From contig NZ_CP023018.1 in assembly GCF_022406875.1 (NCBI RefSeq), positions 1,835,557 through 1,899,556 of the forward strand: a DNA stretch of 64,000 nt, read 5' to 3'. The notes beneath the pieces are model-generated. The model saw only the letters and a list, made by a program, of their open reading frames with translations. It was not told where the DNA came from and did not search any database. Shown here one piece after another: positions 1 to 64,000 of this stretch; the stretch's first letter is position 1, and each line of letters starts with the position of its first letter. This DNA comes from Ectothiorhodosinus mongolicus. GTDB lineage: Bacteria > Pseudomonadota > Gammaproteobacteria > Ectothiorhodospirales > Ectothiorhodospiraceae. The translations under genes were made by a program, and so were the position numbers.

Positions 1-2517
1 TCGCTAGAGGGTCTTGTCGTTGGTGAAGAACTTGGGCTCGAAGGAAGCTTGGAGTTGGTGAATAAGCATGTGGGCGGTCCGGTAGGGATTCAAAGTCTGT
101 CAGGTCTGACCTTGTTAAATGGCACAAACAGCTTGGCGTCTAACTACCAACTTACACTTGCAGTGGGTAACAATATTTCTATTCTGCAAGCGCCTTTGAG
201 TGTTACAACTCGTGATGTAGTCCGTACCTATGATGGTAGTTTAAATGCGGCCGGTGAAGCCATTGTTGTGGTGGGCAGTGATACCCAGTTGTTTGGGGAT
301 GACGACTTGTCAGGTGGCAAGTTTGGTTTCGTTGACGCGAATGCTGGCGAGAACAAGACGGTGACGGTGTCGGGCGTGACTGTCAATGACGGTAATAGTG
401 GCAATAACTACACTATCAGTTATGTCGATAACACCACCAGCACGATTAATCCAGCCGCGATTACAATCAGTACTAGCGATGTAGAGAAAACCTATGATGG
501 TGGAACTGCTGCAGCGGGAAGTGCGGTGGTGACTTCTGGTCAATTGTTTACAAACGCGAGTAACAGCGCTGCGACAGATGCATTGGTGGGTGGTAACTTT
601 GCATTTACTAATGCAAACGTTAGTCGTGACGGCAGTGGTAACGTACAAAGTAACAAAGAGGTAACAGTTGATGGTGTGACCATCAATGATGGTAACAATG
701 GGAGCAACTACACGATTACCTTCGAAAGCAACACTACCAGCACGATTAATCCATTTGTGGTGAATGTCACCGGCACACGTGTATACGACGGTACGACAGT
801 AGTGAACGCCAGTGACTTAACCTTAGGCAATTTGGTCGGTGATGAAACGCTGGCATTGAGTGGCGATGGCTCTGTCTCTGACAAGCACGTTGCGAACGGT
901 AAGGTGATTACGTTGGGCAGTTTAGCGCTTGGTAATGCCGGTACAGGTGCGACAGCAGGCCTGGCGAGCAACTACACCTTTGCAGGTGGCACGCGGGTTA
1001 TCGATATTACGCGCGCGAATTTAGTTTTGACTACAACTGATGTGGTTAAAACGTATGATGGCACAACGAATGCAGCAGGTACTGCGGTTGCTACAAATGG
1101 TACAGTCATCTTCAATGGAGACAGCTTGTCGGGTGGCACGTTTGCTTTTGTGGATGCCAATGTTGGTCGTGATTCTAATGGTAATGTGCTAAACAATAGA
1201 GTGGTCACTGTAAATGATGTGACGGTGAATGACGGTAATGGTGGCAATAACTACACTATTAGTTATGTTGTCAACGCCACGAGTACCATCAACCCAGCGC
1301 CAATAAGTGTGACTGGCTTGGTTGCCTTAAATAAAGTCTATGACGGCACTGATGTGGCGCAAATCAGTTCATCAACAGCATCTTTAGGCAGTGGCGTTTT
1401 TGGTGATGATGATGTATCGATTTCCCAAGGTCTTGATGGTGCAACGGGTACCTTTGCATCTAAAAATGTTGGCAATAATATTGAAGTGACTGCAACCGGT
1501 GTTCAGCTAACTGGCGCGGACGCAGGCAACTATACGCTTGCACCTGTGGGTGGTTTATTTTCTAACATCACGCCCTTCGCGTTATCAGCACAAGCAGTTG
1601 CCGGAGCGAGCCGAATTTACGATGGCACAACGGATGCGAGTGGTTTAGTGAGCCTGTCGTTAGATACATTCGGCAATGATCAGGTTGCGGCAACTTTTGA
1701 CGCCAATTTCTTGACGCCAAATGTTGGGCAGGCGAGATTTGTGCAGGTGTCGAATATCCGGATTTCGGGACCTGACACAGGGAACTACATCGCACCCTTG
1801 AGTGCTTCGGCGTTTGCTGATATTGCGCCGCGGCCACTTTTCGTTGCCGCTGATGATCAAACGCGCCGATTTGGGGCAGCAGATCCCGTATTCACCTTCC
1901 AGCAGCAAGGTCTGCTAATCGGTGATCAGATTAACGTGAGTTTCTCGGTCCCGCGTGGTCGTGGAGTCGCCGTGGGCACATATGACATCATGCCGTTTGG
2001 CATCTTGAATCCCAACTATGATGTGACCTATGTCAGCGGTGCCCTGACAGTGACACCCGTGTCTAATCCCACGGATTACACGCAGGAGTCACCTATGGCA
2101 CTGATCCCAGAGCCCAGCGCCAATCAGCCTAGGGTTAATGAAAGGCCGCGTGCGCCGCTGTCTCAGGTGTTTGCGGGTGGTGAGTCGACAACAGAGCAAG
2201 TCGTATTAGGGGACCTCGAGCTGATTAACATTACAACGATGACCGCCTCAGATGGGTTTGCTGATGGCGAGTTTGTACAGACACAAGATGGCGTCACAGA
2301 CCGTGCCGTGGCGCAGATAGCGACCTCTGTGCGACAAACTGGCTCTACCCGGCTGTTGGTTATTGATGGGGGGGTCGCTTCGGCAGGCGAGTTGGATTCA
2401 CCAACGGATCCCGAGCCCAGCGCCCAGGGCTTGCCGGACATTACGGCTTTGGTTGTCACTGGTGCGCTCGAGGACGGCGAACCGGTCGATGGCGATGAGC
2501 CCGAGCCCGGTAACTGA
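1..2517 (+). CDS. YDG/MBG-repeat adhesin or filamentous haemagglutinin-like protein, 3' part
   Basis: The frame is open to the first base of the window, so the real start lies upstream and only about 838 C-terminal residues are seen. At least six repeats of roughly 80-100 residues carry a Y-D-G-(T/S/G) motif (VRTYDGS, EKTYDGG, TRVYDGT, VKTYDGT, NKVYDGT, SRIYDGT), followed by an MBG-like domain beginning RPLFVAADDQTRRFG. YDG and MBG domains are known from very large secreted adhesins of bacteria, often two-partner secretion exoproteins. The last 150 residues are acidic, Pro-rich and non-repetitive, and no LPXTG or autotransporter barrel is seen. Its base composition looks more AT-rich than most neighbours, as is common for such surface genes. 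An exported adhesin is a good inference; the partner transporter is not visible. Confidence 0.8.
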   Translation, partial: SLEGLVVGEELGLEGSLELVNKHVGGPVGIQSLSGLTLLNGTNSLASNYQLTLAVGNNISILQAPLSVTTRDVVRTYDGSLNAAGEAIVVVGSDTQLFGDDDLSGGKFGFVDANAGENKTVTVSGVTVNDGNSGNNYTISYVDNTTSTINPAAITISTSDVEKTYDGGTAAAGSAVVTSGQLFTNASNSAATDALVGGNFAFTNANVSRDGSGNVQSNKEVTVDGVTINDGNNGSNYTITFESNTTSTINPFVVNVTGTRVYDGTTVVNASDLTLGNLVGDETLALSGDGSVSDKHVANGKVITLGSLALGNAGTGATAGLASNYTFAGGTRVIDITRANLVLTTTDVVKTYDGTTNAAGTAVATNGTVIFNGDSLSGGTFAFVDANVGRDSNGNVLNNRVVTVNDVTVNDGNGGNNYTISYVVNATSTINPAPISVTGLVALNKVYDGTDVAQISSSTASLGSGVFGDDDVSISQGLDGATGTFASKNVGNNIEVTATGVQLTGADAGNYTLAPVGGLFSNITPFALSAQAVAGASRIYDGTTDASGLVSLSLDTFGNDQVAATFDANFLTPNVGQARFVQVSNIRISGPDTGNYIAPLSASAFADIAPRPLFVAADDQTRRFGAADPVFTFQQQGLLIGDQINVSFSVPRGRGVAVGTYDIMPFGILNPNYDVTYVSGALTVTPVSNPTDYTQESPMALIPEPSANQPRVNERPRAPLSQVFAGGESTTEQVVLGDLELINITTMTASDGFADGEFVQTQDGVTDRAVAQIATSVRQTGSTRLLVIDGGVASAGELDSPTDPEPSAQGLPDITALVVTGALEDGEPVDGDEPEPGN

Positions 2518-2533
2518 GTTCATACTCTTAAAT

Positions 2534-2555
2534 GGGGTCAGACCCCTGTGGATAA
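2534..2555. repeat. Dispersed palindromic repeat, single core plus DnaA-box-like arm
   Basis: The core GGGGTCAGACCCC is followed directly by TGTGGATAA, the reverse complement of TTATCCACA. It lies between the adhesin stop and the 3' end of tRNA-Cys. Confidence 0.85.
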
Positions 2556-2556
2556 G

Positions 2557-2630
2557 TGGAGGCTGAGCCCGGAATCGAACCGGGGTACACGGCTTTGCAG
2601 GCCGCTGCATAACCACTCTGCCACCCAGCC
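2557..2630 (-). tRNA. tRNA-Cys (GCA)
   Basis: Read on the minus strand the 74-nt gene has acceptor arms GGCTGGG / CTCAGCC, a T-arm with GGTTCGATTCC, anticodon loop CTGCAAA with anticodon GCA, and an encoded CCA end. It is the second tRNA of a minus-strand pair. Confidence 0.95.
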
Positions 2631-2680
2631 TTGGACAGCCAACTCGTTGAATCATAGAGCATCGGACCGATGCCTGAAAC

Positions 2681-2703
2681 AAAAAACCTCGGCAGAGCCG
2701 AGG
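2681..2703 (-). terminator. Intrinsic terminator between the two tRNAs
   Basis: Minus strand: a 7-bp stem CCTCGGC / GCCGAGG with a 3-nt loop followed by six T. It lies 3' of tRNA-Gly and 5' of tRNA-Cys. It either ends the tRNA-Gly transcript or gives partial read-through into tRNA-Cys. A second small hairpin (GCATCGG / CCGATGC, 2659-2673) lies just beyond it. Confidence 0.65.
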
Positions 2704-2715
2704 TCTACGTAATTT

Positions 2716-2791
<76 letters not shown>

Positions 2792-2807
2792 CGAAATCCG
2801 AACGTGC

Positions 2808-2835
2808 ATTTTACAGAGTCTTTGCCCCGGGTCAA
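2808..2835 (-). promoter_or_regulatory. Sigma-70 promoter for the tRNA pair
   Basis: Minus strand: -35 TTGACC (2830-2835), 16-bp spacer, -10 TAAAAT (2808-2813). The predicted start lies about 10 bp before the tRNA-Gly 5' end. Confidence 0.65.
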
Positions 2836-2854
2836 GACTTCCTCGGCCCCGTGT

Positions 2855-2883
2855 TTGCAAAAAACCGCCAGTTCTACTAAGTT
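2855..2883 (+). promoter_or_regulatory. Weak candidate promoter for the 2930 operon
   Basis: TTGCAA, 17-bp spacer, TAAGTT. It lies about 50 bp ahead of the first gene of the three-gene surface set. The match is modest; the spacing and position are the main support. Confidence 0.3.
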
Positions 2884-2929
2884 CAAGTTTGGGACTATCC
2901 CCAAGGATGATTAGCCAAGGAGAGGCGTC

Positions 2930-3493
2930 ATGAAAAATTACCGCGCATATTCACTTATCCTTCCGCTGGCATTAAGCCTCGCGGCCCCTCAAGCTATAGC
3001 CGCAACGGTTGATGAGACCCAAGGCCTGAGCATCACCGTCCAAGAAGTTGCTGAGCTAAGCCTCTACCAAGGCCCCAGTGGCACCCACTTCGACATCGGC
3101 GCCACCGCGCCACAAGCCGGCGATACCCCCAGTGCCATCGTCACCGGAGCCATGGATGCGCGCCTACACTACACCTCAGTAGTTCCCGCTGGAACAACGC
3201 GCAGCATTAGCGTCTCTCTCGACGGCGACCTGCAGCCCGGCATGCGACTGATGCTGAGCATACCCATGATCATTGGCGAGGGCCAAGTCGGTAACAGCCA
3301 ATTCTCAGCGCCTACCGAGCTCACCGCCAGCCCCAAAGTCGCCATAAACAGCATCGGTTCAGCCGTCACAGGAACAGGGGCCAATGCGGGTGCCCAGCTC
3401 GCCTACAGCCTCAGCTATGACGCCACTGAGCTAACCGCCACGGATAGCCCCATCGACGTCACCGTGCTCTACACCCTCTCAGCCGCCGAATAG
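2930..3493 (+). CDS. Small secreted beta-rich protein (possible pilin-like subunit)
   Basis: A 187-residue protein with a clear Sec signal peptide (MKNYRAYSLILPLALSL...AIAA, cleavage near residue 24). The mature part is rich in Thr, Ser, Ala and Gly, has no Cys, and ends in an alternating hydrophobic segment (DVTVLYTLSAAE) like a beta-strand. A good AGGAGAGG ribosome site precedes the ATG. It is first of three same-strand genes with short gaps (14 and 9 nt), followed by an Ig-fold chaperone-like protein and a large outer-surface protein. By position it could be the exported subunit of a chaperone-assisted surface structure. No named family is recognised. Confidence 0.7.
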   Translation: MKNYRAYSLILPLALSLAAPQAIAATVDETQGLSITVQEVAELSLYQGPSGTHFDIGATAPQAGDTPSAIVTGAMDARLHYTSVVPAGTTRSISVSLDGDLQPGMRLMLSIPMIIGEGQVGNSQFSAPTELTASPKVAINSIGSAVTGTGANAGAQLAYSLSYDATELTATDSPIDVTVLYTLSAAE

Positions 3494-3507
3494 GGCAGGG
3501 CATCACG

Positions 3508-4302
3508 ATGGTGCGCCGCATCTTACTGTGCGCGGTGATCTGGCTGGGGCTGGCATCCATGGGATCAGCCTCAGTCAGCGTCACCAATGGCCTAGAGCAG
3601 CGCTTCGCGCTTAGCCCCGCAGAGCGTGTTGAAGGACATATCCTGCTCAAAAATCATGCCGATCAGCCCATGCGAGTCATGGCCTATGTGCGTGACTATC
3701 GGGTCGATTTGGCGGGGCAGCATTTCCCCGAGGCCAATAGTCACGAGCGTTCCAATGCCACTTGGATAGAGTTCACCCCGCGCGAGCACGTGCTCCCAGC
3801 GCAGGCCCAAGGGCGCATCGACTTTGTCCTCCAGGCGCCGGAGAACCGCGAGGCCGGAACCTATTGGAGCGTCCTCATGGTCGAGGGCATCAGCGAGGGT
3901 GAACAAGATTCTGCGCGTGATCCTGGCGTCTATGTCGAAAATCGCTTTCGCACCGCGGTACGCCTACAAACCCACTTGCATGGGCCGTATGAACCAGGGC
4001 TGAAATTCCTGCAACGGAAACTGCTCAATGGGCCGCAAGGCCGCATCTTTCGGCTGGATATGGAAAACGCCGGAGATATTGAACTGCGGCTGCACCTTTG
4101 GGCGGAGCTCTTTACAGCCAATGGCCGCTCTCTAGGTCGATTTGAGCTGGGCCAAGTCGGCCTCTTACCGATGGCGCAGCGGAGCATCGACTGGGATCTC
4201 CCCGAGCTGGGTGCGGGCAGTTACGAGTTATTACTGGTCGCCGATCATCTTCAGGAGCACATCTTCGCTGCGCAATACCAGCTGCACCTGCGCCCGCCAT
4301 AA
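3508..4302 (+). CDS. Periplasmic Ig-fold protein, pilus-chaperone / DUF916-like
   Basis: A 264-residue protein with a signal peptide (MVRRILLCAVIWLGLASMGSA). The mature N-terminus has an Ig-like strand pattern with L-S-P-A-E-R-V-E-G and the phrase W-I-E-F-T-P, then G-T-Y-W-S-V-L-M-V-E. These phrases are typical of DUF916-type and fimbrial-chaperone-like proteins. A second beta domain follows (about 150-260). It probably binds or stabilises the 2930 product in the periplasm; that role is inferred from fold and operon position. It starts 14 nt after the upstream stop, with a weak ribosome site, suggesting coupling. Confidence 0.6.
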   Translation: MVRRILLCAVIWLGLASMGSASVSVTNGLEQRFALSPAERVEGHILLKNHADQPMRVMAYVRDYRVDLAGQHFPEANSHERSNATWIEFTPREHVLPAQAQGRIDFVLQAPENREAGTYWSVLMVEGISEGEQDSARDPGVYVENRFRTAVRLQTHLHGPYEPGLKFLQRKLLNGPQGRIFRLDMENAGDIELRLHLWAELFTANGRSLGRFELGQVGLLPMAQRSIDWDLPELGAGSYELLLVADHLQEHIFAAQYQLHLRPP

Positions 4303-4311
4303 GGAAGGCAC

Positions 4312-7134
4312 ATGCGCCAGGGAATCGGCTTTCAACATCAAAATGGTGCGCAGCTGTCTGAGCGCGACATTGCCCAGCGAAGGGACCACGACTTTGCTCG
4401 AGAGCGGCCTCAATCTGAGGGTCGCCGCTGTATCTCGCTCTGGCTCGCCCTCGTTGCGTTTTTGTGGCTAGTCATTCCAGCTGCAGCCATGGCTCATGCA
4501 CTTGTTCACTTAGTCGATGAGCTCGATCTAGTCTACAGTCCCGGCTCAGTCGTCAGCTTTGCCGTACGTCTGGAAAACCCTACCGACCATCCCCTTACTC
4601 TTCGCGAATCCCTGCATTTGCCGCCCAGCCTGCGCTCACTGATGCCCGAGCGCGAACTGAGTCTAGCGCCCAACGAAGTGCGCCAATTGCTCGTGGCACT
4701 GACCATATCCAACAGCGCGCCTGCTGGCCCAACAGATCTTCAATACGGCGTTATCGCTTTAACCCACCCCGAGCAACGCGCCTTTATTCAGCGCAGCATT
4801 CATATCGCCGCGCATCCGCAGCTCGCCTGGCGAGGTCTTGACGAGATCCCACCTCAGCTTTGGGCCGATCAAACCCATGAGATCAATTTGGCGCTAGAAA
4901 ACACCGGTAATGTGTCCTTAAGTGTCGAGCTAGACATTCCCGGTCAAGGCAGAACCACGCAGGCCCACCTCTCCCCCGAGACTCTAACGCTTGAACCCGG
5001 CCAAACCCAGCCGCTCACCCTCATTCTCCTACAGCCCATCGACTTAACCGCTCCCCGCCGCATCAGCCACCGCCTGCGCGCCCAAGCCCACAAATGTGGT
5101 CAGACCCCACAACGGGGTCGTACCCCATTCGAGAGTTACCAAACCGTGCACAGCCAGTGGCTCCCCACCCACCCCGGCACGCCAACCCACCACAACTACC
5201 CTCTACAACTCACTACAAGCTGGGGCGGCGACAATCAAGGAAGTGCCCGCCAATGGCAGCTCACCGGCAGCGGTGCCATAGATGAACACCAGCGGCACCA
5301 CTGGGATCTGCGCCTCCGCCTTCCTGATGACAGCGGTCGCGGGCTTTGGGATCAACGCGAAGAGATGGCCATCGCCTATCGTGGCCCCGAATATGCTGCA
5401 CGCCTCGGTGATCTGGCGCACACCGATCTGCCCATGCTGGGTCAGCGCTATGGGCGTGGGATAAGCGCGGAATGGCGACCTGAAGATACGCCATGGACAC
5501 TCGGCAGCTACCACCTTCCGCGAACCGATCAACACAGGGCAGAGCAGGGTGCCCACTTGGGCTGGGCGCCAAACTCAAGGCAAGCTTGGCAACTGCACCT
5601 TTGGCAGCCCGAAGAAACACCCGCGGCATGGGGACTCAAAACCCGCCATGAGTGGCGAGTAGACCATCATCTCTCCGCCGATCTCGCATATCAGCAAGGG
5701 TATTCCTGGTCAGTAGAATCCCGCGGTAGGCTCGCCCATGGCGGACTGTATCGACTGACCGAATCACACTGGCATCCCGCGCTTAGGCACTATGCCACTG
5801 GCACTAAGCATCCATCGGCCAATCCCTACCGCCCATCAGCCGGCTCTTACCATCGATCCGCACAATTAGACCAGCCATTGGGCCAGGCATGGCGCCTGCG
5901 TACCCGATATCGCAGCTTTAGCAGCCCAAGCCTAGAGGAGCAGCAGCTGCACATTGGCGCCCGATGGCAAACCCCCTTGGGCATCACCCTAGACTTAGAG
6001 CAGGAGCGCTACACACGGGGGTCAGACCCCAAACTTCGTACCGTGGGGTCTGACCCCCAATATGTCCAATATGCGCAGCGCTGGGGACTGGCGGGACAAA
6101 CAAACCACCTCAGTTACCGCATGCAATGGCGCCGTGCCGGGGAGCAAGATCAGTCCATCACTCTGGGCTGGCGACCCTCGCGAGATCTACAAATGGCGCT
6201 CTACTGGCACCAAGGCCCCGAAACAGTCAGTGATAGCCGCTTCATCAGAACAGGCAGCCAGCGCAGTGTCTCTTTCACCTATCGCCCGGCACCACAACAT
6301 CAGCTCCAACTCCAAGCCGCCGAAAGCAGCCATCAAGACCAATTCTATCGGTCAGGTAGCCTGCAATGGCGTTGGCAGTTCTCACCAAGACAATCCCTGA
6401 CTCTAAGCCTGCAACACGAAAGCCAAAACCACGAAAGCCAAAACCTCGGAAGCCAAAGCCACCATGACACTCGATGGTTCGCGCAACATCACTGGTCGTT
6501 CCAGCTGCCGATTCGGCGGAGACAAAGCGTCGGCAGCCTCCACGGCTGTGTGGACTTCCCCGATCAAGAGCAACAATCCAAAGATATCCGCACATCCGTG
6601 CTCATTTGGGCCAACCAATCGGCTGCCCGCCTCGATGCCAAGGGCTGTTACCGGTTTCGCGGACTACCCATCGGCCCAACCCAGCTCCGCCTGCAGGGCC
6701 TCCCCACCCAATGGGGTCTGACCCCCAGAAAAAGGGGTCTGTCCCCATTTAATAGTGACGATCTGCGCGTTGACATCACCGGCGGGACAAACCAACGTCT
6801 CGACATCACCCTGGTGCGGACAGCGCAGCTGAGCGGCCAACTAAAGCTCACAAACGCCACCGCGCCTCTGCCACGCATCTGGATCGAACTGCACAACGAC
6901 TCAGCCACGCACCGCACGCAAACCGACTCCGAGGGGCATTTCACCTTTGAACGTTTGCTTCCTGGGGAGTGGCAACTTCGTCTCTCAGAGGAAGCTTTGC
7001 CGCGCCGTTACTCATGGATCTCACCTCCCGCGAAAAGTCACATTCTGACGCCAGGCTACCATCAGAGGGTAGAGTTGTTGCTTAACTACACCAGCCCCCA
7101 GTGGCAGTTTATCGATAGTGGCGTATTGCGTTAA
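4312..7134 (+). CDS. Large beta-rich envelope protein with Cna-B/carboxypeptidase-regulatory-like C-terminal domains
   Basis: A 940-residue protein with a strong AAGGAAGG ribosome site. A charged 40-residue leader precedes a hydrophobic signal or anchor segment (about 43-62). Two Ig-like domains follow (about 65-255), then a long region (about 280-760) of alternating short strands rich in aromatic, Gln, His and Arg residues that looks like an outer-membrane barrel. Two small beta-sandwich domains end the protein (about 770-925: G-C-Y-R-F-R-G-L-P-I-G and D-S-E-G-H-F-T-F-E-R-L-L-P-G). The layout recalls fimbrial usher-like proteins without clear usher homology. Three inverted pairs of the dispersed repeat are read through in frame, at about residues 262-272, 569-582 and 801-812. 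A short S/H-E-S-Q-N amino-acid repeat lies near residue 705. Assembly platform is an inference. Confidence 0.55.
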   Translation: MRQGIGFQHQNGAQLSERDIAQRRDHDFARERPQSEGRRCISLWLALVAFLWLVIPAAAMAHALVHLVDELDLVYSPGSVVSFAVRLENPTDHPLTLRESLHLPPSLRSLMPERELSLAPNEVRQLLVALTISNSAPAGPTDLQYGVIALTHPEQRAFIQRSIHIAAHPQLAWRGLDEIPPQLWADQTHEINLALENTGNVSLSVELDIPGQGRTTQAHLSPETLTLEPGQTQPLTLILLQPIDLTAPRRISHRLRAQAHKCGQTPQRGRTPFESYQTVHSQWLPTHPGTPTHHNYPLQLTTSWGGDNQGSARQWQLTGSGAIDEHQRHHWDLRLRLPDDSGRGLWDQREEMAIAYRGPEYAARLGDLAHTDLPMLGQRYGRGISAEWRPEDTPWTLGSYHLPRTDQHRAEQGAHLGWAPNSRQAWQLHLWQPEETPAAWGLKTRHEWRVDHHLSADLAYQQGYSWSVESRGRLAHGGLYRLTESHWHPALRHYATGTKHPSANPYRPSAGSYHRSAQLDQPLGQAWRLRTRYRSFSSPSLEEQQLHIGARWQTPLGITLDLEQERYTRGSDPKLRTVGSDPQYVQYAQRWGLAGQTNHLSYRMQWRRAGEQDQSITLGWRPSRDLQMALYWHQGPETVSDSRFIRTGSQRSVSFTYRPAPQHQLQLQAAESSHQDQFYRSGSLQWRWQFSPRQSLTLSLQHESQNHESQNLGSQSHHDTRWFAQHHWSFQLPIRRRQSVGSLHGCVDFPDQEQQSKDIRTSVLIWANQSAARLDAKGCYRFRGLPIGPTQLRLQGLPTQWGLTPRKRGLSPFNSDDLRVDITGGTNQRLDITLVRTAQLSGQLKLTNATAPLPRIWIELHNDSATHRTQTDSEGHFTFERLLPGEWQLRLSEEALPRRYSWISPPAKSHILTPGYHQRVELLLNYTSPQWQFIDSGVLR
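5096..5126. repeat. Dispersed repeat pair inside the 4312 gene
   Basis: An imperfect core GTGGTCAGACCCC is followed by GGGGTCGTACCCC. Read in frame it gives C-G-Q-T-P-Q-R-G-R-T-P-F at the end of the second Ig-like domain. Confidence 0.8.
6018..6057. repeat. Dispersed inverted repeat pair inside the 4312 gene
   Basis: GGGGTCAGACCCC and GGGGTCTGACCCC in inverted orientation, 14 bp apart. Read as R-G-S-D-P-K-L-R-T-V-G-S-D-P-Q within the presumed barrel, where an external loop would tolerate it. Confidence 0.85.
6713..6746. repeat. Dispersed repeat pair inside the 4312 gene
   Basis: GGGGTCTGACCCC and GGGGTCTGTCCCC, 8 bp apart, read as W-G-L-T-P-R-K-R-G-L-S-P-F near the junction of the first C-terminal beta-sandwich domain and the next. 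Confidence 0.85.
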
Positions 7135-7221
7135 CTCGTTTACTTGTAATAAGCCGTCACTTAACCAAGTATGGGGACCCATCGCTCAACAGCATAGCGG
7201 TCAATAAACCGAGGGCGAGAT

Positions 7222-8397
7222 GTGATGAGTAACCTAGAAGTGCACGAAGCTCGAGAGAATCAGTGGCTGGCCAAACTCACTCCATTGGAATTTGCCCACA
7301 TTCTTCCCTTAATGGAACGTGTCACTTTGGTTCACGGCGACTGCTTGCATCGTCCGGGTGAGCCTTTGGAGATGGTGTATTTTCCGATCTCAGGGATTGT
7401 TTCGTTAAGTCAGATTGACGACGAAGGGGCGAGCATGGAAATGGTGATGTGCGGCGCCAATAGCATGATTGGTCATGCGATCGCGCTAGGCTCCGACGCC
7501 TCAGCCTATCAGGCTACTGTGCGCAACCCCGGCGTGGCTTATGGCCTGTCAGTTCGCAGTTTTCGTCGCGAACTGCGCAGCAATGAGGGCCTGTTCCGAG
7601 CCACTTTGGCCTATGTCAATCAGTTGTTGCAAGAAATCACCTCCAACGCCTTTTGTAGCCGTTTTCATTCGTTGCATGCGCGCTTAGGGCGTTGGCTGCT
7701 GCAAACACAGGCCCTGACAAATGACGCCTGGATAAAAAACACCCAGCAGGAAATCGCCGACTTTCTGGGGGTGCGCCGTGAGGCCGTCAATATCGCTATG
7801 GGCCAATTGGAAGACGACAGCCTTATCGTGAGTCGACGTGGCGCCTTTCGTATTGAAAACCTCGAAGCCCTTAAACACATAGCCTGCGAATGTCTCCAAG
7901 CCACTCACCCCAACAAATGGGGTACGACCCCATTTATCCACAGGGGTGCGACCCCATTTGGCACCCCAACTGGCAATGCCAAAACCGCCTACGAATTCGG
8001 CCCCGAGTCGGTGGATGAAGCCCTTATCTTGGCGCAAAAAAATGCCCGTCAATATAAAGATTTATTTGACTTTGCGCCGGTGGCCTATATCTGCGTGGAT
8101 AGAGATATGCATATTCTGCGCTGCAATCTCGCCGGCGCCATTTTGCTGCATCAGAAGCACAGTGATATGAACAATCAAGACTTGATCAAATATTTCGTGC
8201 CAGAGGAGCGCGAGAATATCGCTGCCTATATTCGCCAAATCCTCGACGGCCGTCGACATGCACCGCTTTTAGCTATGATCGTCGCCAATTCCCGTGAGCC
8301 GCGAAAACTAGTCACTATCAACGCCGAGACGGACGAACGGGGGAGACAATGCCGCATGGTCATCACCCCCGTACGCCGCCGCCAATTCCTCTACTAA
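7222..8397 (+). CDS. Crp/Fnr-family regulator with C-terminal PAS-like domain
   Basis: A 391-residue protein. Residues about 15-130 form a cNMP-binding-type beta-roll (Y-F-P-I-S-G-I-V-S-L-S). Residues about 145-215 form a Crp winged helix (T-Q-Q-E-I-A-D-F-L-G-V-R-R-E-A-V recognition region). Residues about 265-390 resemble a PAS domain (F-A-P-V-A-Y-I-C-V-D). No Fnr-type N-terminal Cys cluster is seen, so the ligand is unknown. Start is GTG 7222 or ATG 7225; both fit the GAGGG site. The linker between helix-turn-helix and PAS contains an in-frame dispersed repeat pair. The gene is convergent with, and overlaps by 4 bp, a related regulator. Confidence 0.8.
   Translation: MMSNLEVHEARENQWLAKLTPLEFAHILPLMERVTLVHGDCLHRPGEPLEMVYFPISGIVSLSQIDDEGASMEMVMCGANSMIGHAIALGSDASAYQATVRNPGVAYGLSVRSFRRELRSNEGLFRATLAYVNQLLQEITSNAFCSRFHSLHARLGRWLLQTQALTNDAWIKNTQQEIADFLGVRREAVNIAMGQLEDDSLIVSRRGAFRIENLEALKHIACECLQATHPNKWGTTPFIHRGATPFGTPTGNAKTAYEFGPESVDEALILAQKNARQYKDLFDFAPVAYICVDRDMHILRCNLAGAILLHQKHSDMNNQDLIKYFVPEERENIAAYIRQILDGRRHAPLLAMIVANSREPRKLVTINAETDERGRQCRMVITPVRRRQFLY
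7919..7955. repeat. Dispersed repeat pair with DnaA-box consensus, in a domain linker
   Basis: GGGGTACGACCCC and GGGGTGCGACCCC flank an exact TTATCCACA (7934-7942). It is translated in frame between the DNA-binding and PAS-like domains of the Crp-type regulator (W-G-T-T-P-F-I-H-R-G-A-T-P-F). Confidence 0.9.
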
Positions 8398-9656
8398 AGT
8401 CGGTGGGTCTGACTTAGGGGCGCAGCCATTAAGCGACACTCGGCCCCATCCTCGTCTGGCGCGCCGTATAAACGCACTGCCAGTTCAGGTCGATGGGCGG
8501 TCGATTTCAACGCAATATCACAGCCCTCACGACACCGCCCACTCAACACGGAACGGTAGAACTGCATGAACTGGGCCACCGAATTTTTGTCGAGGAAATC
8601 CGCGAAAGGCTGCCGTTCAAAATCGGAATGCTTAATGCCCATCATGATTGCCCCGGCAATATTCGTGCGCTCCAGCTCGCCATTGGCACCCAACATAAAG
8701 TAAGGCATGGGGGCATATTCGTAGAGATCCTCGAATTGCTTCTTCAAATTCTCGATCTCAAGATACGCCGCCCGCAGATCGCCAATATGCTCGGAGAGCT
8801 CAGCCTGCTGCGTATTCAGACCTTGCATGATCATAGACTCCGGCCAGCTAGTATGCTCATGACCCATTTGATTAAGGCATTCCGCATGGTGTGTTTGCTT
8901 ATGTAAACCCAAGTCCCCATTCCCGCCGCTATTGCCACTGCCATGATAGCCAGCGGGTAACATGCGCTCATGATGTCGCAACGATTGGTAGCACTCACAA
9001 GCCCGTGCCTCTAGACCCTGTCGGTCCGTAATGTCGACACTGCCGCGGTGCCGCAAAATCAAACCCTGGTCTTGTAACTTGCGCGCTGCCTCATTAATCG
9101 CCTCGCGGCGCACCCCGAGCATATCGCCCATGGTCTCTTGCGTGACGCGCACTTGGTGCCCGCCATTAAGATCGGCATTTTGTAATAACCAACGCGCAAG
9201 ACGTTCCTCGACACGATGGTGTCTGTTGCATGCCACACCGTGCGAGATCTCCATAATGAGCGCTTGCACATAGCCCAATATCTGGGCTTGCAGCACACTT
9301 CCTTGCACTAGGGCACGGCGCAGACGGCTGGCGCGCAGTCGATAGGCATCGCCGGGGCAGCGCACCACGGCTTCATGGGTCATGAATTCACCGCCTAAAA
9401 CGGCGGCAAGACCGATCAGGCCGTTATGTCCGGTCATGGCCAATTCGGTGGTAGTGCCCGAGGAGGTGGTGAAGATCTGCGAGACCACGCCGGAGGTAGG
9501 AAAGTACACATGTTCAATTTTGGTGTGCGGCTCGTGTATGACCCAGCCAGGGTTGAGAGCGACTCTTTCTAAATGATCACGTAAAGGAGTGAGCTCATAG
9601 TCTGGCAATGATCCCAAAATATGATTCTGTTTTGGTCCTGTATCTATTGTTTCCAT
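8394..9656 (-). CDS. Crp/Fnr-family regulator with C-terminal PAS-like domain (second copy)
   Basis: A 420-residue relative of the convergent 7222 gene. It has a beta-roll sensor (about 15-130, Y-F-P-T-S-G-V-V-S), a winged helix (about 150-220, T-Q-E-T-M-G-D-M-L-G-V-R-R-E-A-I), a Gly/His-rich linker, a short predicted coiled coil (about 275-315, D-L-R-A-A-Y-L-E-I-E-N-L-K-K-Q-F) and a PAS-like end (about 318-415, Y-A-P-M-P-Y-F-M-L-G). AAGAGGT supports the ATG at 9656. Upstream lies an FNR-type half-palindrome at about -41 of a predicted promoter. Divergent from the Tad operon, it is a reasonable candidate Tad regulator; this is inference from position. Confidence 0.8.
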   Translation of the reverse strand: METIDTGPKQNHILGSLPDYELTPLRDHLERVALNPGWVIHEPHTKIEHVYFPTSGVVSQIFTTSSGTTTELAMTGHNGLIGLAAVLGGEFMTHEAVVRCPGDAYRLRASRLRRALVQGSVLQAQILGYVQALIMEISHGVACNRHHRVEERLARWLLQNADLNGGHQVRVTQETMGDMLGVRREAINEAARKLQDQGLILRHRGSVDITDRQGLEARACECYQSLRHHERMLPAGYHGSGNSGGNGDLGLHKQTHHAECLNQMGHEHTSWPESMIMQGLNTQQAELSEHIGDLRAAYLEIENLKKQFEDLYEYAPMPYFMLGANGELERTNIAGAIMMGIKHSDFERQPFADFLDKNSVAQFMQFYRSVLSGRCREGCDIALKSTAHRPELAVRLYGAPDEDGAECRLMAAPLSQTHRL

Positions 9657-9702
9657 GATGGTTACCTCTTGTTTTTATCCGTAAAGGTTTCTTCTTATTA
9701 AG

Positions 9703-9743
9703 AGTGTAGGTCACTACCCAAAATCGATGACGATCTAGATCAA
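9703..9743 (-). promoter_or_regulatory. Candidate FNR/ANR-type class II promoter of the 8394 regulator
   Basis: Minus strand: a -10-like TACACT (9703-9708) and, upstream, TTGAT-N4-ATCGT (9730-9743), which matches the TTGAT-N4-ATCAA FNR box in 8 of 10 positions. The box centre lies about 41 bp upstream of the predicted start, the class II position for FNR activation. No good -35 hexamer is present, as expected for an activated promoter. Confidence 0.5.
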
Positions 9744-9782
9744 ATCTTGACCTCAAAATAAACTTAAAAAATCTATTTTTAA

Positions 9783-9847
9783 GTGTGTTAACACACATAC
9801 CTCATCTTAATTAAGAGATTTACTTCAGTTGTGTGTGTGCGCGCACA
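9783..9847. promoter_or_regulatory. Three helically phased perfect palindromes in the flp upstream region
   Basis: GTGTGTTAACACAC (9783-9796), TCTTAATTAAGA (9805-9816) and TGTGCGCGCACA (9836-9847) are each perfect. Their centres are 21 and 31 bp apart, near two and three helical turns. They lie between the divergent 8394 regulator and flp. Operator function is inferred. The rest of the 330-bp gap holds no gene. Confidence 0.45.
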
Positions 9848-10000
9848 AAACCTATGGGTTTGAACTTATTGGAATTTAGTCCCGGATCCAGAGACTGTAT
9901 CCGAAAGCACAGATTTACTCGAGGTCGTGCTGCAATCTATCTATCGGTCGAAACGAAAAGACCACTCACTCAGTAAACCCGAATAATGGAGAGAACCAAC

Positions 10001-10246
10001 ATGCAAACTCAAGAGAAAACCCCGAACGTCCCGGATACCACCCCAGTCTCGCGTCGCGTGCACCTGCAGCGCGGTGCCAGCCTCGTTGAATACGGCCTGC
10101 TGGTGGCCCTGATCGCGGTCGTATCAGTGGGTCTGATAACGACACTTGGGACGGAGATTGAGGCTGGCTTTCAGAGCATTGTCACCGCTCTTACTTCTGG
10201 GGGTGGTGGAACAGGCAATCCTGGGGGTGGTGGAACAGGCAATTGA
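10001..10246 (+). CDS. flp: Flp-type major pilin (Tad pilus)
   Basis: 81 residues from the ATG at 10001, which has GGAGAG seven bases upstream; an in-frame ATG at 9986 lacks such a site. The prepilin motif is R-G|A-S-L-V-E-Y-G-L-L (cut after Gly25, Glu at +5, Tyr at +6), followed by a 20-residue hydrophobic helix. This is the type IVb Flp signature. The C-terminus is an unusual Gly-rich tandem (two copies of G-G-G-G-T-G-N). First gene of the Tad operon; no second flp and no prepilin peptidase (tadV/cpaA) are in the window. Confidence 0.93.
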   Translation: MQTQEKTPNVPDTTPVSRRVHLQRGASLVEYGLLVALIAVVSVGLITTLGTEIEAGFQSIVTALTSGGGGTGNPGGGGTGN

Positions 10247-10302
10247 AGCGGCCATATTCGCACTCAATCTCGGTGTTAAAGCAGTTCAATAAGCGTGTTA
10301 AA

Positions 10303-10331
10303 GAGCGGGCCACCCCGGCCCGCTCCTTCTT
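10303..10331 (+). terminator. Intrinsic terminator/attenuator after flp
   Basis: A 9-bp GC stem GAGCGGGCC / GGCCCGCTC with a 5-nt loop, followed by CTTCTT. The weak T tract would let part of the transcripts continue into rcpC, giving high pilin and low assembly-protein levels. Confidence 0.65.
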
Positions 10332-10345
10332 AGGGAGGCGTCGCC

Positions 10346-11188
10346 GTGATACAAGCACGTGCATATTGGGTATTACTCGTGGCGGTAGCCATGGGCGCTG
10401 TTGCTGTTTATATGGTCCAAGGTTTGATCCGCCCGGCAGAGCCCCCTGAGACAGTGGCTGCTGAGGGCCCGGCCATGACCTCGGTGGTCGTGGCTGCCAT
10501 GGACCTGGAGGTTGGGCAGCGCCTGGATCGCGTATCGCTGTCTACCGTTTCTTTCCCCGCTGCGGCTGTGCCTCAGGGGGCCTTTAACGACATCCAAGCA
10601 GTACTTACGCTGGATGACACACCGCCGGTGGTGATCCGCGAGATCACCCGCGGTGAAGTGATCATGCCACATCGCATCTCACCCCCGGGAACGCGTGCCG
10701 GTCTGATGCCGCGCATTCCGTCAGAACATCGCGCGATCACCATCTCGACCGATGAAGTCCAGGGCGTGGCGGGTTTTGTCTTGCCCGGAGATCGTGTAGA
10801 CATCTTGCACACCACCAATGCCGGGCGTGCTGATGGCGAATTGGTGACTCGTATGCTGATGCAGAACATACCGGTACTCGCGGTCGATCAAATTGCTTCC
10901 GATCGCCGTGATGATCCGCGCGTGGCCCGCGCAATCACCTTACTCACCACCCCTGAAGAAGCCCAAAAAATCACGCTAGCGCAGCGGGTCGGGCAGGTGA
11001 AGGTCGCCTTACGCAGCACCTTTGATGATGACGTCACGCCACGCGCGGTGATTCGTGGTGTTGATCTGCAAACCCGCACTTCTAACCCTAATGGGACCAG
11101 TGGGCCGCCGCCGGGACCCCGTGTGCAGGTGATTCGCGGGCTGAATGTAAACAGCCAAACCATCACGGGTAATACCGCTCAGCCTTGA
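10346..11188 (+). CDS. cpaB: Tad pilus assembly protein RcpC/CpaB (SAF domain)
   Basis: 280 residues starting at GTG with GGGAGG 8 bases upstream. An N-terminal membrane anchor (Y-W-V-L-L-V-A-V-A-M-G-A-V-A-V-Y-M-V) precedes a SAF-like domain (about 47-110, V-V-V-A-A-M-D-L-E-V-G-Q-R-L) and the RcpC domain (G-V-A-G-F-V-L-P-G-D-R-V-D-I-L). The family is periplasmic and supports secretin assembly in Tad systems. Pro/Gly-rich near the C-terminus. Confidence 0.9.
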   Translation: MIQARAYWVLLVAVAMGAVAVYMVQGLIRPAEPPETVAAEGPAMTSVVVAAMDLEVGQRLDRVSLSTVSFPAAAVPQGAFNDIQAVLTLDDTPPVVIREITRGEVIMPHRISPPGTRAGLMPRIPSEHRAITISTDEVQGVAGFVLPGDRVDILHTTNAGRADGELVTRMLMQNIPVLAVDQIASDRRDDPRVARAITLLTTPEEAQKITLAQRVGQVKVALRSTFDDDVTPRAVIRGVDLQTRTSNPNGTSGPPPGPRVQVIRGLNVNSQTITGNTAQP

Positions 11189-11218
11189 TGTTCTTGGACC
11201 ACAAATAAGGAGCATAAG

Positions 11219-12574
11219 ATGTTCAAGTTCACCGTATTCCTCTCTGGGTGGGTGCTGATGCTGGGACTATGGGTTCCCTCGGCTCACGCCCAAAACCCCC
11301 AAGGCCTAGACCTAGGCGAACCCATGGATGTGGGTGAGCTGGTCTTGGCGGCGGGCAAATCCCGCATCGTCACGGCCCCCGTCAACCTCACCCAGGTTGT
11401 GGTGGGTAATCCCGATGTGGCCGATGTGCGCATGCTCTCCTCAAGGCGCGTGCTGCTGGTGGCCAACCGCTCGGGGCGCACCAACTTGGCGTTTCGTGGC
11501 GCGGATAACCAAATGGTGGCGATGCTCGATCTGGTCGTCACCCATGACATCGATGGTATCAAGCGCAAGCTGCATGAGCTGCTGCCGGATGAGCGTGATC
11601 TGCAAGTAAGAAGTTCCAACTCCATGGTCATTCTCTCCGGCCAGGTGTCCGATACCTATGCCATGGACACTGCATTGGCAGCGGCCCGCAGCTTCGCCGG
11701 AGACAACGATGTTCGCAACCTGCTGCAGGTCGGCGGCGGACAACAAGTGATGCTGGAAGTGCGCATAGCCGAGGTCAAGCGCAACTCCTTGAAAGCACTG
11801 GGTATCTCGACCACCATTACCGGCAGCTCAGGCAGCCGCACCGCTGAAATCTCTACCGGACTGCCGCTGAGTGTTACGCCATTTGTCGATGGCCTGTTTA
11901 CCTGGCCAGATCTGTTATTGCGGCTTGAAGCCCTAGAAACCCGCGGTCTCGCCAAAACTCTGGCTGAGCCCAACATCGTCGCCTTATCTGGGCAAGAGGG
12001 CAGCTTCCTGGCCGGTGGTGAGTTCCCCGTGCCGGTATTACAGTCGGGTGGGTCAGATGCGATCACCGTGGAGTTCAAGGAATACGGCGTAGGCCTCTTG
12101 TTCACGCCCATGGTGCTCTCCAGCAGCAAGATCAATCTGCGCCTGCAGACCGAAGTCTCCACCATCGATTTTGAGAATGCGACTTCGGTCGCAGGAACCT
12201 CGGTTCCGGCGCTCAACACACGCCGCACAGGCACCACGATCGAGCTGGCTGATGGCCAAAGCTTTGTCATTGCCGGGCTGCTGCAAGAGAACATGAACAA
12301 TGTCCTCAACCAGGTCCCGGGACTGGGGAGCGTGCCCATTCTCGGCGCTTTGTTCCGCAGCACGGAGTTTCGCCGCAATGAGACCGAACTGGCCATCGTC
12401 GTCAGGGCTCGCTTGGTCGCGCCTAGCACTGCGGATGTGCGCTTGCCCACCGACAATATCATCGCGCCCTCCGATATTGATCAGTACCTACTGGGCACGC
12501 TAGAGCACCGGGAAATCAGCCCCGCCAGCAACACCACCGGCGGCCTAGAAGGCAGCTTCGGCCACGAACTCTAA
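11219..12574 (+). CDS. cpaC: Tad pilus secretin RcpA/CpaC
   Basis: 451 residues with a signal peptide (ending S-A-H-A). An N-terminal pilus-secretin N0-like domain (about 35-105) with the R-I-V-T-A-P and V-V-G-N-P-D-V-A-D-V motifs is followed by a BON-like segment and the secretin C-domain (about 165-410, V-P-G-L-G-S-V-P-I-L-G-A-L-F-R-S near the end). It forms the outer-membrane pore for the Flp pilus. AGGAG lies before the ATG. Confidence 0.93.
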   Translation: MFKFTVFLSGWVLMLGLWVPSAHAQNPQGLDLGEPMDVGELVLAAGKSRIVTAPVNLTQVVVGNPDVADVRMLSSRRVLLVANRSGRTNLAFRGADNQMVAMLDLVVTHDIDGIKRKLHELLPDERDLQVRSSNSMVILSGQVSDTYAMDTALAAARSFAGDNDVRNLLQVGGGQQVMLEVRIAEVKRNSLKALGISTTITGSSGSRTAEISTGLPLSVTPFVDGLFTWPDLLLRLEALETRGLAKTLAEPNIVALSGQEGSFLAGGEFPVPVLQSGGSDAITVEFKEYGVGLLFTPMVLSSSKINLRLQTEVSTIDFENATSVAGTSVPALNTRRTGTTIELADGQSFVIAGLLQENMNNVLNQVPGLGSVPILGALFRSTEFRRNETELAIVVRARLVAPSTADVRLPTDNIIAPSDIDQYLLGTLEHREISPASNTTGGLEGSFGHEL

Positions 12575-12579
12575 CCAAC

Positions 12580-12619
12580 GGGGTACGACCCCAAAAGAGG
12601 ACTAATGGGGTCGTACCCC
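12580..12619. repeat. Dispersed inverted repeat hairpin between cpaC and the lipoprotein gene
   Basis: GGGGTACGACCCC and GGGGTCGTACCCC are exact reverse complements 14 bp apart and can pair over 13 bp in the mRNA. No T tract follows, so RNA stabilisation or pausing is more likely than termination. Confidence 0.85.
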
Positions 12620-12635
12620 AATAGGAGATGCAACG

Positions 12636-12908
12636 ATGAGATCGGTAACAAGCATGCAAATCGTGGGGTTGGCGCTGACGCTGGGCCTAGCGGGATGCCA
12701 AACCCTGCCGGGCCAGCCGCTGGATGCCTCATTCGGGGAGGCCTTGCGGGCCTCGAAAGAGGCGCAGGTGATCCATCCAGAAGCCGGCACCCAAGAACAC
12801 TCGCCGGCGACGCTGGATGGGTCAAAAGCTGAGCGCAGCCTAGATCAATACCGCCAGCAAACCCCAGCGGCTGAGACCCGACGTCTGGTCACTGACGTCG
12901 GCAGCTAA
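12636..12908 (+). CDS. Small Tad-locus lipoprotein (CpaD-like C-terminal region)
   Basis: 90 residues with a lipoprotein signal (L-G-L-A-G|C-Q-T, Cys21). The mature part has S-F-G-E-A-L-R-A-S-K-E-A-Q-V-I-H-P and D-G-S-K-A-E-R-S-L-D-Q-Y-R, which resembles the end of CpaD/RcpB-type pilus lipoproteins. It probably stabilises the secretin; this rests on locus and lipobox. AGGAG ahead of the ATG is contributed just downstream of the repeat hairpin. Confidence 0.7.
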   Translation: MRSVTSMQIVGLALTLGLAGCQTLPGQPLDASFGEALRASKEAQVIHPEAGTQEHSPATLDGSKAERSLDQYRQQTPAAETRRLVTDVGS

Positions 12909-12982
12909 CCCAGCCGAATCCACCCATCCTGTAAACCAAGCCGAATCCATCTAGCCACCAGAGCGAGCCGAGGAACCAGAGC

Positions 12983-14533
12983 ATGAAGCCGGCACACAAC
13001 AAGCAACGCGGCGCCATTCTCGTGATGAGCCTATTCATGATCATCCTGATGCTGGGCATGGGCGCCTTCGCGCTCGACCTGGGTCGTCTCTATGTGCTCA
13101 AAAGTCAGATGCAAAATGCCGCTGATGCCGCTGCCCGCGCCGGCGCGGAAGAGTTGGATAACCGCCCAGGTGCCCAGGCCCGTGCCCGCGCGGCCATCCT
13201 TGATCTTTTGCAACATGACAGCGGCTTCGCCCGCGAAACCGATCTTTTGCAGGGCATCACAGAAGGCAATATCCGCTTCTACAGCTGGATTGGCTCACCC
13301 TACGATGCCGATGTTGACCGGCCGCAGGAGTATTGCGAGACGCAGCTGGGTGGCAGCTTCGAAAATGGTCGTTGCTTGAGCCCACTAGGCACAGACACCG
13401 TCAGTCGCTATGTGGAGGTGCGCCTAGAACCTAATGACACTGAGCGCGACTACACGGTTGATCTGTACTTCCTACCCGTACTCGACCTCATTGGCGCCGA
13501 TACCGCGCGTTTCGCGCAAGTCAACGCCCGCGCCCTGGCCGGACGCCAGTTCACCGTCTGTAACTATCCTCCGCTGATGATTTGTAACCCGTTTGAACCC
13601 GAGGGTCTGAGTTTCGCGCGCGCCGCTGATCCCAGCGATCCCAATGCCCGCATCCGTGTTGGCTACTCGCTGTCTTTGAAACAAAAATGGGCGGCCGGTA
13701 ATTTCGGCTTTCTACAGGTCCGCAACCCCGGCGGCCAGTTCACTTCTGGCGCCGTACGGGTCGGTGAATACCTGGCCGATCCAAACTTGCAGGAGTGCAC
13801 GCCGCCGCAAGTACGCACCCAACCCGGCGCCATCGAAAGCTTTCCCACCTGGGGCTGGAACACCCGATTCGACCATTACACCAACCAATTCCGCCCGCGT
13901 GACTACCCACCGGCGCCCAATGTCATCGAATATCCGCGCGACATCGGTGGCGACGAAATTGTGGGTAATGGCCAGTGGCGAAGAGACGAATACTGGACTG
14001 CTTTTCACAGCTACCACGGCAGATCGCAACCGCCGGGCTATACGCAAATGACCCGCCATCAGTTGTATGAGTGGGAGTTGGATGAGGGGCTCATGCCCTG
14101 CGATCCCAATGGGCCCGATGGCGAACCAGGAACGTCCGATGACATCAACTGCTTAGATCCCCTCACTGAGTTACCCGCCAAAGATGGCCTCAGCACCCGT
14201 GACCCTTGGGCTACGCCTGAGCCTGACCGCACCGTACCTTACGTCGATCCCAGCCCCGCAGGCCGGGCTGCTAAGCCTATTATCGATGGCTTGCATAACC
14301 CCGCCAATCGTGGCCCCGTGGTATTCCCCGATCGCCGCGTGTTGTTTGCCGCTGTTTTAGACTGCGCTGCGCAAAATATCACCGGAAGAACCAACGCCAC
14401 CGCCGACACCTTCGCCAAATTCTTCATCTTGCAAACCGCCACTCAACGCCGCAGCGAGTTCGTCGTGGAATACATGGGTCTAGCGGGTCGCGCTGATGCC
14501 GAATTCAATGTCTCGGTGCAGCTGTATGAATAA
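12983..14533 (+). CDS. tadG: TadG-like pilus assembly protein (N-terminal Tad domain)
   Basis: 516 residues. The N-terminus has R-G-A-I-L-V-M-S-L then a membrane helix and A-L-D-L-G-R-L-Y-V-L-K-S-Q-M-Q-N-A-A-D-A-A-A-R-A-G, the typical Tad/TadG start. The long remainder is periplasmic and has a D-P-N-G-P-D-G-E-P-G-T-S-D-D-I-N-C-L-D acidic segment that could bind Ca2+. It is longer than many TadG proteins and lacks an obvious von Willebrand MIDAS motif. The stop overlaps the next start (ATGAATAA). Confidence 0.85.
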   Translation: MKPAHNKQRGAILVMSLFMIILMLGMGAFALDLGRLYVLKSQMQNAADAAARAGAEELDNRPGAQARARAAILDLLQHDSGFARETDLLQGITEGNIRFYSWIGSPYDADVDRPQEYCETQLGGSFENGRCLSPLGTDTVSRYVEVRLEPNDTERDYTVDLYFLPVLDLIGADTARFAQVNARALAGRQFTVCNYPPLMICNPFEPEGLSFARAADPSDPNARIRVGYSLSLKQKWAAGNFGFLQVRNPGGQFTSGAVRVGEYLADPNLQECTPPQVRTQPGAIESFPTWGWNTRFDHYTNQFRPRDYPPAPNVIEYPRDIGGDEIVGNGQWRRDEYWTAFHSYHGRSQPPGYTQMTRHQLYEWELDEGLMPCDPNGPDGEPGTSDDINCLDPLTELPAKDGLSTRDPWATPEPDRTVPYVDPSPAGRAAKPIIDGLHNPANRGPVVFPDRRVLFAAVLDCAAQNITGRTNATADTFAKFFILQTATQRRSEFVVEYMGLAGRADAEFNVSVQLYE

Positions 14534-15023
14534 GCAAACCCCACAAAGCGGTGCGGCGATGGTGGAGTTTGCTTTGGTGCTGATTCCGCTGCTGCTCATC
14601 GTTTTTGGCATCACCGAGCTGGGCCGCGCCCTGTATCAACAAAACAGCTTGGTGAAGTCGGTGCATGCCGGCGCCCGCTACATCGCCCGCCAACCCGATG
14701 CACTAGTCGTGGCTAATCCTTGCACCCCGGGCGTGACTTGGACTCAAGTCAGCAATAACGCCCGCAATTTGGTGGTCTGCGGACGCACTTCCAATTGCAA
14801 TGGAGCCACCACCACTGTGCCCGGGATGACTACAACAGAGGTGCAGATTACCACCTCAAGCGCCCTTATTACCGCAGCCGGGGAGAACCGTCCCGCCTGC
14901 ATCATCCAGGTCGCTGCCGAAGTGCCTTTCCAGTCGGTATTCGGTGAGCGTCTGCTGCCGATAGGGCAGTGGACGGGGCTGCAGCTAAGAGCCTCGATCG
15001 AGGAGCGCTACATCGGTGAATAA
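14526..15023 (+). CDS. tadE: TadE-like minor pilin, first copy
   Basis: 165 residues from the ATG at 14526, which overlaps the tadG stop; an upstream in-frame ATG at 14496 lies inside tadG and lacks the TadE consensus. N-terminus Q-S-G-A-A-M-V-E-F-A-L-V followed by a membrane helix and G-R-A-L-Y-Q-Q-N, as in TadE pseudopilins. Four Cys residues in the mature part could form disulfides. Confidence 0.87.
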   Translation: MNKQTPQSGAAMVEFALVLIPLLLIVFGITELGRALYQQNSLVKSVHAGARYIARQPDALVVANPCTPGVTWTQVSNNARNLVVCGRTSNCNGATTTVPGMTTTEVQITTSSALITAAGENRPACIIQVAAEVPFQSVFGERLLPIGQWTGLQLRASIEERYIGE

Positions 15024-15486
15024 GCCTACTGCACAAAGCGGCGTAGCCATGGTGGAATTTGCGCTGGTGGTCGCGCTGTTCCTGCTTTTGGTGTTCGCCG
15101 CCATCGAGTTCTCCCGGGTGATGTTGGAGGTCTCACGCACCGTCGAGGCCACCCGCGCTGGCGTGCGCATCGCCGTGGTGAACACGCCACCAGCTGGCTA
15201 CCCCGGAAGCACTGGGCCATTCACCCCGGCCGCTAATTCGCCGGTGTTCACCCAAATGCAGCGACAGCAACCGCGCCTGCAACCGCGGAATGTGCAGATC
15301 AGCTATAGCATCTCCGATGCCGGTAGTGTCAATCGCACAGAAAACATCCCGATCGTCACCGTCGCTATCACTGATCTAATGTATGAACCCCTTTTCGCGA
15401 CCCTGTTGGGGGTTGATTTGGACTTTGCCTTGCCCGCCTTTCCCTCTAGCTTGATGGGCGAGTCGCTCTGGACCTTGGAGCCCTAA
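15016..15486 (+). CDS. TadE/TadF-like minor pilin, second copy
   Basis: 156 residues starting at GTG 15016, again overlapping the previous stop (GTGAATAA), with AGGAG 10 bases upstream. N-terminus Q-S-G-V-A-M-V-E-F-A-L-V-V, nearly the same as in the upstream gene at both protein and DNA level, then a membrane helix and V-E-A-T-R-A-G. Looks like a diverged tandem duplicate of tadE that fills the tadF position. Confidence 0.85.
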   Translation: MNKPTAQSGVAMVEFALVVALFLLLVFAAIEFSRVMLEVSRTVEATRAGVRIAVVNTPPAGYPGSTGPFTPAANSPVFTQMQRQQPRLQPRNVQISYSISDAGSVNRTENIPIVTVAITDLMYEPLFATLLGVDLDFALPAFPSSLMGESLWTLEP

Positions 15487-15487
15487 C

Positions 15488-16714
15488 ATGGAGAAAAAAG
15501 TACTGGTGCAAGTCAACGTGTTGGGCGTCATCGCTGATCAGGATATTGCCCAGCAATTACAAGAATCATTGGGTCGCATACAGGGCGTTAATTTCACATT
15601 GCGGCCGCCGCGTAGTATCCGCAGTCTGGCCGATATCGGTGTCAAGGAAATGCCGGATATTTTGCTCATGGATATCGACGGGCATACGCCTCAGGACGCG
15701 ACTGATCTGCAACGTTTGGTCGCCGAAAGCCCCGATCATCTGCGGATTTTTTGTATTTTTCGGCACGAAAACTCTAGCCTCATCGGCAAGCTCAAGGGGC
15801 CGGCGCTAGCGCATATCTACACGCCCCCGTTTGTTGCGCAAGAGATCGTACTGGACGTGCTGGAAGTGATGTCCGATAAACGTCGCCGCCTCCTTGAAGC
15901 GCGAGCCCGAAAAGGCTCGATCACGGCCTTTTTCAGTGCCAGCGGTGGCGCCGGCGCCACGACCTTAGCCACCAACACCGCCGAACGCTTGGTTAGCCAG
16001 TTTGGCCGCCGCGTCACGCTGCTGGATCTGGATATTGGCTTTGGCTGCGCAGCGCTGACCCTGGATATTCAGCCACGTACGTTTGCCACCACCGCGCTCA
16101 CTCAGCCCGAGCGTATTGATCCGGTGTTTATCGAAGCTTTGCTGACCGAGCATGAGTCCGGTCTCAAAGTGCTCGCCGCCCCCGCCGACCCCCAAGCCGG
16201 CGAAACCATCTCCGTTGCGGCCATACAAGCCTTGTTGCACGCCTTGGTTGAACGCTACGAGTTACTGGTCATCGACCTGCCGCGGCTAATCACGCCTTGG
16301 ACATTGGAAGTGATGAAACAGGCTGATCCGCTGTTTATTGTGACCCACAATCACATGGTTCCGCTGCGCAATACGCGCTTGTTGATCGAGCAATTGCCCC
16401 GCGTGGGCGTTCTTAAAGAACGCATCGAAGTGATCAATAATCACGCGCGTCCCGGAGGGGAACTGCACTCCGAGCACATGCGCGAGACGCTTCATAATCT
16501 GCCGATACATCAAGTCAGCAGCGATTTTTCCACCGCAGTTCGAGCCCAAGATCAAGGCGCGCCCATTCACAGCCTGCAGCGGCGCTCAGCGCTATGTCGG
16601 GACATCGAAAAACTCGCGGAATACCTCAATAGCTCCTTTACCGGCACAACCCAAACCCATCCGAGCCTGTTCAAGCGCATGCTGGGGCAAGGCCACAGAG
16701 TAGGAGGCTTTTGA
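15488..16714 (+). CDS. cpaE: TadZ/CpaE MinD-like localisation ATPase
   Basis: 408 residues. An N-terminal receiver-like domain (about 1-125, D-I-L-L-M-D-I-D-G) is followed by a MinD/ParA fold. The P-loop is F-S-A-S-G-G-A-G-A-T-T-L-A, lacking the Lys of a normal deviant Walker A, as is usual in TadZ/CpaE. T-L-L-D-L-D-I-G-F-G-C and L-V-I-D-L-P-R are the later nucleotide-binding motifs. Known members place the Tad machine at a pole. It follows the tadE copy by one base. Confidence 0.9.
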   Translation: MEKKVLVQVNVLGVIADQDIAQQLQESLGRIQGVNFTLRPPRSIRSLADIGVKEMPDILLMDIDGHTPQDATDLQRLVAESPDHLRIFCIFRHENSSLIGKLKGPALAHIYTPPFVAQEIVLDVLEVMSDKRRRLLEARARKGSITAFFSASGGAGATTLATNTAERLVSQFGRRVTLLDLDIGFGCAALTLDIQPRTFATTALTQPERIDPVFIEALLTEHESGLKVLAAPADPQAGETISVAAIQALLHALVERYELLVIDLPRLITPWTLEVMKQADPLFIVTHNHMVPLRNTRLLIEQLPRVGVLKERIEVINNHARPGGELHSEHMRETLHNLPIHQVSSDFSTAVRAQDQGAPIHSLQRRSALCRDIEKLAEYLNSSFTGTTQTHPSLFKRMLGQGHRVGGF

Positions 16715-16716
16715 AT

Positions 16717-18045
16717 ATGGCACTTGATACTGTTGGCAATACCCATGGCGTACAGGCAGCAGTGGCTGCCACCAATGGCTTGTATGAGATTAAGTCTCGC
16801 ATGCACGCTGAACTGCTTGAGCAGCTGAATTTGGAGTTGATCGATCAGCTCGACGGCCGCCAAGTGAGAGAGCAAATCGGCAGTCTGGTGCGCGATATCT
16901 TGGATCATGAGCACATACCGCTCAACGCCGCCGAACGCACAACTTTGGTCGATGAAATGCTGGACGAGGTGTTGGGTCTAGGCCCCATCGAGCCGCTGCT
17001 CAAGGACCCCACGGTCTCGGATATTTTGGTGAACTCGCACATCAGCACCTATGTCGAGCGCCGCGGCGTGTTGGAAAAAAGCCATGTGCGTTTTCGTAAT
17101 GATGCCCATCTCATGCGCATCATCGACAAAATCGCCGCCTCCGTCGGACGCCGCATTGATGAATCCTCGCCGATGGTCGATGCGCGCTTGGCCGATGGCT
17201 CGCGTGTCAATGCCATCATACCGCCCTTGGCCGTTGATGGCCCCGTACTGTCCATCCGTAAATTCAGCGTCGATCCTTATACCCTGCGCGATCTGGTGGC
17301 GTTTCGTTCACTTACACCCGGAATGTCCACCTTTTTGCAGGGCGCTGTTAAAGCCCGCCTCAATATCATCATCAGCGGCGGCACGGGCAGCGGTAAAACC
17401 ACCTTGCTCAATGCCATGTCCGCCTCCATCCCCAGCGCCGAACGGGTCATCAGTATTGAAGATTCCGCCGAACTGCAGCTGCAGCAGCCGCATGTCGTGC
17501 GCCTGGAAACCCGCCCACCCAACCTTGAGGGTAAAGGCGAGATCACCCAGCGCGATTTGGTGCGAAACTCGCTGCGCATGCGCCCCGACCGCATCATCGT
17601 CGGTGAGGTGCGAGGGTCTGAGGCGCTAGACATGCTGCAAGCGATGAACACGGGCCATGAGGGTTCATTGAGCACCATTCACGCCAACACCCCGCGCGAT
17701 GCGCTCACCCGTATGGAGCATATGGTGGGGATGGCTGGGGTTTCCATTCCACAACCCGTGGTGCGCCAGCAAATTGCCGCTGCGATCCATCTCATGGTCA
17801 ATATCGAACGGATGATCGATGGTCGTCGCGTGGTCACCAGCATCCAGGAAATCACCGGTACCGAAGATGAGGTGGTGACCATGCAAGAGATCTTCCATTT
17901 TCTGCGCGAGGGAGTGGATCCCAAAGGCCAGGTGCTGGGCCACTTCCAGGCCACCGGCATCCGCCCCAGCATCCTTAAGCGTTTCCAAGAGCGTGGCGTT
18001 GATTTGGACGAAGCCTTGTTCGACCCCGACTGTACGTACGAGTAA
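16717..18045 (+). CDS. tadA: TadA/CpaF secretion ATPase
   Basis: 442 residues from the ATG at 16717, nine bases after AGGAGG; a TTG at 16711 is too close to that site. Walker A is [11 protein letters not shown] (about residue 225). The Asp box and Walker B are I-S-I-E-D-S-A-E-L and R-I-I-V-G-E-V-R-G, and the His box is [10 protein letters not shown]. GspE-superfamily hexameric motor that drives Flp pilus extension. Confidence 0.95.
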
Positions 18046-18051
18046 GCCGAC

Positions 18052-19041
18052 ATGGGCATACAACTGAGTATGATCGCCATCTCGTTGCTGATTTTCCTCG
18101 CCGTCGTGGCGTTGGTGGAAGGTCTGGATATGGCTTGGCGCGCCAATAAAGAGGCTGGGCGTACGCGCATTCGCCGACGCCTGAGGGACCTATCGGCTGG
18201 CGGCGGCCATGGCCAACAAAAACTGTTACGCCTGCAGGAACGCCAGCTCAGTGACGACCCCTGGCTGAATCAAATGCTGGTGCGCCTGCCGCGCGTGGCT
18301 ACACTAGATCGCTTGTTGCAGCAGGCTGGTAGCAGCAGCACTGTAGCGCAGCTTTTGGGCCTACAGCTGCTCATCATCGTCTCGCTGCTGTTGGTGGCGT
18401 TATTGGTGCTGCAGCTCAGTCTTCCGGTGGCTTTGGTGATCTCACTGGCCATTGGGTTCGCCCTGCCGATACTGCTGCTCATGCAACGCCGGCAAAGCCG
18501 GCATCAACGCTTTGTCAAACTGCTGCCCGATACCATGGACTTTATCGCCCGCGGGATTCGTGCGGGCAATCCGTTCACCGCCACTTTGCAAGCCGCATCC
18601 AAGGAGATGGCCTATCCCGTTAATGATGAGCTGTCCATCACCTTCGATGAAATCAACTATGGTCTCGAGTTAGAAGACGCGCTGCGCAACCTTCAAACCC
18701 GCGTAGGCGGTAGCGATATCGCCTATTTCGTCACCGCTGTCCTGATCCAAAAGCGCACCGGTGGCAATCTAGCCGATGTGCTCACGCAAATCGCCATGAT
18801 GCTGCGCGAGCGCGCGCAAACCGCCGGGGAGGTGCGCATCCAAGCTGCTGAGATGCAGGTCTCGGCCTACGTGCTGATTGGCCTGCCCATCATCGTCGCC
18901 TTGTTTCTTGCCGCCTTTCGTGGGGAGTACCTGGCGATCTTATGGGAGCACCCGATGGGGCAGTGGATTGTTGCCGCGCAGCTCAGCTTTATGCTCGTCG
19001 GTTACCTCGTCATCCGTCGCATGGTGCGCTTTCAAATCTAA
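18052..19041 (+). CDS. tadB: TadB inner-membrane platform protein
   Basis: 329 residues. An N-terminal helix, two central helices (about 95-140), a T2SSF domain (about 150-290; F-I-A-R-G-I-R-A-G-N-P-F, R-T-G-G-N-L-A-D-V-L) and two C-terminal helices. With TadC it forms the platform on which TadA acts. Starts 6 nt after tadA. Confidence 0.92.
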   Translation: MGIQLSMIAISLLIFLAVVALVEGLDMAWRANKEAGRTRIRRRLRDLSAGGGHGQQKLLRLQERQLSDDPWLNQMLVRLPRVATLDRLLQQAGSSSTVAQLLGLQLLIIVSLLLVALLVLQLSLPVALVISLAIGFALPILLLMQRRQSRHQRFVKLLPDTMDFIARGIRAGNPFTATLQAASKEMAYPVNDELSITFDEINYGLELEDALRNLQTRVGGSDIAYFVTAVLIQKRTGGNLADVLTQIAMMLRERAQTAGEVRIQAAEMQVSAYVLIGLPIIVALFLAAFRGEYLAILWEHPMGQWIVAAQLSFMLVGYLVIRRMVRFQI

Positions 19042-19061
19042 CCCAAGGATGAAACTTCAAC

Positions 19062-20027
19062 ATGCCAACACAAACGATGTTTTTGCATTGGGGCGCTTTG
19101 GCGGCGGTCTTTATCGCCGCCAGCTTGCTGGTGTTCGCCGTATTGTCGTTGGTGCTGGCGCGCGGTGGTGCCACCCAACGACGCCTGCAATCCCTACAAA
19201 TGGGGTACGACCCCAAGGCGACGGCGCCGCCTATCCGCAAAGATACGCCGCAGATCCTCGGCAGCTTTTTGGTACGTTGGGTGGAGCCGGCGGGAAAAAT
19301 CCTCCTGCCGCGCGAAGACTGGCAGAAATCCCGCCTACAGACGCGCCTCGTGCAAGCCGGCTATCGCGGCTATCGTGGGCTTAAGGTCTTTCTCGGCAGC
19401 AAGATTCTGCTGGCCATCAGCTTACCCTTGGTTGGCTTCTTGCTCGGAATGGCGACATCGCCGCGTCTGGTTTATGACTGGCAATTTCTCACACTGCTGA
19501 TGCTCTTGGCGGTGGTGGGGTTTTATGCGCCCGACCTGGTGTTGCGGCAAAAAATCACCACACGCCGCCGCGAGCTGGAAAACAGCTTCCCCGATGCCAT
19601 GGACATGCTCGTGGTCTGTGTTGAGGCTGGCCTCGGTCTGGATTCGGCTATCGAGCGGGTAGGGGGCGAGATGATGTTCAGTCATCCCCAGCTAGCCGCT
19701 GAATTTCGCCTCATGGCTTTGGAGCTGCGCGCCGGAAAAACCCGCGAAGAGGCACTGCGCTCACTGGCGCAGCGCTGTGGTATTCCGCAGATTAAGTCAC
19801 TCACTGGCATCCTCATTCAAGCTGAGCGTTACGGCACCAGCATCGGCGATGCCCTGCGAGAGTTCGCCCGAGGCATGCGCATCGAACGCATCCAACGCGC
19901 CCGAGAACGTGCTGCCAAGCTGCCGGTGAAAATGGTTTTTCCCATTTTGCTGCTGATCTTCCCGGCGCTGTTTTTGGTGTTGCTGGGGCCGGCTGTGATC
20001 CAGATTTTTACGGTTTTATTTGCTTAA
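19062..20027 (+). CDS. tadC: TadC inner-membrane platform protein
   Basis: 321 residues. One N-terminal helix, a linker, two helices (about 120-165), a T2SSF domain (E-A-G-L-G-L-D-S-A-I-E-R-V, Q-A-E-R-Y-G-T-S-I-G-D-A-L) and a C-terminal helix. The cytosolic linker after the first helix carries one in-frame copy of the dispersed repeat (L-Q-M-G-Y-D-P-K). Confidence 0.92.
   Translation: MPTQTMFLHWGALAAVFIAASLLVFAVLSLVLARGGATQRRLQSLQMGYDPKATAPPIRKDTPQILGSFLVRWVEPAGKILLPREDWQKSRLQTRLVQAGYRGYRGLKVFLGSKILLAISLPLVGFLLGMATSPRLVYDWQFLTLLMLLAVVGFYAPDLVLRQKITTRRRELENSFPDAMDMLVVCVEAGLGLDSAIERVGGEMMFSHPQLAAEFRLMALELRAGKTREEALRSLAQRCGIPQIKSLTGILIQAERYGTSIGDALREFARGMRIERIQRARERAAKLPVKMVFPILLLIFPALFLVLLGPAVIQIFTVLFA
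19202..19214. repeat. Dispersed repeat core inside tadC
   Basis: GGGGTACGACCCC read in frame as M-G-Y-D-P in the linker after the first membrane helix. A single core, not a pair. Confidence 0.8.
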
Positions 20028-20146
20028 GAATGTTTCGCATTGAGCCCGACCTTGAAGGACACCTTGTCATGTTGCCAGCCATAGAACACACCTGCGTATC
20101 GGTACCAAAACGTCCTGGGGCTGCGGTAGGGCGAGCGTTTACGGCG

Positions 20147-21031
20147 ATGCCCCGCAATGGACGGCGCAGCCTACGGCTGCTGGGTTTTTTGCTGTGCATC
20201 GTCTTGGTGGGTGCTTGCAGCAGTAACCCGCAACGTCCCGGTGAGCCAGCGCTGAGTTCCACCGAACTGAGCGAATTTCTCACGCTGGCGCGCGAGGCAC
20301 AGGTCGAGGGCGACAGCGCCCGCGCCCTGTTTTACTACCAGGAGATTCTGACGCAGCGCCCACGCCATGCCGAAGCGCTGAGCGAGTCGGGTCTGTTGCT
20401 GCTGCAAATGGGTGATTTAATGCAGGCTCGGCCGCTACTGCAGCAGGCGCAAGCGCAGCGTCCCAACGACGCGCGCCTGCGTGAGGCATTGGCGGTGACC
20501 GACTTTCGCCTCGGTGAGCATGAACAAACCCGCATCGTCTTCGAACAGCTCATCGCCAATCGCGAGGCAGGCTGGCAAAGCCACAATGCGCTGGGCGTGA
20601 TGGCTGATTTAGAGGGTGATTACCAGGCAGCGCGCGGGCACTACCAACAGGCCTTAGCCCTGCGACCCAATAACCCGGTGGTACTGAACAATTTGGGCTA
20701 TTCGCGGCTCATGGCCAGGGATTTCAGCGCCGCGGAACGCCATTTTCGCGAGGGCCTGCGGCAAAGCCCCAACCACAGTCGCATGCGCATCAATTGGGGT
20801 CTGACCCTAGCTTGGCAGGGGCGTTATGCCGATGCCATGAATGCGATGCAGCCGCCGCTCGATGCGTCAGCTGCAGCCAATAACGTCGGCTATATCGCGT
20901 TGCTCAAAAATGAGCGCGGTATCGCTATGCGCTACTTTGAACAAGCCGCCGCGCAATCGCCGCGATTCTACCCCCGCGCCGAACAAAACCGACTGCGCGC
21001 ATTGAACATTTCGGGGGGAGATGGATCATAA
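20147..21031 (+). CDS. tadD: TadD-like TPR lipoprotein
   Basis: 294 residues if started at the ATG at 20147, which gives a compact lipoprotein signal (R-N-G-R-R-S-L-R-L-L-G-F-L-L-C-I-V-L-V-G then A-C). An in-frame ATG at 20030, 2 nt after tadC, would add 39 residues before that signal and is less likely; neither has a strong ribosome site. At least five tetratricopeptide-like helix pairs follow (A-L-A-L-R-P-N-N-P-V-V-L-N-N-L-G). TadD proteins are outer-membrane lipoproteins that aid secretin assembly. Last core gene of the Tad operon. Confidence 0.85.
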   Translation: MPRNGRRSLRLLGFLLCIVLVGACSSNPQRPGEPALSSTELSEFLTLAREAQVEGDSARALFYYQEILTQRPRHAEALSESGLLLLQMGDLMQARPLLQQAQAQRPNDARLREALAVTDFRLGEHEQTRIVFEQLIANREAGWQSHNALGVMADLEGDYQAARGHYQQALALRPNNPVVLNNLGYSRLMARDFSAAERHFREGLRQSPNHSRMRINWGLTLAWQGRYADAMNAMQPPLDASAAANNVGYIALLKNERGIAMRYFEQAAAQSPRFYPRAEQNRLRALNISGGDGS

Positions 21032-21098
21032 TAAGTATGCGCCCCGAAATATTCGATTTTGCGGGGAAACATGGGTTTGCGTGATTAAGGAGTGGGTG

Positions 21099-21371
21099 AT
21101 GCGCATTGAAGTTGAAAACATAAAGTGCGGTGGTTGCGCGGCGAGTATCCGCAAGGGCCTGCTGAGCGTGCCTGGCGTCAGCGACGTTGAAGTCAATGTT
21201 GATGAAGGCTGGGTTGAGCTGACTGGTGCCGAGACCGTGCGCCCAGATGCGGTAGCCAAGCTGCTGTCCATGGGCTATCCCGAAACCGGTTCCGTGCACG
21301 GCCTCAAAGCCGCTGGCAGCAAAGCCAAATCCTTTGTCAGTTGTGCCATTGGCCGCATGCAACAAGATTAA
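21099..21371 (+). CDS. Heavy-metal-associated (HMA) domain protein
   Basis: 90 residues from the ATG at 21099, which follows AAGGAG; upstream in-frame starts add an implausible leader. The HMA fold carries I-K-C-G-G-C-A-A-S-I (C-x-x-C metal site), V-P-G-V-S-D-V-E-V-N and the usual beta-alpha-beta spacing. It likely binds Cu(I) or Zn(II) in the cytosol as a small chaperone. A C-terminal tail with one more Cys extends about 20 residues past the fold. Its 3' end overlaps the DUF192 gene. Confidence 0.85.
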   Translation: MRIEVENIKCGGCAASIRKGLLSVPGVSDVEVNVDEGWVELTGAETVRPDAVAKLLSMGYPETGSVHGLKAAGSKAKSFVSCAIGRMQQD

Positions 21372-21858
21372 TATCCGTCGCTGGCTTGTGGCGCTGGTGT
21401 TGGCTTGGACGCTGGCACCGGCAGCCTGGGCCGGCGATTTGCTGGATCCACCGCCGCAAAGCGAGCTCACTTGGGGTGATCGCCAGCTGCAGTTGGAACT
21501 CGCCTTAACGCCGGAATGGCATGCACGCGGCTTGATGTACCGCAATACTCTGGCTGAGCATCAGGGTATGTTGTTCATCTGGCCCGATGCGCAGCGAGTT
21601 GCCATGTGGATGAAAAACACCCCGATTCCTTTGTCGGTCGCCTTTATCGATGCCGAGTTTCGGGTCGTCAATATCGCTGATATGCAGCCGCAGTCCTTGC
21701 GATCGCATGTTTCGCGAGGCCCTGTGCGTTTTGCCCTGGAAATGAATCAAGGTTGGTTTACTGCCCAAGGCATCCAAGCCGGTGATACCTGGCCTGAGCT
21801 GGCGGAGCTGATCAAGGCCTTAGATCTAACGGGGATGGACGTAGGTCAGCGGCCGTGA
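21334..21858 (+). CDS. DUF192 secreted protein
   Basis: Up to 174 residues. The start is uncertain: TTG 21334, GTG 21343 or TTG 21349 overlap the end of the HMA gene and none has a clear ribosome site, so coupling is likely. A signal peptide (W-L-V-A-L-V-L-A-W-T-L-A-P-A-A-W-A) is followed by the DUF192 domain: R-G-L-M-Y-R, G-M-L-F-I-W-P, M-W-M-K-N-T-P-I-P-L-S-V-A-F-I-D, and V-R-F-A-L-E-M-N. The family is of unknown function and widespread in envelopes. Confidence 0.82.
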   Translation: MSVVPLAACNKINIRRWLVALVLAWTLAPAAWAGDLLDPPPQSELTWGDRQLQLELALTPEWHARGLMYRNTLAEHQGMLFIWPDAQRVAMWMKNTPIPLSVAFIDAEFRVVNIADMQPQSLRSHVSRGPVRFALEMNQGWFTAQGIQAGDTWPELAELIKALDLTGMDVGQRP

Positions 21859-24464
21859 GCGCGGGCGCATTGACCCGCTGGCAAGAGGTCTGGGAGCAGC
21901 TCAGCGACATTGAGCAGCGGCAAGCCCTAGCCGCCATCGTCAAGCGCATGCGCGACCCCAAAGCCCGACTTGAACGTCTCAAACAGACGGTCTTGCGCTC
22001 TTTAGCACGGCATCAGCGCAGCCGTATTGAGCGAGTCATGCGCCTTAAAGACGAACCGCTCATCGCCCAAATGCAGCCGTTGGTCAATGTTTTGTTTGGC
22101 CCGCGCGAGTGGACTCTTCTTTATCTCGGCTATTTTGCGGATCACAAGGCCGATCTCATGTGCCGTTTTATGTCGCTTTCCGGCGTGCCGCATGATGAGC
22201 ATGGCTACGTGCTGGGCGGTGACGATCTTATTAAGCCGCCCGATGACCTTGAGGCGACTGTGAGCATCATGCTCAAAGAGTATGGTGGCCGCGAGGTGGG
22301 GCTGTACTTCTTTGTTTTGCGCATGATGGATCCCGAGATTTGGACGTTTCTCGATCCGGTTATGCCGCGTATTGAAGCGGCTTTTTGGCCGGCGCAGCAA
22401 GCCTTTGCGGAACTCGACCCAAGCCCAGTTCAGGATTCTTTAGCCTCCGCCTCCCAGTCTATGCGGCCAGCGGGTTCATTATCGGGTCAGTCTTCTGGGT
22501 CTGCTGGCGGTGTGGATCCGCCCCCGCCGTGGCGTGAAGCCTTTGACAAGGGCAAGGAGGCCGCATTAAGCGGCGCCGATCTACCGGCCAGCAAAGACCT
22601 CGCGGTCTTGTGCGGCTATCTGTGTGTGCTGGCGCGGCGCCCGGATCTGTCGGTCCTTAAGCAATCATTGGCCAATCACGCGAAAGCCTGGCGCAAGCTC
22701 ATGATCACCGCCGGTGAGTCCGCCCCCGAGCTGTTGATTGACGTCTTGCCGGCGTTATTCGCGCTTGGCGAGAGTGAATCGGCCCTGACGCTGTTGCGCT
22801 GCCAAAAACGCCATGTCTCTGCGGATTATTTCCAACGGGGTACGACCCTAGCGCAACAGGTGGCAGCAAATGACGAGCAAGATGCGGCGATACAGCTGCT
22901 TAAGTTGCTTTTAGAGGCCTTGATTCATACGCCGATGCAGCGCAGCGCTCGTGAGCACCAGCGCGCCGAACTCGAGCTAGCTTTGGGGCGACTATGGCAT
23001 CGCCAGGGCCTATTCGAGGCCGCCGCTGAGCAATTCGCCCCTTGGCTCGAAGATCCGCGTATCTGCGATGCCGCTTTGCTCACCGATATGGGCCTACTTA
23101 AAGCGGGCCTCACCGATCTCACCAGCCTAAAGTTGGCGCAGGAACACCTGCCGCTGCAAACCCTGCGCCAACGCCTAGAGCAGGGCCGCCCCTACTTTGA
23201 GGACGCCGTCGAGCGCTTCAACGACAGCGCCGCCCAAGCCCACTACACCCTCGGCCTCATGGCCCTGCTCGACTGGTTCGAGCAGCCCACCAGCGAAGCC
23301 CTGCGCAGCTCCGCCCTCGCAAACTTATCCACAGGGGTACGACCCCAGAGTGGGGTCAGACCCCATTTGTGGGGTTTGGTGGGGTCGTACCCCTTTTATG
23401 CTTTATTGCTTGAGATGGCGCGGCTCGATCTTCCGACTGCAGAGAGGGCTATGGCGTTTTGGCGAGAGCAGCAGCGTCCGCTTGCGCCGGTGCCTGGAGC
23501 TGCGCTGGAACGCCTGTTGGAGCAAGCCGAGCTGCTGCAACCCGCCTGGGTGGTCGAGATCGGCGAGACCTTGATGGCTTGGGATGCTGATTTAGCATCG
23601 CGGGTGTTGGTGAAACCGCTCTGGTGGTCCAGTAGCCCGATCTTGTTTGAAGCCCTATGTCAGCTGTGCCGCCACAGCGATGATCAGCCGCAAGAGCGGC
23701 AGTGGCATCAGTGGCAGATGTTGGTCGGCGCAGCGCTGCGGCGTGATGCCCTAGACATCGCCCAAGAAGCGCTGGACGCCATGGAACAGCTGGCGGTGCA
23801 AAAGCGCTTCTGCGAGCCCATGCTCCACTTCATCGCGGATCTCGATCAGGTCTATCCCGCCTGGTCAGAGACCGATGTGTTGCGCGCGCGCTTTCGTTTA
23901 CTGCGGCGTCTTGGGCGGGATGCCGATGCCTATGCCCAGCTGCGCGAGTTGTTCTTCGCTATGCGTGATCATCGTCCCCAAGAGGCGGCGCAGGTGCTCG
24001 AGCTCTTCGCTGAATGCCGTGCCCCGGGCGCCTATACCATGGATTTGCATCTGCCCAATTGGGAGCGGGAAGAACATTTAGCGCCGGACATCGACGCACG
24101 ATTGGAGGCGGGTGAGTGTGTCAACGTGCTGTTTGTCGGCGGCAACGAAATCCAGGCGCGTTACATCGAGGATATCAAGGCTCAGCTGCACGAGCGTTGG
24201 CCGGGCATCAGCGTCGAGTTCCGCCTCACCGGTTGGTCATCGAACTGGGGTAGGGAAGTGGATGGGCTCAAGCGTCTAGCCGAAAACGCCGATGTTGTGG
24301 TGCTCATGACCATGATGCGCACGACCCTTGGCCGCGCCCTGCGCGAAGCCCTCAACGATCCGCCACGTCCCTGGGTCCCCTGCACCGGCACAGGCAAAAA
24401 AGCCATGCTCACCAGCATCCACCACGCCGCCCGCCTCGCCAAAAAGGGGACAGTCCCCATTTAA
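21855..24464 (+). CDS. Unrecognised 869-residue protein with DUF2325-like C-terminal domain
   Basis: Starts with GTG overlapping the DUF192 stop (GTGA). No signal peptide or membrane segment. The N-terminal 180 residues are helical and basic, the middle (about 230-720) is a helical repeat-like array, and the last 120 residues (V-N-V-L-F-V-G-G-N-E-I-Q-A-R-Y-I, then N-A-D-V-V-V-L-M-T) look like a DUF2325-type alpha/beta domain. The dispersed repeat intrudes at about residue 328 and, as a triple, at about residues 490-514. The final residues G-T-V-P-I and the TAA stop come from another repeat copy. Function unknown; position suggests a link to the Tad/HMA/DUF192 group, but this is weak. Confidence 0.6.
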   Translation: MSAGALTRWQEVWEQLSDIEQRQALAAIVKRMRDPKARLERLKQTVLRSLARHQRSRIERVMRLKDEPLIAQMQPLVNVLFGPREWTLLYLGYFADHKADLMCRFMSLSGVPHDEHGYVLGGDDLIKPPDDLEATVSIMLKEYGGREVGLYFFVLRMMDPEIWTFLDPVMPRIEAAFWPAQQAFAELDPSPVQDSLASASQSMRPAGSLSGQSSGSAGGVDPPPPWREAFDKGKEAALSGADLPASKDLAVLCGYLCVLARRPDLSVLKQSLANHAKAWRKLMITAGESAPELLIDVLPALFALGESESALTLLRCQKRHVSADYFQRGTTLAQQVAANDEQDAAIQLLKLLLEALIHTPMQRSAREHQRAELELALGRLWHRQGLFEAAAEQFAPWLEDPRICDAALLTDMGLLKAGLTDLTSLKLAQEHLPLQTLRQRLEQGRPYFEDAVERFNDSAAQAHYTLGLMALLDWFEQPTSEALRSSALANLSTGVRPQSGVRPHLWGLVGSYPFYALLLEMARLDLPTAERAMAFWREQQRPLAPVPGAALERLLEQAELLQPAWVVEIGETLMAWDADLASRVLVKPLWWSSSPILFEALCQLCRHSDDQPQERQWHQWQMLVGAALRRDALDIAQEALDAMEQLAVQKRFCEPMLHFIADLDQVYPAWSETDVLRARFRLLRRLGRDADAYAQLRELFFAMRDHRPQEAAQVLELFAECRAPGAYTMDLHLPNWEREEHLAPDIDARLEAGECVNVLFVGGNEIQARYIEDIKAQLHERWPGISVEFRLTGWSSNWGREVDGLKRLAENADVVVLMTMMRTTLGRALREALNDPPRPWVPCTGTGKKAMLTSIHHAARLAKKGTVPI
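22837..22848. repeat. Partial dispersed repeat core
   Basis: GGGGTACGACCC lacks the last C. Read in frame as R-G-T-T-L in the helical array of the 21855 protein. Confidence 0.45.
23325..23393. repeat. Triple dispersed repeat with DnaA-box consensus inside the 21855 gene
   Basis: TTATCCACA (23325-23333), then GGGGTACGACCCC (23334-23346), GGGGTCAGACCCC (23352-23364) and GGGGTCGTACCCC (23381-23393). All are read in frame as S-T-G-V-R-P-Q-S-G-V-R-P-H-L-W-G-L-V-G-S. First and third cores are inverted relative to each other. Confidence 0.9.
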
Positions 24465-24488
24465 AAAAAGGGGACAGACCCCTTTTTT
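24446..24488. terminator. Bidirectional terminator made from two repeat copies
   Basis: GGGGACAGTCCCC (24446-24458) and, after seven A (24463-24469), GGGGACAGACCCC (24470-24482), then six T. The second copy with its A/T flanks makes an intrinsic terminator on both strands between the convergent 21855 gene and gltA. The first copy supplies the last codons of the 21855 gene. Confidence 0.75.
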
Positions 24489-25803
24489 AAACGCGTTGTT
24501 CGGGCGGGATATAGTGCTGGCCGGTGTGCCCGGTGTATATCTGGCGAGGGCGCGAGATTTTATTGCCGCCGGTCTGATTCTGCTCCCACCAATGCGCAAT
24601 CCAGCCCGGCAGTCGCCCGATCGCGAAAATCACGGTGAACATGTTGGTTGGAATACCCAAAGCGCGCAGGATAATGCCGCTGTAAAAGTCCACATTGGGA
24701 TAGAGCTTGCGATCCACAAAGTAGGGGTCAGACAAAGCAATTTCCTCAAGCTTGCGCGCGATGTTCAACAAAGGATCATTGACATTCAGCTGAGGTAATA
24801 ACTCCTCAGCGATCTTCTGTAGCATCTGCGCCCGCGGATCGAAGTTCTTGTAAACCCGGTGTCCAAAGCCCATCAACCGCACTTTGCTGTCCTTATCTTT
24901 GGCCAGCTCTAAATACTCTTCCGGCGTGATGTTGCCCTCATGGATTTGCTCCAGCATATTCAGCACTTCCACGTTGGCCCCGCCATGCAACGGCCCCCAC
25001 AAGGCACACACGCCCGAAGCGCACGAAGCAAACAAATTCGCGCCACTCGAGCCGACAATGCGTACCGTCGAAGTCGAGCAGTTTTGCTCGTGATCAGCAT
25101 GCAGAATCAAGATCAGATTCAGGGCCTTACGGATCACATCCGCACAAATGTACTGCTCATAAGGCTGAGAGAACATCATGTGCATGAAGTTAGGCACATA
25201 GCGCAGGGCAGGGTCGGGGTACATATACGGCAGTCCCCGAGATTGACGGAATGCATACGCCGCAATGGTACGGATCTTACTCATCAGGTTGGCAGCGGCC
25301 TGGCGGAACTGCGCTTCATCATCCAGCTCATGCAGCTCGGGATGAAAGCATGACAAGGCGTTAATCATGGCCGAAAGAATGGCCATCGGCGGTGCCGAGC
25401 GCGGGAAGCCCTCAAAGTGGTACTTCATCACCTCATCAATATTGGCAAAGCGCGTCATGTCCTTAGAAAACGCGTTGTACTCATCATCCGATGGCAAGTG
25501 ACCGAAGATCAGCAAATAAGCCACTTCGATGAAGCTCGGTCCCTCAGCAAACTCCTCAATCGGAATCCCGCGGTAGTGCAGAATGCCCTTATCCCCATCG
25601 ATGAACGTAATGGCACTTTCACAGCTTCCGGTATTGCCATAACCATGATCCAGCGTGATGTGCCCAGTCTCCGCTCGCAGACCTGAAATATCGATGGCCC
25701 GTTCGCCCTCGCTTCCCTCAATAACCGGCAGCGAATACTCCTGACCCTCAATGCTTAGCGTCGCAGGCTCGCAAGCAATGGGATAACGCGAATCAGTAGC
25801 CAT
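24487..25803 (-). CDS. gltA: Citrate synthase
   Basis: 438 residues, the length of the Gram-negative hexameric type. Condenses acetyl-CoA and oxaloacetate into citrate. Seen: H-A-D-H-E-Q-N-C-S-T-S-T-V-R, G-P-L-H-G-G-A-N (catalytic His), M-G-F-G-H-R-V-Y-K-N-F-D-P-R-A, D-P-Y-F-V-D-R-K-L-Y-P-N-V-D-F-Y-S-G and A-R/S-R-P-R-Q-I-Y-T-G near the C-terminus. GGAG lies upstream of the ATG. Its leader holds a repeat hairpin followed by a T-rich tract. Confidence 0.97.
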   Translation of the reverse strand: MATDSRYPIACEPATLSIEGQEYSLPVIEGSEGERAIDISGLRAETGHITLDHGYGNTGSCESAITFIDGDKGILHYRGIPIEEFAEGPSFIEVAYLLIFGHLPSDDEYNAFSKDMTRFANIDEVMKYHFEGFPRSAPPMAILSAMINALSCFHPELHELDDEAQFRQAAANLMSKIRTIAAYAFRQSRGLPYMYPDPALRYVPNFMHMMFSQPYEQYICADVIRKALNLILILHADHEQNCSTSTVRIVGSSGANLFASCASGVCALWGPLHGGANVEVLNMLEQIHEGNITPEEYLELAKDKDSKVRLMGFGHRVYKNFDPRAQMLQKIAEELLPQLNVNDPLLNIARKLEEIALSDPYFVDRKLYPNVDFYSGIILRALGIPTNMFTVIFAIGRLPGWIAHWWEQNQTGGNKISRPRQIYTGHTGQHYIPPEQRV

Positions 25804-25821
25804 GAATTAGAATCTCCAGTA

Positions 25822-25861
25822 AAAGAAAAAATGGGGTACGACCCCCGAGGGGTCGTACCCC
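25822..25861 (-). promoter_or_regulatory. Repeat hairpin with T tract in the gltA leader (attenuator-like)
   Basis: Minus strand: GGGGTACGACCCC, a 3-nt loop, then GGGGTCGTACCCC (25833-25861), then ATTTTTTCTTTT (25821-25832), ending 19 bp before the gltA ATG. A perfect 13-bp stem plus T tract has the form of an intrinsic terminator in the gltA sense. A candidate TTGACT-N17-TTAAAA promoter lies upstream, around 25878-25906. Confidence 0.55.
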
Positions 25862-25901
25862 TTCAAAGTCATGTTTTAAGTCCGCCAGGAGTCATAAGTC
25901 A

Positions 25902-26360
25902 ATGACCGAAGTATTGTTTGTGTGTATGGGCAACATTTGCCGCTCGCCAACGGCGCAAGCCGTATTTGAGCACGTTCTGATGCGCGAAGGGCTCGCTGAC
26001 CGAATTCGCGTTGACTCGGCCGGGACGCATGCCTACCACATCGGTAATCCACCCGATAAGCGTGCTACCGAAGCAGCCCTTAGGCGCGGCATCGATCTCT
26101 CCGTGCAGCGCGCCCGCCGTGTAACCACCGAAGATTTTGATAACTTTGATTACGTCCTGGTCATGGATCAGCAGAATCTGCGTGACTTGCCTACGCCTGG
26201 CGCCAATGCGCGCGCTAAGGTGCAACTCTTCATGGATTTCGCGCCTCACTGGCCCGAACGCGAAGTGCCCGACCCCTACTACGGCGGCGCTCAAGGCTTC
26301 GAGCGCGTCCTGGACATGATCGAGGACGCCTCCAAAGGCCTGTTGCAGCACATCAAGTAG
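25902..26360 (+). CDS. Low-molecular-weight protein tyrosine phosphatase
   Basis: 152 residues with the C-x5-R signature at the N-terminus (V-C-M-G-N-I-C-R-S-P; nucleophile Cys8, Arg14) and the general-acid loop D-P-Y-Y-G-G. Members remove phosphate from tyrosines, often on BY-kinases, or act on arsenate; no kinase or ars gene is nearby. CCAGGAG precedes the ATG. Divergent from gltA, convergent with rne. Confidence 0.92.
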   Translation: MTEVLFVCMGNICRSPTAQAVFEHVLMREGLADRIRVDSAGTHAYHIGNPPDKRATEAALRRGIDLSVQRARRVTTEDFDNFDYVLVMDQQNLRDLPTPGANARAKVQLFMDFAPHWPEREVPDPYYGGAQGFERVLDMIEDASKGLLQHIK

Positions 26361-26379
26361 GGATGCATCCCCAACAAAT

Positions 26380-26446
26380 GGGGTACGACCCCAATTAGCC
26401 TCGCTAATTGGGGTCGTACCCCTGTGGATAAGTGGGGTCGTACCCC
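26380..26446. repeat. Dispersed repeat triple forming a 20-bp perfect hairpin, with DnaA-box consensus
   Basis: GGGGTACGACCCC and GGGGTCGTACCCC with inner arms AATTAGC / GCTAATT form a perfect 20-bp stem with a 3-nt loop (26380-26422). TGTGGATAA follows (26423-26431), then a third core (26434-26446). It lies between the convergent phosphatase gene and rne, ending one base before the rne stop. Confidence 0.9.
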
Positions 26447-26447
26447 G

Positions 26448-29237
26448 TTATTCGGCGTCGGGCTTTTTGCGCGGTGCCCGCTTGCGGGGTGACGCTGCCT
26501 TGGGCTTGGCGGCACTGGCGCGTTTGCGTGCAGGCGCTTTTTCGCCAGCCGAGGCTTTATCAGACACTTTAGCCGCTGTAGGTGCTTTGGCCGCTGGCTC
26601 AGCTTTCGTTTCAGCAGGTGCTTTGGCCGCTGGCTCAGCTTTCGTTTCAGCAGGCGCTTTGGCCGCTGGTTCCTCCTTGGACTTAGCAGATGCCTTGGCT
26701 ACGGGCTCACCTTTGGGCTCGGCTGTCATCGGAGCTGCCGGAGACGCAGACGCGGAAGCCGAGGCTGCAGCAGGCGCTGGAGTTGAAACTGAGGGTGCAA
26801 CAGGCGCAGGTGCAGCAGTTGCAACAGGCGCAGGGGCAGCAGGAGCGGGGGCAGCAGGCGCAGGTGCCGACGCGGACGATTCGGCAGGAGTACTCCCACC
26901 AGCACTACCACCAGCACTTTCGGCATTGTCCTGCCGAAGCTCCGAGGAACCTTCGGCACCTTCGGGACGCCGACGCCGACGCCCACCGCGCCGACCACGA
27001 CTGCGGCCACTGCGCTGACCCTCGCCTTCAGGCTTATCCTTATCGCGACCTTCGCGCCGTTCATTATTTGAATCGGAACGATCGGCGGTGCCAGTGGATC
27101 CGGCTTCGACAGCCTTTACTGCACCTACACCCGCATCCCCCGTTTGGGAGGCGCTGGTTTGAGTTGGGGAAGTCGCGTCGCCGCCCGAAGCGGCATCACC
27201 AGAGCCCACGGCATCAGAAGCAGCGCTAGTCTCGGAAGCTTCGCCGGCTGGACGCTCGCGCGACCCACCGCGGTTATCACCACGGCCACGACCACCGCTG
27301 CTGCTGCGCCGATTGCGACCACCGCGCCGCCCACGCCCACTGCGTTGGCCATCGCGCTCTGAGTCACGAGCCTTACGCTCACCCGAGCTAGATCCAGCGG
27401 ACCCAGAACCTCCAGAAGAACCCGCAGATGATTCAGAAGAAGAGGCGTCCTCAGGAATCCGCCGCGATGCCGCCCGAGGCCCTTCATTACGCTCACTCCC
27501 AGAAGAGAACAAGCTTCCCCAGATACGGTTAAACAAACCTGGTAAGCTCGGCGTTGCCGTCATCTTGCGGGGCTGTGGCTCATTCGCGGACGCGGAAGCA
27601 GACCCCGAACTCGAACCCGCAGCAGAATCCGAAACAGGAGCAGGACTCGGAGGCGCAATCCGCTGCACCGCAGCTTTCTCACTGCGCCCGCCCCGCGCCT
27701 GATTCACCAACTCAGGCTCATCCTCGTGCAACAACTGATAGCTGCTGCGTCCACCAATTTCCTCAAAAATCTCATCGCGCCGCAAACGTTTCACCGTGAA
27801 ATGCGGCGTCTGTAATTGAGGCGAAGGCACCAGCGTGATGCCAACCCGATGACGTTCTTCAATCGTAAAAATCACATCGCGCTTTTCATTCAGCAAAAAC
27901 GTCGCCACATCCACCGGCAAATGCGCCAGCACGCGGCTGGTCTTATCCTTCATCGCCTCTTCTTCGAGTAAGCGCAGCACGGACAGAGCCAAGCTCTCAA
28001 CGCCACGAATATGCCCATGGCCGTTACAGCGCGGACAAATCATCTGACTTGACTCGCCCAGCGAAGGACGCAAGCGCTGCCGCGACATTTCCAGCAAGCC
28101 AAAGCGCGAAATCCGGCCCACCTGCACCCGCGCCCGATCCATCTCCAAAGCCACGCGCAGACGGTTCTCAACCTCGCGCTGGTTGCGATTCGGCGCCATA
28201 TCGATAAAGTCGATGACAATCAGGCCGCCCAAATCCCGCAGCCGCAGCTGTCGGGCAATCTCATCCGCTGCCTCTAAATTGGTGTTCAGCGCAGTTTCTT
28301 CGATATCACTGCCCTTGGTCGCGCGCGCCGAGTTCACATCAATCGAGATCAACGCCTCGGTATGATCAATGACGATCGCGCCACCAGACGGCAGGCTCAC
28401 CTGACGCTCAAACGCTGCCTCAATCTGACTTTCAATCTGATAACGGTTAAACAGCGGCACATGATCTTCATACAACTTGATGCGCGATAAATTATTCGGC
28501 ATCACCTGCCGCGCAAAATCACCGGCCTGCTCAAACACCTTAGGATCATCGATGATCACCTCGGCAATATCACTGCGCATGTGATCGCGCAGGGTGCGAA
28601 TGATGATATTGCTCTCCTGATAAATCAGGAACGGCGCCTTTTTCTCTTTCGCCGCCCCATCAATCGCTGTCCATAGCGTTTTCAAATACTCGAGGTCCCA
28701 CTGCAGCTCTTCGACCGTGCGACCCACGCCAGCCGTGCGTGCAATCAGCCCCATACCTTGAGGCACTTCCAGTTGCGCCAAAGCCTCGCGAATCTCGCTG
28801 CGCTCATCGCCCTCAATACGCCGCGATACGCCGCCGGCGCGCGGATTATTGGGCATCAACACTAAGTAACGGCCCGCCAGGCTAACAAAAGTGGTTAATG
28901 CCGCGCCCTTGCTGCCACGCTCTTCTTTCTCGACCTGGACAATAATCTCCATGCCTTCTTTGAGCGCATTTTTGGGGCTGGCTTCCTCATCACCAGAGAG
29001 GCCGAGGGCGGCGCGCGAGACTTCTTTCAGCGGCAAAAAGCCATGACGCTCAGCGCCATAATTGACAAAGGCAGCCTCTAAACTAGGCTCTATGCGGGTG
29101 ACAACGCCTTTATAAACGTTGGCCTTTTTCTGTGCCCGGGCGGGCAGTTCGATATCCAGGTCGAAAAGTTTTTGGCCATCGACCATGGCCACGCGCAGCT
29201 CTTCGGGCTGCGTCGCATTGATTAAAATACGTTTCAT
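26448..29237 (-). CDS. rne: Ribonuclease E
   Basis: 929 residues. The catalytic half is intact: S1 domain (about 35-120, [20 protein letters not shown]), the 5'-sensor and RNase H-like regions, the DNase I-like active site (about 295-350, I-S-I-D-V-N-S and V-I-D-F-I-D-M) and the Zn-link C-P-R-C-N-G-H-G (about 402-409). The C-terminal half is low-complexity: Arg/Gly/Ser-rich RNA-binding stretches, then an Ala/Pro/Lys tail with tandem units, ending [11 protein letters not shown]. Initiates mRNA decay and rRNA/tRNA processing and scaffolds the degradosome. Confidence 0.97.
26584..26680. repeat. 36-bp tandem repeat in the rne tail
   Basis: About two and a half copies of a 36-bp unit encode [12 protein letters not shown]. 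The in-frame tandem gives a flexible tail and is a likely site of length variation. Confidence 0.8.
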
Positions 29238-29577
29238 TCAAGGGTTCTCGGTTATGAGCCCCGAACGAATCGCCGGCATCGGCCAGTAAGCTGGGCACGG
29301 CAAGGCCTGAACGCTGGGCGCTGTGAAGCGGCACCAGAGCGCACAGACAGCCGAGCACGAAGCTCATCGGCTGCGAGAGCAGATTCGGTAGGGCAGGGTG
29401 ATGCGGTGAATCGCAAAAATGCATGTGATAAAGCAATCCAGGTTTCGCTTGGCGATACGCCGGTGTGCCCAATGAAACCCGCAAACGGGCGCATTCGACA
29501 TCGGTGTTCTTGGGATCGGTGGTGGGGTCAAAAAGCCTCAGCCAAAAGCAGCTCGAAGCTTTTGCCACGACACGCGA
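29238..29577 (-). promoter_or_regulatory. Long 5' untranslated leader of rne
   Basis: About 340 nt separate the predicted rne start of transcription from its ATG, with no gene inside. In enterobacteria a leader of similar length mediates RNase E autoregulation; no matching hairpins were confirmed by eye here, so that role is an inference. Confidence 0.45.
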
Positions 29578-29583
29578 CGGCAC

Positions 29584-29612
29584 ATCATAACAATCTTGCA
29601 AAAATCCATCAA
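29584..29612 (-). promoter_or_regulatory. Sigma-70 promoter of rne
   Basis: Minus strand: TTGATG (29607-29612), 17-bp spacer, TATGAT (29584-29589). Good match and spacing, in the rne/rluC divergent region. Confidence 0.65.
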
Positions 29613-29643
29613 ACAGATTGAATGAACTGGTAATATTGCGTCT

Positions 29644-30597
29644 ATGCCCGAGACCGCAAAAACACCGCACAGCCGCGTGGTGCAGCTGGAAATTACCGCC
29701 GATGCCGACGGTCAGCGACTCGATAATTTCCTCATGCGGCACTTAAAAGGCGTGCCTAAAAGCCGCATCTACCGCTTGCTGCGCAAAGGCGAAGTGCGTG
29801 TCAATAAGGGCCGCAGCAAGCCCGATTACCGCCTTGGCCTCGGCGATATCGTGCGCATCCCGCCAGTGACCCAGACCGAGGCCAAGCTGGATCAATTGCC
29901 GCTGCCGGCCTCACTGGCTGAATTACTTGAAGCCTCCATCCTCTTAGAGGACGCCGATCTGCTGATCCTTAACAAACCGGCCGGCTTGCCGGTGCATGGT
30001 GGCACAGGGGTGGCTTTGGGCGTCATCGAAGCCATGCGCCGCCTAAGACCCAATACGCCGTATCTCGAACTCGGCCATCGCCTCGATCGCGACACCAGCG
30101 GCGTCTTATTGTTGGCCAAAAGCCGGGCGGCCCTGATGGGTTTTCATGGCGCTTTGCGCCAAGGTAAAGTCGATAAGATCTACCAAGCCCTGGTTTGCGG
30201 TCGTTGGAAGGGTGGGCCACAAAAAGTGCGCGCTGCATTAGTGCGCGGCGATGGTCAACGCCCGGGTGGCAAGATGCGTGTTGATGAAGACGGAAAAGCC
30301 GCGGACTCCGAATTTACGCCGCGGCAACGCTTTGACCGCTTTACTTTGATGCAGGTGAATATCGGTACTGGCCGTACCCATCAAATCCGCGTCCACGCCG
30401 CGCATCTGGGCTATCCGCTGGCTGGTGATCGCCACTATGGTGATGCCGAAGTCAATCGCCGCCTAAAAACCCAAGGACTCAAGCGGGTCTTCTTACACGC
30501 CGAGCAATTGCGTTTTCAGATGGCCGACAGCGGCCGCAAGATAGCCGTCGATGCGCCACTGCCCGAAGATCTCAGCGATTTCCTCAAACGACTTTAG
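29644..30597 (+). CDS. rluC: 23S rRNA pseudouridine synthase, RluC type
   Basis: 317 residues. S4 RNA-binding domain (about 18-70, L-D-N-F-L-M-R-H-L-K-G-V-P-K-S-R-I-Y-R) and the RluA-family catalytic domain with H-R-L-D-R-D-T-S-G-V-L-L-L-A-K-S (catalytic Asp). RluC modifies U955, U2504 and U2580 in E. coli 23S rRNA and is also divergent from rne there. No ribosome site precedes the ATG, and a TAATAT hexamer 7 bases upstream hints at a leaderless mRNA. Confidence 0.93.
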   Translation: MPETAKTPHSRVVQLEITADADGQRLDNFLMRHLKGVPKSRIYRLLRKGEVRVNKGRSKPDYRLGLGDIVRIPPVTQTEAKLDQLPLPASLAELLEASILLEDADLLILNKPAGLPVHGGTGVALGVIEAMRRLRPNTPYLELGHRLDRDTSGVLLLAKSRAALMGFHGALRQGKVDKIYQALVCGRWKGGPQKVRAALVRGDGQRPGGKMRVDEDGKAADSEFTPRQRFDRFTLMQVNIGTGRTHQIRVHAAHLGYPLAGDRHYGDAEVNRRLKTQGLKRVFLHAEQLRFQMADSGRKIAVDAPLPEDLSDFLKRL

Positions 30598-30640
30598 ACA
30601 ATACCTCTGCGACTGAGACGAACGCCCATACGCGAAGCGC

Positions 30641-31621
30641 TCAACGCAACCCGCTGAACTCCTGGGATTGAAATAAGCGCAACAAGACCACGCCCAATCC
30701 TTCGGTCAGCCGCGTAAAGAAGTCTTGGCGCTGCGTGAAGTTGACGATGCGCTCGGCGCCAATGATCTCGCGGGCCACATGACTGCTGCTGCCGAGCCCG
30801 TCGATCAGGCCCAAATCCAGACTCTGTTCACCGGTCCAGACCAGCCCTGAGAACAGCTCCGGCCCGTTGGTCACCAAACGCTCTCCACGCGAAGTCACCA
30901 CCGTATCGATAAACTGCTGATGCACCGCATCCAGCAAATTTTGCATGTGGTCTCGGTCGGTATCCGCGAGGGGCAAAAATGGATCCAAAATCGCCTTGTT
31001 CTCACCAGCGGTGAATAAGCGCCGCTCAATCCCCAAACGTTCCATGGCATCGACAAAGCCAAAGCTATCCAGACGCACGCCAATTGAGCCCACAATGCTG
31101 GCCTTGTCGGCGAAAATCTCATCCGCTGCCACCGCCACGTAATATCCTCCTGAGGCGCCAATATCGGCAATCACCGCATACAGAGGGGTATCGGGATGTT
31201 CAGCCTTAAGCCGCGCCACCGCGTCATTGATATAGCCCGCCTGCACCGGACTGCCTCCCGGGCTGTTGATGCGGATAATGACGCCCTGGGTATTGGGGTG
31301 TTTAAACGCCGCGCGCAGACCACCCACGACCCGATCGGCATTGGCCGCCGCGCCCTCGCTGATTACGCCCTGAATATCGACCAAGGCCGTATGCGGACCG
31401 CGATCGGTACTGCGTCCGGGTAAGCTGTCGCTGGCTATGACCAATATTAAGAACAAATAACCAAGCCCTAGAAACTTAAAAAAGATGCCCCAACGTCGCG
31501 CCACCCGACGCTCTTTCACCCCCTCCAGAGCAATATCGCGCAGCGCCTTGCGCTCCCAATTCGCGTCCTCCTCGCGCGGGGTCTGCGGATTCTCGGTCCA
31601 AGGGTCTTTGTTCTCGCTCAT
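30641..31621 (-). CDS. sppA: Signal peptide peptidase SppA (short form)
   Basis: 326 residues with one N-terminal membrane helix (about 45-64) and a Clp-like protease fold: I-R-I-N-S-P-G-G-S, G-A-S-G-G-Y-Y-V-A (nucleophile near Ser157) and E-N-K-A-I (general base near Lys209). The 52-residue Ser-Lys spacing matches the short SppA family. Degrades cleaved signal peptides in the membrane. Convergent with rluC. Confidence 0.92.
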   Translation of the reverse strand: MSENKDPWTENPQTPREEDANWERKALRDIALEGVKERRVARRWGIFFKFLGLGYLFLILVIASDSLPGRSTDRGPHTALVDIQGVISEGAAANADRVVGGLRAAFKHPNTQGVIIRINSPGGSPVQAGYINDAVARLKAEHPDTPLYAVIADIGASGGYYVAVAADEIFADKASIVGSIGVRLDSFGFVDAMERLGIERRLFTAGENKAILDPFLPLADTDRDHMQNLLDAVHQQFIDTVVTSRGERLVTNGPELFSGLVWTGEQSLDLGLIDGLGSSSHVAREIIGAERIVNFTQRQDFFTRLTEGLGVVLLRLFQSQEFSGLR

Positions 31622-31768
31622 GAGGGAATTACCTGTTTTAGGGGACGACTCAGGTCAGGTTTTCGCCAGTTTTTGATTGTGCAAATAGGCGCGAGCATCA
31701 ATTATTCCAGAAAGATACGCCCGGCGCCTGCATCCGTGCACGGCCAAAACCCAATGAGTAGGGAGTAT

Positions 31769-34700
31769 ATGGCAGCCCAATCCAAAAAGATCATCGCCTC
31801 CACACCCATGCGTGTGACCATTGTGACCTTGGACACGCACTTGGCCAGTGCCGCTGAGCGTGCCCGCGGTTTGTTGCAACAGCAGTTACCGGGCCTTGAG
31901 CTCAGCGTGCATGCAGCTTCTGAGTGGAGCGATAACGAGGAGCTGCTCGAGGCTTGCAAAGCCGATATCGCTCAAGCCGACATCATCGTCGGTACCATGC
32001 TCTTCCTCGAAGAACAGTACCAAAAAATCCAAGCCGATTTAGAAGCCCGCCGCGACAACTGTGACGCCTTGGTCTGTGCCATGTCCGCTGCCGACATCAC
32101 CCGACTGACGCGCATGGGCGGCTTTGATATGGCCAAGCCAAGCTCCGGCCCGATGGCCCTGCTCAAGCGCTTGCGTGGCAAAAAAGACCCCAAAACCGGC
32201 GGTACCCCCGGCGCGCAACAAATGAAGATGCTGCGCCGCCTGCCGCAGCTTTTGAAGTTCATCCCCGGAACCGCCCAAGACGTGCGTGCTTATTTCTTGG
32301 TGCTGCAATACTGGCTGGGCGGCTCTGAGGAAAATATCGCCAATATGATCCGCTTCTTGGTGGATCGCTATGCCGATGGTCCGCGCCGTTCGCTGCGCGG
32401 CAAAGTGCCTCATGACCTGCCCGCCGAATACCCCGAGGTCGGTGTCTACCACCCACGCATGAAAAATCGCCTGTCCTCGCAAATCGAAGACCTGCCCGTG
32501 CTGGGTTCCAAAAAAACCGGTCGGGTGGGTGTATTGCTGCTGCGCTCCTATGTGCTGGCGGGTAATGCCGGCCACTACGATCCGGTGATCAATAAGCTGG
32601 AGGAAGAGGGTCTGGAGGTTGTTCCAGCATTCGCTTCGGGTCTGGATGCGCGCCCGGCCATCGAAGAGTTTTTCTTTAAGGATGGTGTGCCGCAGGTGGA
32701 TGCGGTGATTTCGCTGACCGGCTTTTCCTTGGTGGGTGGGCCGGCCTATAACGATGCCAAAGCCGCGGAGGAGATCCTCGCCAAGCTGGATGTGCCCTAT
32801 GTCGCCGCCCATCCCGTGGAGTTTCAAACACTGGATCAATGGGGCAACTCCGAGCGCGGCCTGCTGCCGGTAGAAAGCACCATTATGGTGGCGATTCCCG
32901 AGCTCGATGGCTGTGTGGTACCGATGGTGTATGGCGGTCGTCCGGGCCCCGCCGGTTCGATCTGCTCCGGCTGTCATATGCACTGTAAATTCGATGGTGA
33001 GAACAGCACCCAAGACATGTTCACCTGTCATGAGCGGGTTAACATGCTGGCCGCGCGTGTGCGCCGCATGGTGGAGATGCGCCGGGCTGAGCGTGCTGAG
33101 CGCCGCGTTGCCCTGGTGTTGTTTAATTACCCACCGAATGCCGGGAATACCGGAACCGCCGCTTATTTGGGCGTGTTCGAGTCGCTATTCAATACCCTGA
33201 AAAGCCTCAATGCCGCCGGCTACCAAGTCGAAGTGCCCGAAAGCGTCGATGCCCTGCGCGAGAGCATCATCGACGGCAATCGCGAACAATACGGCGCCGA
33301 TGCCAACGTTCATACTCTGATTTCAGCTGATGATCACGTGCGCCGCGAGCCTTGGCTCAAAGAAATCGAAGGTCAGTGGGGTCCAGCGCCCGGCAAAGCG
33401 CTGTCCAACGGCAGCTCGATTTATGTCCAGGGCCGCCAATACGGCAACGCCCTGATTCTTGTGCAGCCCTCGTTTGGTTATGAAGGCGACCCGATGCGCC
33501 TGTTGTTCGAGCATGGCTTTGCGCCGACCCACGCGTTCTCAGCCTTTTATCGTTACATCCGCGAGGACTTCAAAGCCCACGCGGTGCTGCATTTTGGGAC
33601 GCATGGCGCGCTGGAGTTCATGCCCGGCAAACAATCCGGGATGTCAGGCAGTTGCTGGCCGGATCGCCTGATTGGCGATCTGCCCAATCTTTATCTCTAC
33701 GCCTCGAATAACCCCTCCGAAGGGGCCATCGCCAAACGCCGCGCCGGGGCGACCTTGATCAGCTATCTGACGCCGCCGGTCTCGCATGCCGGTTTGTATA
33801 AAGGCCTGTTAGAGCTGAAAAGCTCAGTGGATCGCTGGCGCTCGTTGGAACCCGCGCAAGATCATGAACGTCCCTCGCTGGCCGAGCTGATTCAATCCCA
33901 AGCTGCTGAGGTCGAGCTGGCACAAGCCGAACCGCTGTGGGATCTGGAAAGCGGTGAAGCCGAAAACCACATCAAAAAACTCGCCGAAGAGATTCTGGAG
34001 CTCGAGTACACCCTGATTCCCTATGGCTTGCATGTGGTGGGCGAGGCTCTATCCGAACCCGAGCGCCAAGAAATGCTCATGGCGATTGCTGAGGCCGGCC
34101 ACGATACGCGTCTGGATCCCAAAGTGGCCGAAGTGCTGGCGCAAACCGGATCCGCTAGCGCGGCGCTGAAAGTCGCTGAGGGCCAATGCGATGATGCCTT
34201 TAAGGAGATGCTCAGCGCGCTGGAAACCGCCAATCGCTACATGTCCGAAGATGCCGAGATCGACGGGATCTTGCGCGCCTTAGATGGGCGTTATATTCAT
34301 CCGGCGCCGGGCGGCGATGTGATGCGTCAGCCTGAGGTGCTGCCCACTGGGCGCAATCTGCATGGCTTTGATCCGTTCCGCATCCCCAGTGCCTTTGCGG
34401 TCAAGGACGGATTGCTGCAAGCCGACCGCCTGCTGGCCAAACATCAAGAGTGTGGTGAGCCCTTGCCCGAATCGGTGGCCATGGTGCTGTGGGGCAGTGA
34501 CAACCTGAAATCCGAAGGCAGCCAAATCGCCCAAGCCTTGGCATTGGTGGGCGCTGAGCCGCGCTTTGATAACTACGGGCGCCTGGCCGGCGCAAAGTTG
34601 ATCCCGCTTGAACAGCTGGGTCGGCCGCGTATCGACGTGTTGTTGACGCTGTCGGGGATTTTCCGCGACCTCATGCCGCTGCAAATCAAGCTTTTGGCTG

Positions 34701-35560
34701 AAGCCACCTATTTGGCGGCGGCTGCCGAGGATGAGCCGCCCGAACAAAACTTCGTGCGCAAACACGCGCTGGAGTACATGGAAACTCATGGCTGTGATCT
34801 GGAGACGGCCTCACTGCGCGTCTATGGCAACGCCGATGGCGCTTACGGCGCCAACGTCAATAACCTGGTGGAAAATGGCCGTTGGGATGACGAAGAAGAG
34901 CTGGCCAATACCTATACCCAGCGCAAAGGCTTTGCCTATGGCCGCACCGGTCGACCGATGAAGCAGGACAAGCTCTTGAAAAGCATGCTCGCCGATGTAC
35001 AGCTGACCTATCAGAATCTCGATTCCGTCGAGCTGGGCGTCACCACCATCGATAACTACTTCGACACATTGGGCGGCATCAGCCGCGCCGTGAAACAAGC
35101 GCGCGGTGGTCAAGAAACCCCGGTCTACATTGGCGATCAAACCAAGGGCGCGGGAACGGTGCGCACGCTGACCGAACAGGTCTCGCTAGAGACCCGCACG
35201 CGCATGCTGAATCCCAAATGGTATGAAGGTCAGCTGAAACACGGCTATGAAGGCGTGCGCCAGATCGAGGTGCATATCACCAATACCATGGGCTGGTCGG
35301 CCACCACCGGTCAGGTTCAGCCTTGGGTCTACCAACAGCTCTCCGAGACCTTCCTACTCGATCCCGAGATGCGCGATCGTCTCGCCAAGCTCAATCCCAC
35401 TGCCTCGGCAAAGATGGCCAATCGCCTGATCGAAGCCTCCGAGCGCAATTACTGGGAGCCGGATGAGGCCACACTCGAGGCCCTACGGCGCGCCGGTGAA
35501 GAGTTGGAGGATCGCTTAGAGGGTATCTACGAACCACCGGCTACCGCACAAGTGGGCTGA
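31769..35560 (+). CDS. bchH: Magnesium chelatase large subunit BchH
   Basis: 1263 residues from the ATG at 31769, which has TAGGGAG just upstream; earlier in-frame starts (31673, 31754) add an unconserved leader. The N-terminus V-T-I-V-T-L-D-T-H is followed by M-G-G-F-D-M-A-K-P-S-S-G-P-M, typical of BchH rather than CobN; later F-G-T-H-G-A-L-E-F-M-P-G-K and the C-terminal N-T-M-G-W-S-A-T-T-G-Q-V-Q-P-W-V-Y also fit. BchH binds protoporphyrin IX and, with BchI and BchD, inserts Mg2+, the first committed step to bacteriochlorophyll. BchI, BchD and other bch genes are not in the window. No PpsR-type TGT-N12-ACA site was found upstream. Confidence 0.93.
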   Translation: MAAQSKKIIASTPMRVTIVTLDTHLASAAERARGLLQQQLPGLELSVHAASEWSDNEELLEACKADIAQADIIVGTMLFLEEQYQKIQADLEARRDNCDALVCAMSAADITRLTRMGGFDMAKPSSGPMALLKRLRGKKDPKTGGTPGAQQMKMLRRLPQLLKFIPGTAQDVRAYFLVLQYWLGGSEENIANMIRFLVDRYADGPRRSLRGKVPHDLPAEYPEVGVYHPRMKNRLSSQIEDLPVLGSKKTGRVGVLLLRSYVLAGNAGHYDPVINKLEEEGLEVVPAFASGLDARPAIEEFFFKDGVPQVDAVISLTGFSLVGGPAYNDAKAAEEILAKLDVPYVAAHPVEFQTLDQWGNSERGLLPVESTIMVAIPELDGCVVPMVYGGRPGPAGSICSGCHMHCKFDGENSTQDMFTCHERVNMLAARVRRMVEMRRAERAERRVALVLFNYPPNAGNTGTAAYLGVFESLFNTLKSLNAAGYQVEVPESVDALRESIIDGNREQYGADANVHTLISADDHVRREPWLKEIEGQWGPAPGKALSNGSSIYVQGRQYGNALILVQPSFGYEGDPMRLLFEHGFAPTHAFSAFYRYIREDFKAHAVLHFGTHGALEFMPGKQSGMSGSCWPDRLIGDLPNLYLYASNNPSEGAIAKRRAGATLISYLTPPVSHAGLYKGLLELKSSVDRWRSLEPAQDHERPSLAELIQSQAAEVELAQAEPLWDLESGEAENHIKKLAEEILELEYTLIPYGLHVVGEALSEPERQEMLMAIAEAGHDTRLDPKVAEVLAQTGSASAALKVAEGQCDDAFKEMLSALETANRYMSEDAEIDGILRALDGRYIHPAPGGDVMRQPEVLPTGRNLHGFDPFRIPSAFAVKDGLLQADRLLAKHQECGEPLPESVAMVLWGSDNLKSEGSQIAQALALVGAEPRFDNYGRLAGAKLIPLEQLGRPRIDVLLTLSGIFRDLMPLQIKLLAEATYLAAAAEDEPPEQNFVRKHALEYMETHGCDLETASLRVYGNADGAYGANVNNLVENGRWDDEEELANTYTQRKGFAYGRTGRPMKQDKLLKSMLADVQLTYQNLDSVELGVTTIDNYFDTLGGISRAVKQARGGQETPVYIGDQTKGAGTVRTLTEQVSLETRTRMLNPKWYEGQLKHGYEGVRQIEVHITNTMGWSATTGQVQPWVYQQLSETFLLDPEMRDRLAKLNPTASAKMANRLIEASERNYWEPDEATLEALRRAGEELEDRLEGIYEPPATAQVG

Positions 35561-35616
35561 CATTTGCGTTCAATGGGGGCACCATAAGTCCAGTCATATG
35601 GGCGGGAGACCCTATT

Positions 35617-36033
35617 GTGATGTCGCATGAGTTTACGCTGAGCAATGATATTGCTGAGCTGCCGGGGCTGGCGGAGTCCATTGAAACCTTCGGTGAGCAG
35701 GGGGGTCTCTCGCCTAAGGTTGTTTATGCGCTTAACCTTGTGCTGGACGAGTGGCTCACTAATCTCATCTCTTATGCCTATGAATCTGATACGCGCCATG
35801 AGATCCATGTGCTGTTGCATATGGGTGATGAGGAGGTGGTGCTTGAAGTCAAAGACGATGGCGAGCCCTTTAATCCATTGACTCAGGCGCCGGAGGCGCC
35901 GACCACGGGTACGGTCGAGGATCGACCCATTGGTGGTTTGGGCCTGCATTTGTTAAAAAGCCTGATGGATGAGGTCAACTATGAGAGTATTGAAGGCTGG
36001 AATACGCTGCGCCTGACCAAAAGCCGCGCTTGA
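35617..36033 (+). CDS. Anti-sigma-factor-type HATPase (RsbW-like kinase)
   Basis: 138 residues, GTG 35617 or ATG 35620 (GGGAG site fits both). GHKL motifs: N-box L-D-E-W-L-T-N-L-I, G1 D-D-G-E-P-F-N-P, G2 G-G-L-G-L-H-L-L-K. By family it phosphorylates the partner STAS protein and may bind a sigma or other target. First gene of a four-gene partner-switching group. Confidence 0.88.
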   Translation: MMSHEFTLSNDIAELPGLAESIETFGEQGGLSPKVVYALNLVLDEWLTNLISYAYESDTRHEIHVLLHMGDEEVVLEVKDDGEPFNPLTQAPEAPTTGTVEDRPIGGLGLHLLKSLMDEVNYESIEGWNTLRLTKSRA

Positions 36034-36086
36034 TGATGGTGTGCTGCGCTCAAACATGACAAGAGATCGATGGGGAATAACGTCCT

Positions 36087-36422
36087 ATGGAAATCAAACA
36101 AGAGATCGTTGAAGGGGTTTTGGTCGTGCGTCCCGATGGGCGTTTAGATGGCACCACCGCACCGCTTTTCTCCGAGCAGCTATTGAGTTTCTTTGCCGAT
36201 CACGAAGCCGCTGTCATTGATTTCTCTGCCATCGCTTATGTCTCCAGTGCCGGGCTTAGAGCCATCCTCATGGCGGCCAAACAGCGGCGTCAAACCGGTG
36301 GCAAAATGGCCCTATGCTCCCTCTCGGATCCAATCAAAGAAGTCTTTGAAATCAGTGGCTTCTTATCAATTATTGATGTAACGCCTGATATGCAGGCGGC
36401 GCTGGAAAAACTGCGCACCTAA
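36087..36422 (+). CDS. STAS-domain anti-anti-sigma factor (RsbV-like)
   Basis: 111 residues, a single STAS domain: R-L-D-G-T-T-A-P, V-I-D-F-S, and Y-V-S-S-A-G-L-R-A-I (phospho-acceptor Ser53 or Ser54). Expected to be phosphorylated by the upstream kinase and dephosphorylated by the PP2C protein downstream. Confidence 0.92.
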   Translation: MEIKQEIVEGVLVVRPDGRLDGTTAPLFSEQLLSFFADHEAAVIDFSAIAYVSSAGLRAILMAAKQRRQTGGKMALCSLSDPIKEVFEISGFLSIIDVTPDMQAALEKLRT

Positions 36423-36436
36423 GGAATTGCCCGCGA

Positions 36437-37405
36437 ATGAAACTGTCACAGCAGCGGATCCTGGGATGTTTACTGGCTCTGCTGCTGAGCTGGGTACCAC
36501 TGGGCGCCTCGGCGCAAACCTTCAGCCTTCAATTGCAATGGGTCCCTCAGGCTCAGTTTGCGGGCTATTACGTCGCCTATGACAAAGGCTGGTACGCGGA
36601 TGCGGGCCTTAATGTGCGCATCCTACCGCATGGCCCCGAGTTCTCGCCGACGCGGCTGATGGCCGATGGTTATGTCGATATTGGCGTTTTCAACCTGGGT
36701 GAGGCCCTGCAGCTGGTTGATTCGGGGATCGCCATCGTTAATATCCACCAATTCAAACAAACATCCTCCTTAGTTCTCGTGGCCATGGCTGATGCCGGCA
36801 TTCTCGTGCCGGAAGACTTAGATGGCTTGCGTGTATCGCGTTGGACCAGTTTCGCCGCGCAGCCCGATGCGCTTTTTAGTCTTTATGGAATTCGCCCACA
36901 AGTATTTGATCAAGGGGCCTCCATGGCCATTCTCACCTCCGGTGCGGTTGATGTCGCCATGGCTACCCGCTACAACGAGATGGTGCAGCTCTATTTAAAT
37001 GGGCTAGAGCGAGAGGATTTAATTGTGCTGCCGCTGGCCAATCATGGGGTGAACATGCCCGAGGATGGTATCTACGTGCGCCTGCGCGAGTGGGAGGAAC
37101 GCGAGGATGCTTTAAGAAAGTTTGTGGAGATTAGCCGGCGCGGTTGGCAGTATGCCTTCGAAAATCCCGACTATGCCGTGGAGACGGTGATATGGCGTGC
37201 GCAGGAGGCTGGCCACGAAACCAACGAAGCGCATCAACGACTGATGCTGTCAGTGCTGCGCGATTTTTATCTTGATGAATCGGGCCGCTTGCATGAGGGT
37301 CAGCTCAATCCCAATGACTATCGTCTGGCTTGGGAACTGCTGCGCGGGCAGGGAATGGTGCGCGGCGAACAAATCCCCGATTTCAACCACTTCAACCGGC
37401 GCTAG
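36437..37405 (+). CDS. NMT1/THI5-type periplasmic binding protein
   Basis: 322 residues with a signal peptide (ending G-A-S-A). Opens F-S-L-Q-L-Q-W-V-P-Q-A-Q-F-A-G-Y-Y-V-A then D-K-G-W-Y, typical of the THI5/NMT1 family that binds thiamine-precursor pyrimidines or other small ligands. No ABC permease or ATPase is beside it; instead it sits 14 nt after the STAS gene and 3 nt before the Cache-HAMP-phosphatase gene. This suggests a sensory role, presenting a ligand to the phosphatase. Confidence 0.85.
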   Translation: MKLSQQRILGCLLALLLSWVPLGASAQTFSLQLQWVPQAQFAGYYVAYDKGWYADAGLNVRILPHGPEFSPTRLMADGYVDIGVFNLGEALQLVDSGIAIVNIHQFKQTSSLVLVAMADAGILVPEDLDGLRVSRWTSFAAQPDALFSLYGIRPQVFDQGASMAILTSGAVDVAMATRYNEMVQLYLNGLEREDLIVLPLANHGVNMPEDGIYVRLREWEEREDALRKFVEISRRGWQYAFENPDYAVETVIWRAQEAGHETNEAHQRLMLSVLRDFYLDESGRLHEGQLNPNDYRLAWELLRGQGMVRGEQIPDFNHFNRR

Positions 37406-37408
37406 TTT

Positions 37409-39340
37409 GTGTTAGCCCGCCATAGCCTCGCCACCCGTCTTGCCTTGGTCAGCCTGTTGACCATTGCCACGATTTTTTTCATCTCCACCGGCGCGGTCTA
37501 CACCATGATTCGTGGCATTTTGCTGGAGAATGCAGAGGCCCAATCGCGCGAATTGGTGCGGGCCACCGCCAACCAAATCCTGATTTCTCTCAATGAGGTC
37601 GCAGGAGTAGGGCAGCATATGGCCATCCATCTGCAAATTGGCGCCTATCAACCCGATGATCTGTTCCCGATGCTGGATGAAACGGTGCGTGGATCGCGCA
37701 TCATTAGTGGCGCCAACGTCAGCTATGAACCGTTCGCGGCGTTCCCCGATCGACAGTATTTTGGCCCATTTTCCTACCAAACCCCCGAAGGCATTGCCCG
37801 TATGAATTTGGGCGGTCGCGGCTACGACACCTTCACTCGCGACTGGTATCAGATTCCTGCGCTGACTGGCCGGCCCTATTGGACCGAGCCTTTTCCCTCA
37901 GCAGTCGACTCGAATCGACTGATTGTCGTCTATTCCGTGCCTTTTTTTGATGCCGAAGGTGCGCTGCAAGGAGTGATTGCGCTGGATGTCGAGCTGCGCA
38001 GTCTGGTGAGTATCGTCGATGATGTCGAAATCTTTGACACCGGCTATGCCTTCTTATTAAGTCCCACGGGCCGGCTCATTACCTATCCGCACGAGGAGTG
38101 GGTGATGCGCGAGAGCATCTTTAGTCTGGCGCAAACCCTAGAGCTACCGGCGCTGCGTGAGCTGGGTCGGCAAATGCAGCGCACCCGCGAGGCCTTTTTG
38201 CCTCTGCCTACGGGGATTTTAGATGAGGGTGCGCGACTGTATTACTTGAGACTGCCAGAGCTCGAATGGAGCCTTGGGGTGGTGATTCCTGAGCGTGAGC
38301 TGTTTGCCAGCATCCAGCGCGTGATTAGTGCCATTCTCATTATCGGCTCGGCGGGCTTTTTACTGCTTTTGCTGGCGATTATCCTCATCTCGCGCGGCAT
38401 CACGCGGCCCCTCAAGGGTTTAGTGTCCAGTGCTGAGGAAATCGCCCGCGGCAATCTCGATCGGGCCCTGCCTACCATCAAAACCCAGGATGAGATCGGT
38501 GATTTGTCGCGCTCATTTGATGATATGCGTCGCTCGCTTAAGGACTACATCAATGATCTGACCCAGACCACGGCCGCTAAAGAGCGCATCGAAAGTGAAC
38601 TGAAAATCGCCCGCAATATTCAGATGAGTTTCCTGCCCAAGCGGTTGGCCTTGGAGGGACGTCAACTGCCGGTGGATCTGCATGCTGAGCTGCTTTCCGC
38701 CAAAGCCGTGGGTGGGGATTTATACGATTTCTTCCCCATGGATGACGGTCGCCGACTGTTTTTCGCCATTGGCGATGTCTCAGATAAAGGTGTGCCTGCA
38801 GCGCTATTTATGGCCGTGACCAAGACCTTGGTAAAAGGCTTTGCCGAACAATCGCCCAACCCCGGTGAGATGTTGTATCGCGTCAATAATGAGCTTTGTT
38901 TGAATAATGACAGCGGCATGTTCGTGACCTACCTGTGCGGGGTGCTGGATCTGACCACGGGCGAGATGGAATTTGCCAATGCCGGCCATAACCCGCCGCT
39001 GATTGCCCGCGCCAATGGCCAGCATGAATGGCTGAAGCTGCCGCCAGGCTTAGTGCTGGGCGCCATGGATGATATAGAGTTCCCGGTGAGTAAGGTACAA
39101 CTGGGTCCCGGCGATGCGCTGATGCTCTACACCGATGGCGTGACCGAGGCGAGCAACCCACAACAAGAACTCTATGGCGAGGATGCGCTGGAAAAACTCT
39201 ACGCGCGTATCAAAAATCACTCCGCCAAAGCTCAGGTGGATGCCGTATTTAAAGCCGTAGAGGCCCACGCCAATGGCGCCGAACAATCGGACGACATCAC
39301 TGCCTTGGTCTTACGTTATCGGCCTCAGCCGAAAGGCTAG
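37409..39340 (+). CDS. Membrane PP2C (SpoIIE-type) phosphatase with Cache and HAMP domains
   Basis: 643 residues, GTG start with no clear ribosome site. Helix 1 (about 13-35), periplasmic dCache-like sensor (about 40-295), helix 2 (about 300-328), HAMP (about 330-382), short coiled coil, then PP2C: G-G-D-L-Y-D-F-F, I-G-D-V-S-D-K-G-V-P-A-A-L-F-M-A, F-A-N-A-G-H-N-P-P, Y-T-D-G-V-T-E-A and S-D-D-I-T. Metal-binding Asp residues are present. Expected to dephosphorylate the STAS partner in response to a periplasmic signal. Confidence 0.92.
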   Translation: MLARHSLATRLALVSLLTIATIFFISTGAVYTMIRGILLENAEAQSRELVRATANQILISLNEVAGVGQHMAIHLQIGAYQPDDLFPMLDETVRGSRIISGANVSYEPFAAFPDRQYFGPFSYQTPEGIARMNLGGRGYDTFTRDWYQIPALTGRPYWTEPFPSAVDSNRLIVVYSVPFFDAEGALQGVIALDVELRSLVSIVDDVEIFDTGYAFLLSPTGRLITYPHEEWVMRESIFSLAQTLELPALRELGRQMQRTREAFLPLPTGILDEGARLYYLRLPELEWSLGVVIPERELFASIQRVISAILIIGSAGFLLLLLAIILISRGITRPLKGLVSSAEEIARGNLDRALPTIKTQDEIGDLSRSFDDMRRSLKDYINDLTQTTAAKERIESELKIARNIQMSFLPKRLALEGRQLPVDLHAELLSAKAVGGDLYDFFPMDDGRRLFFAIGDVSDKGVPAALFMAVTKTLVKGFAEQSPNPGEMLYRVNNELCLNNDSGMFVTYLCGVLDLTTGEMEFANAGHNPPLIARANGQHEWLKLPPGLVLGAMDDIEFPVSKVQLGPGDALMLYTDGVTEASNPQQELYGEDALEKLYARIKNHSAKAQVDAVFKAVEAHANGAEQSDDITALVLRYRPQPKG

Positions 39341-39352
39341 CCAATTGCTGAC

Positions 39353-41068
39353 TTAGGAAGCGGCAGGTTCCAGGGCTGAGTCGTCTTCCACGGCCGGGGT
39401 AAAGCTGCTGCTTAGGCGACGAATCAACCACAAACAGCGCTCGAACAAACTGGTGGCTGCAAACAGCGACTCGCGCGCCGCAATCGGAAGGTTCTGGGTA
39501 TTCAACAAGCGTTGCCGGATGGATTCCATGAGCTCCGAACGGTCTGCGGTTAAACCCTGCAGTAAGGCCACATCCATGGCGTCAGCATCGCGCGCCACAT
39601 CACTGAGCGTCAATAACAGCATATGCAGCGTCTCGACTAGGTTCTGTACCAAAGACTGCGCCGCATCCTCTTTCCCCAGAGCCGCGCCCGCGCGGTCCAG
39701 CTCATCTATGACCTGATCCAGTGTCTCCATCAGTCCAGCCAAGCTTTGTTGCCGACCCTTTAAAATAATTGCCTGTTCCAAGCTTTGCGCGGCCAGTTGC
39801 CCGCCCAATAAGGCGGCCAAAAAATCATCGGTAATCCCTGCGATCTGCGCATTGGCGTTATGTAACTCACGACGCGTGGGCATGGCGAAAGAGGTGCCAT
39901 GGGGCCGCTCTTGAGACCTGGAGGCTGGCGCCAAAGCCGGTCCTGAGTCATCACTGCGCAGCTCATCGAAGAGCTGCGGTAGACGTTCAATCAGGCCGGC
40001 TTGTTCAGCGTTAACCAAGGCCAGGGCGCTGGCCGAATCTTTTTCGGCACCGGCATAAATAAACCGCGGCTGGCCCATGACCTGCTCCTGCGTGGGCGGC
40101 GCGATATATTCCAAGAAGTGCTCCACGCGATGATGCAAAGGATGAATCACCACATCACAAGCCAGCTGATAAATAATGTAAGTCAGGGCAATCTGTAGCG
40201 TGATTCCCAAGGGCAGTAGCTGCAAACCACTCAAAAGCAGCGGCACGCCCAGATAAACCTCGATAAAGAATAGTGGCAGCAGCAAAGCCAGCCCCGCGAG
40301 CTTTAATAACAGCTGATACAAAGCCAACTGCCGACCCAAGCCCGGCTGATTAAAGGCCAGCAATAAGGTGCCCAGCCCCGTGCCCACACCGGTGCCAAAG
40401 ACAAACATCACTGCGGTGGGCAAATCCATCACGCCACTGAAGGCCAGGGCCATAGCGATAATGGTCACTGTTGCCCCGGAATGGAGTACCAAGGTCAGCA
40501 CCGCACCCACCACAAAAGCAATCAAAAAGTGCTGCGCCGATAAGGAGAAAATCTCCATCACCAACGGCAACTCGGCTAGAGGTTTGGCGCCTTCCTTAAA
40601 AAAACTCAGACCCAAAAACAACAGGCCGATGCCCAATAGGGCGCGAATTAAATAATGCCGCCGCCCACTGTTCTCGCTGTCGAAGTAATACAAAAGCCCG
40701 GTCAGGCCGACGAGAAACAATGCCGCAACGCGAATGTCTAAGGCGGCGATCAAGACCAACAGGGAGGTGCCGATATTGGCAAAATTGATGATGGGGATGG
40801 CGCGTTTGGCATCCAAAGCCCCAGCCGTCACCAGCGAGATCATAATGAGGATCAGCGCGTGAATACTCTGCGCCACGGCGCCGGCGGCCAGACCCAACCC
40901 GGCGGTGGCGCGATGACTTTCCGTGGCTTGAGAGAGCAGGCGCCGCAGGCGTAAATCGGCTAGCTGTCTGAGGTTTTCATTGATTTGGCGGATACCCACC
41001 AACAGCAGCCCCAGCCCCGCCACAATCAAGGCAGCAACCTCTAAGAGCTGCAACCAATTGCCGCTCAT
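39353..41068 (-). CDS. Na/Pi-cotransporter family protein with PhoU-like tail
   Basis: 571 residues. About nine membrane helices in the first 330 residues contain the duplicated family motif (F-A-N-I-G-T-S-L-L-V; G-T-G-V-G-T-G-L-G-T). The C-terminal 200 residues are helical and resemble PhoU. Likely Na+-dependent phosphate movement. Starts 2 nt after the nspC stop, so it is the last gene of the minus-strand operon. It is convergent with the PP2C gene, 12 nt away. Confidence 0.85.
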   Translation of the reverse strand: MSGNWLQLLEVAALIVAGLGLLLVGIRQINENLRQLADLRLRRLLSQATESHRATAGLGLAAGAVAQSIHALILIMISLVTAGALDAKRAIPIINFANIGTSLLVLIAALDIRVAALFLVGLTGLLYYFDSENSGRRHYLIRALLGIGLLFLGLSFFKEGAKPLAELPLVMEIFSLSAQHFLIAFVVGAVLTLVLHSGATVTIIAMALAFSGVMDLPTAVMFVFGTGVGTGLGTLLLAFNQPGLGRQLALYQLLLKLAGLALLLPLFFIEVYLGVPLLLSGLQLLPLGITLQIALTYIIYQLACDVVIHPLHHRVEHFLEYIAPPTQEQVMGQPRFIYAGAEKDSASALALVNAEQAGLIERLPQLFDELRSDDSGPALAPASRSQERPHGTSFAMPTRRELHNANAQIAGITDDFLAALLGGQLAAQSLEQAIILKGRQQSLAGLMETLDQVIDELDRAGAALGKEDAAQSLVQNLVETLHMLLLTLSDVARDADAMDVALLQGLTADRSELMESIRQRLLNTQNLPIAARESLFAATSLFERCLWLIRRLSSSFTPAVEDDSALEPAAS

Positions 41069-41070
41069 TG

Positions 41071-42222
41071 CTAGCTCAGGCGTTGTCGGTAGTCTTCATA
41101 GCCAAAAGACTTTACCACGCGTACGGCTCGCGTGTGGGCATCGACACGGCAAATCGATGGCAAGCGAATGCCATTGAAGGTCGTGGTTTTGACCATGGTA
41201 TAATGCGCCATATCGGTAAACACCAAGCGCTGCCCAATCTCAAGCGGCTGATCAAAGCTATAAGCGCCGATCTCATCACCAGCCAAACAGGTTTGCCCGC
41301 CCAAGCGATAGGTATGGGCTTTCTCACCCGGCTCACCCGCACCCAAGATCACCGGGCGGTAGGGCATCTCCAATACATCCGGCATGTGCGCGGTGGCCGA
41401 GGTATCCAAAATCGCATTCATGCCTTGGTTTTCGGTGATGTCGAGCACGGTTGCGATCAAATAGCCGGTGTTCAGCGCAATTGCCTCACCGGGCTCGAGA
41501 TACACCGTTAGATGCGGATAGCGCTGTTTAAAAGCGCGCACCAAGCGCACCAAGCGCTCGCGGTCGTAGTCCTCACGGGTGATGTGATGACCACCGCCAA
41601 AATTCACCCACTGCATCCGCGCTAAATAGGCGCCAAAGCGCTGCTCAAAAGCCGCCAAGGTGCGCTCTAGCGCATCACTGTTTTGTTCACACAGGGTATG
41701 AAAATGCAGCCCCTCTAAGCCCTGCACATCCACTCCCTGAAGATCCGCCAGGCGCGTCCCCAAACGCGAGCCCGGCCGGCAAGGATCATAAATGGGGGTC
41801 GTACCCTCTGAGTGTTCGGGGTTTACCCTCAGGCCCATCGATACGGCGCGTGGTGCGGCAGCGACTTGTCCGCGAAACCGTTGCCACTGGCCCGGGGAGT
41901 TAAAGCTGATGTGGTCGGCATATTTTAAGACCTCGGTCATCTCTGTCTCAGTGAAGGCCGGCGAGAAACAATGCACTTCGCCACCAAAATGCTCCGCGCC
42001 CAAGCGCGCCTCGTCCTGACCACTGGCGGTGGTGCCGACTAAATATTGGCTGACCAAAGGGAAGCAGTCCCAAAGCGCAAAGCCCTTCAGTGCCAACAAA
42101 ATGCGCGCGCCACTTTGCTCTTGTACCTTCGCCAAAATCTCCAGATTGCGTGTCAGCAGCGCATCATCCACCACAAACGCTGGAGACGGGCAGGCCGCCA
42201 CATCAAAGTTCGGATTGATCAT
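41071..42222 (-). CDS. nspC: Carboxynorspermidine decarboxylase
   Basis: 383 residues from the ATG at 42222, 10 nt after the upstream stop; a longer frame to 42354 would run inside the dehydrogenase gene. A PLP alanine-racemase fold: L-L-A-L-K-G-F-A (PLP Lys), H-F-H-T-L-C-E-Q, W-V-N-F-G-G-G-H-H, E-P-G-E-A-I. Removes CO2 from carboxynorspermidine or carboxyspermidine. A dispersed-repeat copy gives E-G-T-T-P-I-Y-D-P before a conserved P-G-S-R-L-G. Confidence 0.92.
   Translation of the reverse strand: MINPNFDVAACPSPAFVVDDALLTRNLEILAKVQEQSGARILLALKGFALWDCFPLVSQYLVGTTASGQDEARLGAEHFGGEVHCFSPAFTETEMTEVLKYADHISFNSPGQWQRFRGQVAAAPRAVSMGLRVNPEHSEGTTPIYDPCRPGSRLGTRLADLQGVDVQGLEGLHFHTLCEQNSDALERTLAAFEQRFGAYLARMQWVNFGGGHHITREDYDRERLVRLVRAFKQRYPHLTVYLEPGEAIALNTGYLIATVLDITENQGMNAILDTSATAHMPDVLEMPYRPVILGAGEPGEKAHTYRLGGQTCLAGDEIGAYSFDQPLEIGQRLVFTDMAHYTMVKTTTFNGIRLPSICRVDAHTRAVRVVKSFGYEDYRQRLS
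41795..41806. repeat. Partial dispersed repeat in nspC
   Basis: GGGGTCGTACCC followed by T instead of C; read on the minus strand as E-G-T-T-P-I. One mismatch to the 13-bp core. Confidence 0.5.
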
Positions 42223-42232
42223 CGCAGCGCGA

Positions 42233-43432
42233 TCAAGCCAGAGGATCTTGATTGGGGTCGAGTTCCACCATCTGCCAGGGCAGGCCCATCTCGCCGATGC
42301 GCTCCATGAACGGGTCTGGGTCCAGCTGTTCGACATTAAAGACGCCGGCGCCACTCCAAATGCCTTGCAGCATCAGCATGGCGCCCGTGACCGCCGGCAC
42401 GCCGGTGGTATAGGAGATGGCCTGCGACTGCACTTCGCGAAAGCAGGCCTCATGGTCACAGATGTTGTAGATGTAGACTTTGCGGCGCTTGCCGTCTTTC
42501 ACGCCATCCAAAATTACGCCGATATTGGTTTTTCCCTTGGTGCGCGGCCCCAAGGAGGCGGGGTCCGGCAAGATCGCCTTTAAAAACTGCAGTGGGATGA
42601 TCTGTTTGCCCTCGAACTCAATGGGCTCGATCGCCGTCATACCGACATTTTCCAAGACCTTGAGGTGGGTGATGTACTTCTCGGAGAAGGTCATCCAAAA
42701 ACGAATGCGCTCTAGTCCCTTAATGTTTTGGCTGAGCGACTCCAGTTCCTCGTGGTACAGCAAATACAGGTCTTTAGGCCCGATGCCATCAAAATCAAAC
42801 ACGCGTTTTTCGGCCAGTGGCGGCGTCTCTATCCACTCGCCTTTTTCCCAATAACGCCCATTGGCGGTGATCTCGCGGATATTGATCTCGGGGTTGAAAT
42901 TGGTGGCGAAGGGATAGCCATGATCGCCGCCATTGGCATCGAGAATGTCGACGAAATGAATCTCATCAAACAGATTCTTCTGGCCCCAAGCGCAGTAGAT
43001 ATTGGTCATGCCCGGATCAAACCCACAGCCCAGGGTCGCCATCAAGTTGGCCTTGGCATAGCGATCTTGGAACGCCCATTGTTCTTTGTATTCAAACTTG
43101 GCCTCGTCCGGATGTTCATAATTGGCCGTATCCAGATAAGGCGTGCCGGTACGCAAACAGGCCTCCATGATGGTCAAATCTTGATAGGGCAGGGCCACAT
43201 GAATTAGCACGTCTGGTTGAAAGGATTCGATCAGCGCCACCAGGGCCTCGACATCGTCGGCATCCACCTGAGCGGTCTGAATCGCTCGCGGTAATTGCTG
43301 GGCAATGGCTTGGCACTTGGCTTCGTTGCGACTGGCCAAACAGATCTCGGCAAAAACCTCCGGATGCTGGGCGCACTTATGGGCCACCACGCCGCCGACG
43401 CCGCCGGCGCCAATGATCAGTACTTTACTCAT
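42233..43432 (-). CDS. Carboxynorspermidine/carboxyspermidine dehydrogenase
   Basis: 399 residues. Rossmann start V-L-I-I-G-A-G-G-V-G-G-V-V-A-H-K and the saccharopine-dehydrogenase-like core (L-G-C-G-F-D-P-G-M-T-N, D-A-N-G-G-D-H-G). Condenses aspartate semialdehyde with a diamine using NADPH. Paired with nspC it makes the alternative polyamine route (norspermidine or spermidine), independent of decarboxylated SAM. Confidence 0.92.
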   Translation of the reverse strand: MSKVLIIGAGGVGGVVAHKCAQHPEVFAEICLASRNEAKCQAIAQQLPRAIQTAQVDADDVEALVALIESFQPDVLIHVALPYQDLTIMEACLRTGTPYLDTANYEHPDEAKFEYKEQWAFQDRYAKANLMATLGCGFDPGMTNIYCAWGQKNLFDEIHFVDILDANGGDHGYPFATNFNPEINIREITANGRYWEKGEWIETPPLAEKRVFDFDGIGPKDLYLLYHEELESLSQNIKGLERIRFWMTFSEKYITHLKVLENVGMTAIEPIEFEGKQIIPLQFLKAILPDPASLGPRTKGKTNIGVILDGVKDGKRRKVYIYNICDHEACFREVQSQAISYTTGVPAVTGAMLMLQGIWSGAGVFNVEQLDPDPFMERIGEMGLPWQMVELDPNQDPLA

Positions 43433-43444
43433 GAAAACAGATTC

Positions 43445-44401
43445 CTAGGCAGAAGGTTTGGGAATAGGGCATAACTCATTTCTGAGTATTTTCCAAAAAT
43501 AATCGATGTCGGTTTGATGACAGAGTTCGGTGCCCGCGGTCAGGACCGTGGCCGTGCCGGCGGCTACCGCCAAGGCAAAGGCATCCTGGGTGCTCATGCC
43601 GCGCGACAAGCCAAACACTATGCCCGCCACGAAGCTATCACCCGCGCCAACCGTACTGCGCGCTGTCACATCGGGGATGGCGAGATGATAAAACCCGTCC
43701 TGACAGGCCAGGACCGCGCCATCATGACCTAGGCTGATCGCCAAAATCTCGGCCTGACCCTTTTGTACCCGCTCCATCGCCGCTTCCTGCAGGTCCTTGG
43801 GATCATCGAGGGTCTCGCCGATCAGCGCGGCGAATTCACCACGGCTGGGCTTGGCCAGATACACGCCGGCCTCAAGAGCCGCCGCCAAGGCCGCGCCTGA
43901 GGTGTCTAATACCAGCCGCCCGCCACGGCGCTTTATTGAGGTTGTCAGCCGCGCATACACATCATCGGGACAACCGCGCGGCAAGCTGCCACTGGCCACC
44001 AAATAATCAAAGTCTAAAAGATCGATAAACTGCAGCGCCCTTTGCCATTCGGCGCGCTTCACCGATGGGCCTTCGGGCGTAAAGCGAAACTCCTGGCCCG
44101 AGCTTTCTTCGTAAACCACGTTACTGACGCGTGTTGAGCCAGCGGTTTGCACCCGATGCCCCATGACGCCATGGCGCTCGATCAATTCCTCAAGCACATC
44201 GCCGTTGCGCCCGCCGGCCAGATACACGGCGAAGCTTCCTGCATCCAGCTCGTTCAACACCCGCGCGACATTAATGCCACCACCACCGGGCTCATAGCGT
44301 TCCTCGCGCGTGCGCACCTTATTGATGGGGCGAACCTTGTCGGTCACGCAGGAGGCATCAACGGCGGGGTTTAGGGTGAGCGTGACAATCCGCTTATACA
44401 T
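43445..44401 (-). CDS. pfkB: PfkB-family sugar-phosphate kinase (6-phosphofructokinase II type)
   Basis: 318 residues from the ATG at 44401, after AGGG; a longer frame to 44518 would add 39 residues inside the upstream gene. T-L-T-L-N-P-A-V-D, P-G-G-G-G-I-N-V-A-R-V (sugar site), G-S-L-P-R-G, and S-T-V-G-A-G-D-S-F-V-A-G with the catalytic Asp. Best fit is PfkB phosphofructokinase; tagatose-6-phosphate or fructose-1-phosphate kinase are alternatives. Confidence 0.85.
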   Translation of the reverse strand: MYKRIVTLTLNPAVDASCVTDKVRPINKVRTREERYEPGGGGINVARVLNELDAGSFAVYLAGGRNGDVLEELIERHGVMGHRVQTAGSTRVSNVVYEESSGQEFRFTPEGPSVKRAEWQRALQFIDLLDFDYLVASGSLPRGCPDDVYARLTTSIKRRGGRLVLDTSGAALAAALEAGVYLAKPSRGEFAALIGETLDDPKDLQEAAMERVQKGQAEILAISLGHDGAVLACQDGFYHLAIPDVTARSTVGAGDSFVAGIVFGLSRGMSTQDAFALAVAAGTATVLTAGTELCHQTDIDYFWKILRNELCPIPKPSA

Positions 44402-44415
44402 GGCCCTATTGTGAA

Positions 44416-45984
44416 TCAATCCCCCACCAGAGGAAAGCTCACACTCATCGCCCAGGCCAGCGCCAGCGACACTGTCAGTGCGCCCACCAACGGATGTCGC
44501 GTCGCCCGATACATCCAACGTGACAACAACCCATATATCAATAAGAATCCGCCCATGGCCGGCAAAATAATGATCAAGAAAAATAGCTCATAAAGCCGCA
44601 GTGCCACCGCCAGCATCAGCGACGCCAAAAACAGTAGCTTGGTCACCGCATAAGCCCCACGCGCCGCCTGTTGACCCCGCGTCAACCACTCATCCGCTAC
44701 AAAAAATAGGGTCGTACCCCCAAAGATGACTGCGACCAGCCAGGCCCGATCCCCCACTGGCCAGTAATTGCCCAGATAGGCTTGAATCGGCAGGCCAAAA
44801 GCCAGCATCACAAAACCCACCGAGAACAGTAAAGCCAGGAGCAAGCGCACATAGCTGACTGGCTTTGCCTCAAACGGCATGCGAAACACTGCACCAGTGC
44901 GGCTTTGTAGATAAAAAAGCCCGAGCAGGGTCAACAGCCCGTACAGCGCAAAATGCATCGCTAAGTAATCGCTCAAAAGCAGAGGCAGCAAACCCAGCGG
45001 CACCGGCAGCAACAAAATCGGTGTGGCGATGGCCGGCACCAACACCACCGGCCAGATCTCGCGCCACGGCAAGCTTGCCCCCAAGGGCCGATTGGTCACC
45101 GCCGGCAAGAACCCCGATAGGGCCGCAGCCAGCACAATAATGCTGCCAAACAGCAGCCCCAACCAAAGCCCGCGGGAAGCCAAAGCGGGATCATCCGCGA
45201 CCGATACGCCCGCCGAGCGCGACACCCACTCCAGAGTCGCCAATAGCGTCTGGCTGCGGTATATGACGCTGATATGCTCAGCGCCATCGATCAGCTGAAT
45301 CTCGCGCGCATCGCCTTGCACGATGTCGCCAACACTCAAACCCGGCAGGACTTGAGATGAATCCACATCCGGAAAAGCGGGCGCTGTTGCTTGCCACAGC
45401 ACCGGCGGCTCATAAGCGCCAAATAGGAACAAGAGATTGCCGAGCTCCGCCATCTCGGTGTCCTCAGCGATATAAGGCGAGATCAGCACATGGGCATGCA
45501 CCCGGCCGGGGTTTGCCGCGGCATACTGCAACAGAATATCGCCGGCCATTGAATGGCCCAAAAGGGCTAAGCTGCTGCTGCCGCGAGGATGGTTATCGAT
45601 AAATGTCATTGCATCAGCCACATTCGACAACAGGCGTAAGCGCCGTCCCTGCGGATCCAGTAGCGTGGGGATAAACGGCTGGGTATTAGCGCCATGCCCC
45701 GCAAAATCCAAGGTCACCGCCAAAAAGCCTTGATTGGCCAAAGTGATGGCCAATGGCTGCATCATCTGTCGTGACCCGGCAAATCCATGTGCCAAGATCG
45801 CCACCGGCAGGGGCTCTGTGCCCGGTGGTTCGTAAGCCGTGATCGGCGTGGCCCCGGCAAAGCCCTGAGTCACCTTGAGATCAGCCGACTGCGTATTAAG
45901 CTGCAGCACTGCATAAAAAACGCCTGCGATCGCCACTAGGGCAATCAGCAGGCGTGTCAGTGTCGAGGGCCGGGCGCGCATCAT
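44416..45984 (-). CDS. Membrane-anchored alpha/beta hydrolase with multi-helix C-terminal domain
   Basis: 522 residues. An N-terminal anchor (about 10-27), an alpha/beta-hydrolase domain (about 40-250: A-H-G-F-A-G-S, nucleophile G-H-S-M-A-G, late His in D-G-A-E-H-I) and about eight membrane helices after residue 270. Substrate unknown. A partial dispersed repeat is read in the membrane part (F-G-G-T-T-L). 14 nt upstream of pfkB. Confidence 0.75.
   Translation of the reverse strand: MMRARPSTLTRLLIALVAIAGVFYAVLQLNTQSADLKVTQGFAGATPITAYEPPGTEPLPVAILAHGFAGSRQMMQPLAITLANQGFLAVTLDFAGHGANTQPFIPTLLDPQGRRLRLLSNVADAMTFIDNHPRGSSSLALLGHSMAGDILLQYAAANPGRVHAHVLISPYIAEDTEMAELGNLLFLFGAYEPPVLWQATAPAFPDVDSSQVLPGLSVGDIVQGDAREIQLIDGAEHISVIYRSQTLLATLEWVSRSAGVSVADDPALASRGLWLGLLFGSIIVLAAALSGFLPAVTNRPLGASLPWREIWPVVLVPAIATPILLLPVPLGLLPLLLSDYLAMHFALYGLLTLLGLFYLQSRTGAVFRMPFEAKPVSYVRLLLALLFSVGFVMLAFGLPIQAYLGNYWPVGDRAWLVAVIFGGTTLFFVADEWLTRGQQAARGAYAVTKLLFLASLMLAVALRLYELFFLIIILPAMGGFLLIYGLLSRWMYRATRHPLVGALTVSLALAWAMSVSFPLVGD
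44709..44721. repeat. Degenerate dispersed repeat core
   Basis: AGGGTCGTACCCCC differs from the core at one end; minus-strand translation G-G-T-T-L lies between membrane helices of the hydrolase. Confidence 0.4.
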
Positions 45985-46023
45985 TCCCCCACCTTAAGCC
46001 CTGACTGTGATGGTTTGAAGACC

Positions 46024-46416
46024 TTAGGGCTTATCCGCGGGTTTTTTCTCGGCAGGAGCCGTTGGTTTCGAGTCGCTCGCTTTGGTGGTGCTGGTTGTTC
46101 CGGCACTTGGCGCTGCCGCTGGAGCGGGGTTAATGGTTTCTTTGGGCGCGCTGGGCGGGGGAGAAGAAGGCGTGACAACCTCAACCGAGCCTTCACCGCG
46201 CAACAGCGGCCATAAAGTATTGGTGGTGAAATCAATGACCGGGCGGGCCATATCTTCCATTTTCTCCTGACTCTCACGGGTCATAAACCGCAGAGCAATG
46301 ACGCCCGCCAAAATCAGCAGCATGACGCCACCAATCACCGTCAGTATGGGTGTGAAAAAGATAATGACGACCAAGGCCGCCACAACAATGGCAATAACTG
46401 GGATATTGAATTGCAT
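46024..46416 (-). CDS. Small inner-membrane protein with Pro/Ala-rich tail
   Basis: 130 residues. Two adjacent hydrophobic helices (about 5-45), an amphipathic segment (S-Q-E-K-M-E-D-M-A-R-P), then a low-complexity Pro/Ala/Ser/Thr/Lys tail from about residue 78. GAGGGGG lies 7 bases before the ATG. No family recognised. Possibly first gene of the operon down to 39353. Confidence 0.65.
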   Translation of the reverse strand: MQFNIPVIAIVVAALVVIIFFTPILTVIGGVMLLILAGVIALRFMTRESQEKMEDMARPVIDFTTNTLWPLLRGEGSVEVVTPSSPPPSAPKETINPAPAAAPSAGTTSTTKASDSKPTAPAEKKPADKP

Positions 46417-46455
46417 GTGATCCCCCTCGAAAGTTTGGATAGACCTAACGCCTGA

Positions 46456-46514
46456 ACTTTTTGGCTGAAAAAAGTGTTACGACCCCATTCTGCTATAAAG
46501 TCAAGCCAAAAAGT
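46456..46514. repeat. 11-bp inverted repeat around a half copy of the dispersed repeat
   Basis: ACTTTTTGGCT (46456-46466) and AGCCAAAAAGT (46504-46514) are perfect inverted arms 37 bp apart. The interior holds a degenerate core ending TTACGACCCCATT. It lies upstream of the 46024 gene. Confidence 0.5.
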
Positions 46515-46545
46515 ACCCTTAAGATCAATAAGGTTTTATTTTGTT

Positions 46546-47163
46546 CTAGTGGGTTGTGGCCGAACTGGTGGCTGTCATGGGCTCCTGCCGCTCATCCACC
46601 CAGGGTAAATCCATAGGCAGATTCCATTCCGCTGCAATCGTTTGCTGCAAAATCAACTGCAGCAGCTGATGCACGTTCTCGAGTTGCAGCGGCATAGCCA
46701 AAATCGGTATATGCTGGCAGGGTTGAGTCATGGCCTCGGGCAGTAATAAGCCCTGAAATGCCATGATGAGATTGTCTTCACGCTGTTCCAAAGTCAGTCC
46801 AGTAGCCAAGTACATGGTCACAGGCGTGTCAGGCGGGGGCAGAGGGTTGGGCGGTTGAGCTTGAGCATCGTCGTCCTCATTGGCGGCTTGCTGTTGCGCT
46901 TGATCCGCTTGTTGTTTGGCGTTGAGCGCATTTTGGTGCGAGATGCGCATCGCTTCCTGCCAGTAATCTTGTGGGGTTTGCTGTAAGCCCATGAGCTTGG
47001 GCAGCTGATCCGTAATCTGCTTCAGCATGATCAGCACCATGCGCCGCGTCAGCAAAACCCGCACTGGCCCATGCTCGCCGCGCTCGGCTGTGAGCACGAG
47101 ACGATCCTCCAGCGGACCAAAGCTTAAGTTAATGGTATTGCTGATCGGGTAGGTCTGATTCAT
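46546..47163 (-). CDS. Unrecognised protein with Gln-rich centre
   Basis: 205 residues from the ATG at 47163; a longer frame to 47358 would start inside the upstream hydrolase gene and cross its terminator. N-terminus M-N-Q-T-Y-P-I-S, a basic helical part (T-R-R-M-V-L-I-M-L-K-Q-I), a Gln/Ala-rich acidic stretch at about 90-110 and a Leu/Gln-rich C-terminus. No signal peptide, membrane segment or named domain. The ribosome site is weak. Confidence 0.55.
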   Translation of the reverse strand: MNQTYPISNTINLSFGPLEDRLVLTAERGEHGPVRVLLTRRMVLIMLKQITDQLPKLMGLQQTPQDYWQEAMRISHQNALNAKQQADQAQQQAANEDDDAQAQPPNPLPPPDTPVTMYLATGLTLEQREDNLIMAFQGLLLPEAMTQPCQHIPILAMPLQLENVHQLLQLILQQTIAAEWNLPMDLPWVDERQEPMTATSSATTH

Positions 47164-47180
47164 GAACTCAAAGCGCGGCC

Positions 47181-47220
47181 AAAAGAAAGCCCCGAGATTA
47201 GCACACCGCCAATCTCGGGG
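47181..47220 (-). terminator. Intrinsic terminator after the secreted hydrolase
   Basis: Minus strand: CCCCGAGATT, 11-nt loop, AATCTCGGGG, then CTTTCTTTT. A perfect 10-bp stem 29 bp after the hydrolase stop. Confidence 0.75.
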
Positions 47221-47249
47221 CAGATACCAAAGCCTCGGTAGCAAACGCG

Positions 47250-48293
47250 CTATGGTTCCGGCGAGAGTAGCGTGTCGCGATAAAATTGCACTAAGTCGGC
47301 CAATGCGGCATCCCGTGCGGGTTCGTGATAGCCCAGGTGTACCCCACGGGTTCCACATTCCTGAAATACCGTGATGATGTACTCACCCCAGGAGGGGAAG
47401 TCGGCGTCCGAGAGGCGCTCGATAAAGCTGAAACCGCCGTCCTCGCGCACTGTAGCCACCGGACATTCACGAAACACGGCATGCTCGCGATAGGCCAATT
47501 CAAAGTCATAATTAAAGGAATGATGTGCTCCTTCGTATTCAATGAAGCGCACCGGGTAACCGAGCTCCTGCATAGACGCCGTGTAGTCATGACAAAAATG
47601 CGCTGGGGTATAGTCATCCAGCTCCGCCAACATCAGCAGCATCGGCGCTCCGGTCAACTCGACCCGCTCCCAGCGGCGCTGACAGTCAGGATAGATAGGG
47701 GCATGGGCGGCAAAACGCTGCTCGCCGAGCAAAGCCTGGGCCAGCTGCGCATGTGCCAGCTCAATGGATACAAAGCCGCCAAAACTGTAACCGCTGATGC
47801 CGATACGCGTGGCATCGATGCGTGGATCGGCGGCCAAAGCCAAGAAAGCTTGAGCCCCATCGATGACTCTTGATGCAGGACTCAGCTCGGTCTGCTGCTG
47901 CACTGAAGAGACAATGCCGCGAGACGTGTAACCATCAGGAATAAAAACCGCAATACCGTGTTCATTCAGCCCAGCTACCACGTCTAGGTCCCAGCGTTCC
48001 CGGCTGCTACGAAATGGATGGCCACTGCCGTGCTGCAAAATCACTGCCGGCACTTTACCCACCGCACCTTCAGGCATGAACAGCAGACCCCGAATTTCAT
48101 CAGGGTTCTCGCGGTGGTTGCCGTGGAAAATATCCCGATAGCTATCCGCGGTATAAGACGGAAACTCAATCCATTCACCACCGGCAGCGAGCCAAGCCTC
48201 CTCTCCCTGTGCCACTGAAACCGTCAGCAGACACAGGGCGAGAAGGTAGGCTATTCCGGTGCGATGGATGGTACGTTTATCAAAAAAGTCCAT
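47250..48293 (-). CDS. Secreted dienelactone-hydrolase-like alpha/beta hydrolase
   Basis: 347 residues with a signal peptide (about 12-30, A-Y-L-L-A-L-C-L-L-T-V-S-V-A-Q-G). Q-H-G-S-G-H (oxyanion region), G-Y-S-F-G-G (nucleophile Ser), A-E-L-D-D-Y (acid), and G-A-H-H-S-F (His). Two extra Cys pairs may be disulfides. It starts 17 nt after the TonB-receptor stop and probably cleaves the ester or amide imported by that receptor; this is inference. Confidence 0.85.
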   Translation of the reverse strand: MDFFDKRTIHRTGIAYLLALCLLTVSVAQGEEAWLAAGGEWIEFPSYTADSYRDIFHGNHRENPDEIRGLLFMPEGAVGKVPAVILQHGSGHPFRSSRERWDLDVVAGLNEHGIAVFIPDGYTSRGIVSSVQQQTELSPASRVIDGAQAFLALAADPRIDATRIGISGYSFGGFVSIELAHAQLAQALLGEQRFAAHAPIYPDCQRRWERVELTGAPMLLMLAELDDYTPAHFCHDYTASMQELGYPVRFIEYEGAHHSFNYDFELAYREHAVFRECPVATVREDGGFSFIERLSDADFPSWGEYIITVFQECGTRGVHLGYHEPARDAALADLVQFYRDTLLSPEP

Positions 48294-48310
48294 CCCTTAA
48301 ACCCCGCTCG

Positions 48311-50464
48311 TTAGAACCTCGCGTACCAAGCAAGACCAATAGATCGACCTGGTCGCTTGAGATCCTGAACCCCGTCACCGCGTACGCGATTACTGCCCAC
48401 AAGCCTTTCCTCAGTCATTTCGTTAACATGTTCCCGATAATCTTTATCGAAAATATTGGTCAATGAGAACTGTAATTCGCTGGAGTTAAAGCCCATTGCG
48501 GGACCAAAACGATAGCCAACAAACGCATCAGCTGTGGCGAAGCCAGGGGTAGTGCGTTCAGTAGGATTGAAGGAGGGAGCTACACGATCTTGTTTTGCAA
48601 CCGCTCGTATTTGTGCACGCCAGTTCCAACCTCGACTGGGCTGCTGAGCTATGCCTAAGGAAACTTCTGGCGGCGGCATTTGGGTAAGTGGCTCATTATA
48701 GCGCCCGTCTTGATTGTCTCCGCGTAGCCAAGTGCCTGTTGAGTAAATACTCATATCACGGTCTAAACTGTGGTTTACGGTATACTCAAAGCCTCGAATC
48801 CTCGCCTTGTCAAGATTTATATTCCTGCGTGAGGGTGGATCCCCTGTTGGTCGCTCAACCCCTATATAGTCACGGATTTGGCTCTCATAGATGGCCACAC
48901 TGTACGCAGTGCTGCCGACTTGTCCGCGTGCCCCAATTTCCAATGTTAGATTACGCTCTGGTTTCAGTTGTGGATCCCCGATCCATGAGAGTCCGTCACT
49001 CCCAGGAAAATTTAGGAATCGCTCTAAAAGTCCAGCCGCTCGATATCCCTGGCTGAGGTTGGCGTAAGGTTCAAATTCATTAGCAACTCTGATTAACCCG
49101 CCGAGGGACCATGAAAATACATTGTCCGTTCTTTTTAGAGGGGGAGCAATTCCGCTGGCAAAATCGGCATCACCAGTCACACGGTCGAGCCGGACCCCTA
49201 AGTCGAGAACATAGCTGTCGAAATCGAGTTCACCTTGGGCAAACAGGCCATAAGATTCTAGGGTGGCATTACCGGCTATATCGTTACAGGACCCTGGGTT
49301 ATAATTTGAGTCCCAGAAACACGCTTCAGGGGTCGTTTTCAGTTGTTGATAGTCAATGCCAGTGACCAAATAGGAATTGTCGGTTGGAGCAAACTCGATG
49401 TGTGCACTCGCTCCATAATTGTCGAATACGTTATCTGACGTAAAATAGTCACGGCGAAATTGATCGCTAAAATCGTAGTTGCCGCGCTTTAGCTGTTGGA
49501 AATATCCGCTTAGTCGCAGTCGCGGAGCCCAATCATGCTCCAGATCTCTAAAATACCGACCTTCATATAGGGTGCGGGTTTGATAGGGGCCATAGTGAGT
49601 CGTTATGCCGTCTGGGCGACTAAAGCCTTTCAGGCTATCGATACCAGTCGTCTCTGCAGCAAGGTCCACGTTGTTTTCTGGATTTCTCGTATTCGTCCGA
49701 CTTGCTAGAAACCACACATCCCGGCGCTCGTCATATTGAGCACGGAATTCGACTTGCTGCCGCTCATCCAGCTTTCTCTTGTAACCCAGATGAAAAGCAT
49801 TTTGAGCTGTACCGCTATCACGCAGACGCTCTCCATCTCCAGCTCGGTAATCACCCGTATTCATATAGGAGGCGGAAATGTCTATGACATTCCGATCATC
49901 CGAGAAACTAGTACCCAACGCGCCTCGGTAACCCTGGTCAGCTGAATTCACTCCTAAGCGCGTCCAACCACTCACAGTGGGTTCATCCGTAAACCGCCCT
50001 GATTTGGTGATGATATTAATCACACCGCCAGAGGCGCCAGAGCCATACAGAACCGAGCTCGGCCCACGAATGATCTCAATTCGCTCAATCAAATCCACAC
50101 TCACATACGCAGCCATGCTTCCTCTCGCACCAGGCTGAAAAAGATTCACGCGAGCACCATCAATGAGCACAACTACCTGATCTCTTTTAAGGCCGCGGAT
50201 GATGGGATCTAGGCCTACCGAACCATCGGTGGCTACGGAAAGTCCGGGCTGACCGATGAACAGATCACCCAAGGTTCTGGCTTCGGTGAAAGCGATTTCT
50301 TCGGCGGTGATGATGTTGACTGAGCGCGGGGTGTCGGCGACTAGGGCTTCAAAGCCTTTGGCGGTGACGGTGACCGGATCAGTGACTGCGGGGGATTGCG
50401 CGACTGCCGTTGCGGGTAGGGCGGCTGAGACTGCGAGCGCGAGCAGCGCTTTCTTGAACTGCAT
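48311..50464 (-). CDS. TonB-dependent outer-membrane receptor
   Basis: 717 residues from the ATG at 50464 (GGAGG 8 bases upstream); an ATG 15 bases earlier lacks a good site. Signal peptide A-L-A-V-S-A-A-L-P-A-T-A-V-A-Q, TonB-box region P-V-T-V-T-A, plug domain (about 45-155, I-E-I-I-R-G-P-S-S-V-L-Y-G), then a 22-strand barrel ending G-L-A-W-Y-A-R-F with terminal Phe. Y-R-A-A-G-L and P-Q-L-K-P-E resemble the haem/haemoglobin receptor boxes F-R-A-P and N-P-x-L, but the haem His is not evident. Substrate unproven. The barrel part looks more AT-rich than its neighbours. Confidence 0.92.
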   Translation of the reverse strand: MQFKKALLALAVSAALPATAVAQSPAVTDPVTVTAKGFEALVADTPRSVNIITAEEIAFTEARTLGDLFIGQPGLSVATDGSVGLDPIIRGLKRDQVVVLIDGARVNLFQPGARGSMAAYVSVDLIERIEIIRGPSSVLYGSGASGGVINIITKSGRFTDEPTVSGWTRLGVNSADQGYRGALGTSFSDDRNVIDISASYMNTGDYRAGDGERLRDSGTAQNAFHLGYKRKLDERQQVEFRAQYDERRDVWFLASRTNTRNPENNVDLAAETTGIDSLKGFSRPDGITTHYGPYQTRTLYEGRYFRDLEHDWAPRLRLSGYFQQLKRGNYDFSDQFRRDYFTSDNVFDNYGASAHIEFAPTDNSYLVTGIDYQQLKTTPEACFWDSNYNPGSCNDIAGNATLESYGLFAQGELDFDSYVLDLGVRLDRVTGDADFASGIAPPLKRTDNVFSWSLGGLIRVANEFEPYANLSQGYRAAGLLERFLNFPGSDGLSWIGDPQLKPERNLTLEIGARGQVGSTAYSVAIYESQIRDYIGVERPTGDPPSRRNINLDKARIRGFEYTVNHSLDRDMSIYSTGTWLRGDNQDGRYNEPLTQMPPPEVSLGIAQQPSRGWNWRAQIRAVAKQDRVAPSFNPTERTTPGFATADAFVGYRFGPAMGFNSSELQFSLTNIFDKDYREHVNEMTEERLVGSNRVRGDGVQDLKRPGRSIGLAWYARF

Positions 50465-50560
50465 GGTGATTGCCTCCATTCAATTTGGACTCACCCGTTT
50501 ATCGGAATGTTGTTATCGAGTCTTCAGCCCATCAATCCATGTTTTTTCAGGGCAGGGTGC

Positions 50561-50589
50561 ATCATAAAAGAAGCGGTACGACTACGTAA
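50561..50589 (-). promoter_or_regulatory. Candidate promoter of the TonB receptor operon
   Basis: Minus strand: TTACGT (50584-50589), 17-bp spacer, TATGAT (50561-50566). About 90 nt of leader before the ATG. Confidence 0.45.
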
Positions 50590-50613
50590 AGGGGTACGAA
50601 TATTGTGCAGGTG

Positions 50614-50643
50614 ATTGGAAAATGGTCATGACCATTTTCCAAT
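50614..50643. promoter_or_regulatory. 30-bp perfect palindrome upstream of the TonB receptor
   Basis: Two perfect 15-bp arms, the left ATTGGAAAATGGTCA, with no loop. Its centre lies about 75 bp upstream of the predicted receptor start, an activator position. It does not match a Fur box. Confidence 0.6.
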
Positions 50644-50704
50644 GTGCGAAAAAATAGTCGGATATTTGCCGTTTTATCCACTGCTGAAATTATCAGATCA
50701 TTAG

Positions 50705-50744
50705 AATTATGGCCTTGACTCCATATGGTCTTAAAGCCATAATT
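50705..50744 (+). promoter_or_regulatory. Promoter with overlapping operator for the HTH gene
   Basis: TTGACT (50715-50720), 17-bp spacer, CATAAT (50738-50743). Inverted arms AATTATGGC (50705-50713) and GCCATAATT (50736-50744) bracket it, the second covering the -10. This is the usual design of an autorepressed HTH gene. Confidence 0.65.
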
Positions 50745-50798
50745 GGGACGTGAGTTGGATAGTCATCCTACATGCCGATTTTGATGAGGATTCTAAGC

Positions 50799-51146
50799 AT
50801 GGCAAGAAATCTTGATGACTTGATGGCTTCATTACCGGATGAGAGACGCCGGCGGGTTGAGGTTCGAGCCTTAGAACTAGCAACACTCAGGGACCTCCGC
50901 GAGGCCACTCAACACACGCAAAAGCAAATGGCGGCCGTATTAGGGGTTGGTCAAGATTCAATCTCTCGTTTGGAAAAACGGAGTGATATGTTGCTGTCTA
51001 CGTTGCGCCATTACGTTGAGAGCATGGGCGGAGAACTGAACTTAGTAGTGCAGTTTCCGGACCGCCCACCCGTGGTGATCGAACACTTAGGCGTGGAGAC
51101 CTCTGTACGCCGAGTACCGAGGCGCTCGACGCCCGTATCTGTGTGA
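50799..51146 (+). CDS. XRE-family HTH protein (antitoxin-like, no toxin beside it)
   Basis: 115 residues from the ATG at 50799 (GAGGA 8 bases upstream). The HTH is at about 48-75 (T-Q-K-Q-M-A-A-V-L-G-V-G-Q-D-S-I-S-R-L-E). L-R-H-Y-V-E-S-M-G-G-E-L-N-L-V-V-Q-F is common in HigA/HipB-type antitoxin regulators. No RelE/HigB-like gene flanks it, so it may be a solitary regulator, perhaps of itself or the divergent TonB receptor. Confidence 0.8.
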   Translation: MARNLDDLMASLPDERRRRVEVRALELATLRDLREATQHTQKQMAAVLGVGQDSISRLEKRSDMLLSTLRHYVESMGGELNLVVQFPDRPPVVIEHLGVETSVRRVPRRSTPVSV

Positions 51147-51156
51147 GGGGATCTGC

Positions 51157-51169
51157 GGGGTCGTACCCC
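51157..51169. repeat. Dispersed repeat core downstream of the HTH gene
   Basis: A single GGGGTCGTACCCC, 10 bp after the HTH stop and 5 bp before the NtrC-type box. Confidence 0.75.
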
Positions 51170-51174
51170 ATTTG

Positions 51175-51191
51175 TGCACCGCGGTGGTGCG
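51175..51191 (+). promoter_or_regulatory. NtrC-type binding site
   Basis: TGCACC-GCGGT-GGTGC-G matches the NtrC consensus TGCACC-N5-GGTGCA at 11 of 12 fixed positions. Its centre is about 107 bp upstream of the predicted sigma-54 start, the classic enhancer distance. Confidence 0.6.
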
Positions 51192-51263
51192 GGGTGCTCT
51201 GAAAGTGCGCAGGCGAACGAAAGCATACGGCGGGAAAGGCGCATTGCTGCGTTGCAGAAAAGT

Positions 51264-51280
51264 TGGCACAGGGATTGCAA
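51264..51280 (+). promoter_or_regulatory. Sigma-54 (-24/-12) promoter
   Basis: TGGCAC-AGGGA-TTGCA, with GG (51265-51266) and GC (51277-51278) separated by exactly 10 bases, as the consensus requires. Predicted transcription start near 51290. No protein gene lies downstream on this strand before a strong terminator. Confidence 0.7.
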
Positions 51281-51289
51281 CAGGATAAG

Positions 51290-51373
51290 CGTCTGGCACT
51301 GACATCCTCTGGTCTTGCCGGTCGTTGTTCACTCCTCCTGCTTAGCGGGGCCCCTTGGCCCCGCTTTTTTTTT
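51290..51373 (+). ncRNA. Candidate sigma-54/NtrC-dependent small RNA
   Basis: About 84 nt from the predicted start to the end of the terminator U tract. A 6-bp 5' stem (CUGGCA 51293-51298 / UGCCGG 51316-51321) is followed by an unpaired region with ACUCCUCCU (51331-51339), complementary to Shine-Dalgarno sequences, and then a GC terminator hairpin with nine U, the Hfq-type end. No start codon with a ribosome site or useful reading frame is seen. Its last 32 nt are antisense to the end of the 51342 gene. Known NtrC/sigma-54 sRNAs exist in other gammaproteobacteria; similarity to them was not tested. Confidence 0.6.
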
Positions 51374-52178
51374 GGATGATCGCCAGAGGCGTATCCTCAT
51401 CCACCAATGGCTCACGGCGAATCGCTGTTAAAAGCCCACTGATCGGTGCGCATACGTCCGTGCTCAAAGCCCCGCTGTGGCGGTTATAGATGTGGCCCAC
51501 AAGATCTCCGGCCTGTAGCCAGCGCCCCGGCTCATGCCGCGACACAAACATGCCATTGGCTTCACCCAAAAGCACAAACTCATCGCCGGCATTGAAATAG
51601 TGGAAGTCATCCTCCACCTCAGCCAGCGCGAGCTCAGCAACAATGCCGGTATGGATCAAGAAATTCACCAGGGAATGGAACAAACGCTCACACAAAGCCG
51701 GCTGCAACTCAGCGGTACGTCCTGCCTGTAGTAAGAAATACTCACCCGGCGCACCCAGCCAAGACGGCATGCCGGCGCTCTGTGAAGGGACATCGGCGCC
51801 ATGCTCAATCACCGCCGGCAGGCCAAACAAACAAGCGGTCGCGCGCTCATCATCATTGGGCGCATGCAATGCAATCTGCGGTAAAGCATCCATGCCATGG
51901 CCGCCGGTGGTCAGCTCAATGCGGTAATACGCGCTACGCGTCATCTGCGCGATCTCATTCAAGTTCTCCGGCGAAGGGCAGGGCGCGATCAACACCCGAT
52001 GCTTAAGCTGCCCGCGTGGCGCCTCGCCGGACACCAACGCCTGGAGGAAAGAAGCCAGCCGCGCCAGCACAAACTGGGCATTGATATTGTCCTTCCAACG
52101 CGGATTCACCAGCGCCAATTGCGGCCGCCGCTGCGCCGGACCCAAATCATGCAAGGGGGGTGGTGCATCATTATCCAT
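51342..52178 (-). CDS. Succinylglutamate desuccinylase/aspartoacylase-like protein
   Basis: 278 residues. The central region (I-A-P-C-P-S-P-E-N-L-N, then P-A-V-I-E-H-G) and the C-terminal small beta domain (A-N-G-M-F-V-S-R-H-E-P-G-R-W-L-Q-A-G-D-L-V-G) resemble the AstE/AspA family of M14-like zinc enzymes. The usual H-x-x-E zinc ligands and D-x-H-T motif are not evident, so it may be inactive or altered. Last codons overlap the opposite-strand terminator. Divergent from nagZ. Confidence 0.6.
   Translation of the reverse strand: MDNDAPPPLHDLGPAQRRPQLALVNPRWKDNINAQFVLARLASFLQALVSGEAPRGQLKHRVLIAPCPSPENLNEIAQMTRSAYYRIELTTGGHGMDALPQIALHAPNDDERATACLFGLPAVIEHGADVPSQSAGMPSWLGAPGEYFLLQAGRTAELQPALCERLFHSLVNFLIHTGIVAELALAEVEDDFHYFNAGDEFVLLGEANGMFVSRHEPGRWLQAGDLVGHIYNRHSGALSTDVCAPISGLLTAIRREPLVDEDTPLAIIQKKSGAKGPR
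51344..51373 (+). terminator. Strong intrinsic terminator
   Basis: AGCGGGGCC, 4-nt loop, GGCCCCGCT, then a run of T to 51373. A 9-bp GC stem. It overlaps the C-terminal codons of the opposite-strand 51342 gene. Confidence 0.88.
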
Positions 52179-52238
52179 CGTGCCTCGCCTCCTTTTGGCT
52201 ACAATAGGCCGCGAAATCGTCGGCTTGGGAATATCGAC

Positions 52239-53279
52239 ATGGCTTTAGGCCCCATCATGTTGGACGTGCGCGGCACCGCGCTGACCGAACAGGACAAGCA
52301 TTTACTATGCCACCCCATGACCGGCGGCGTGATCCTGTTCACCCATAATTTTGACTCAATGCAGCAAATCACCGAGCTGGTGGCCGAGATCCACGCTTTG
52401 CGTGACCCGCACCTGCTGGTGACGGTGGATCACGAAGGTGGCCGCGTGCAGCGGTTTCGCGAGGGGTTTACCCGCCTGCCGGCTATGGCCTGCTTGGGCC
52501 AGCGCTTTGAAGACGATCCACAAACCGCCCGCCAAGAAGCCCGTGAGTTGGGCTGGCTGATGGCCGCCGAACTGCGCGCCGTGGGCATTGATTTTAGTTT
52601 CGCACCGGTATTGGATTTGGCGCATGGGCTTAGCGGCGTGATCGGTAATCGCGCTTTACATGCTCGCCCTGAGGTAGTCACCACACTGGCGATCGCCTAT
52701 ATGCAGGGGATGCGCGATGCCGGCATGCAAGCCGTTGGTAAGCACTTCCCAGGCCACGGCGGCGTGCGCGAAGACTCCCACCTCGAATTGCCGACGGATC
52801 AGCGCCCCGCAGAGCGCCTCAAAGAAGACATCATCCCCTTTGCCCGTCTGATCCAAGAGGGACTGGCCGGCATCATGCCCGCCCACGTTATTTACGAAAA
52901 ATCGGACCCACTGCCGGCTGGGTTCTCTCCGTATTGGCTAAAAACCGTGTTACGCCAACAACTGGGGTTTCAGGGCGTCATCTTCAGTGATGATTTAAGT
53001 ATGGCCGCCACCGCCGCCTACGGGGATTATGCCGAGCGCACAATTAAGGCCTTAGACGCCGGCTGCGACATGGTCTTGATCTGCAACCACCCTGAAGGCG
53101 CCGAACAAGCCTTAAGAGGCTTAAAAAAACCGCATGACCCGGTGTCCATGTCTCGCCTCGCGCGCATGCATGGACGACCCGCGCGGACCTGGTCTCGCCT
53201 TAAGCATGAACCGCGCTGGAAACAGGCCGTGCAGCTCGCCGCGCGGCTCAATGACGCCGAACCAGAGCTGCCCGTTTAA
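52239..53279 (+). CDS. nagZ: Beta-N-acetylhexosaminidase NagZ
   Basis: 346 residues from the ATG at 52239; a much longer upstream frame has no ribosome site and covers the divergent gene. GH3 core with V-D-H-E-G-G-R-V-Q-R-F and K-H-F-P-G-H-G-G-V-R-E-D-S-H (catalytic-loop His173), and F-S-D-D-L-S-M with the nucleophile Asp. Removes GlcNAc from anhydro-muropeptides in cytosolic cell-wall recycling. The adjacent hpt/mtiP genes match a Pseudomonas-like neighbourhood. Confidence 0.95.
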   Translation: MALGPIMLDVRGTALTEQDKHLLCHPMTGGVILFTHNFDSMQQITELVAEIHALRDPHLLVTVDHEGGRVQRFREGFTRLPAMACLGQRFEDDPQTARQEARELGWLMAAELRAVGIDFSFAPVLDLAHGLSGVIGNRALHARPEVVTTLAIAYMQGMRDAGMQAVGKHFPGHGGVREDSHLELPTDQRPAERLKEDIIPFARLIQEGLAGIMPAHVIYEKSDPLPAGFSPYWLKTVLRQQLGFQGVIFSDDLSMAATAAYGDYAERTIKALDAGCDMVLICNHPEGAEQALRGLKKPHDPVSMSRLARMHGRPARTWSRLKHEPRWKQAVQLAARLNDAEPELPV

Positions 53280-53320
53280 AGACACATGATTGTGATCACT
53301 GGATAAGCACGGTTTATACA

Positions 53321-53350
53321 TTGGCGCGGTGCATAGACCATGCCTATAAT
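53321..53350 (+). promoter_or_regulatory. Sigma-70 promoter of the dsrE-hpt-mtiP operon
   Basis: TTGGCG (53321-53326), 18-bp spacer, TATAAT (53345-53350), a perfect -10. Confidence 0.65.
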
Positions 53351-53381
53351 CGGCGGGGAATCACCCAAGGAGAAAATTAAA

Positions 53382-53750
53382 ATGGCAGACAAATTGCTGA
53401 TCGTCATGGTCAACACCGATCCCTCCAGCCCCTCAGAGCTGGGTGCACCATTCTTCCAAGCCACCGTGGCCGCCGCCATGGAATATGAAGTGGAAGTCGT
53501 GATGACCGGGCGCGCTGGCGAGCTCGCCAAAAAAGGCGTCGCCGAAAATCTTTACGTGCAAGAAGGTAGCCCTAAGTCCGTCTATGAGTTCATGAAAGAC
53601 GCGCACGAAGCCGGCGTGGTCTTCAAAGTCTGCACGCCGACGCTGGATCTTTGGGGTGATGACCTGATCCCCGAAATCGATGAAACCGTGGGCGGAGCCT
53701 ACGTCATCAGCCAGGCCATGGACGACGATACGGTCACCTTCACGTACTGA
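53382..53750 (+). CDS. DsrE-family protein
   Basis: 122 residues from the ATG at 53382 (AAGGAG 9 bases upstream). DsrE-type alpha/beta fold: L-L-I-V-M-V-N-T-D-P, V-E-V-V-M-T-G-R-A-G, and one Cys in V-F-K-V-C-T-P-T, a position used for sulfur transfer in the family. A sulfur-relay role fits a sulfur-oxidising host but is not shown. Its stop overlaps the hpt start (TGATG). Confidence 0.85.
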   Translation: MADKLLIVMVNTDPSSPSELGAPFFQATVAAAMEYEVEVVMTGRAGELAKKGVAENLYVQEGSPKSVYEFMKDAHEAGVVFKVCTPTLDLWGDDLIPEIDETVGGAYVISQAMDDDTVTFTY

Positions 53751-54307
53751 TGCGCCTTACCCCCGAGCAGGCGGCCGAGGTTTGGGCCTCGGCCGACTGT
53801 TTGATACCCGCACCAGCCATGGCCAAGGCCTTGGACCAAATGGCCGCGGCCATCAGCGCCGATTTGGCTAAGCTCAACCCTCTATTGCTGTGCGTGATGA
53901 CCGGTGGTGTGGTCACCCTGGGTCAACTCCTGCCGCGTTTGGCTTTTCCGTTGCAGGTCGACTATCTGCATGCCACACGCTATGACGGCAACACCCAAGG
54001 CGGCGACAACCTGCGTTGGCTGGTGAGCCCGCGCACACCCCTAAGTGGGCGTCACGTTCTCGTCGTCGACGACATCCTCGATGAGGGTCTGACCCTAGCG
54101 GGCATTCTCGCGCATTGTCAGGAAGCTGGCGCCGCCTCCGTGCGCAGCGCTGTGTTGGTGAAAAAGCTCCATGACCGCTGTGTGCCCGGTCTTAGGGCCG
54201 ACTATTGCGGTGAATCAGTGCCGGATCGCTATGTCTTCGGCTATGGTATGGATTATCACGAATACCTGCGCAACGCCGATGGCATCTACGCCGTCGCCGG
54301 TCAATAA
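53750..54307 (+). CDS. hpt: Hypoxanthine-guanine phosphoribosyltransferase
   Basis: 185 residues. The PRPP motif V-L-V-V-D-D-I-L-D-E-G-L-T-L and the C-terminal V-F-G-Y-G-M-D-Y mark the HPRT family. Salvages hypoxanthine, the product of the thioinosine phosphorylase encoded next, to IMP. Confidence 0.9.
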   Translation: MRLTPEQAAEVWASADCLIPAPAMAKALDQMAAAISADLAKLNPLLLCVMTGGVVTLGQLLPRLAFPLQVDYLHATRYDGNTQGGDNLRWLVSPRTPLSGRHVLVVDDILDEGLTLAGILAHCQEAGAASVRSAVLVKKLHDRCVPGLRADYCGESVPDRYVFGYGMDYHEYLRNADGIYAVAGQ

Positions 54308-54327
54308 GCCAACAACGAGAGTCCATC

Positions 54328-55083
54328 ATGAACCAGCCCGCACGGATTGCCATCATCGGTGGCACCGGCCTGACCTCCATTGAAGGTCTAAAAATCGTCC
54401 GCCGCGAAGTCATGCACACGCCGTTTGGCGAGCCCTCAGGGCCGCTCACCCACGGCGAGCTCTCTGGCCATGAAGTGGTCTTTTTGCCGCGCCACGGCTC
54501 AGCGCACACCATCCCGCCGCACCGTATCAACTATCGCGCCAATCTCTGGGCCCTGCGCCACCTCGGTGTGCAATCCATACTCGCGGTGGCCGCCGTCGGT
54601 GGCATTACCGCGGAGATGCGCCCGCGTCGCCTGGTGATCCCCGATCAAATCATTGATTACACCTATGGCCGCGACCACACCTTCTTTGAAGAAGATCTGG
54701 ATTTTGTCACCCATATCGATTTTACCGAGCCATACTCGGCGCATTTGCGTGAACATATGCTCAAAGCTGCGGCCGGGCTCAACATCGACGTGGCTACCCA
54801 AGGCACCTACGCCGCCACCCAAGGCCCACGCTTAGAAACACGTGCCGAAATCAATCGTTTGGAAGGAGATGGCGGCGACATTGTCGGCATGACCGGCATG
54901 CCCGAGGCCGCTTTGGCTAGAGAGCTGGGGGTTGACTATGCCTGCTGCGCCGTGGTCGCCAATTGGGCCGCCGGGCGCGATGATCCGGGCCATCAAATCA
55001 CCATGGATGAAGTGCGTGATAATGTGAGCCAGGCCATGAACGACGTGCGCCGCCTGTTGGCCGCCGTCATCAGCCGAGTCTAA
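54328..55083 (+). CDS. S-methyl-5'-thioinosine phosphorylase
   Basis: 251 residues of the MTAP family: [44 protein letters not shown]. In pseudomonads the homologue beside nagZ cleaves methylthioinosine to hypoxanthine and methylthioribose-1-phosphate; MTA phosphorylase is the alternative. Coupling to hpt supports the thioinosine route. Stop overlaps the moaA stop by 4 bp. Confidence 0.88.
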
Positions 55084-56096
55084 CCGCCGGTTACGCTCAT
55101 GTGCCGCATGATCACTGGCTTGCGGCTTAAATCAAAATCATGGCCTTTGGGCTTGATCTGCATGGAATCGATGATGGCTTGTTGCAAGCGCTGGCGGTCG
55201 CCAGGATGCGCCCGCATCACTTGTTTCAAATCCATGGAATGTTCCTGACCCAAGCACAACAGCAAGCGCCCCTCGACGGTCACGCGCACGCGATTGCAGC
55301 TCTCACAGAAGTTATGGCTATGCGGTGAGATAAAGCCCACGCGCGTCTCTCCCGACTCCATACGGTAATAGCGCGAAGGCCCGCCGGTGGTTTCGGTGGT
55401 GGGATAGAGTGCGTAACGCTGCTCAATATCGGCGCGCACCTGGTCGCTGGAATAAAACACCTCAGCGCGGTCGTGATCGCCGATGACCCCCAAGGGCATT
55501 TCCTCGATGAAGCTGATGTCCATGCCGCGTTCGCGCACGAACTCCACCAGGTCCAGAATCTCATCCTCATTGCGACCTTTGAGAATAACGCTGTTGATCT
55601 TGATGCGCTCAATACCGGCATCTCGCGCTGCATCGATCCCTGCCAGTACTTTGTCGAGCTCTCCGCGACGTGTGATGCGCGCAAACCGGTCGGCTTTGAG
55701 GCTATCAAGGCTGATGTTGATGCGCCGCACCCCAGCCGCCGCCAAATCTTTGGCATAACGCGTGAGCTGCGAGCCATTGGTGGTCAGTGTCAGATCTTTA
55801 AGGCCTTGGTCGCGAAGCCGACCCAGTTGCTCGAATAATCCCACCACGCCATTCCGCACCAGCGGCTCACCGCCGGTGATGCGAATCTTCGTCACGCCCA
55901 AGCTGACAAATGTGGCGGCCAGCTCGCTGATTTCTTCCAAAGTGAGGATTTGCTGGCGCGGCAAAAAGGCCATGTCCTCAGCCATGCAATACACGCAGCG
56001 AAAATCGCAGCGATCGGTGATGGAGATGCGTACATAAGTGACGTGCCGACCAAAGCGATCAATCAGCTGGGTGTTTCCGGCAGTGGTGGCACTCAT
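55080..56096 (-). CDS. moaA: GTP 3',8-cyclase MoaA
   Basis: 338 residues from the ATG at 56096 (GGAG 8 bases upstream); a frame to 56141 would overlap mobA. Radical-SAM [14 protein letters not shown], and the C-terminal second cluster C-E-S-C-N-R-V-R then L-L-L-C-L-G. First step of molybdenum cofactor synthesis. The last two residues are Gly-Gly, as in the family. Confidence 0.95.
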
Positions 56097-56127
56097 CGGT
56101 TCACGCTCCAGGCTATGCTTTTTACGC

Positions 56128-56745
56128 TCATGGGCTCGCACTCCAATTGGCTTCTAGCTCAGCCAGCGACTCCGGCGTATTGATGTTCACAAACGCCTCT
56201 CGCTGATCCGAGAAGTCCGCAATGGCCACACTGTGACGTTCCAGCCAGGCCATGACCCGAGACTCTCCCGCTGCCAGGAAAGATGCAAGTTCACCGCGAA
56301 TCGATGTGGGAATTGAAGCAAACAGGGGCTGTAGGCGAACCCCATCATGCGCCACCGCGATGGGAGCAGACTGCTGTTCACGCGCCGTCTCCAAGCGCTC
56401 TGCGAGATCTAGGGGAAGAAGCGGTGCATCGCAAGGGCAGGTGATCAAACGCTCCACCCCCGGGCTCTGCATGCCGGCCACAAGACCCGACAGCGGGCCT
56501 TGGGAGTTGCCGGCATCGGTCACCACCGGATGACCCAAGCGCGCATAATCGTCCAACTGTCGATTGGCACTAATCAACACATCCTCCACCTGGGGCACCA
56601 ATCGCGCCAATACCCAAGCCAACATCGACTGGCCTTGGACAACGATCAGGCCTTTCTCCTCGCCACCCATACGCTGCGCCTGACCGCCGGCAAGTACTAA
56701 GCCGGTGAGTCCCGTTCGCCCGCGTTGGGCATTATTTTTTATCAT
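56128..56745 (-). CDS. mobA: Molybdenum cofactor guanylyltransferase MobA
   Basis: 205 residues. [19 protein letters not shown] is the nucleotide-binding signature; G-P-L-S-G-L-V-A-G and C-P-C-D-A-P-L-L-P also fit. Attaches GMP to Mo-molybdopterin. 31 nt upstream of moaA on the same strand. Confidence 0.93.
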
Positions 56746-56780
56746 TAGAATTAGGGTATACCTGAGAGTGCCTCAGGGTT

Positions 56781-58328
56781 TCAAGAGTCAAAACCGATCG
56801 GGCCGGGGGCATCAATGCCCCGATGCAGCAGCAAACTGCCGCTTTGGCGATACAGTTCAATCACCGCCTGGCGATAACGAATCACCGCCTCAACCTCATC
56901 GAGCTGGCTTTCCAGAAGGTCGCGCTCAGCCCGCGATACCGCCAAAGCCGTGCCTGAGCCCACGCGAAAACGCACTTGCTCGGTACGCAGCACTTCCGCC
57001 TGTAACTCGCGGGTTAAGCGGGTGGCGCGAATCTGCTCCCGCGTGCGCTGCGCCTCTAGCCATGCCTGCTGCACATCCAACGCGCTGAGCTGCTCGAGAT
57101 TGCCTAGGGCTTCTTGAGCCTGCTCGCGCGACAGGCGTGCCCGAGAGGCCTCAGCACGCGCTGCGCGGTTGCCGATCGGCACTTCTAGACGTAGCCCCAC
57201 GCTGTAGTCATAACCCGGCCCGTCGGTCTCCCGCCATGCCTGGCTAAAACTATCGGCATAGCCCGATTGGCCCAAAGTGATAAACAAATCCAAGCGCGGT
57301 AGCAGCCCATTACGCGTGCGCACTACCTCTAAATCCCCGCGCGCCACCCGCAGCCGCGCCTCATTCAATGCCGGCCGCAGCTCAGCGGCTAGTGCCAAAT
57401 AGGCATCCACCGGCTCAATGCTGGGCAGCTCACCTTGGGCCTCATCCAAGGGTGTGATCGGCGTCTCCCAGCCCATATCGGTGGCATTGACGAGTTGCAG
57501 CAGCCGCATGCGCGCGCGTGCCCGCTCAGCCCGCGCATTAATCAAGCCCTGAAGGCGCAGCGCTTCCTCAGCCAAAGCCGAGGTCTCTTCCGTCTCAGGC
57601 CGTTGTCCCACAGCGATGCGCTGGCGGGTCTCGGTCAGTTGCTGCGAGGCCACTTCCAGCGCCTGTTCAAAAATCCGCACCCGCTCGCTGGCCAGCACGT
57701 AATCCCAATAGGTGGCTTCGACATCGGCCACCAAGTTCTCCACGAAGCCGCGGAATTCATATTCCGATGCCTCAGTATCCAGACGCGCCTGTCTCAGCCG
57801 CGCCAGATTGGTGCCCAGTCCCGCACCCTGCAGCAAGGCCTGCGTTAGGCTTAGGCCGCCGCGCGCGGAGAATTGCTCATCGATGCGGGGTAGGGAAGAG
57901 TCACTGCGTTGTGTCCGAAAGACCAATTCCAGCTCAGTGCCCGTAGGCAAGGTTTGCCGCAGGCCCAGCTGCAGCTCATCACGTTCGGAACGCACAAAGG
58001 TTTGCTCCAAAGCAGCTTGATCAAATTGGCGCAATTCTTCGGTTTCACCAACGCGCAGTTCCCCAAATATCACTGGATCAAAAGCAGCACGCTCGATCGC
58101 CGCAAAGGTGCCGGTAATCTGCGGCTGCAGCATCTCCACCGCCAAAGCCCGATTGCGCTCCAACGCCATAAACACCGCATCCTCCACCGACAGCGCCAAA
58201 GATGACACAGATGGGGTCTGACCCCATTCGTCCGAAAGCGATGGGGCTATGCCCATGGCGAGGGTTAGGCCCAAGGCCAAGCCGAGGTGGGCGGCTGTGC
58301 GCATCGCCTTATCGCGCAACTGTCTCAT
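56781..58328 (-). CDS. TolC-family outer-membrane efflux protein
   Basis: 515 residues from the ATG at 58328, 4 nt after the RND stop; ATG 58304 (AAGG upstream) is an equally good start and 58352 would overlap the RND gene. A signal peptide is followed by two OEP domains with long helical hairpins (about 50-260 and 275-500). One dispersed repeat copy encodes E-W-G-Q-T-P right after the presumed signal cleavage. Outer-membrane exit duct for the pump encoded upstream. Confidence 0.88.
   Translation of the reverse strand: MRQLRDKAMRTAAHLGLALGLTLAMGIAPSLSDEWGQTPSVSSLALSVEDAVFMALERNRALAVEMLQPQITGTFAAIERAAFDPVIFGELRVGETEELRQFDQAALEQTFVRSERDELQLGLRQTLPTGTELELVFRTQRSDSSLPRIDEQFSARGGLSLTQALLQGAGLGTNLARLRQARLDTEASEYEFRGFVENLVADVEATYWDYVLASERVRIFEQALEVASQQLTETRQRIAVGQRPETEETSALAEEALRLQGLINARAERARARMRLLQLVNATDMGWETPITPLDEAQGELPSIEPVDAYLALAAELRPALNEARLRVARGDLEVVRTRNGLLPRLDLFITLGQSGYADSFSQAWRETDGPGYDYSVGLRLEVPIGNRAARAEASRARLSREQAQEALGNLEQLSALDVQQAWLEAQRTREQIRATRLTRELQAEVLRTEQVRFRVGSGTALAVSRAERDLLESQLDEVEAVIRYRQAVIELYRQSGSLLLHRGIDAPGPIGFDS
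58213..58225. repeat. Dispersed repeat core after the TolC signal peptide
   Basis: GGGGTCTGACCCC, translated on the minus strand as W-G-Q-T-P in the extreme mature N-terminus. A broken second arm (GGGGCTATGCCC) lies at 58243-58254. Confidence 0.75.
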
Positions 58329-58332
58329 TGGC

Positions 58333-61300
58333 TTAAGATGCAGCCGGCGCATGCGCAGCCTCCGTGAGCGGTTTTTGCCGGTGGAAGAGGGTGTACAACA
58401 CCGGCATCAATAACAGGGTGATCATCGTCGAACTCACCAGTCCGCCAATCAAAGCGCGGGCCATCGGCGCCTGTGCCTCACCACCCTCGCCAAAACCTAA
58501 GGCCAGCGGGATCATCGCCAAAATGGTGGTCAGCGAGGTCATCAAAATCGGTCGCAAGCGCCGCCGCGCCGCCTCACGCACTGCGTCAAATACCGGCATT
58601 TGTTCACCGCGATGCAGGCGCGCACTTTGATCCACCAGCAAAATCGCGTTATTCACCGAGATCCCCACCAACATGATGGTGCCAATCAGCGATTGCACAT
58701 TGATCGTTGTGTTCGATAAAAGCAGCATGACGATCACGCCAACAATGCCCAAAGGCACAGCGAACATGACGATAAAGGGATCTTTGAGCGACTCATAGAG
58801 ACTGGCCATCACCATGTACACCAAGGCGATCGCCACCAGCAGCGCAAAACCGAGCTCAGTGAACGCTCGCTGCTGTTCTTCGACATCGCCGGCAAAGCGA
58901 ATATCGATATCCCGGGGCAGGGCGATTTGTGCCAACTCAGCGCGCACATCAGCGACGATAGAACCCAAATCCCGACCGGAAATATTGGCATTCACGGTAT
59001 TGACGCGCTGCTGTTCGATGCGCTGAATTTGCAGCGGCGCAATGCTCGGCTCAAAGCGCACGACATTACCCAGCATGACTGGCCCATCGCGCCCGGGCAC
59101 GGTCAGCGTCAAAATCTCATCTAGGCTCATGAGCTCAGCATCACGCAGCTGCACCCAAATACGGCTTTCCGTGCTGCGATCTCGAAACTGCCCGGCACTA
59201 CCGCCGCTGATTGTGGTCTCAAGGCTGCGCGCAATCAGGCTAACACTCACCCCCAAATCCGCCGCTCGGGCCCGATCGATGATCACCTCTTGCTGTTCAC
59301 GGCCACCCTCACGACCTAGGCGCACATCGGTAATGCCCTCGATACCGGTAATGCGCTGCTGCACTTCCTCGGCGACGGCATCGATCATGCGTAAATCAAA
59401 GCCGCGAATCTCCATGGCCAGGCGCTCTTCACTGTCACCGCCGGCGCCCATGCCACCCATCATCATCCCCGAGCTGGCGCGAATCCGCACCGTGGCCCCG
59501 GGGATGGCGCCGACATGGCGCCGCAACTCACGCGCGATCTCCTCGGTCGAGCGGCTGCGCTGGGCTTGGGGTACGAGAGAAATGCGCATGCTGGCGGTCG
59601 AAGGCGAAGTCGCACGAAAACCTGAGGCGCCGATGCTGCTGATTAACGTGCGCAGCTCTGGCACCCGCTCATCCAAAATGGCTTCCACCTGGCGCACGGT
59701 GTCATCCAAGACTTCTAGCCGCGTACCAGGCTCCATCACCACCGTCAGGCGCAGCTCGCCTTCATCGGTGGCGGGCATAAACTCGGTCCCCAAACTGGGT
59801 ATGAGCAAAAGCGAACCGAGGAAAATCGCCGCGGCACTTGCCACGGTTTTCTTGCGGTGCTCCAGCGCCCCATCCAAAGCCTTGAGGTAGCGCGCCTCGA
59901 TCTGCGCCACGATTGAGCCGGCCCACTGTCCCACCGAGGCAATGCGCGCTGGGGCAGGGCGAGGCCGGATCATCACCTCACGCCCCATCAGCATCGGCAC
60001 CAGGGTCAAGGCCACCAATAACGAACAAAAGAGCGCAAAGGCCACCACAAAAGCCAGCTGTTTAAACAACACCCCGGCCAGTTCCTGCGCGAAAAACAGC
60101 GGCAAGAAAATCGCTAATGTGGTTAAGGTGCTGGCGGTGATGGCCGCGGCCACATCAGCCGTGCCTTCACGCGCCGCATCTGCAATCTCCAGGCCATCTT
60201 GTTGGCGACGCCGGGCGATGTTCTCGATCACCACAATGGCGTTATCTACCATCAGGCCCACGCCCAGCGCTAGGCCGCCCAGAGTCATCAAGTTTAGAGT
60301 GAAGCCGCCAAAATAAATTAAACCAAAGGTGGCGATAATCGACACAGGAATCGCCGTGGCAGCCACCAGGGTAAAGCGCAAATGCCGCAAAAAGAACAAC
60401 AATACCAACACCGCCAGACTGCCGCCATACATCAGTGCCCGGCCGATATTGCTGATGGAGCGTTCGATGAAGCGCGCTGAATCGATGCTGTCATCAATCC
60501 CCAGTTGCGGAAACTCCGCCCGCAGGCGTGTGACTTCCTCACGCACTGCCTGGGCCACGCGCACGGTATTGGCATCGGATTGTTTTTGGATCGCTAGGCG
60601 CACACCGGGCACGCCGTTAATGCGGATCAGGCGGGTCAGGCGTTGGTGGGTGTCGCGTACCTGCGCCACTTGATGCAGATAAATGGGCGCGCCATCACGC
60701 AGTGCAATCACGCTATTGCGCACGTCTTCGATGCGCGTGAATTCACCCGGCGTCTGCAGCCGCATATCCAAGCGCCCCCGCGCTAGCTCGCCCGCCGGCA
60801 CGATGATGTTGGCTTCTCTGAGCGCTTGGCGAATATCTTCAAGACTCAGCTGCAAGGCCTGAAGCCGCTCAGCATCAACTTCAACGCGAATCTCGCGCTC
60901 CAGACCACCCCAGACATCCGCCGCGGCTACCCCAGGCACGCGCTCAAGCCGCGGCCTTAGGCGATCATCAATCAAGCGCCGCAGCTCAATAGGGTCCAGC
61001 TCGGCCGCGATGCCAATCAACATGATCGGCGCCGCCGCACTATCAAAACGCCTTACCCGCGGCCGGTCGATATCATCAGGCAGGGCATTGATGATGCGAT
61101 CCAAGCGATCGCGAATATCGTTGGTCGCCTCATCCAGGTTCGTGCCCCACGTGAACGAGACGCGCACGCTGCTGGTGCCCTCAGACGAGGTGCTGGTCAC
61201 CTGCTCGACGCCCGGTACCGCCGACACAGCTTCCTCGACGATGCGCGTCACCAGCTGCTCGATCTCCTCTGGTCCGGCGTTCTCATAGGTCGTGGTGATA

Positions 61301-61440
61301 CTGATGGTGGGGAAGGTGAGATCCGGCAACAAATCAATGGGTAGTCGAAACAGCGACATCAGCCCCAAGGTCACGACAATCAGCGTCACCATGCTGGTGA
61401 ACACCGGACGCGGCACCGTAAAGCGTGCCGGATTGATCAT
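58333..61440 (-). CDS. RND efflux transporter permease
   Basis: 1035 residues, the normal length for the AcrB/HAE1-like group: helix 1, porter domain, six helices, second porter domain, five helices. At the AcrB Asp407-Asp408 position it has L-M-V-D-N-A-I-V-V-I-E, and at Lys940 it has I-S-V-N-N-A-I. Drug or lipid export is likely; substrate unknown. Middle gene of adaptor-permease-TolC. Confidence 0.92.
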   Translation of the reverse strand: MINPARFTVPRPVFTSMVTLIVVTLGLMSLFRLPIDLLPDLTFPTISITTTYENAGPEEIEQLVTRIVEEAVSAVPGVEQVTSTSSEGTSSVRVSFTWGTNLDEATNDIRDRLDRIINALPDDIDRPRVRRFDSAAAPIMLIGIAAELDPIELRRLIDDRLRPRLERVPGVAAADVWGGLEREIRVEVDAERLQALQLSLEDIRQALREANIIVPAGELARGRLDMRLQTPGEFTRIEDVRNSVIALRDGAPIYLHQVAQVRDTHQRLTRLIRINGVPGVRLAIQKQSDANTVRVAQAVREEVTRLRAEFPQLGIDDSIDSARFIERSISNIGRALMYGGSLAVLVLLFFLRHLRFTLVAATAIPVSIIATFGLIYFGGFTLNLMTLGGLALGVGLMVDNAIVVIENIARRRQQDGLEIADAAREGTADVAAAITASTLTTLAIFLPLFFAQELAGVLFKQLAFVVAFALFCSLLVALTLVPMLMGREVMIRPRPAPARIASVGQWAGSIVAQIEARYLKALDGALEHRKKTVASAAAIFLGSLLLIPSLGTEFMPATDEGELRLTVVMEPGTRLEVLDDTVRQVEAILDERVPELRTLISSIGASGFRATSPSTASMRISLVPQAQRSRSTEEIARELRRHVGAIPGATVRIRASSGMMMGGMGAGGDSEERLAMEIRGFDLRMIDAVAEEVQQRITGIEGITDVRLGREGGREQQEVIIDRARAADLGVSVSLIARSLETTISGGSAGQFRDRSTESRIWVQLRDAELMSLDEILTLTVPGRDGPVMLGNVVRFEPSIAPLQIQRIEQQRVNTVNANISGRDLGSIVADVRAELAQIALPRDIDIRFAGDVEEQQRAFTELGFALLVAIALVYMVMASLYESLKDPFIVMFAVPLGIVGVIVMLLLSNTTINVQSLIGTIMLVGISVNNAILLVDQSARLHRGEQMPVFDAVREAARRRLRPILMTSLTTILAMIPLALGFGEGGEAQAPMARALIGGLVSSTMITLLLMPVLYTLFHRQKPLTEAAHAPAAS

Positions 61441-61480
61441 CGGCGCACCTCATCGCTCATGACGCTGCTGATGTAAGCGC

Positions 61481-62662
61481 TCATCGGCTGACCCTGACGC
61501 GGGTGCCGTCGCTCAACAGATGCTGCCCCAAAGTCACCACCCGCCCGGAGAGCTCAGGGCTAACCACCTGCAGCCGGCCAGCTTCTTCGATGCCCGGAGT
61601 GATGGCCACAAAACGCGCGCGCAGATCGTCATCATCATCACGCTCCAGCAGATAAACGCCTTGGCGCCCATCGCGGGTGATCAAAGCGTCGATCGGCACG
61701 GTCACGGCATCACTCACCGTACGTGTGGCAATACGCACCTCAACAAACATGCCGGGTCTTAGGCGGCCTTGGTCGTTGGGGACTTCAATTTCCACTCGCG
61801 CTTGTCTTGAAGCTTCGCGAAACTCCGGCGCAATGCGCTTTACCCGCCCCATGAAATCCTCGTCAGGCCAGGCGATCGTTACGATGCGCGCGCTTTGTCC
61901 GCTGCTTAAAAACGCATAATCGCGCTCGGTGACAAACACCTGGGCACGCAGCGGGTTTTGGGTCACCAAGGCCATGACCGGGGTATTGGCCTGCAAAATA
62001 CTCCCTACATCGACAAAGCGATCCGCCACCTGCCATTCCTGCTCGGTATCGTCGCCATCGGCAATGAGGCGGGTATACGTTAAGCGCGTGCGAGCGTTTT
62101 CGAGTGCCGCCTCGCGCTGCGCAATTTGGGAGGCGGCCAGCTGCACGCGTGCCTCTTGCGCCGCCACATCGGTCTCGGCCGTTTCCAGCTCTAGCTGTGC
62201 GGCAATGCCTTGGGCTCTGAGCTCGCGCGTGCGCTCCAAAGCCCGTCGAGTCTGAGCCAAGGCGGCTTCCGCTTCCGCTAAATTGGCACGGCTGACATCG
62301 CGTTCAGCCTGCGCTTGAGAATATTCTTGGCGATAAATATCGTCTTCTAATTCCGCCAACAGATCGCCGCTGCGTACTGTATCGCCGATATCCACGGCTA
62401 GGTGATTCAGCCGTCCGGCCACCCGCGCCGGGATCTCCACGCGCTGCGCTGCCGCCAAAGTGCCGCTGACCCGTAGTTGTTGGGTGATGTCTTGCACCAT
62501 GACATCGCTGGCCGTGACCGCGACGCTGGCGGCTGCGCGCGTTGGCGCGGTATCCGCCTCATCGCCGCTTTGCAGCCACAAAAATACCAATAATGCGCCG
62601 ATCGCTCCCAGACCCAGGACCAGCGCTTTCTTTTTGTTTTCAGTGAGTGTCATTGCTTGCAT
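61481..62662 (-). CDS. RND periplasmic adaptor (membrane fusion protein)
   Basis: 393 residues. Membrane anchor (about 13-31), lipoyl halves flanking a coiled-coil hairpin (about 100-185, rich in Ala, Glu, Arg and Gln), then a beta-barrel and membrane-proximal domain. Start ATG 62662 or ATG 62653; neither has a ribosome site. First gene of the efflux operon. Its start is only 13-22 bp from the divergent pabB. Confidence 0.9.
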   Translation of the reverse strand: MQAMTLTENKKKALVLGLGAIGALLVFLWLQSGDEADTAPTRAAASVAVTASDVMVQDITQQLRVSGTLAAAQRVEIPARVAGRLNHLAVDIGDTVRSGDLLAELEDDIYRQEYSQAQAERDVSRANLAEAEAALAQTRRALERTRELRAQGIAAQLELETAETDVAAQEARVQLAASQIAQREAALENARTRLTYTRLIADGDDTEQEWQVADRFVDVGSILQANTPVMALVTQNPLRAQVFVTERDYAFLSSGQSARIVTIAWPDEDFMGRVKRIAPEFREASRQARVEIEVPNDQGRLRPGMFVEVRIATRTVSDAVTVPIDALITRDGRQGVYLLERDDDDDLRARFVAITPGIEEAGRLQVVSPELSGRVVTLGQHLLSDGTRVRVSR

Positions 62663-62675
62663 TAGAATGCCGCTT

Positions 62676-64000
62676 ATGTCGATTAGTTCTTATCCCCGCT
62701 GTGTCCGGCTCGATTGCCCGTCCGACAGTGCCGCTTTATTCGCCGCATTCGCCGATCGCGATTATGCCATCTGGTTGGACAGCGGTTCAGGCCGTGCACG
62801 TTGGGATGTCTTGTGTTTGGTGCCCTGGATCACGCTGGTTAGCCATGCCCACGGCACCGAAATCACTCACTGGGATGGTGGTTTGGATTCCGAGCTGGTG
62901 CGGCAAAGTGTCAGCACCTCCATTGAACCACCTTTACACGTGCTGCGGCGCAGCTTAGCCCCCCTGATGTGCCCTACCATTGACGCAAAGCAAGCGCTGC
63001 CGTTTTTCGGGGGCGCCGCTGGCTATTGGTCCTATGATCTCGGCCGCAGTCTCGAGTCGCTCCCCACCCAAGCTCGTGATGAACCCAGCATCCCCCTCAT
63101 GACCCTCGGCATCTACGACTGGGCCATCCTCGTCGACCATCAAGAATCCGCCGTCTGGCTCGTCGGCCAAGGCCACACCCCCGCCACCCGCGACGCCTGG
63201 CCCACCCTTGTGGACTACTTCAACCAATGGGGTACGACCCCAACGAGCACCGCTAGTTGGGGTCGTACCCCATCTTTCGCTGAGTGGGGTCGTACCCCAT
63301 TTCAATCTCGTTCAAAGTTGCGCAGCAACCTCACGGCTGAGCAATATGCTGGCGCTTTCGCGCGTCTGCAGGACTACATCCGCGATGGTGACTGCTATCA
63401 AGTGAATCTCGCACAGCGCTTTTGCGCCGAGGTCACCGGCGACCCCTTCGCCGCTTACCTCAAGCTGCGACACGACAGCCCCGCACCCTATGGCGCCTAC
63501 CTCAAACTCCCGGAGTTCGAGATTCTGAGTAACTCACCAGAGTGTTTTCTGCGGCTAGAGCAGGGCACTGTCACCACCCGACCGATCAAAGGCACGCGGC
63601 CGCGTCACCCCGATGCAGAGCAAGATGCACAAGAGGCGAGATGCCTCCAAGAAAGCCTGAAAGACCGCGCCGAAAACCTCATGATCGTTGATCTATTGCG
63701 TAACGACCTCGGCCGCTGCTGCACGCCGGGCAGCATCCAAGTGCCGCAGCTGTTCACCTTAGAAAGCTACGCCAACGTGCATCATCTGGTGAGTACCGTC
63801 ACCGGCCAGCTCGCCCCCGGCAAAGATGCCATAGATCTGCTCGCTGCCAGCTTCCCCGGTGGCTCCATCACTGGCGCCCCCAAACTGCGCGCCATGCAAA
63901 TCATCGAGGAACTCGAGCCGCATCGCCGCGGCATCTACTGCGGCGCCATCGGCACCCTCGGCTTTGACGGCAACCTCAACACCAACATCGCCATCCGCAC
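62676..64000 (+). CDS. pabB: Aminodeoxychorismate synthase component I, 5' part
   Basis: 441 residues are visible and the frame runs off the window. An anthranilate-synthase-like N-terminal domain (about 1-180) is followed by the chorismate-binding domain (from about 220: D-G-D-C-Y-Q-V-N-L-A-Q-R-F, P-I-K-G-T-R-P-R, N-L-M-I-V-D-L-L-R-N-D-L-G, P-G-G-S-I-T-G-A-P-K). Makes aminodeoxychorismate for folate. Three dispersed-repeat cores are read in frame in the linker. No ribosome site precedes the ATG; TAGAAT at 62663-62668 would start transcription at or next to it. Confidence 0.93.
   Translation, partial: MSISSYPRCVRLDCPSDSAALFAAFADRDYAIWLDSGSGRARWDVLCLVPWITLVSHAHGTEITHWDGGLDSELVRQSVSTSIEPPLHVLRRSLAPLMCPTIDAKQALPFFGGAAGYWSYDLGRSLESLPTQARDEPSIPLMTLGIYDWAILVDHQESAVWLVGQGHTPATRDAWPTLVDYFNQWGTTPTSTASWGRTPSFAEWGRTPFQSRSKLRSNLTAEQYAGAFARLQDYIRDGDCYQVNLAQRFCAEVTGDPFAAYLKLRHDSPAPYGAYLKLPEFEILSNSPECFLRLEQGTVTTRPIKGTRPRHPDAEQDAQEARCLQESLKDRAENLMIVDLLRNDLGRCCTPGSIQVPQLFTLESYANVHHLVSTVTGQLAPGKDAIDLLAASFPGGSITGAPKLRAMQIIEELEPHRRGIYCGAIGTLGFDGNLNTNIAIR
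63229..63298. repeat. Triple dispersed repeat inside pabB
   Basis: GGGGTACGACCCC (63229-63241), GGGGTCGTACCCC (63259-63271) and GGGGTCGTACCCC (63286-63298). They encode three W-G-(T/R)-T-P peptides in the linker between the two domains, adding about 25 residues. First and second are inverted relative to each other, with partial inner pairing. Confidence 0.92.

Follow-up and report, generated by a model that had tools for sequence, protein, structure and literature searches.

A predicted sigma-54-dependent small RNA with an anti-Shine-Dalgarno linker in Ectothiorhodosinus mongolicus and its relatives

Position and architecture of the predicted RNA

The window analysed here is a stretch of 64,000 nucleotides, positions 1835557–1899556 of the single contig (1,995,095 bases) that makes up the genome of Ectothiorhodosinus mongolicus, which is related to the purple sulfur bacterium Ectothiorhodospira. 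A candidate sRNA of about 84 nt lies on its plus strand at 51290–51373, with the start inferred from the −12 element; the upstream neighbour is a gene for an HTH protein (50772–51146), where nine of the relatives have a lipoprotein gene. The elements of the locus are as follows:

51175–51191, plus strand: NtrC-type enhancer site, TGCACC-GCGGT-GGTGCG, 11 of 12 consensus bases; NtrC binding is predicted
51263–51279, plus strand: sigma-54 promoter TTGGCACAGGGATTGCA with GG-N10-GC spacing, kept in 12 of the 13 homologues in the family
51290–51373, plus strand: predicted sRNA of about 84 nt, from the fold and a 13-sequence alignment with covariation
51290–51324, plus strand: 5' hairpin, a covarying helix with 5 of 11 pairs changed on both sides
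51325–51343, plus strand: single-stranded linker with the anti-Shine-Dalgarno core ACUCCUCCUGCUU (51331–51343); ACUCCUCCUGC is invariant in 13/13 sequences
51344–51373, plus strand: intrinsic terminator, a 9-bp GC hairpin followed by a T run, seen in fold, alignment and sequence

The preliminary description of this DNA had proposed these parts from the letters alone, and we recovered each of them: the box with 11 of 12 fixed bases, the promoter with exact GG-N10-GC spacing, a distance of about 107 bp from the box centre to the predicted start, and about 84 nt without an ORF, ending in the 9-bp GC hairpin and T run. The 84-nt RNA contains neither ATG nor GTG on the plus strand, and one frame has a TTG. 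Its calculated fold (−33.9 kcal/mol, z = −4.89, with 0 of 200 shuffles as good) has the layout that had been described, namely a 5' stem, an unpaired linker carrying ACUCCUCCUGCUU, the 9-bp hairpin and the T run.

Taken singly, the NtrC box and the sigma-54 element are at about the chance level in 64 kb, while the fold is well beyond it. The box is the sole match with at most one mismatch in the window, with 0.32 expected and such a match in 28 of 100 shuffles. The sigma-54 match is exact; allowing one mismatch, the window holds 2 matches against 0.96 expected, and the looser pattern TGGYAY-N6-TGC occurs 4 times. The order and distances of the parts are nevertheless as first described, and we consider the sRNA unit real because of this order and spacing and, above all, because the promoter, box, linker and helices are conserved in relatives.

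Two further features of the neighbourhood were recorded. A convergent ORF on the minus strand (51342–52178, without a Pfam match) has its last codons within the sRNA terminator, at 51342–51373. Short palindromes TGGGGTNNGACCCC are dispersed through the window, with 47 matches on both strands at no more than one mismatch against 0.31 expected, at places that include 51157–51170, 23333–23394, 26379–26447 and 63228–63299; one copy precedes the NtrC box by 4 bp, and similar copies occur elsewhere in the genome.

Conservation of promoter, helices and linker

BLAST with the region gave matches in 5 of 58 genomes, its own included, and the pattern YACTCCTCCTGCTTN{0,1}GSGGGG was found in 6 of 58, every one in the same genus. 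The sigma-54 element, 5' stem, linker and terminator are common to the genus alignment; conservation is low between the box and the promoter. When named genomes were scanned for ACTCCTCCTGCTTN{0,1}GSGGGG, 13 stretches came up, four of them in records of Ectothiorhodospira (E. shaposhnikovii DSM 243 and beta1, E. haloalkaliphila ATCC 51935 and E. lacustris A-7Y), and all four of these have a T run as well as, upstream, a sigma-54 element. The other nine core matches, from unrelated taxa, were set aside as chance, the sigma-54 element being upstream of 0/9.

A covariance model of the six RNAs (R1), searched against 47 genomes of the order at E ≤ 0.01, found 21 places in 15 genomes, six of the places being the model's own sequences. 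Seven further places, spread over three further genera, are clear homologues (G010, G012, G013, G015, G017, G019 and G021; E = 7.4e-6 or better). The sigma-54 element stands at the same distance in six of these seven (as TGGTAC in G017); in G013 (L033) the promoter is lost, and the sRNA homologue is preceded by a transposase-like gene. Eight weak places were dropped because no sigma-54 element is nearby. The sRNA is present in 13 of the 47 genomes, with the sigma-54 promoter kept in 12 of the 13. Four of the ten genomes of the genus (G001, G004, G008 and G009) gave no R1 match, and none convincing near nagZ with filters off; in genus g3 a credible copy was seen in 0 of 30 genomes, and its two R1 matches look spurious. 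It should be noted that the genome studied here (G000) has 2.0 Mb at 99.95% completeness, against 2.6–3.8 Mb for the nine other listed members of the genus, which we read as genome reduction in its own lineage.

Judged by eye from the ORFs, a NagZ-like gene lies within about 1.5 kb downstream in 9 of the 13 genomes (our own, G002, G003, G005, G006, G007, G017, G019 and G021), and a divergent gene for a small alanine-rich lipoprotein lies upstream in 9 of 13 (G002, G003, G005, G006, G007, G012, G017, G019 and G021). The window protein encoded at 52209–53279 matches PF00933.

In the 13-sequence alignment, where the window terminator sits in a shifted register, 91.7% of cells pair (86.4% in shuffles), both-sided changes affect 8 pairs and 20 cells (3.6 and 6.3 in shuffles), and the covariation score is 0.279 (0.181 in shuffles). 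None of 500 shuffles reached the observed value for cells paired, double changes or covariation score; the number of further pair types was unexceptional (143 of 500 shuffles), and slid versions of the structure pair only 33–46%. Double changes weigh more than cells paired, since the structure was drawn from the same sequences, which favours the latter. Both helices covary, and the double changes of the 5' stem include CUAAC/GUUGG, CUGAC/GUCGG and CUGGC/GCCGG. The stretch ACTCCTCCTGC is invariant in 13/13, a count to be read with the fact that the model contains ACTCCTCCTGC and that the core served to find seven of the sequences.

The minus strand could itself be the meaningful one, encoding a small ORF behind a perfect Shine-Dalgarno sequence (AGGAGGAG, spacer, ATG), and such a Shine-Dalgarno sequence with ATG is found on the minus strand in 12 of 13 homologues. 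The window, however, has no ATG there, the ORFs range from 10 to 61 codons with no common length, the CAU complement of the ATG pairs in the 5' stem, and the sigma-54 promoter and terminator face the plus strand. The minus-strand signal may be explained by the base of the stem, and we regard an ORF there as very improbable.

To look beyond the family we used a second covariance model (R2) of the 13 sequences, with the promoter left out. Among 369 genomes of the class (E ≤ 0.001) it was found in 12 genomes including our own, with 12 places outside our own genome (two of them in G224); over 398 phylum genomes it added two more from that class (G752 and G756), each with the sigma-54 element. All 14 R2 places in other families have TGGCAY-N6-TGC no more than a few tens of bases upstream. 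The background of this pattern is 49 in 769,320 bases (6.4e-5 per base, about 0.4% per 60 bases), so that the 14/14 result is far from chance; a promoter-blind model and fourteen sigma-54 promoters together make a ready list of loci.

These data also bear on the simplest alternative, that the hairpin is a mere terminator of the HTH gene at 50772–51146 and the motifs are coincidental. Each motif singly is indeed near its chance expectation, but the elements are conserved jointly where the HTH gene is not a neighbour, and with the 14/14 promoter result we give this alternative hardly any credence.

An independent pattern (sigma-54, CTCCTCC, T6) was found in 15 of the 369 genomes, and in none with reversed-pattern controls. 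Besides our own, 11 of these genomes were kept (f67, f92, f120, f127, f132 and f151) and three were rejected or held doubtful: the two of f57 resemble a leader of a fliE-like gene and lack a stable hairpin, and the one of f117 is doubtful. In f127 (G172 and G380) a NagZ gene directly follows the RNA, as in Ectothiorhodospira, which points to a common origin. Across loci the linker occurs as ACUCCUCCUGCUU, CCCUCCCUCUC, ACUCCUCCUUU and GCUCCUCCCUUUGG.

Several of the distant loci have features of their own. Those of f67, f92 and f120 (L092–L094, L099 and L101) carry a distinct linker, GCUCCUCCC/CUUUGG or ACUCCUCCCUUUGG, and perhaps form a separate subfamily. By eye, an asparaginase-like gene lies downstream of the RNA in f67 (L093 and L094), and in G752 (L116) the unit sits between an AmtB-like gene, which it closely follows, and a gshA-like gene, which it precedes. 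G224 (L085, 1473–1762) has two tandem sRNA-like units, each with its own sigma-54 element.

Nitrogen control and candidate targets

The NtrC consensus is TGCACC-N5-GGTGCA. We scanned up to 170 bp upstream for the best match to it at the 12 family loci with a promoter (G013 was left out), and in 12/12 the best site had 9–11 of 12 bases, 11 in the window. The shuffle p value was ≤0.01 at 10 of the 12 loci, with 0.065 in G010 and 0.144 in G017. Counted from the −24 element, the sites lie at −97 to −101 (9 loci), −70 (2 loci) and −89 (the window), and in G006, G007, G019 and G021 they are paired about 31 bp apart. NtrC itself scores above the curated cut-off in 34 of the 36 genomes searched, our own included; the two genomes without it are G021 (82% complete) and G380 (75% complete). 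A sigma-54 domain was found in 45 of the 47 genomes of the order, and our own genome has both ntrC and rpoN.

Conservation had been proposed beforehand as one check on the preliminary description, and the −24/−12 element, the box and CUCCUCC are all kept in relatives; a sigma-54 sRNA under NtrC-type control is well supported by conservation in the genus and family. The promoters might still answer to other enhancer-binding proteins, or to ones that vary between lineages, with nitrogen not the main signal for an otherwise real sigma-54 sRNA. Outside the family, an NtrC-like site at p ≤ 0.05 was found at 5 of 23 loci (a set that includes the rejected f57 and doubtful f117 rows), which leaves 18 of 23 without one, and each genome searched encodes many NtrC-like regulators (16 matches in our own). 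Within the family, on the other hand, all 12 promoters have a site with 9–11 of 12 bases, mostly near −70 or −100, and we consider other activators unlikely, if the most serious of the alternatives.

The reading we favour, and hold to be probable, is that of a trans-acting sRNA, induced by NtrC and sigma-54, which uses its C/U-rich linker to mask ribosome-binding sites under nitrogen shortage. Once fixed nitrogen runs low, phosphorylated NtrC bound at the site about 107 bp upstream would activate sigma-54 polymerase, which would make a free-standing RNA of about 84 nt belonging to the Ntr regulon. The 5' hairpin and terminator would keep the ACUCCUCCUGCUU linker open, and the linker would pair with strong Shine-Dalgarno sequences of the type AGCAGGAGGAGU in a set of mRNAs and block their translation, probably with Hfq, a dependence with which the T run is compatible. 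Selected carbon and energy proteins would thereby be lowered while nitrogen is scarce. Against this reading stand the four genus genomes and the g3 genomes in which no credible copy was seen, the lost promoter of G013, the high p values in G010 and G017, the small share of NtrC-like sites outside the family, and target energies within background. A conserved sRNA with an exposed anti-Shine-Dalgarno core would be a direct switch-off of translation in nitrogen starvation.

The blocking of ribosome-binding sites, already suggested in the preliminary description, is inferred from a linker that is invariant, predicted to be unpaired and complementary to AGGAGGAG, features that speak for its pairing to such sites. 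For targets we searched 12 genomes for AGGAGGAGT-N3-9-ATG and 6 genomes for CAGGAGGA-N4-12-ATG (ATG starts only in both), and read 30 loci and 20 stretches among the matches listed in the latter. Among the matches listed, and judged by eye, sites recur before genes for a TAXI-TRAP receptor (G002, G003, G005, G006 and G007), acetyl-CoA synthetase and a DUF4212-like permease subunit (G006 and G007), nuoA (G000, G003 and G005), thiolase and FlgG (G003 and G005), and Hsp20 and a YedE-like protein (G002, G003 and G005). A brake on carbon use through the recurrent sites before carbon and energy genes is speculation. The search against ribosome sites that had been recommended yielded no candidate clear of background in our own genome: three candidates there, at −18.2 to −19.5 kcal/mol, fall among the values obtained for 70 start sites in the window (mean −11.6, sd 4.2, best −21.5 kcal/mol).

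One further idea was abandoned. Read in reverse complement, the central part of the RNA gives a Shine-Dalgarno sequence, an ATG and similar first codons, as if it were directed against one cognate target. This was dropped for two reasons: the CAU is paired with GUG in the basal part of the 5' stem, and across the 12 genomes no AGGAGGAGT-N3-9-ATG site with the sRNA's own spacer was seen outside the sRNA locus.

That no convincing target was found would also suit an RNA that binds a protein or another RNA, as a decoy or sponge, instead of covering ribosome-binding sites, and an anti-Shine-Dalgarno sRNA can itself be a sponge partner (PMC7143759, PMC8401924, PMC12559287). Since the invariance coincides exactly with the unpaired stretch that can pair with AGGAGGAG, we consider this alternative improbable.

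Comparison with known regulatory RNAs

At gathering scores, Rfam matches in the window were two tRNAs only, with nothing at the sRNA, and none of the 22 homologue and candidate loci matched any Rfam 15 family. The best sub-threshold match of the window RNA was RF00519 (suhB/mmgR), with 23.4 bits against a gathering cut-off of 41, followed by RF02278 (21.5 bits) and RF02866 (21.2 bits); RF00519 also overlaps the RNA, at 23.4–25.5 bits, in L091, L092 and L116. We recognised no description of the present RNA in the accessible parts of the open-licence PubMed Central literature, in which the sole free-standing NtrC/RpoN sRNA given for gammaproteobacteria is NrsZ.

NrsZ of Pseudomonas aeruginosa is a free-standing sRNA produced under nitrogen limitation through NtrB/C with RpoN (PMC9308961, PMC8395346). 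It differs in being 226 nt long and processed, in adjoining ntrC, in its conserved motif ACAGGCAG and in activating rhlA. The motif ACAGGCAG is absent from the window RNA and, unlike in NrsZ, ntrC (1066677–1068041 of the contig) and the RNA (near 1886845) are not neighbours.

Three other RNAs share single traits. GlnZ of Enterobacteriaceae is an RpoN-dependent sRNA of the NtrC regulon that represses sucA (PMC9731577), but it is released from the glnA 3'UTR rather than made from its own transcription unit. NfeR1/alpha-r14 of rhizobia is an anti-Shine-Dalgarno sRNA tied to NtrBC (PMC10746234); it differs in having three hairpins with CCUCCUCCC, an RpoD-type promoter and NtrC as repressor. NcS25 of Burkholderia is a short sRNA whose single-stranded part pairs with Shine-Dalgarno sequences, but its authors report no sigma-54 motif upstream and an RNA level unchanged under nitrogen depletion (PMC10117139).

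The closest likeness is to MmgR and the alpha-r8 RNAs (RF00519, with Caulobacter SisA–D). MmgR is described as an sRNA of 77 nt that depends on Hfq, bears an anti-Shine-Dalgarno motif, is induced by NtrC and limits PHB; alpha-r8 RNAs carry UUUCCUCCCU after a hairpin, and by means of UUUCCUCCCU Caulobacter SisA represses mRNAs (PMC7143759, PMC8401924, PMC12559287). Both they and the window RNA have a hairpin, an unpaired anti-Shine-Dalgarno stretch and a terminator, and the induction of MmgR by NtrC and nitrogen limitation is like the signal predicted here. The same sources place these RNAs in alphaproteobacteria with the core UUUCCUCCCU, whereas the window RNA has UUCACUCCUCCUGCUU; the regulatory motif of mmgR is described within −35/−10 boxes, and one table gives RpoD and RpoN. 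The window RNA is like MmgR/alpha-r8 in anatomy and predicted signal but, by score and core, falls outside RF00519.

Taken together, the loci may belong to a deep sRNA family, not represented in Rfam and spread over several families of gammaproteobacteria, of sigma-54-dependent anti-Shine-Dalgarno RNAs that forms a repressive arm of Ntr control and is either kin to MmgR/alpha-r8 or convergent with it, a reading that we put forward tentatively and to which we give somewhat less than even weight. If it is true, such sRNAs would hold back carbon uptake and oxidation in nitrogen starvation, and the likeness to MmgR raises the question of whether RNAs of this kind are an old part of Ntr control.
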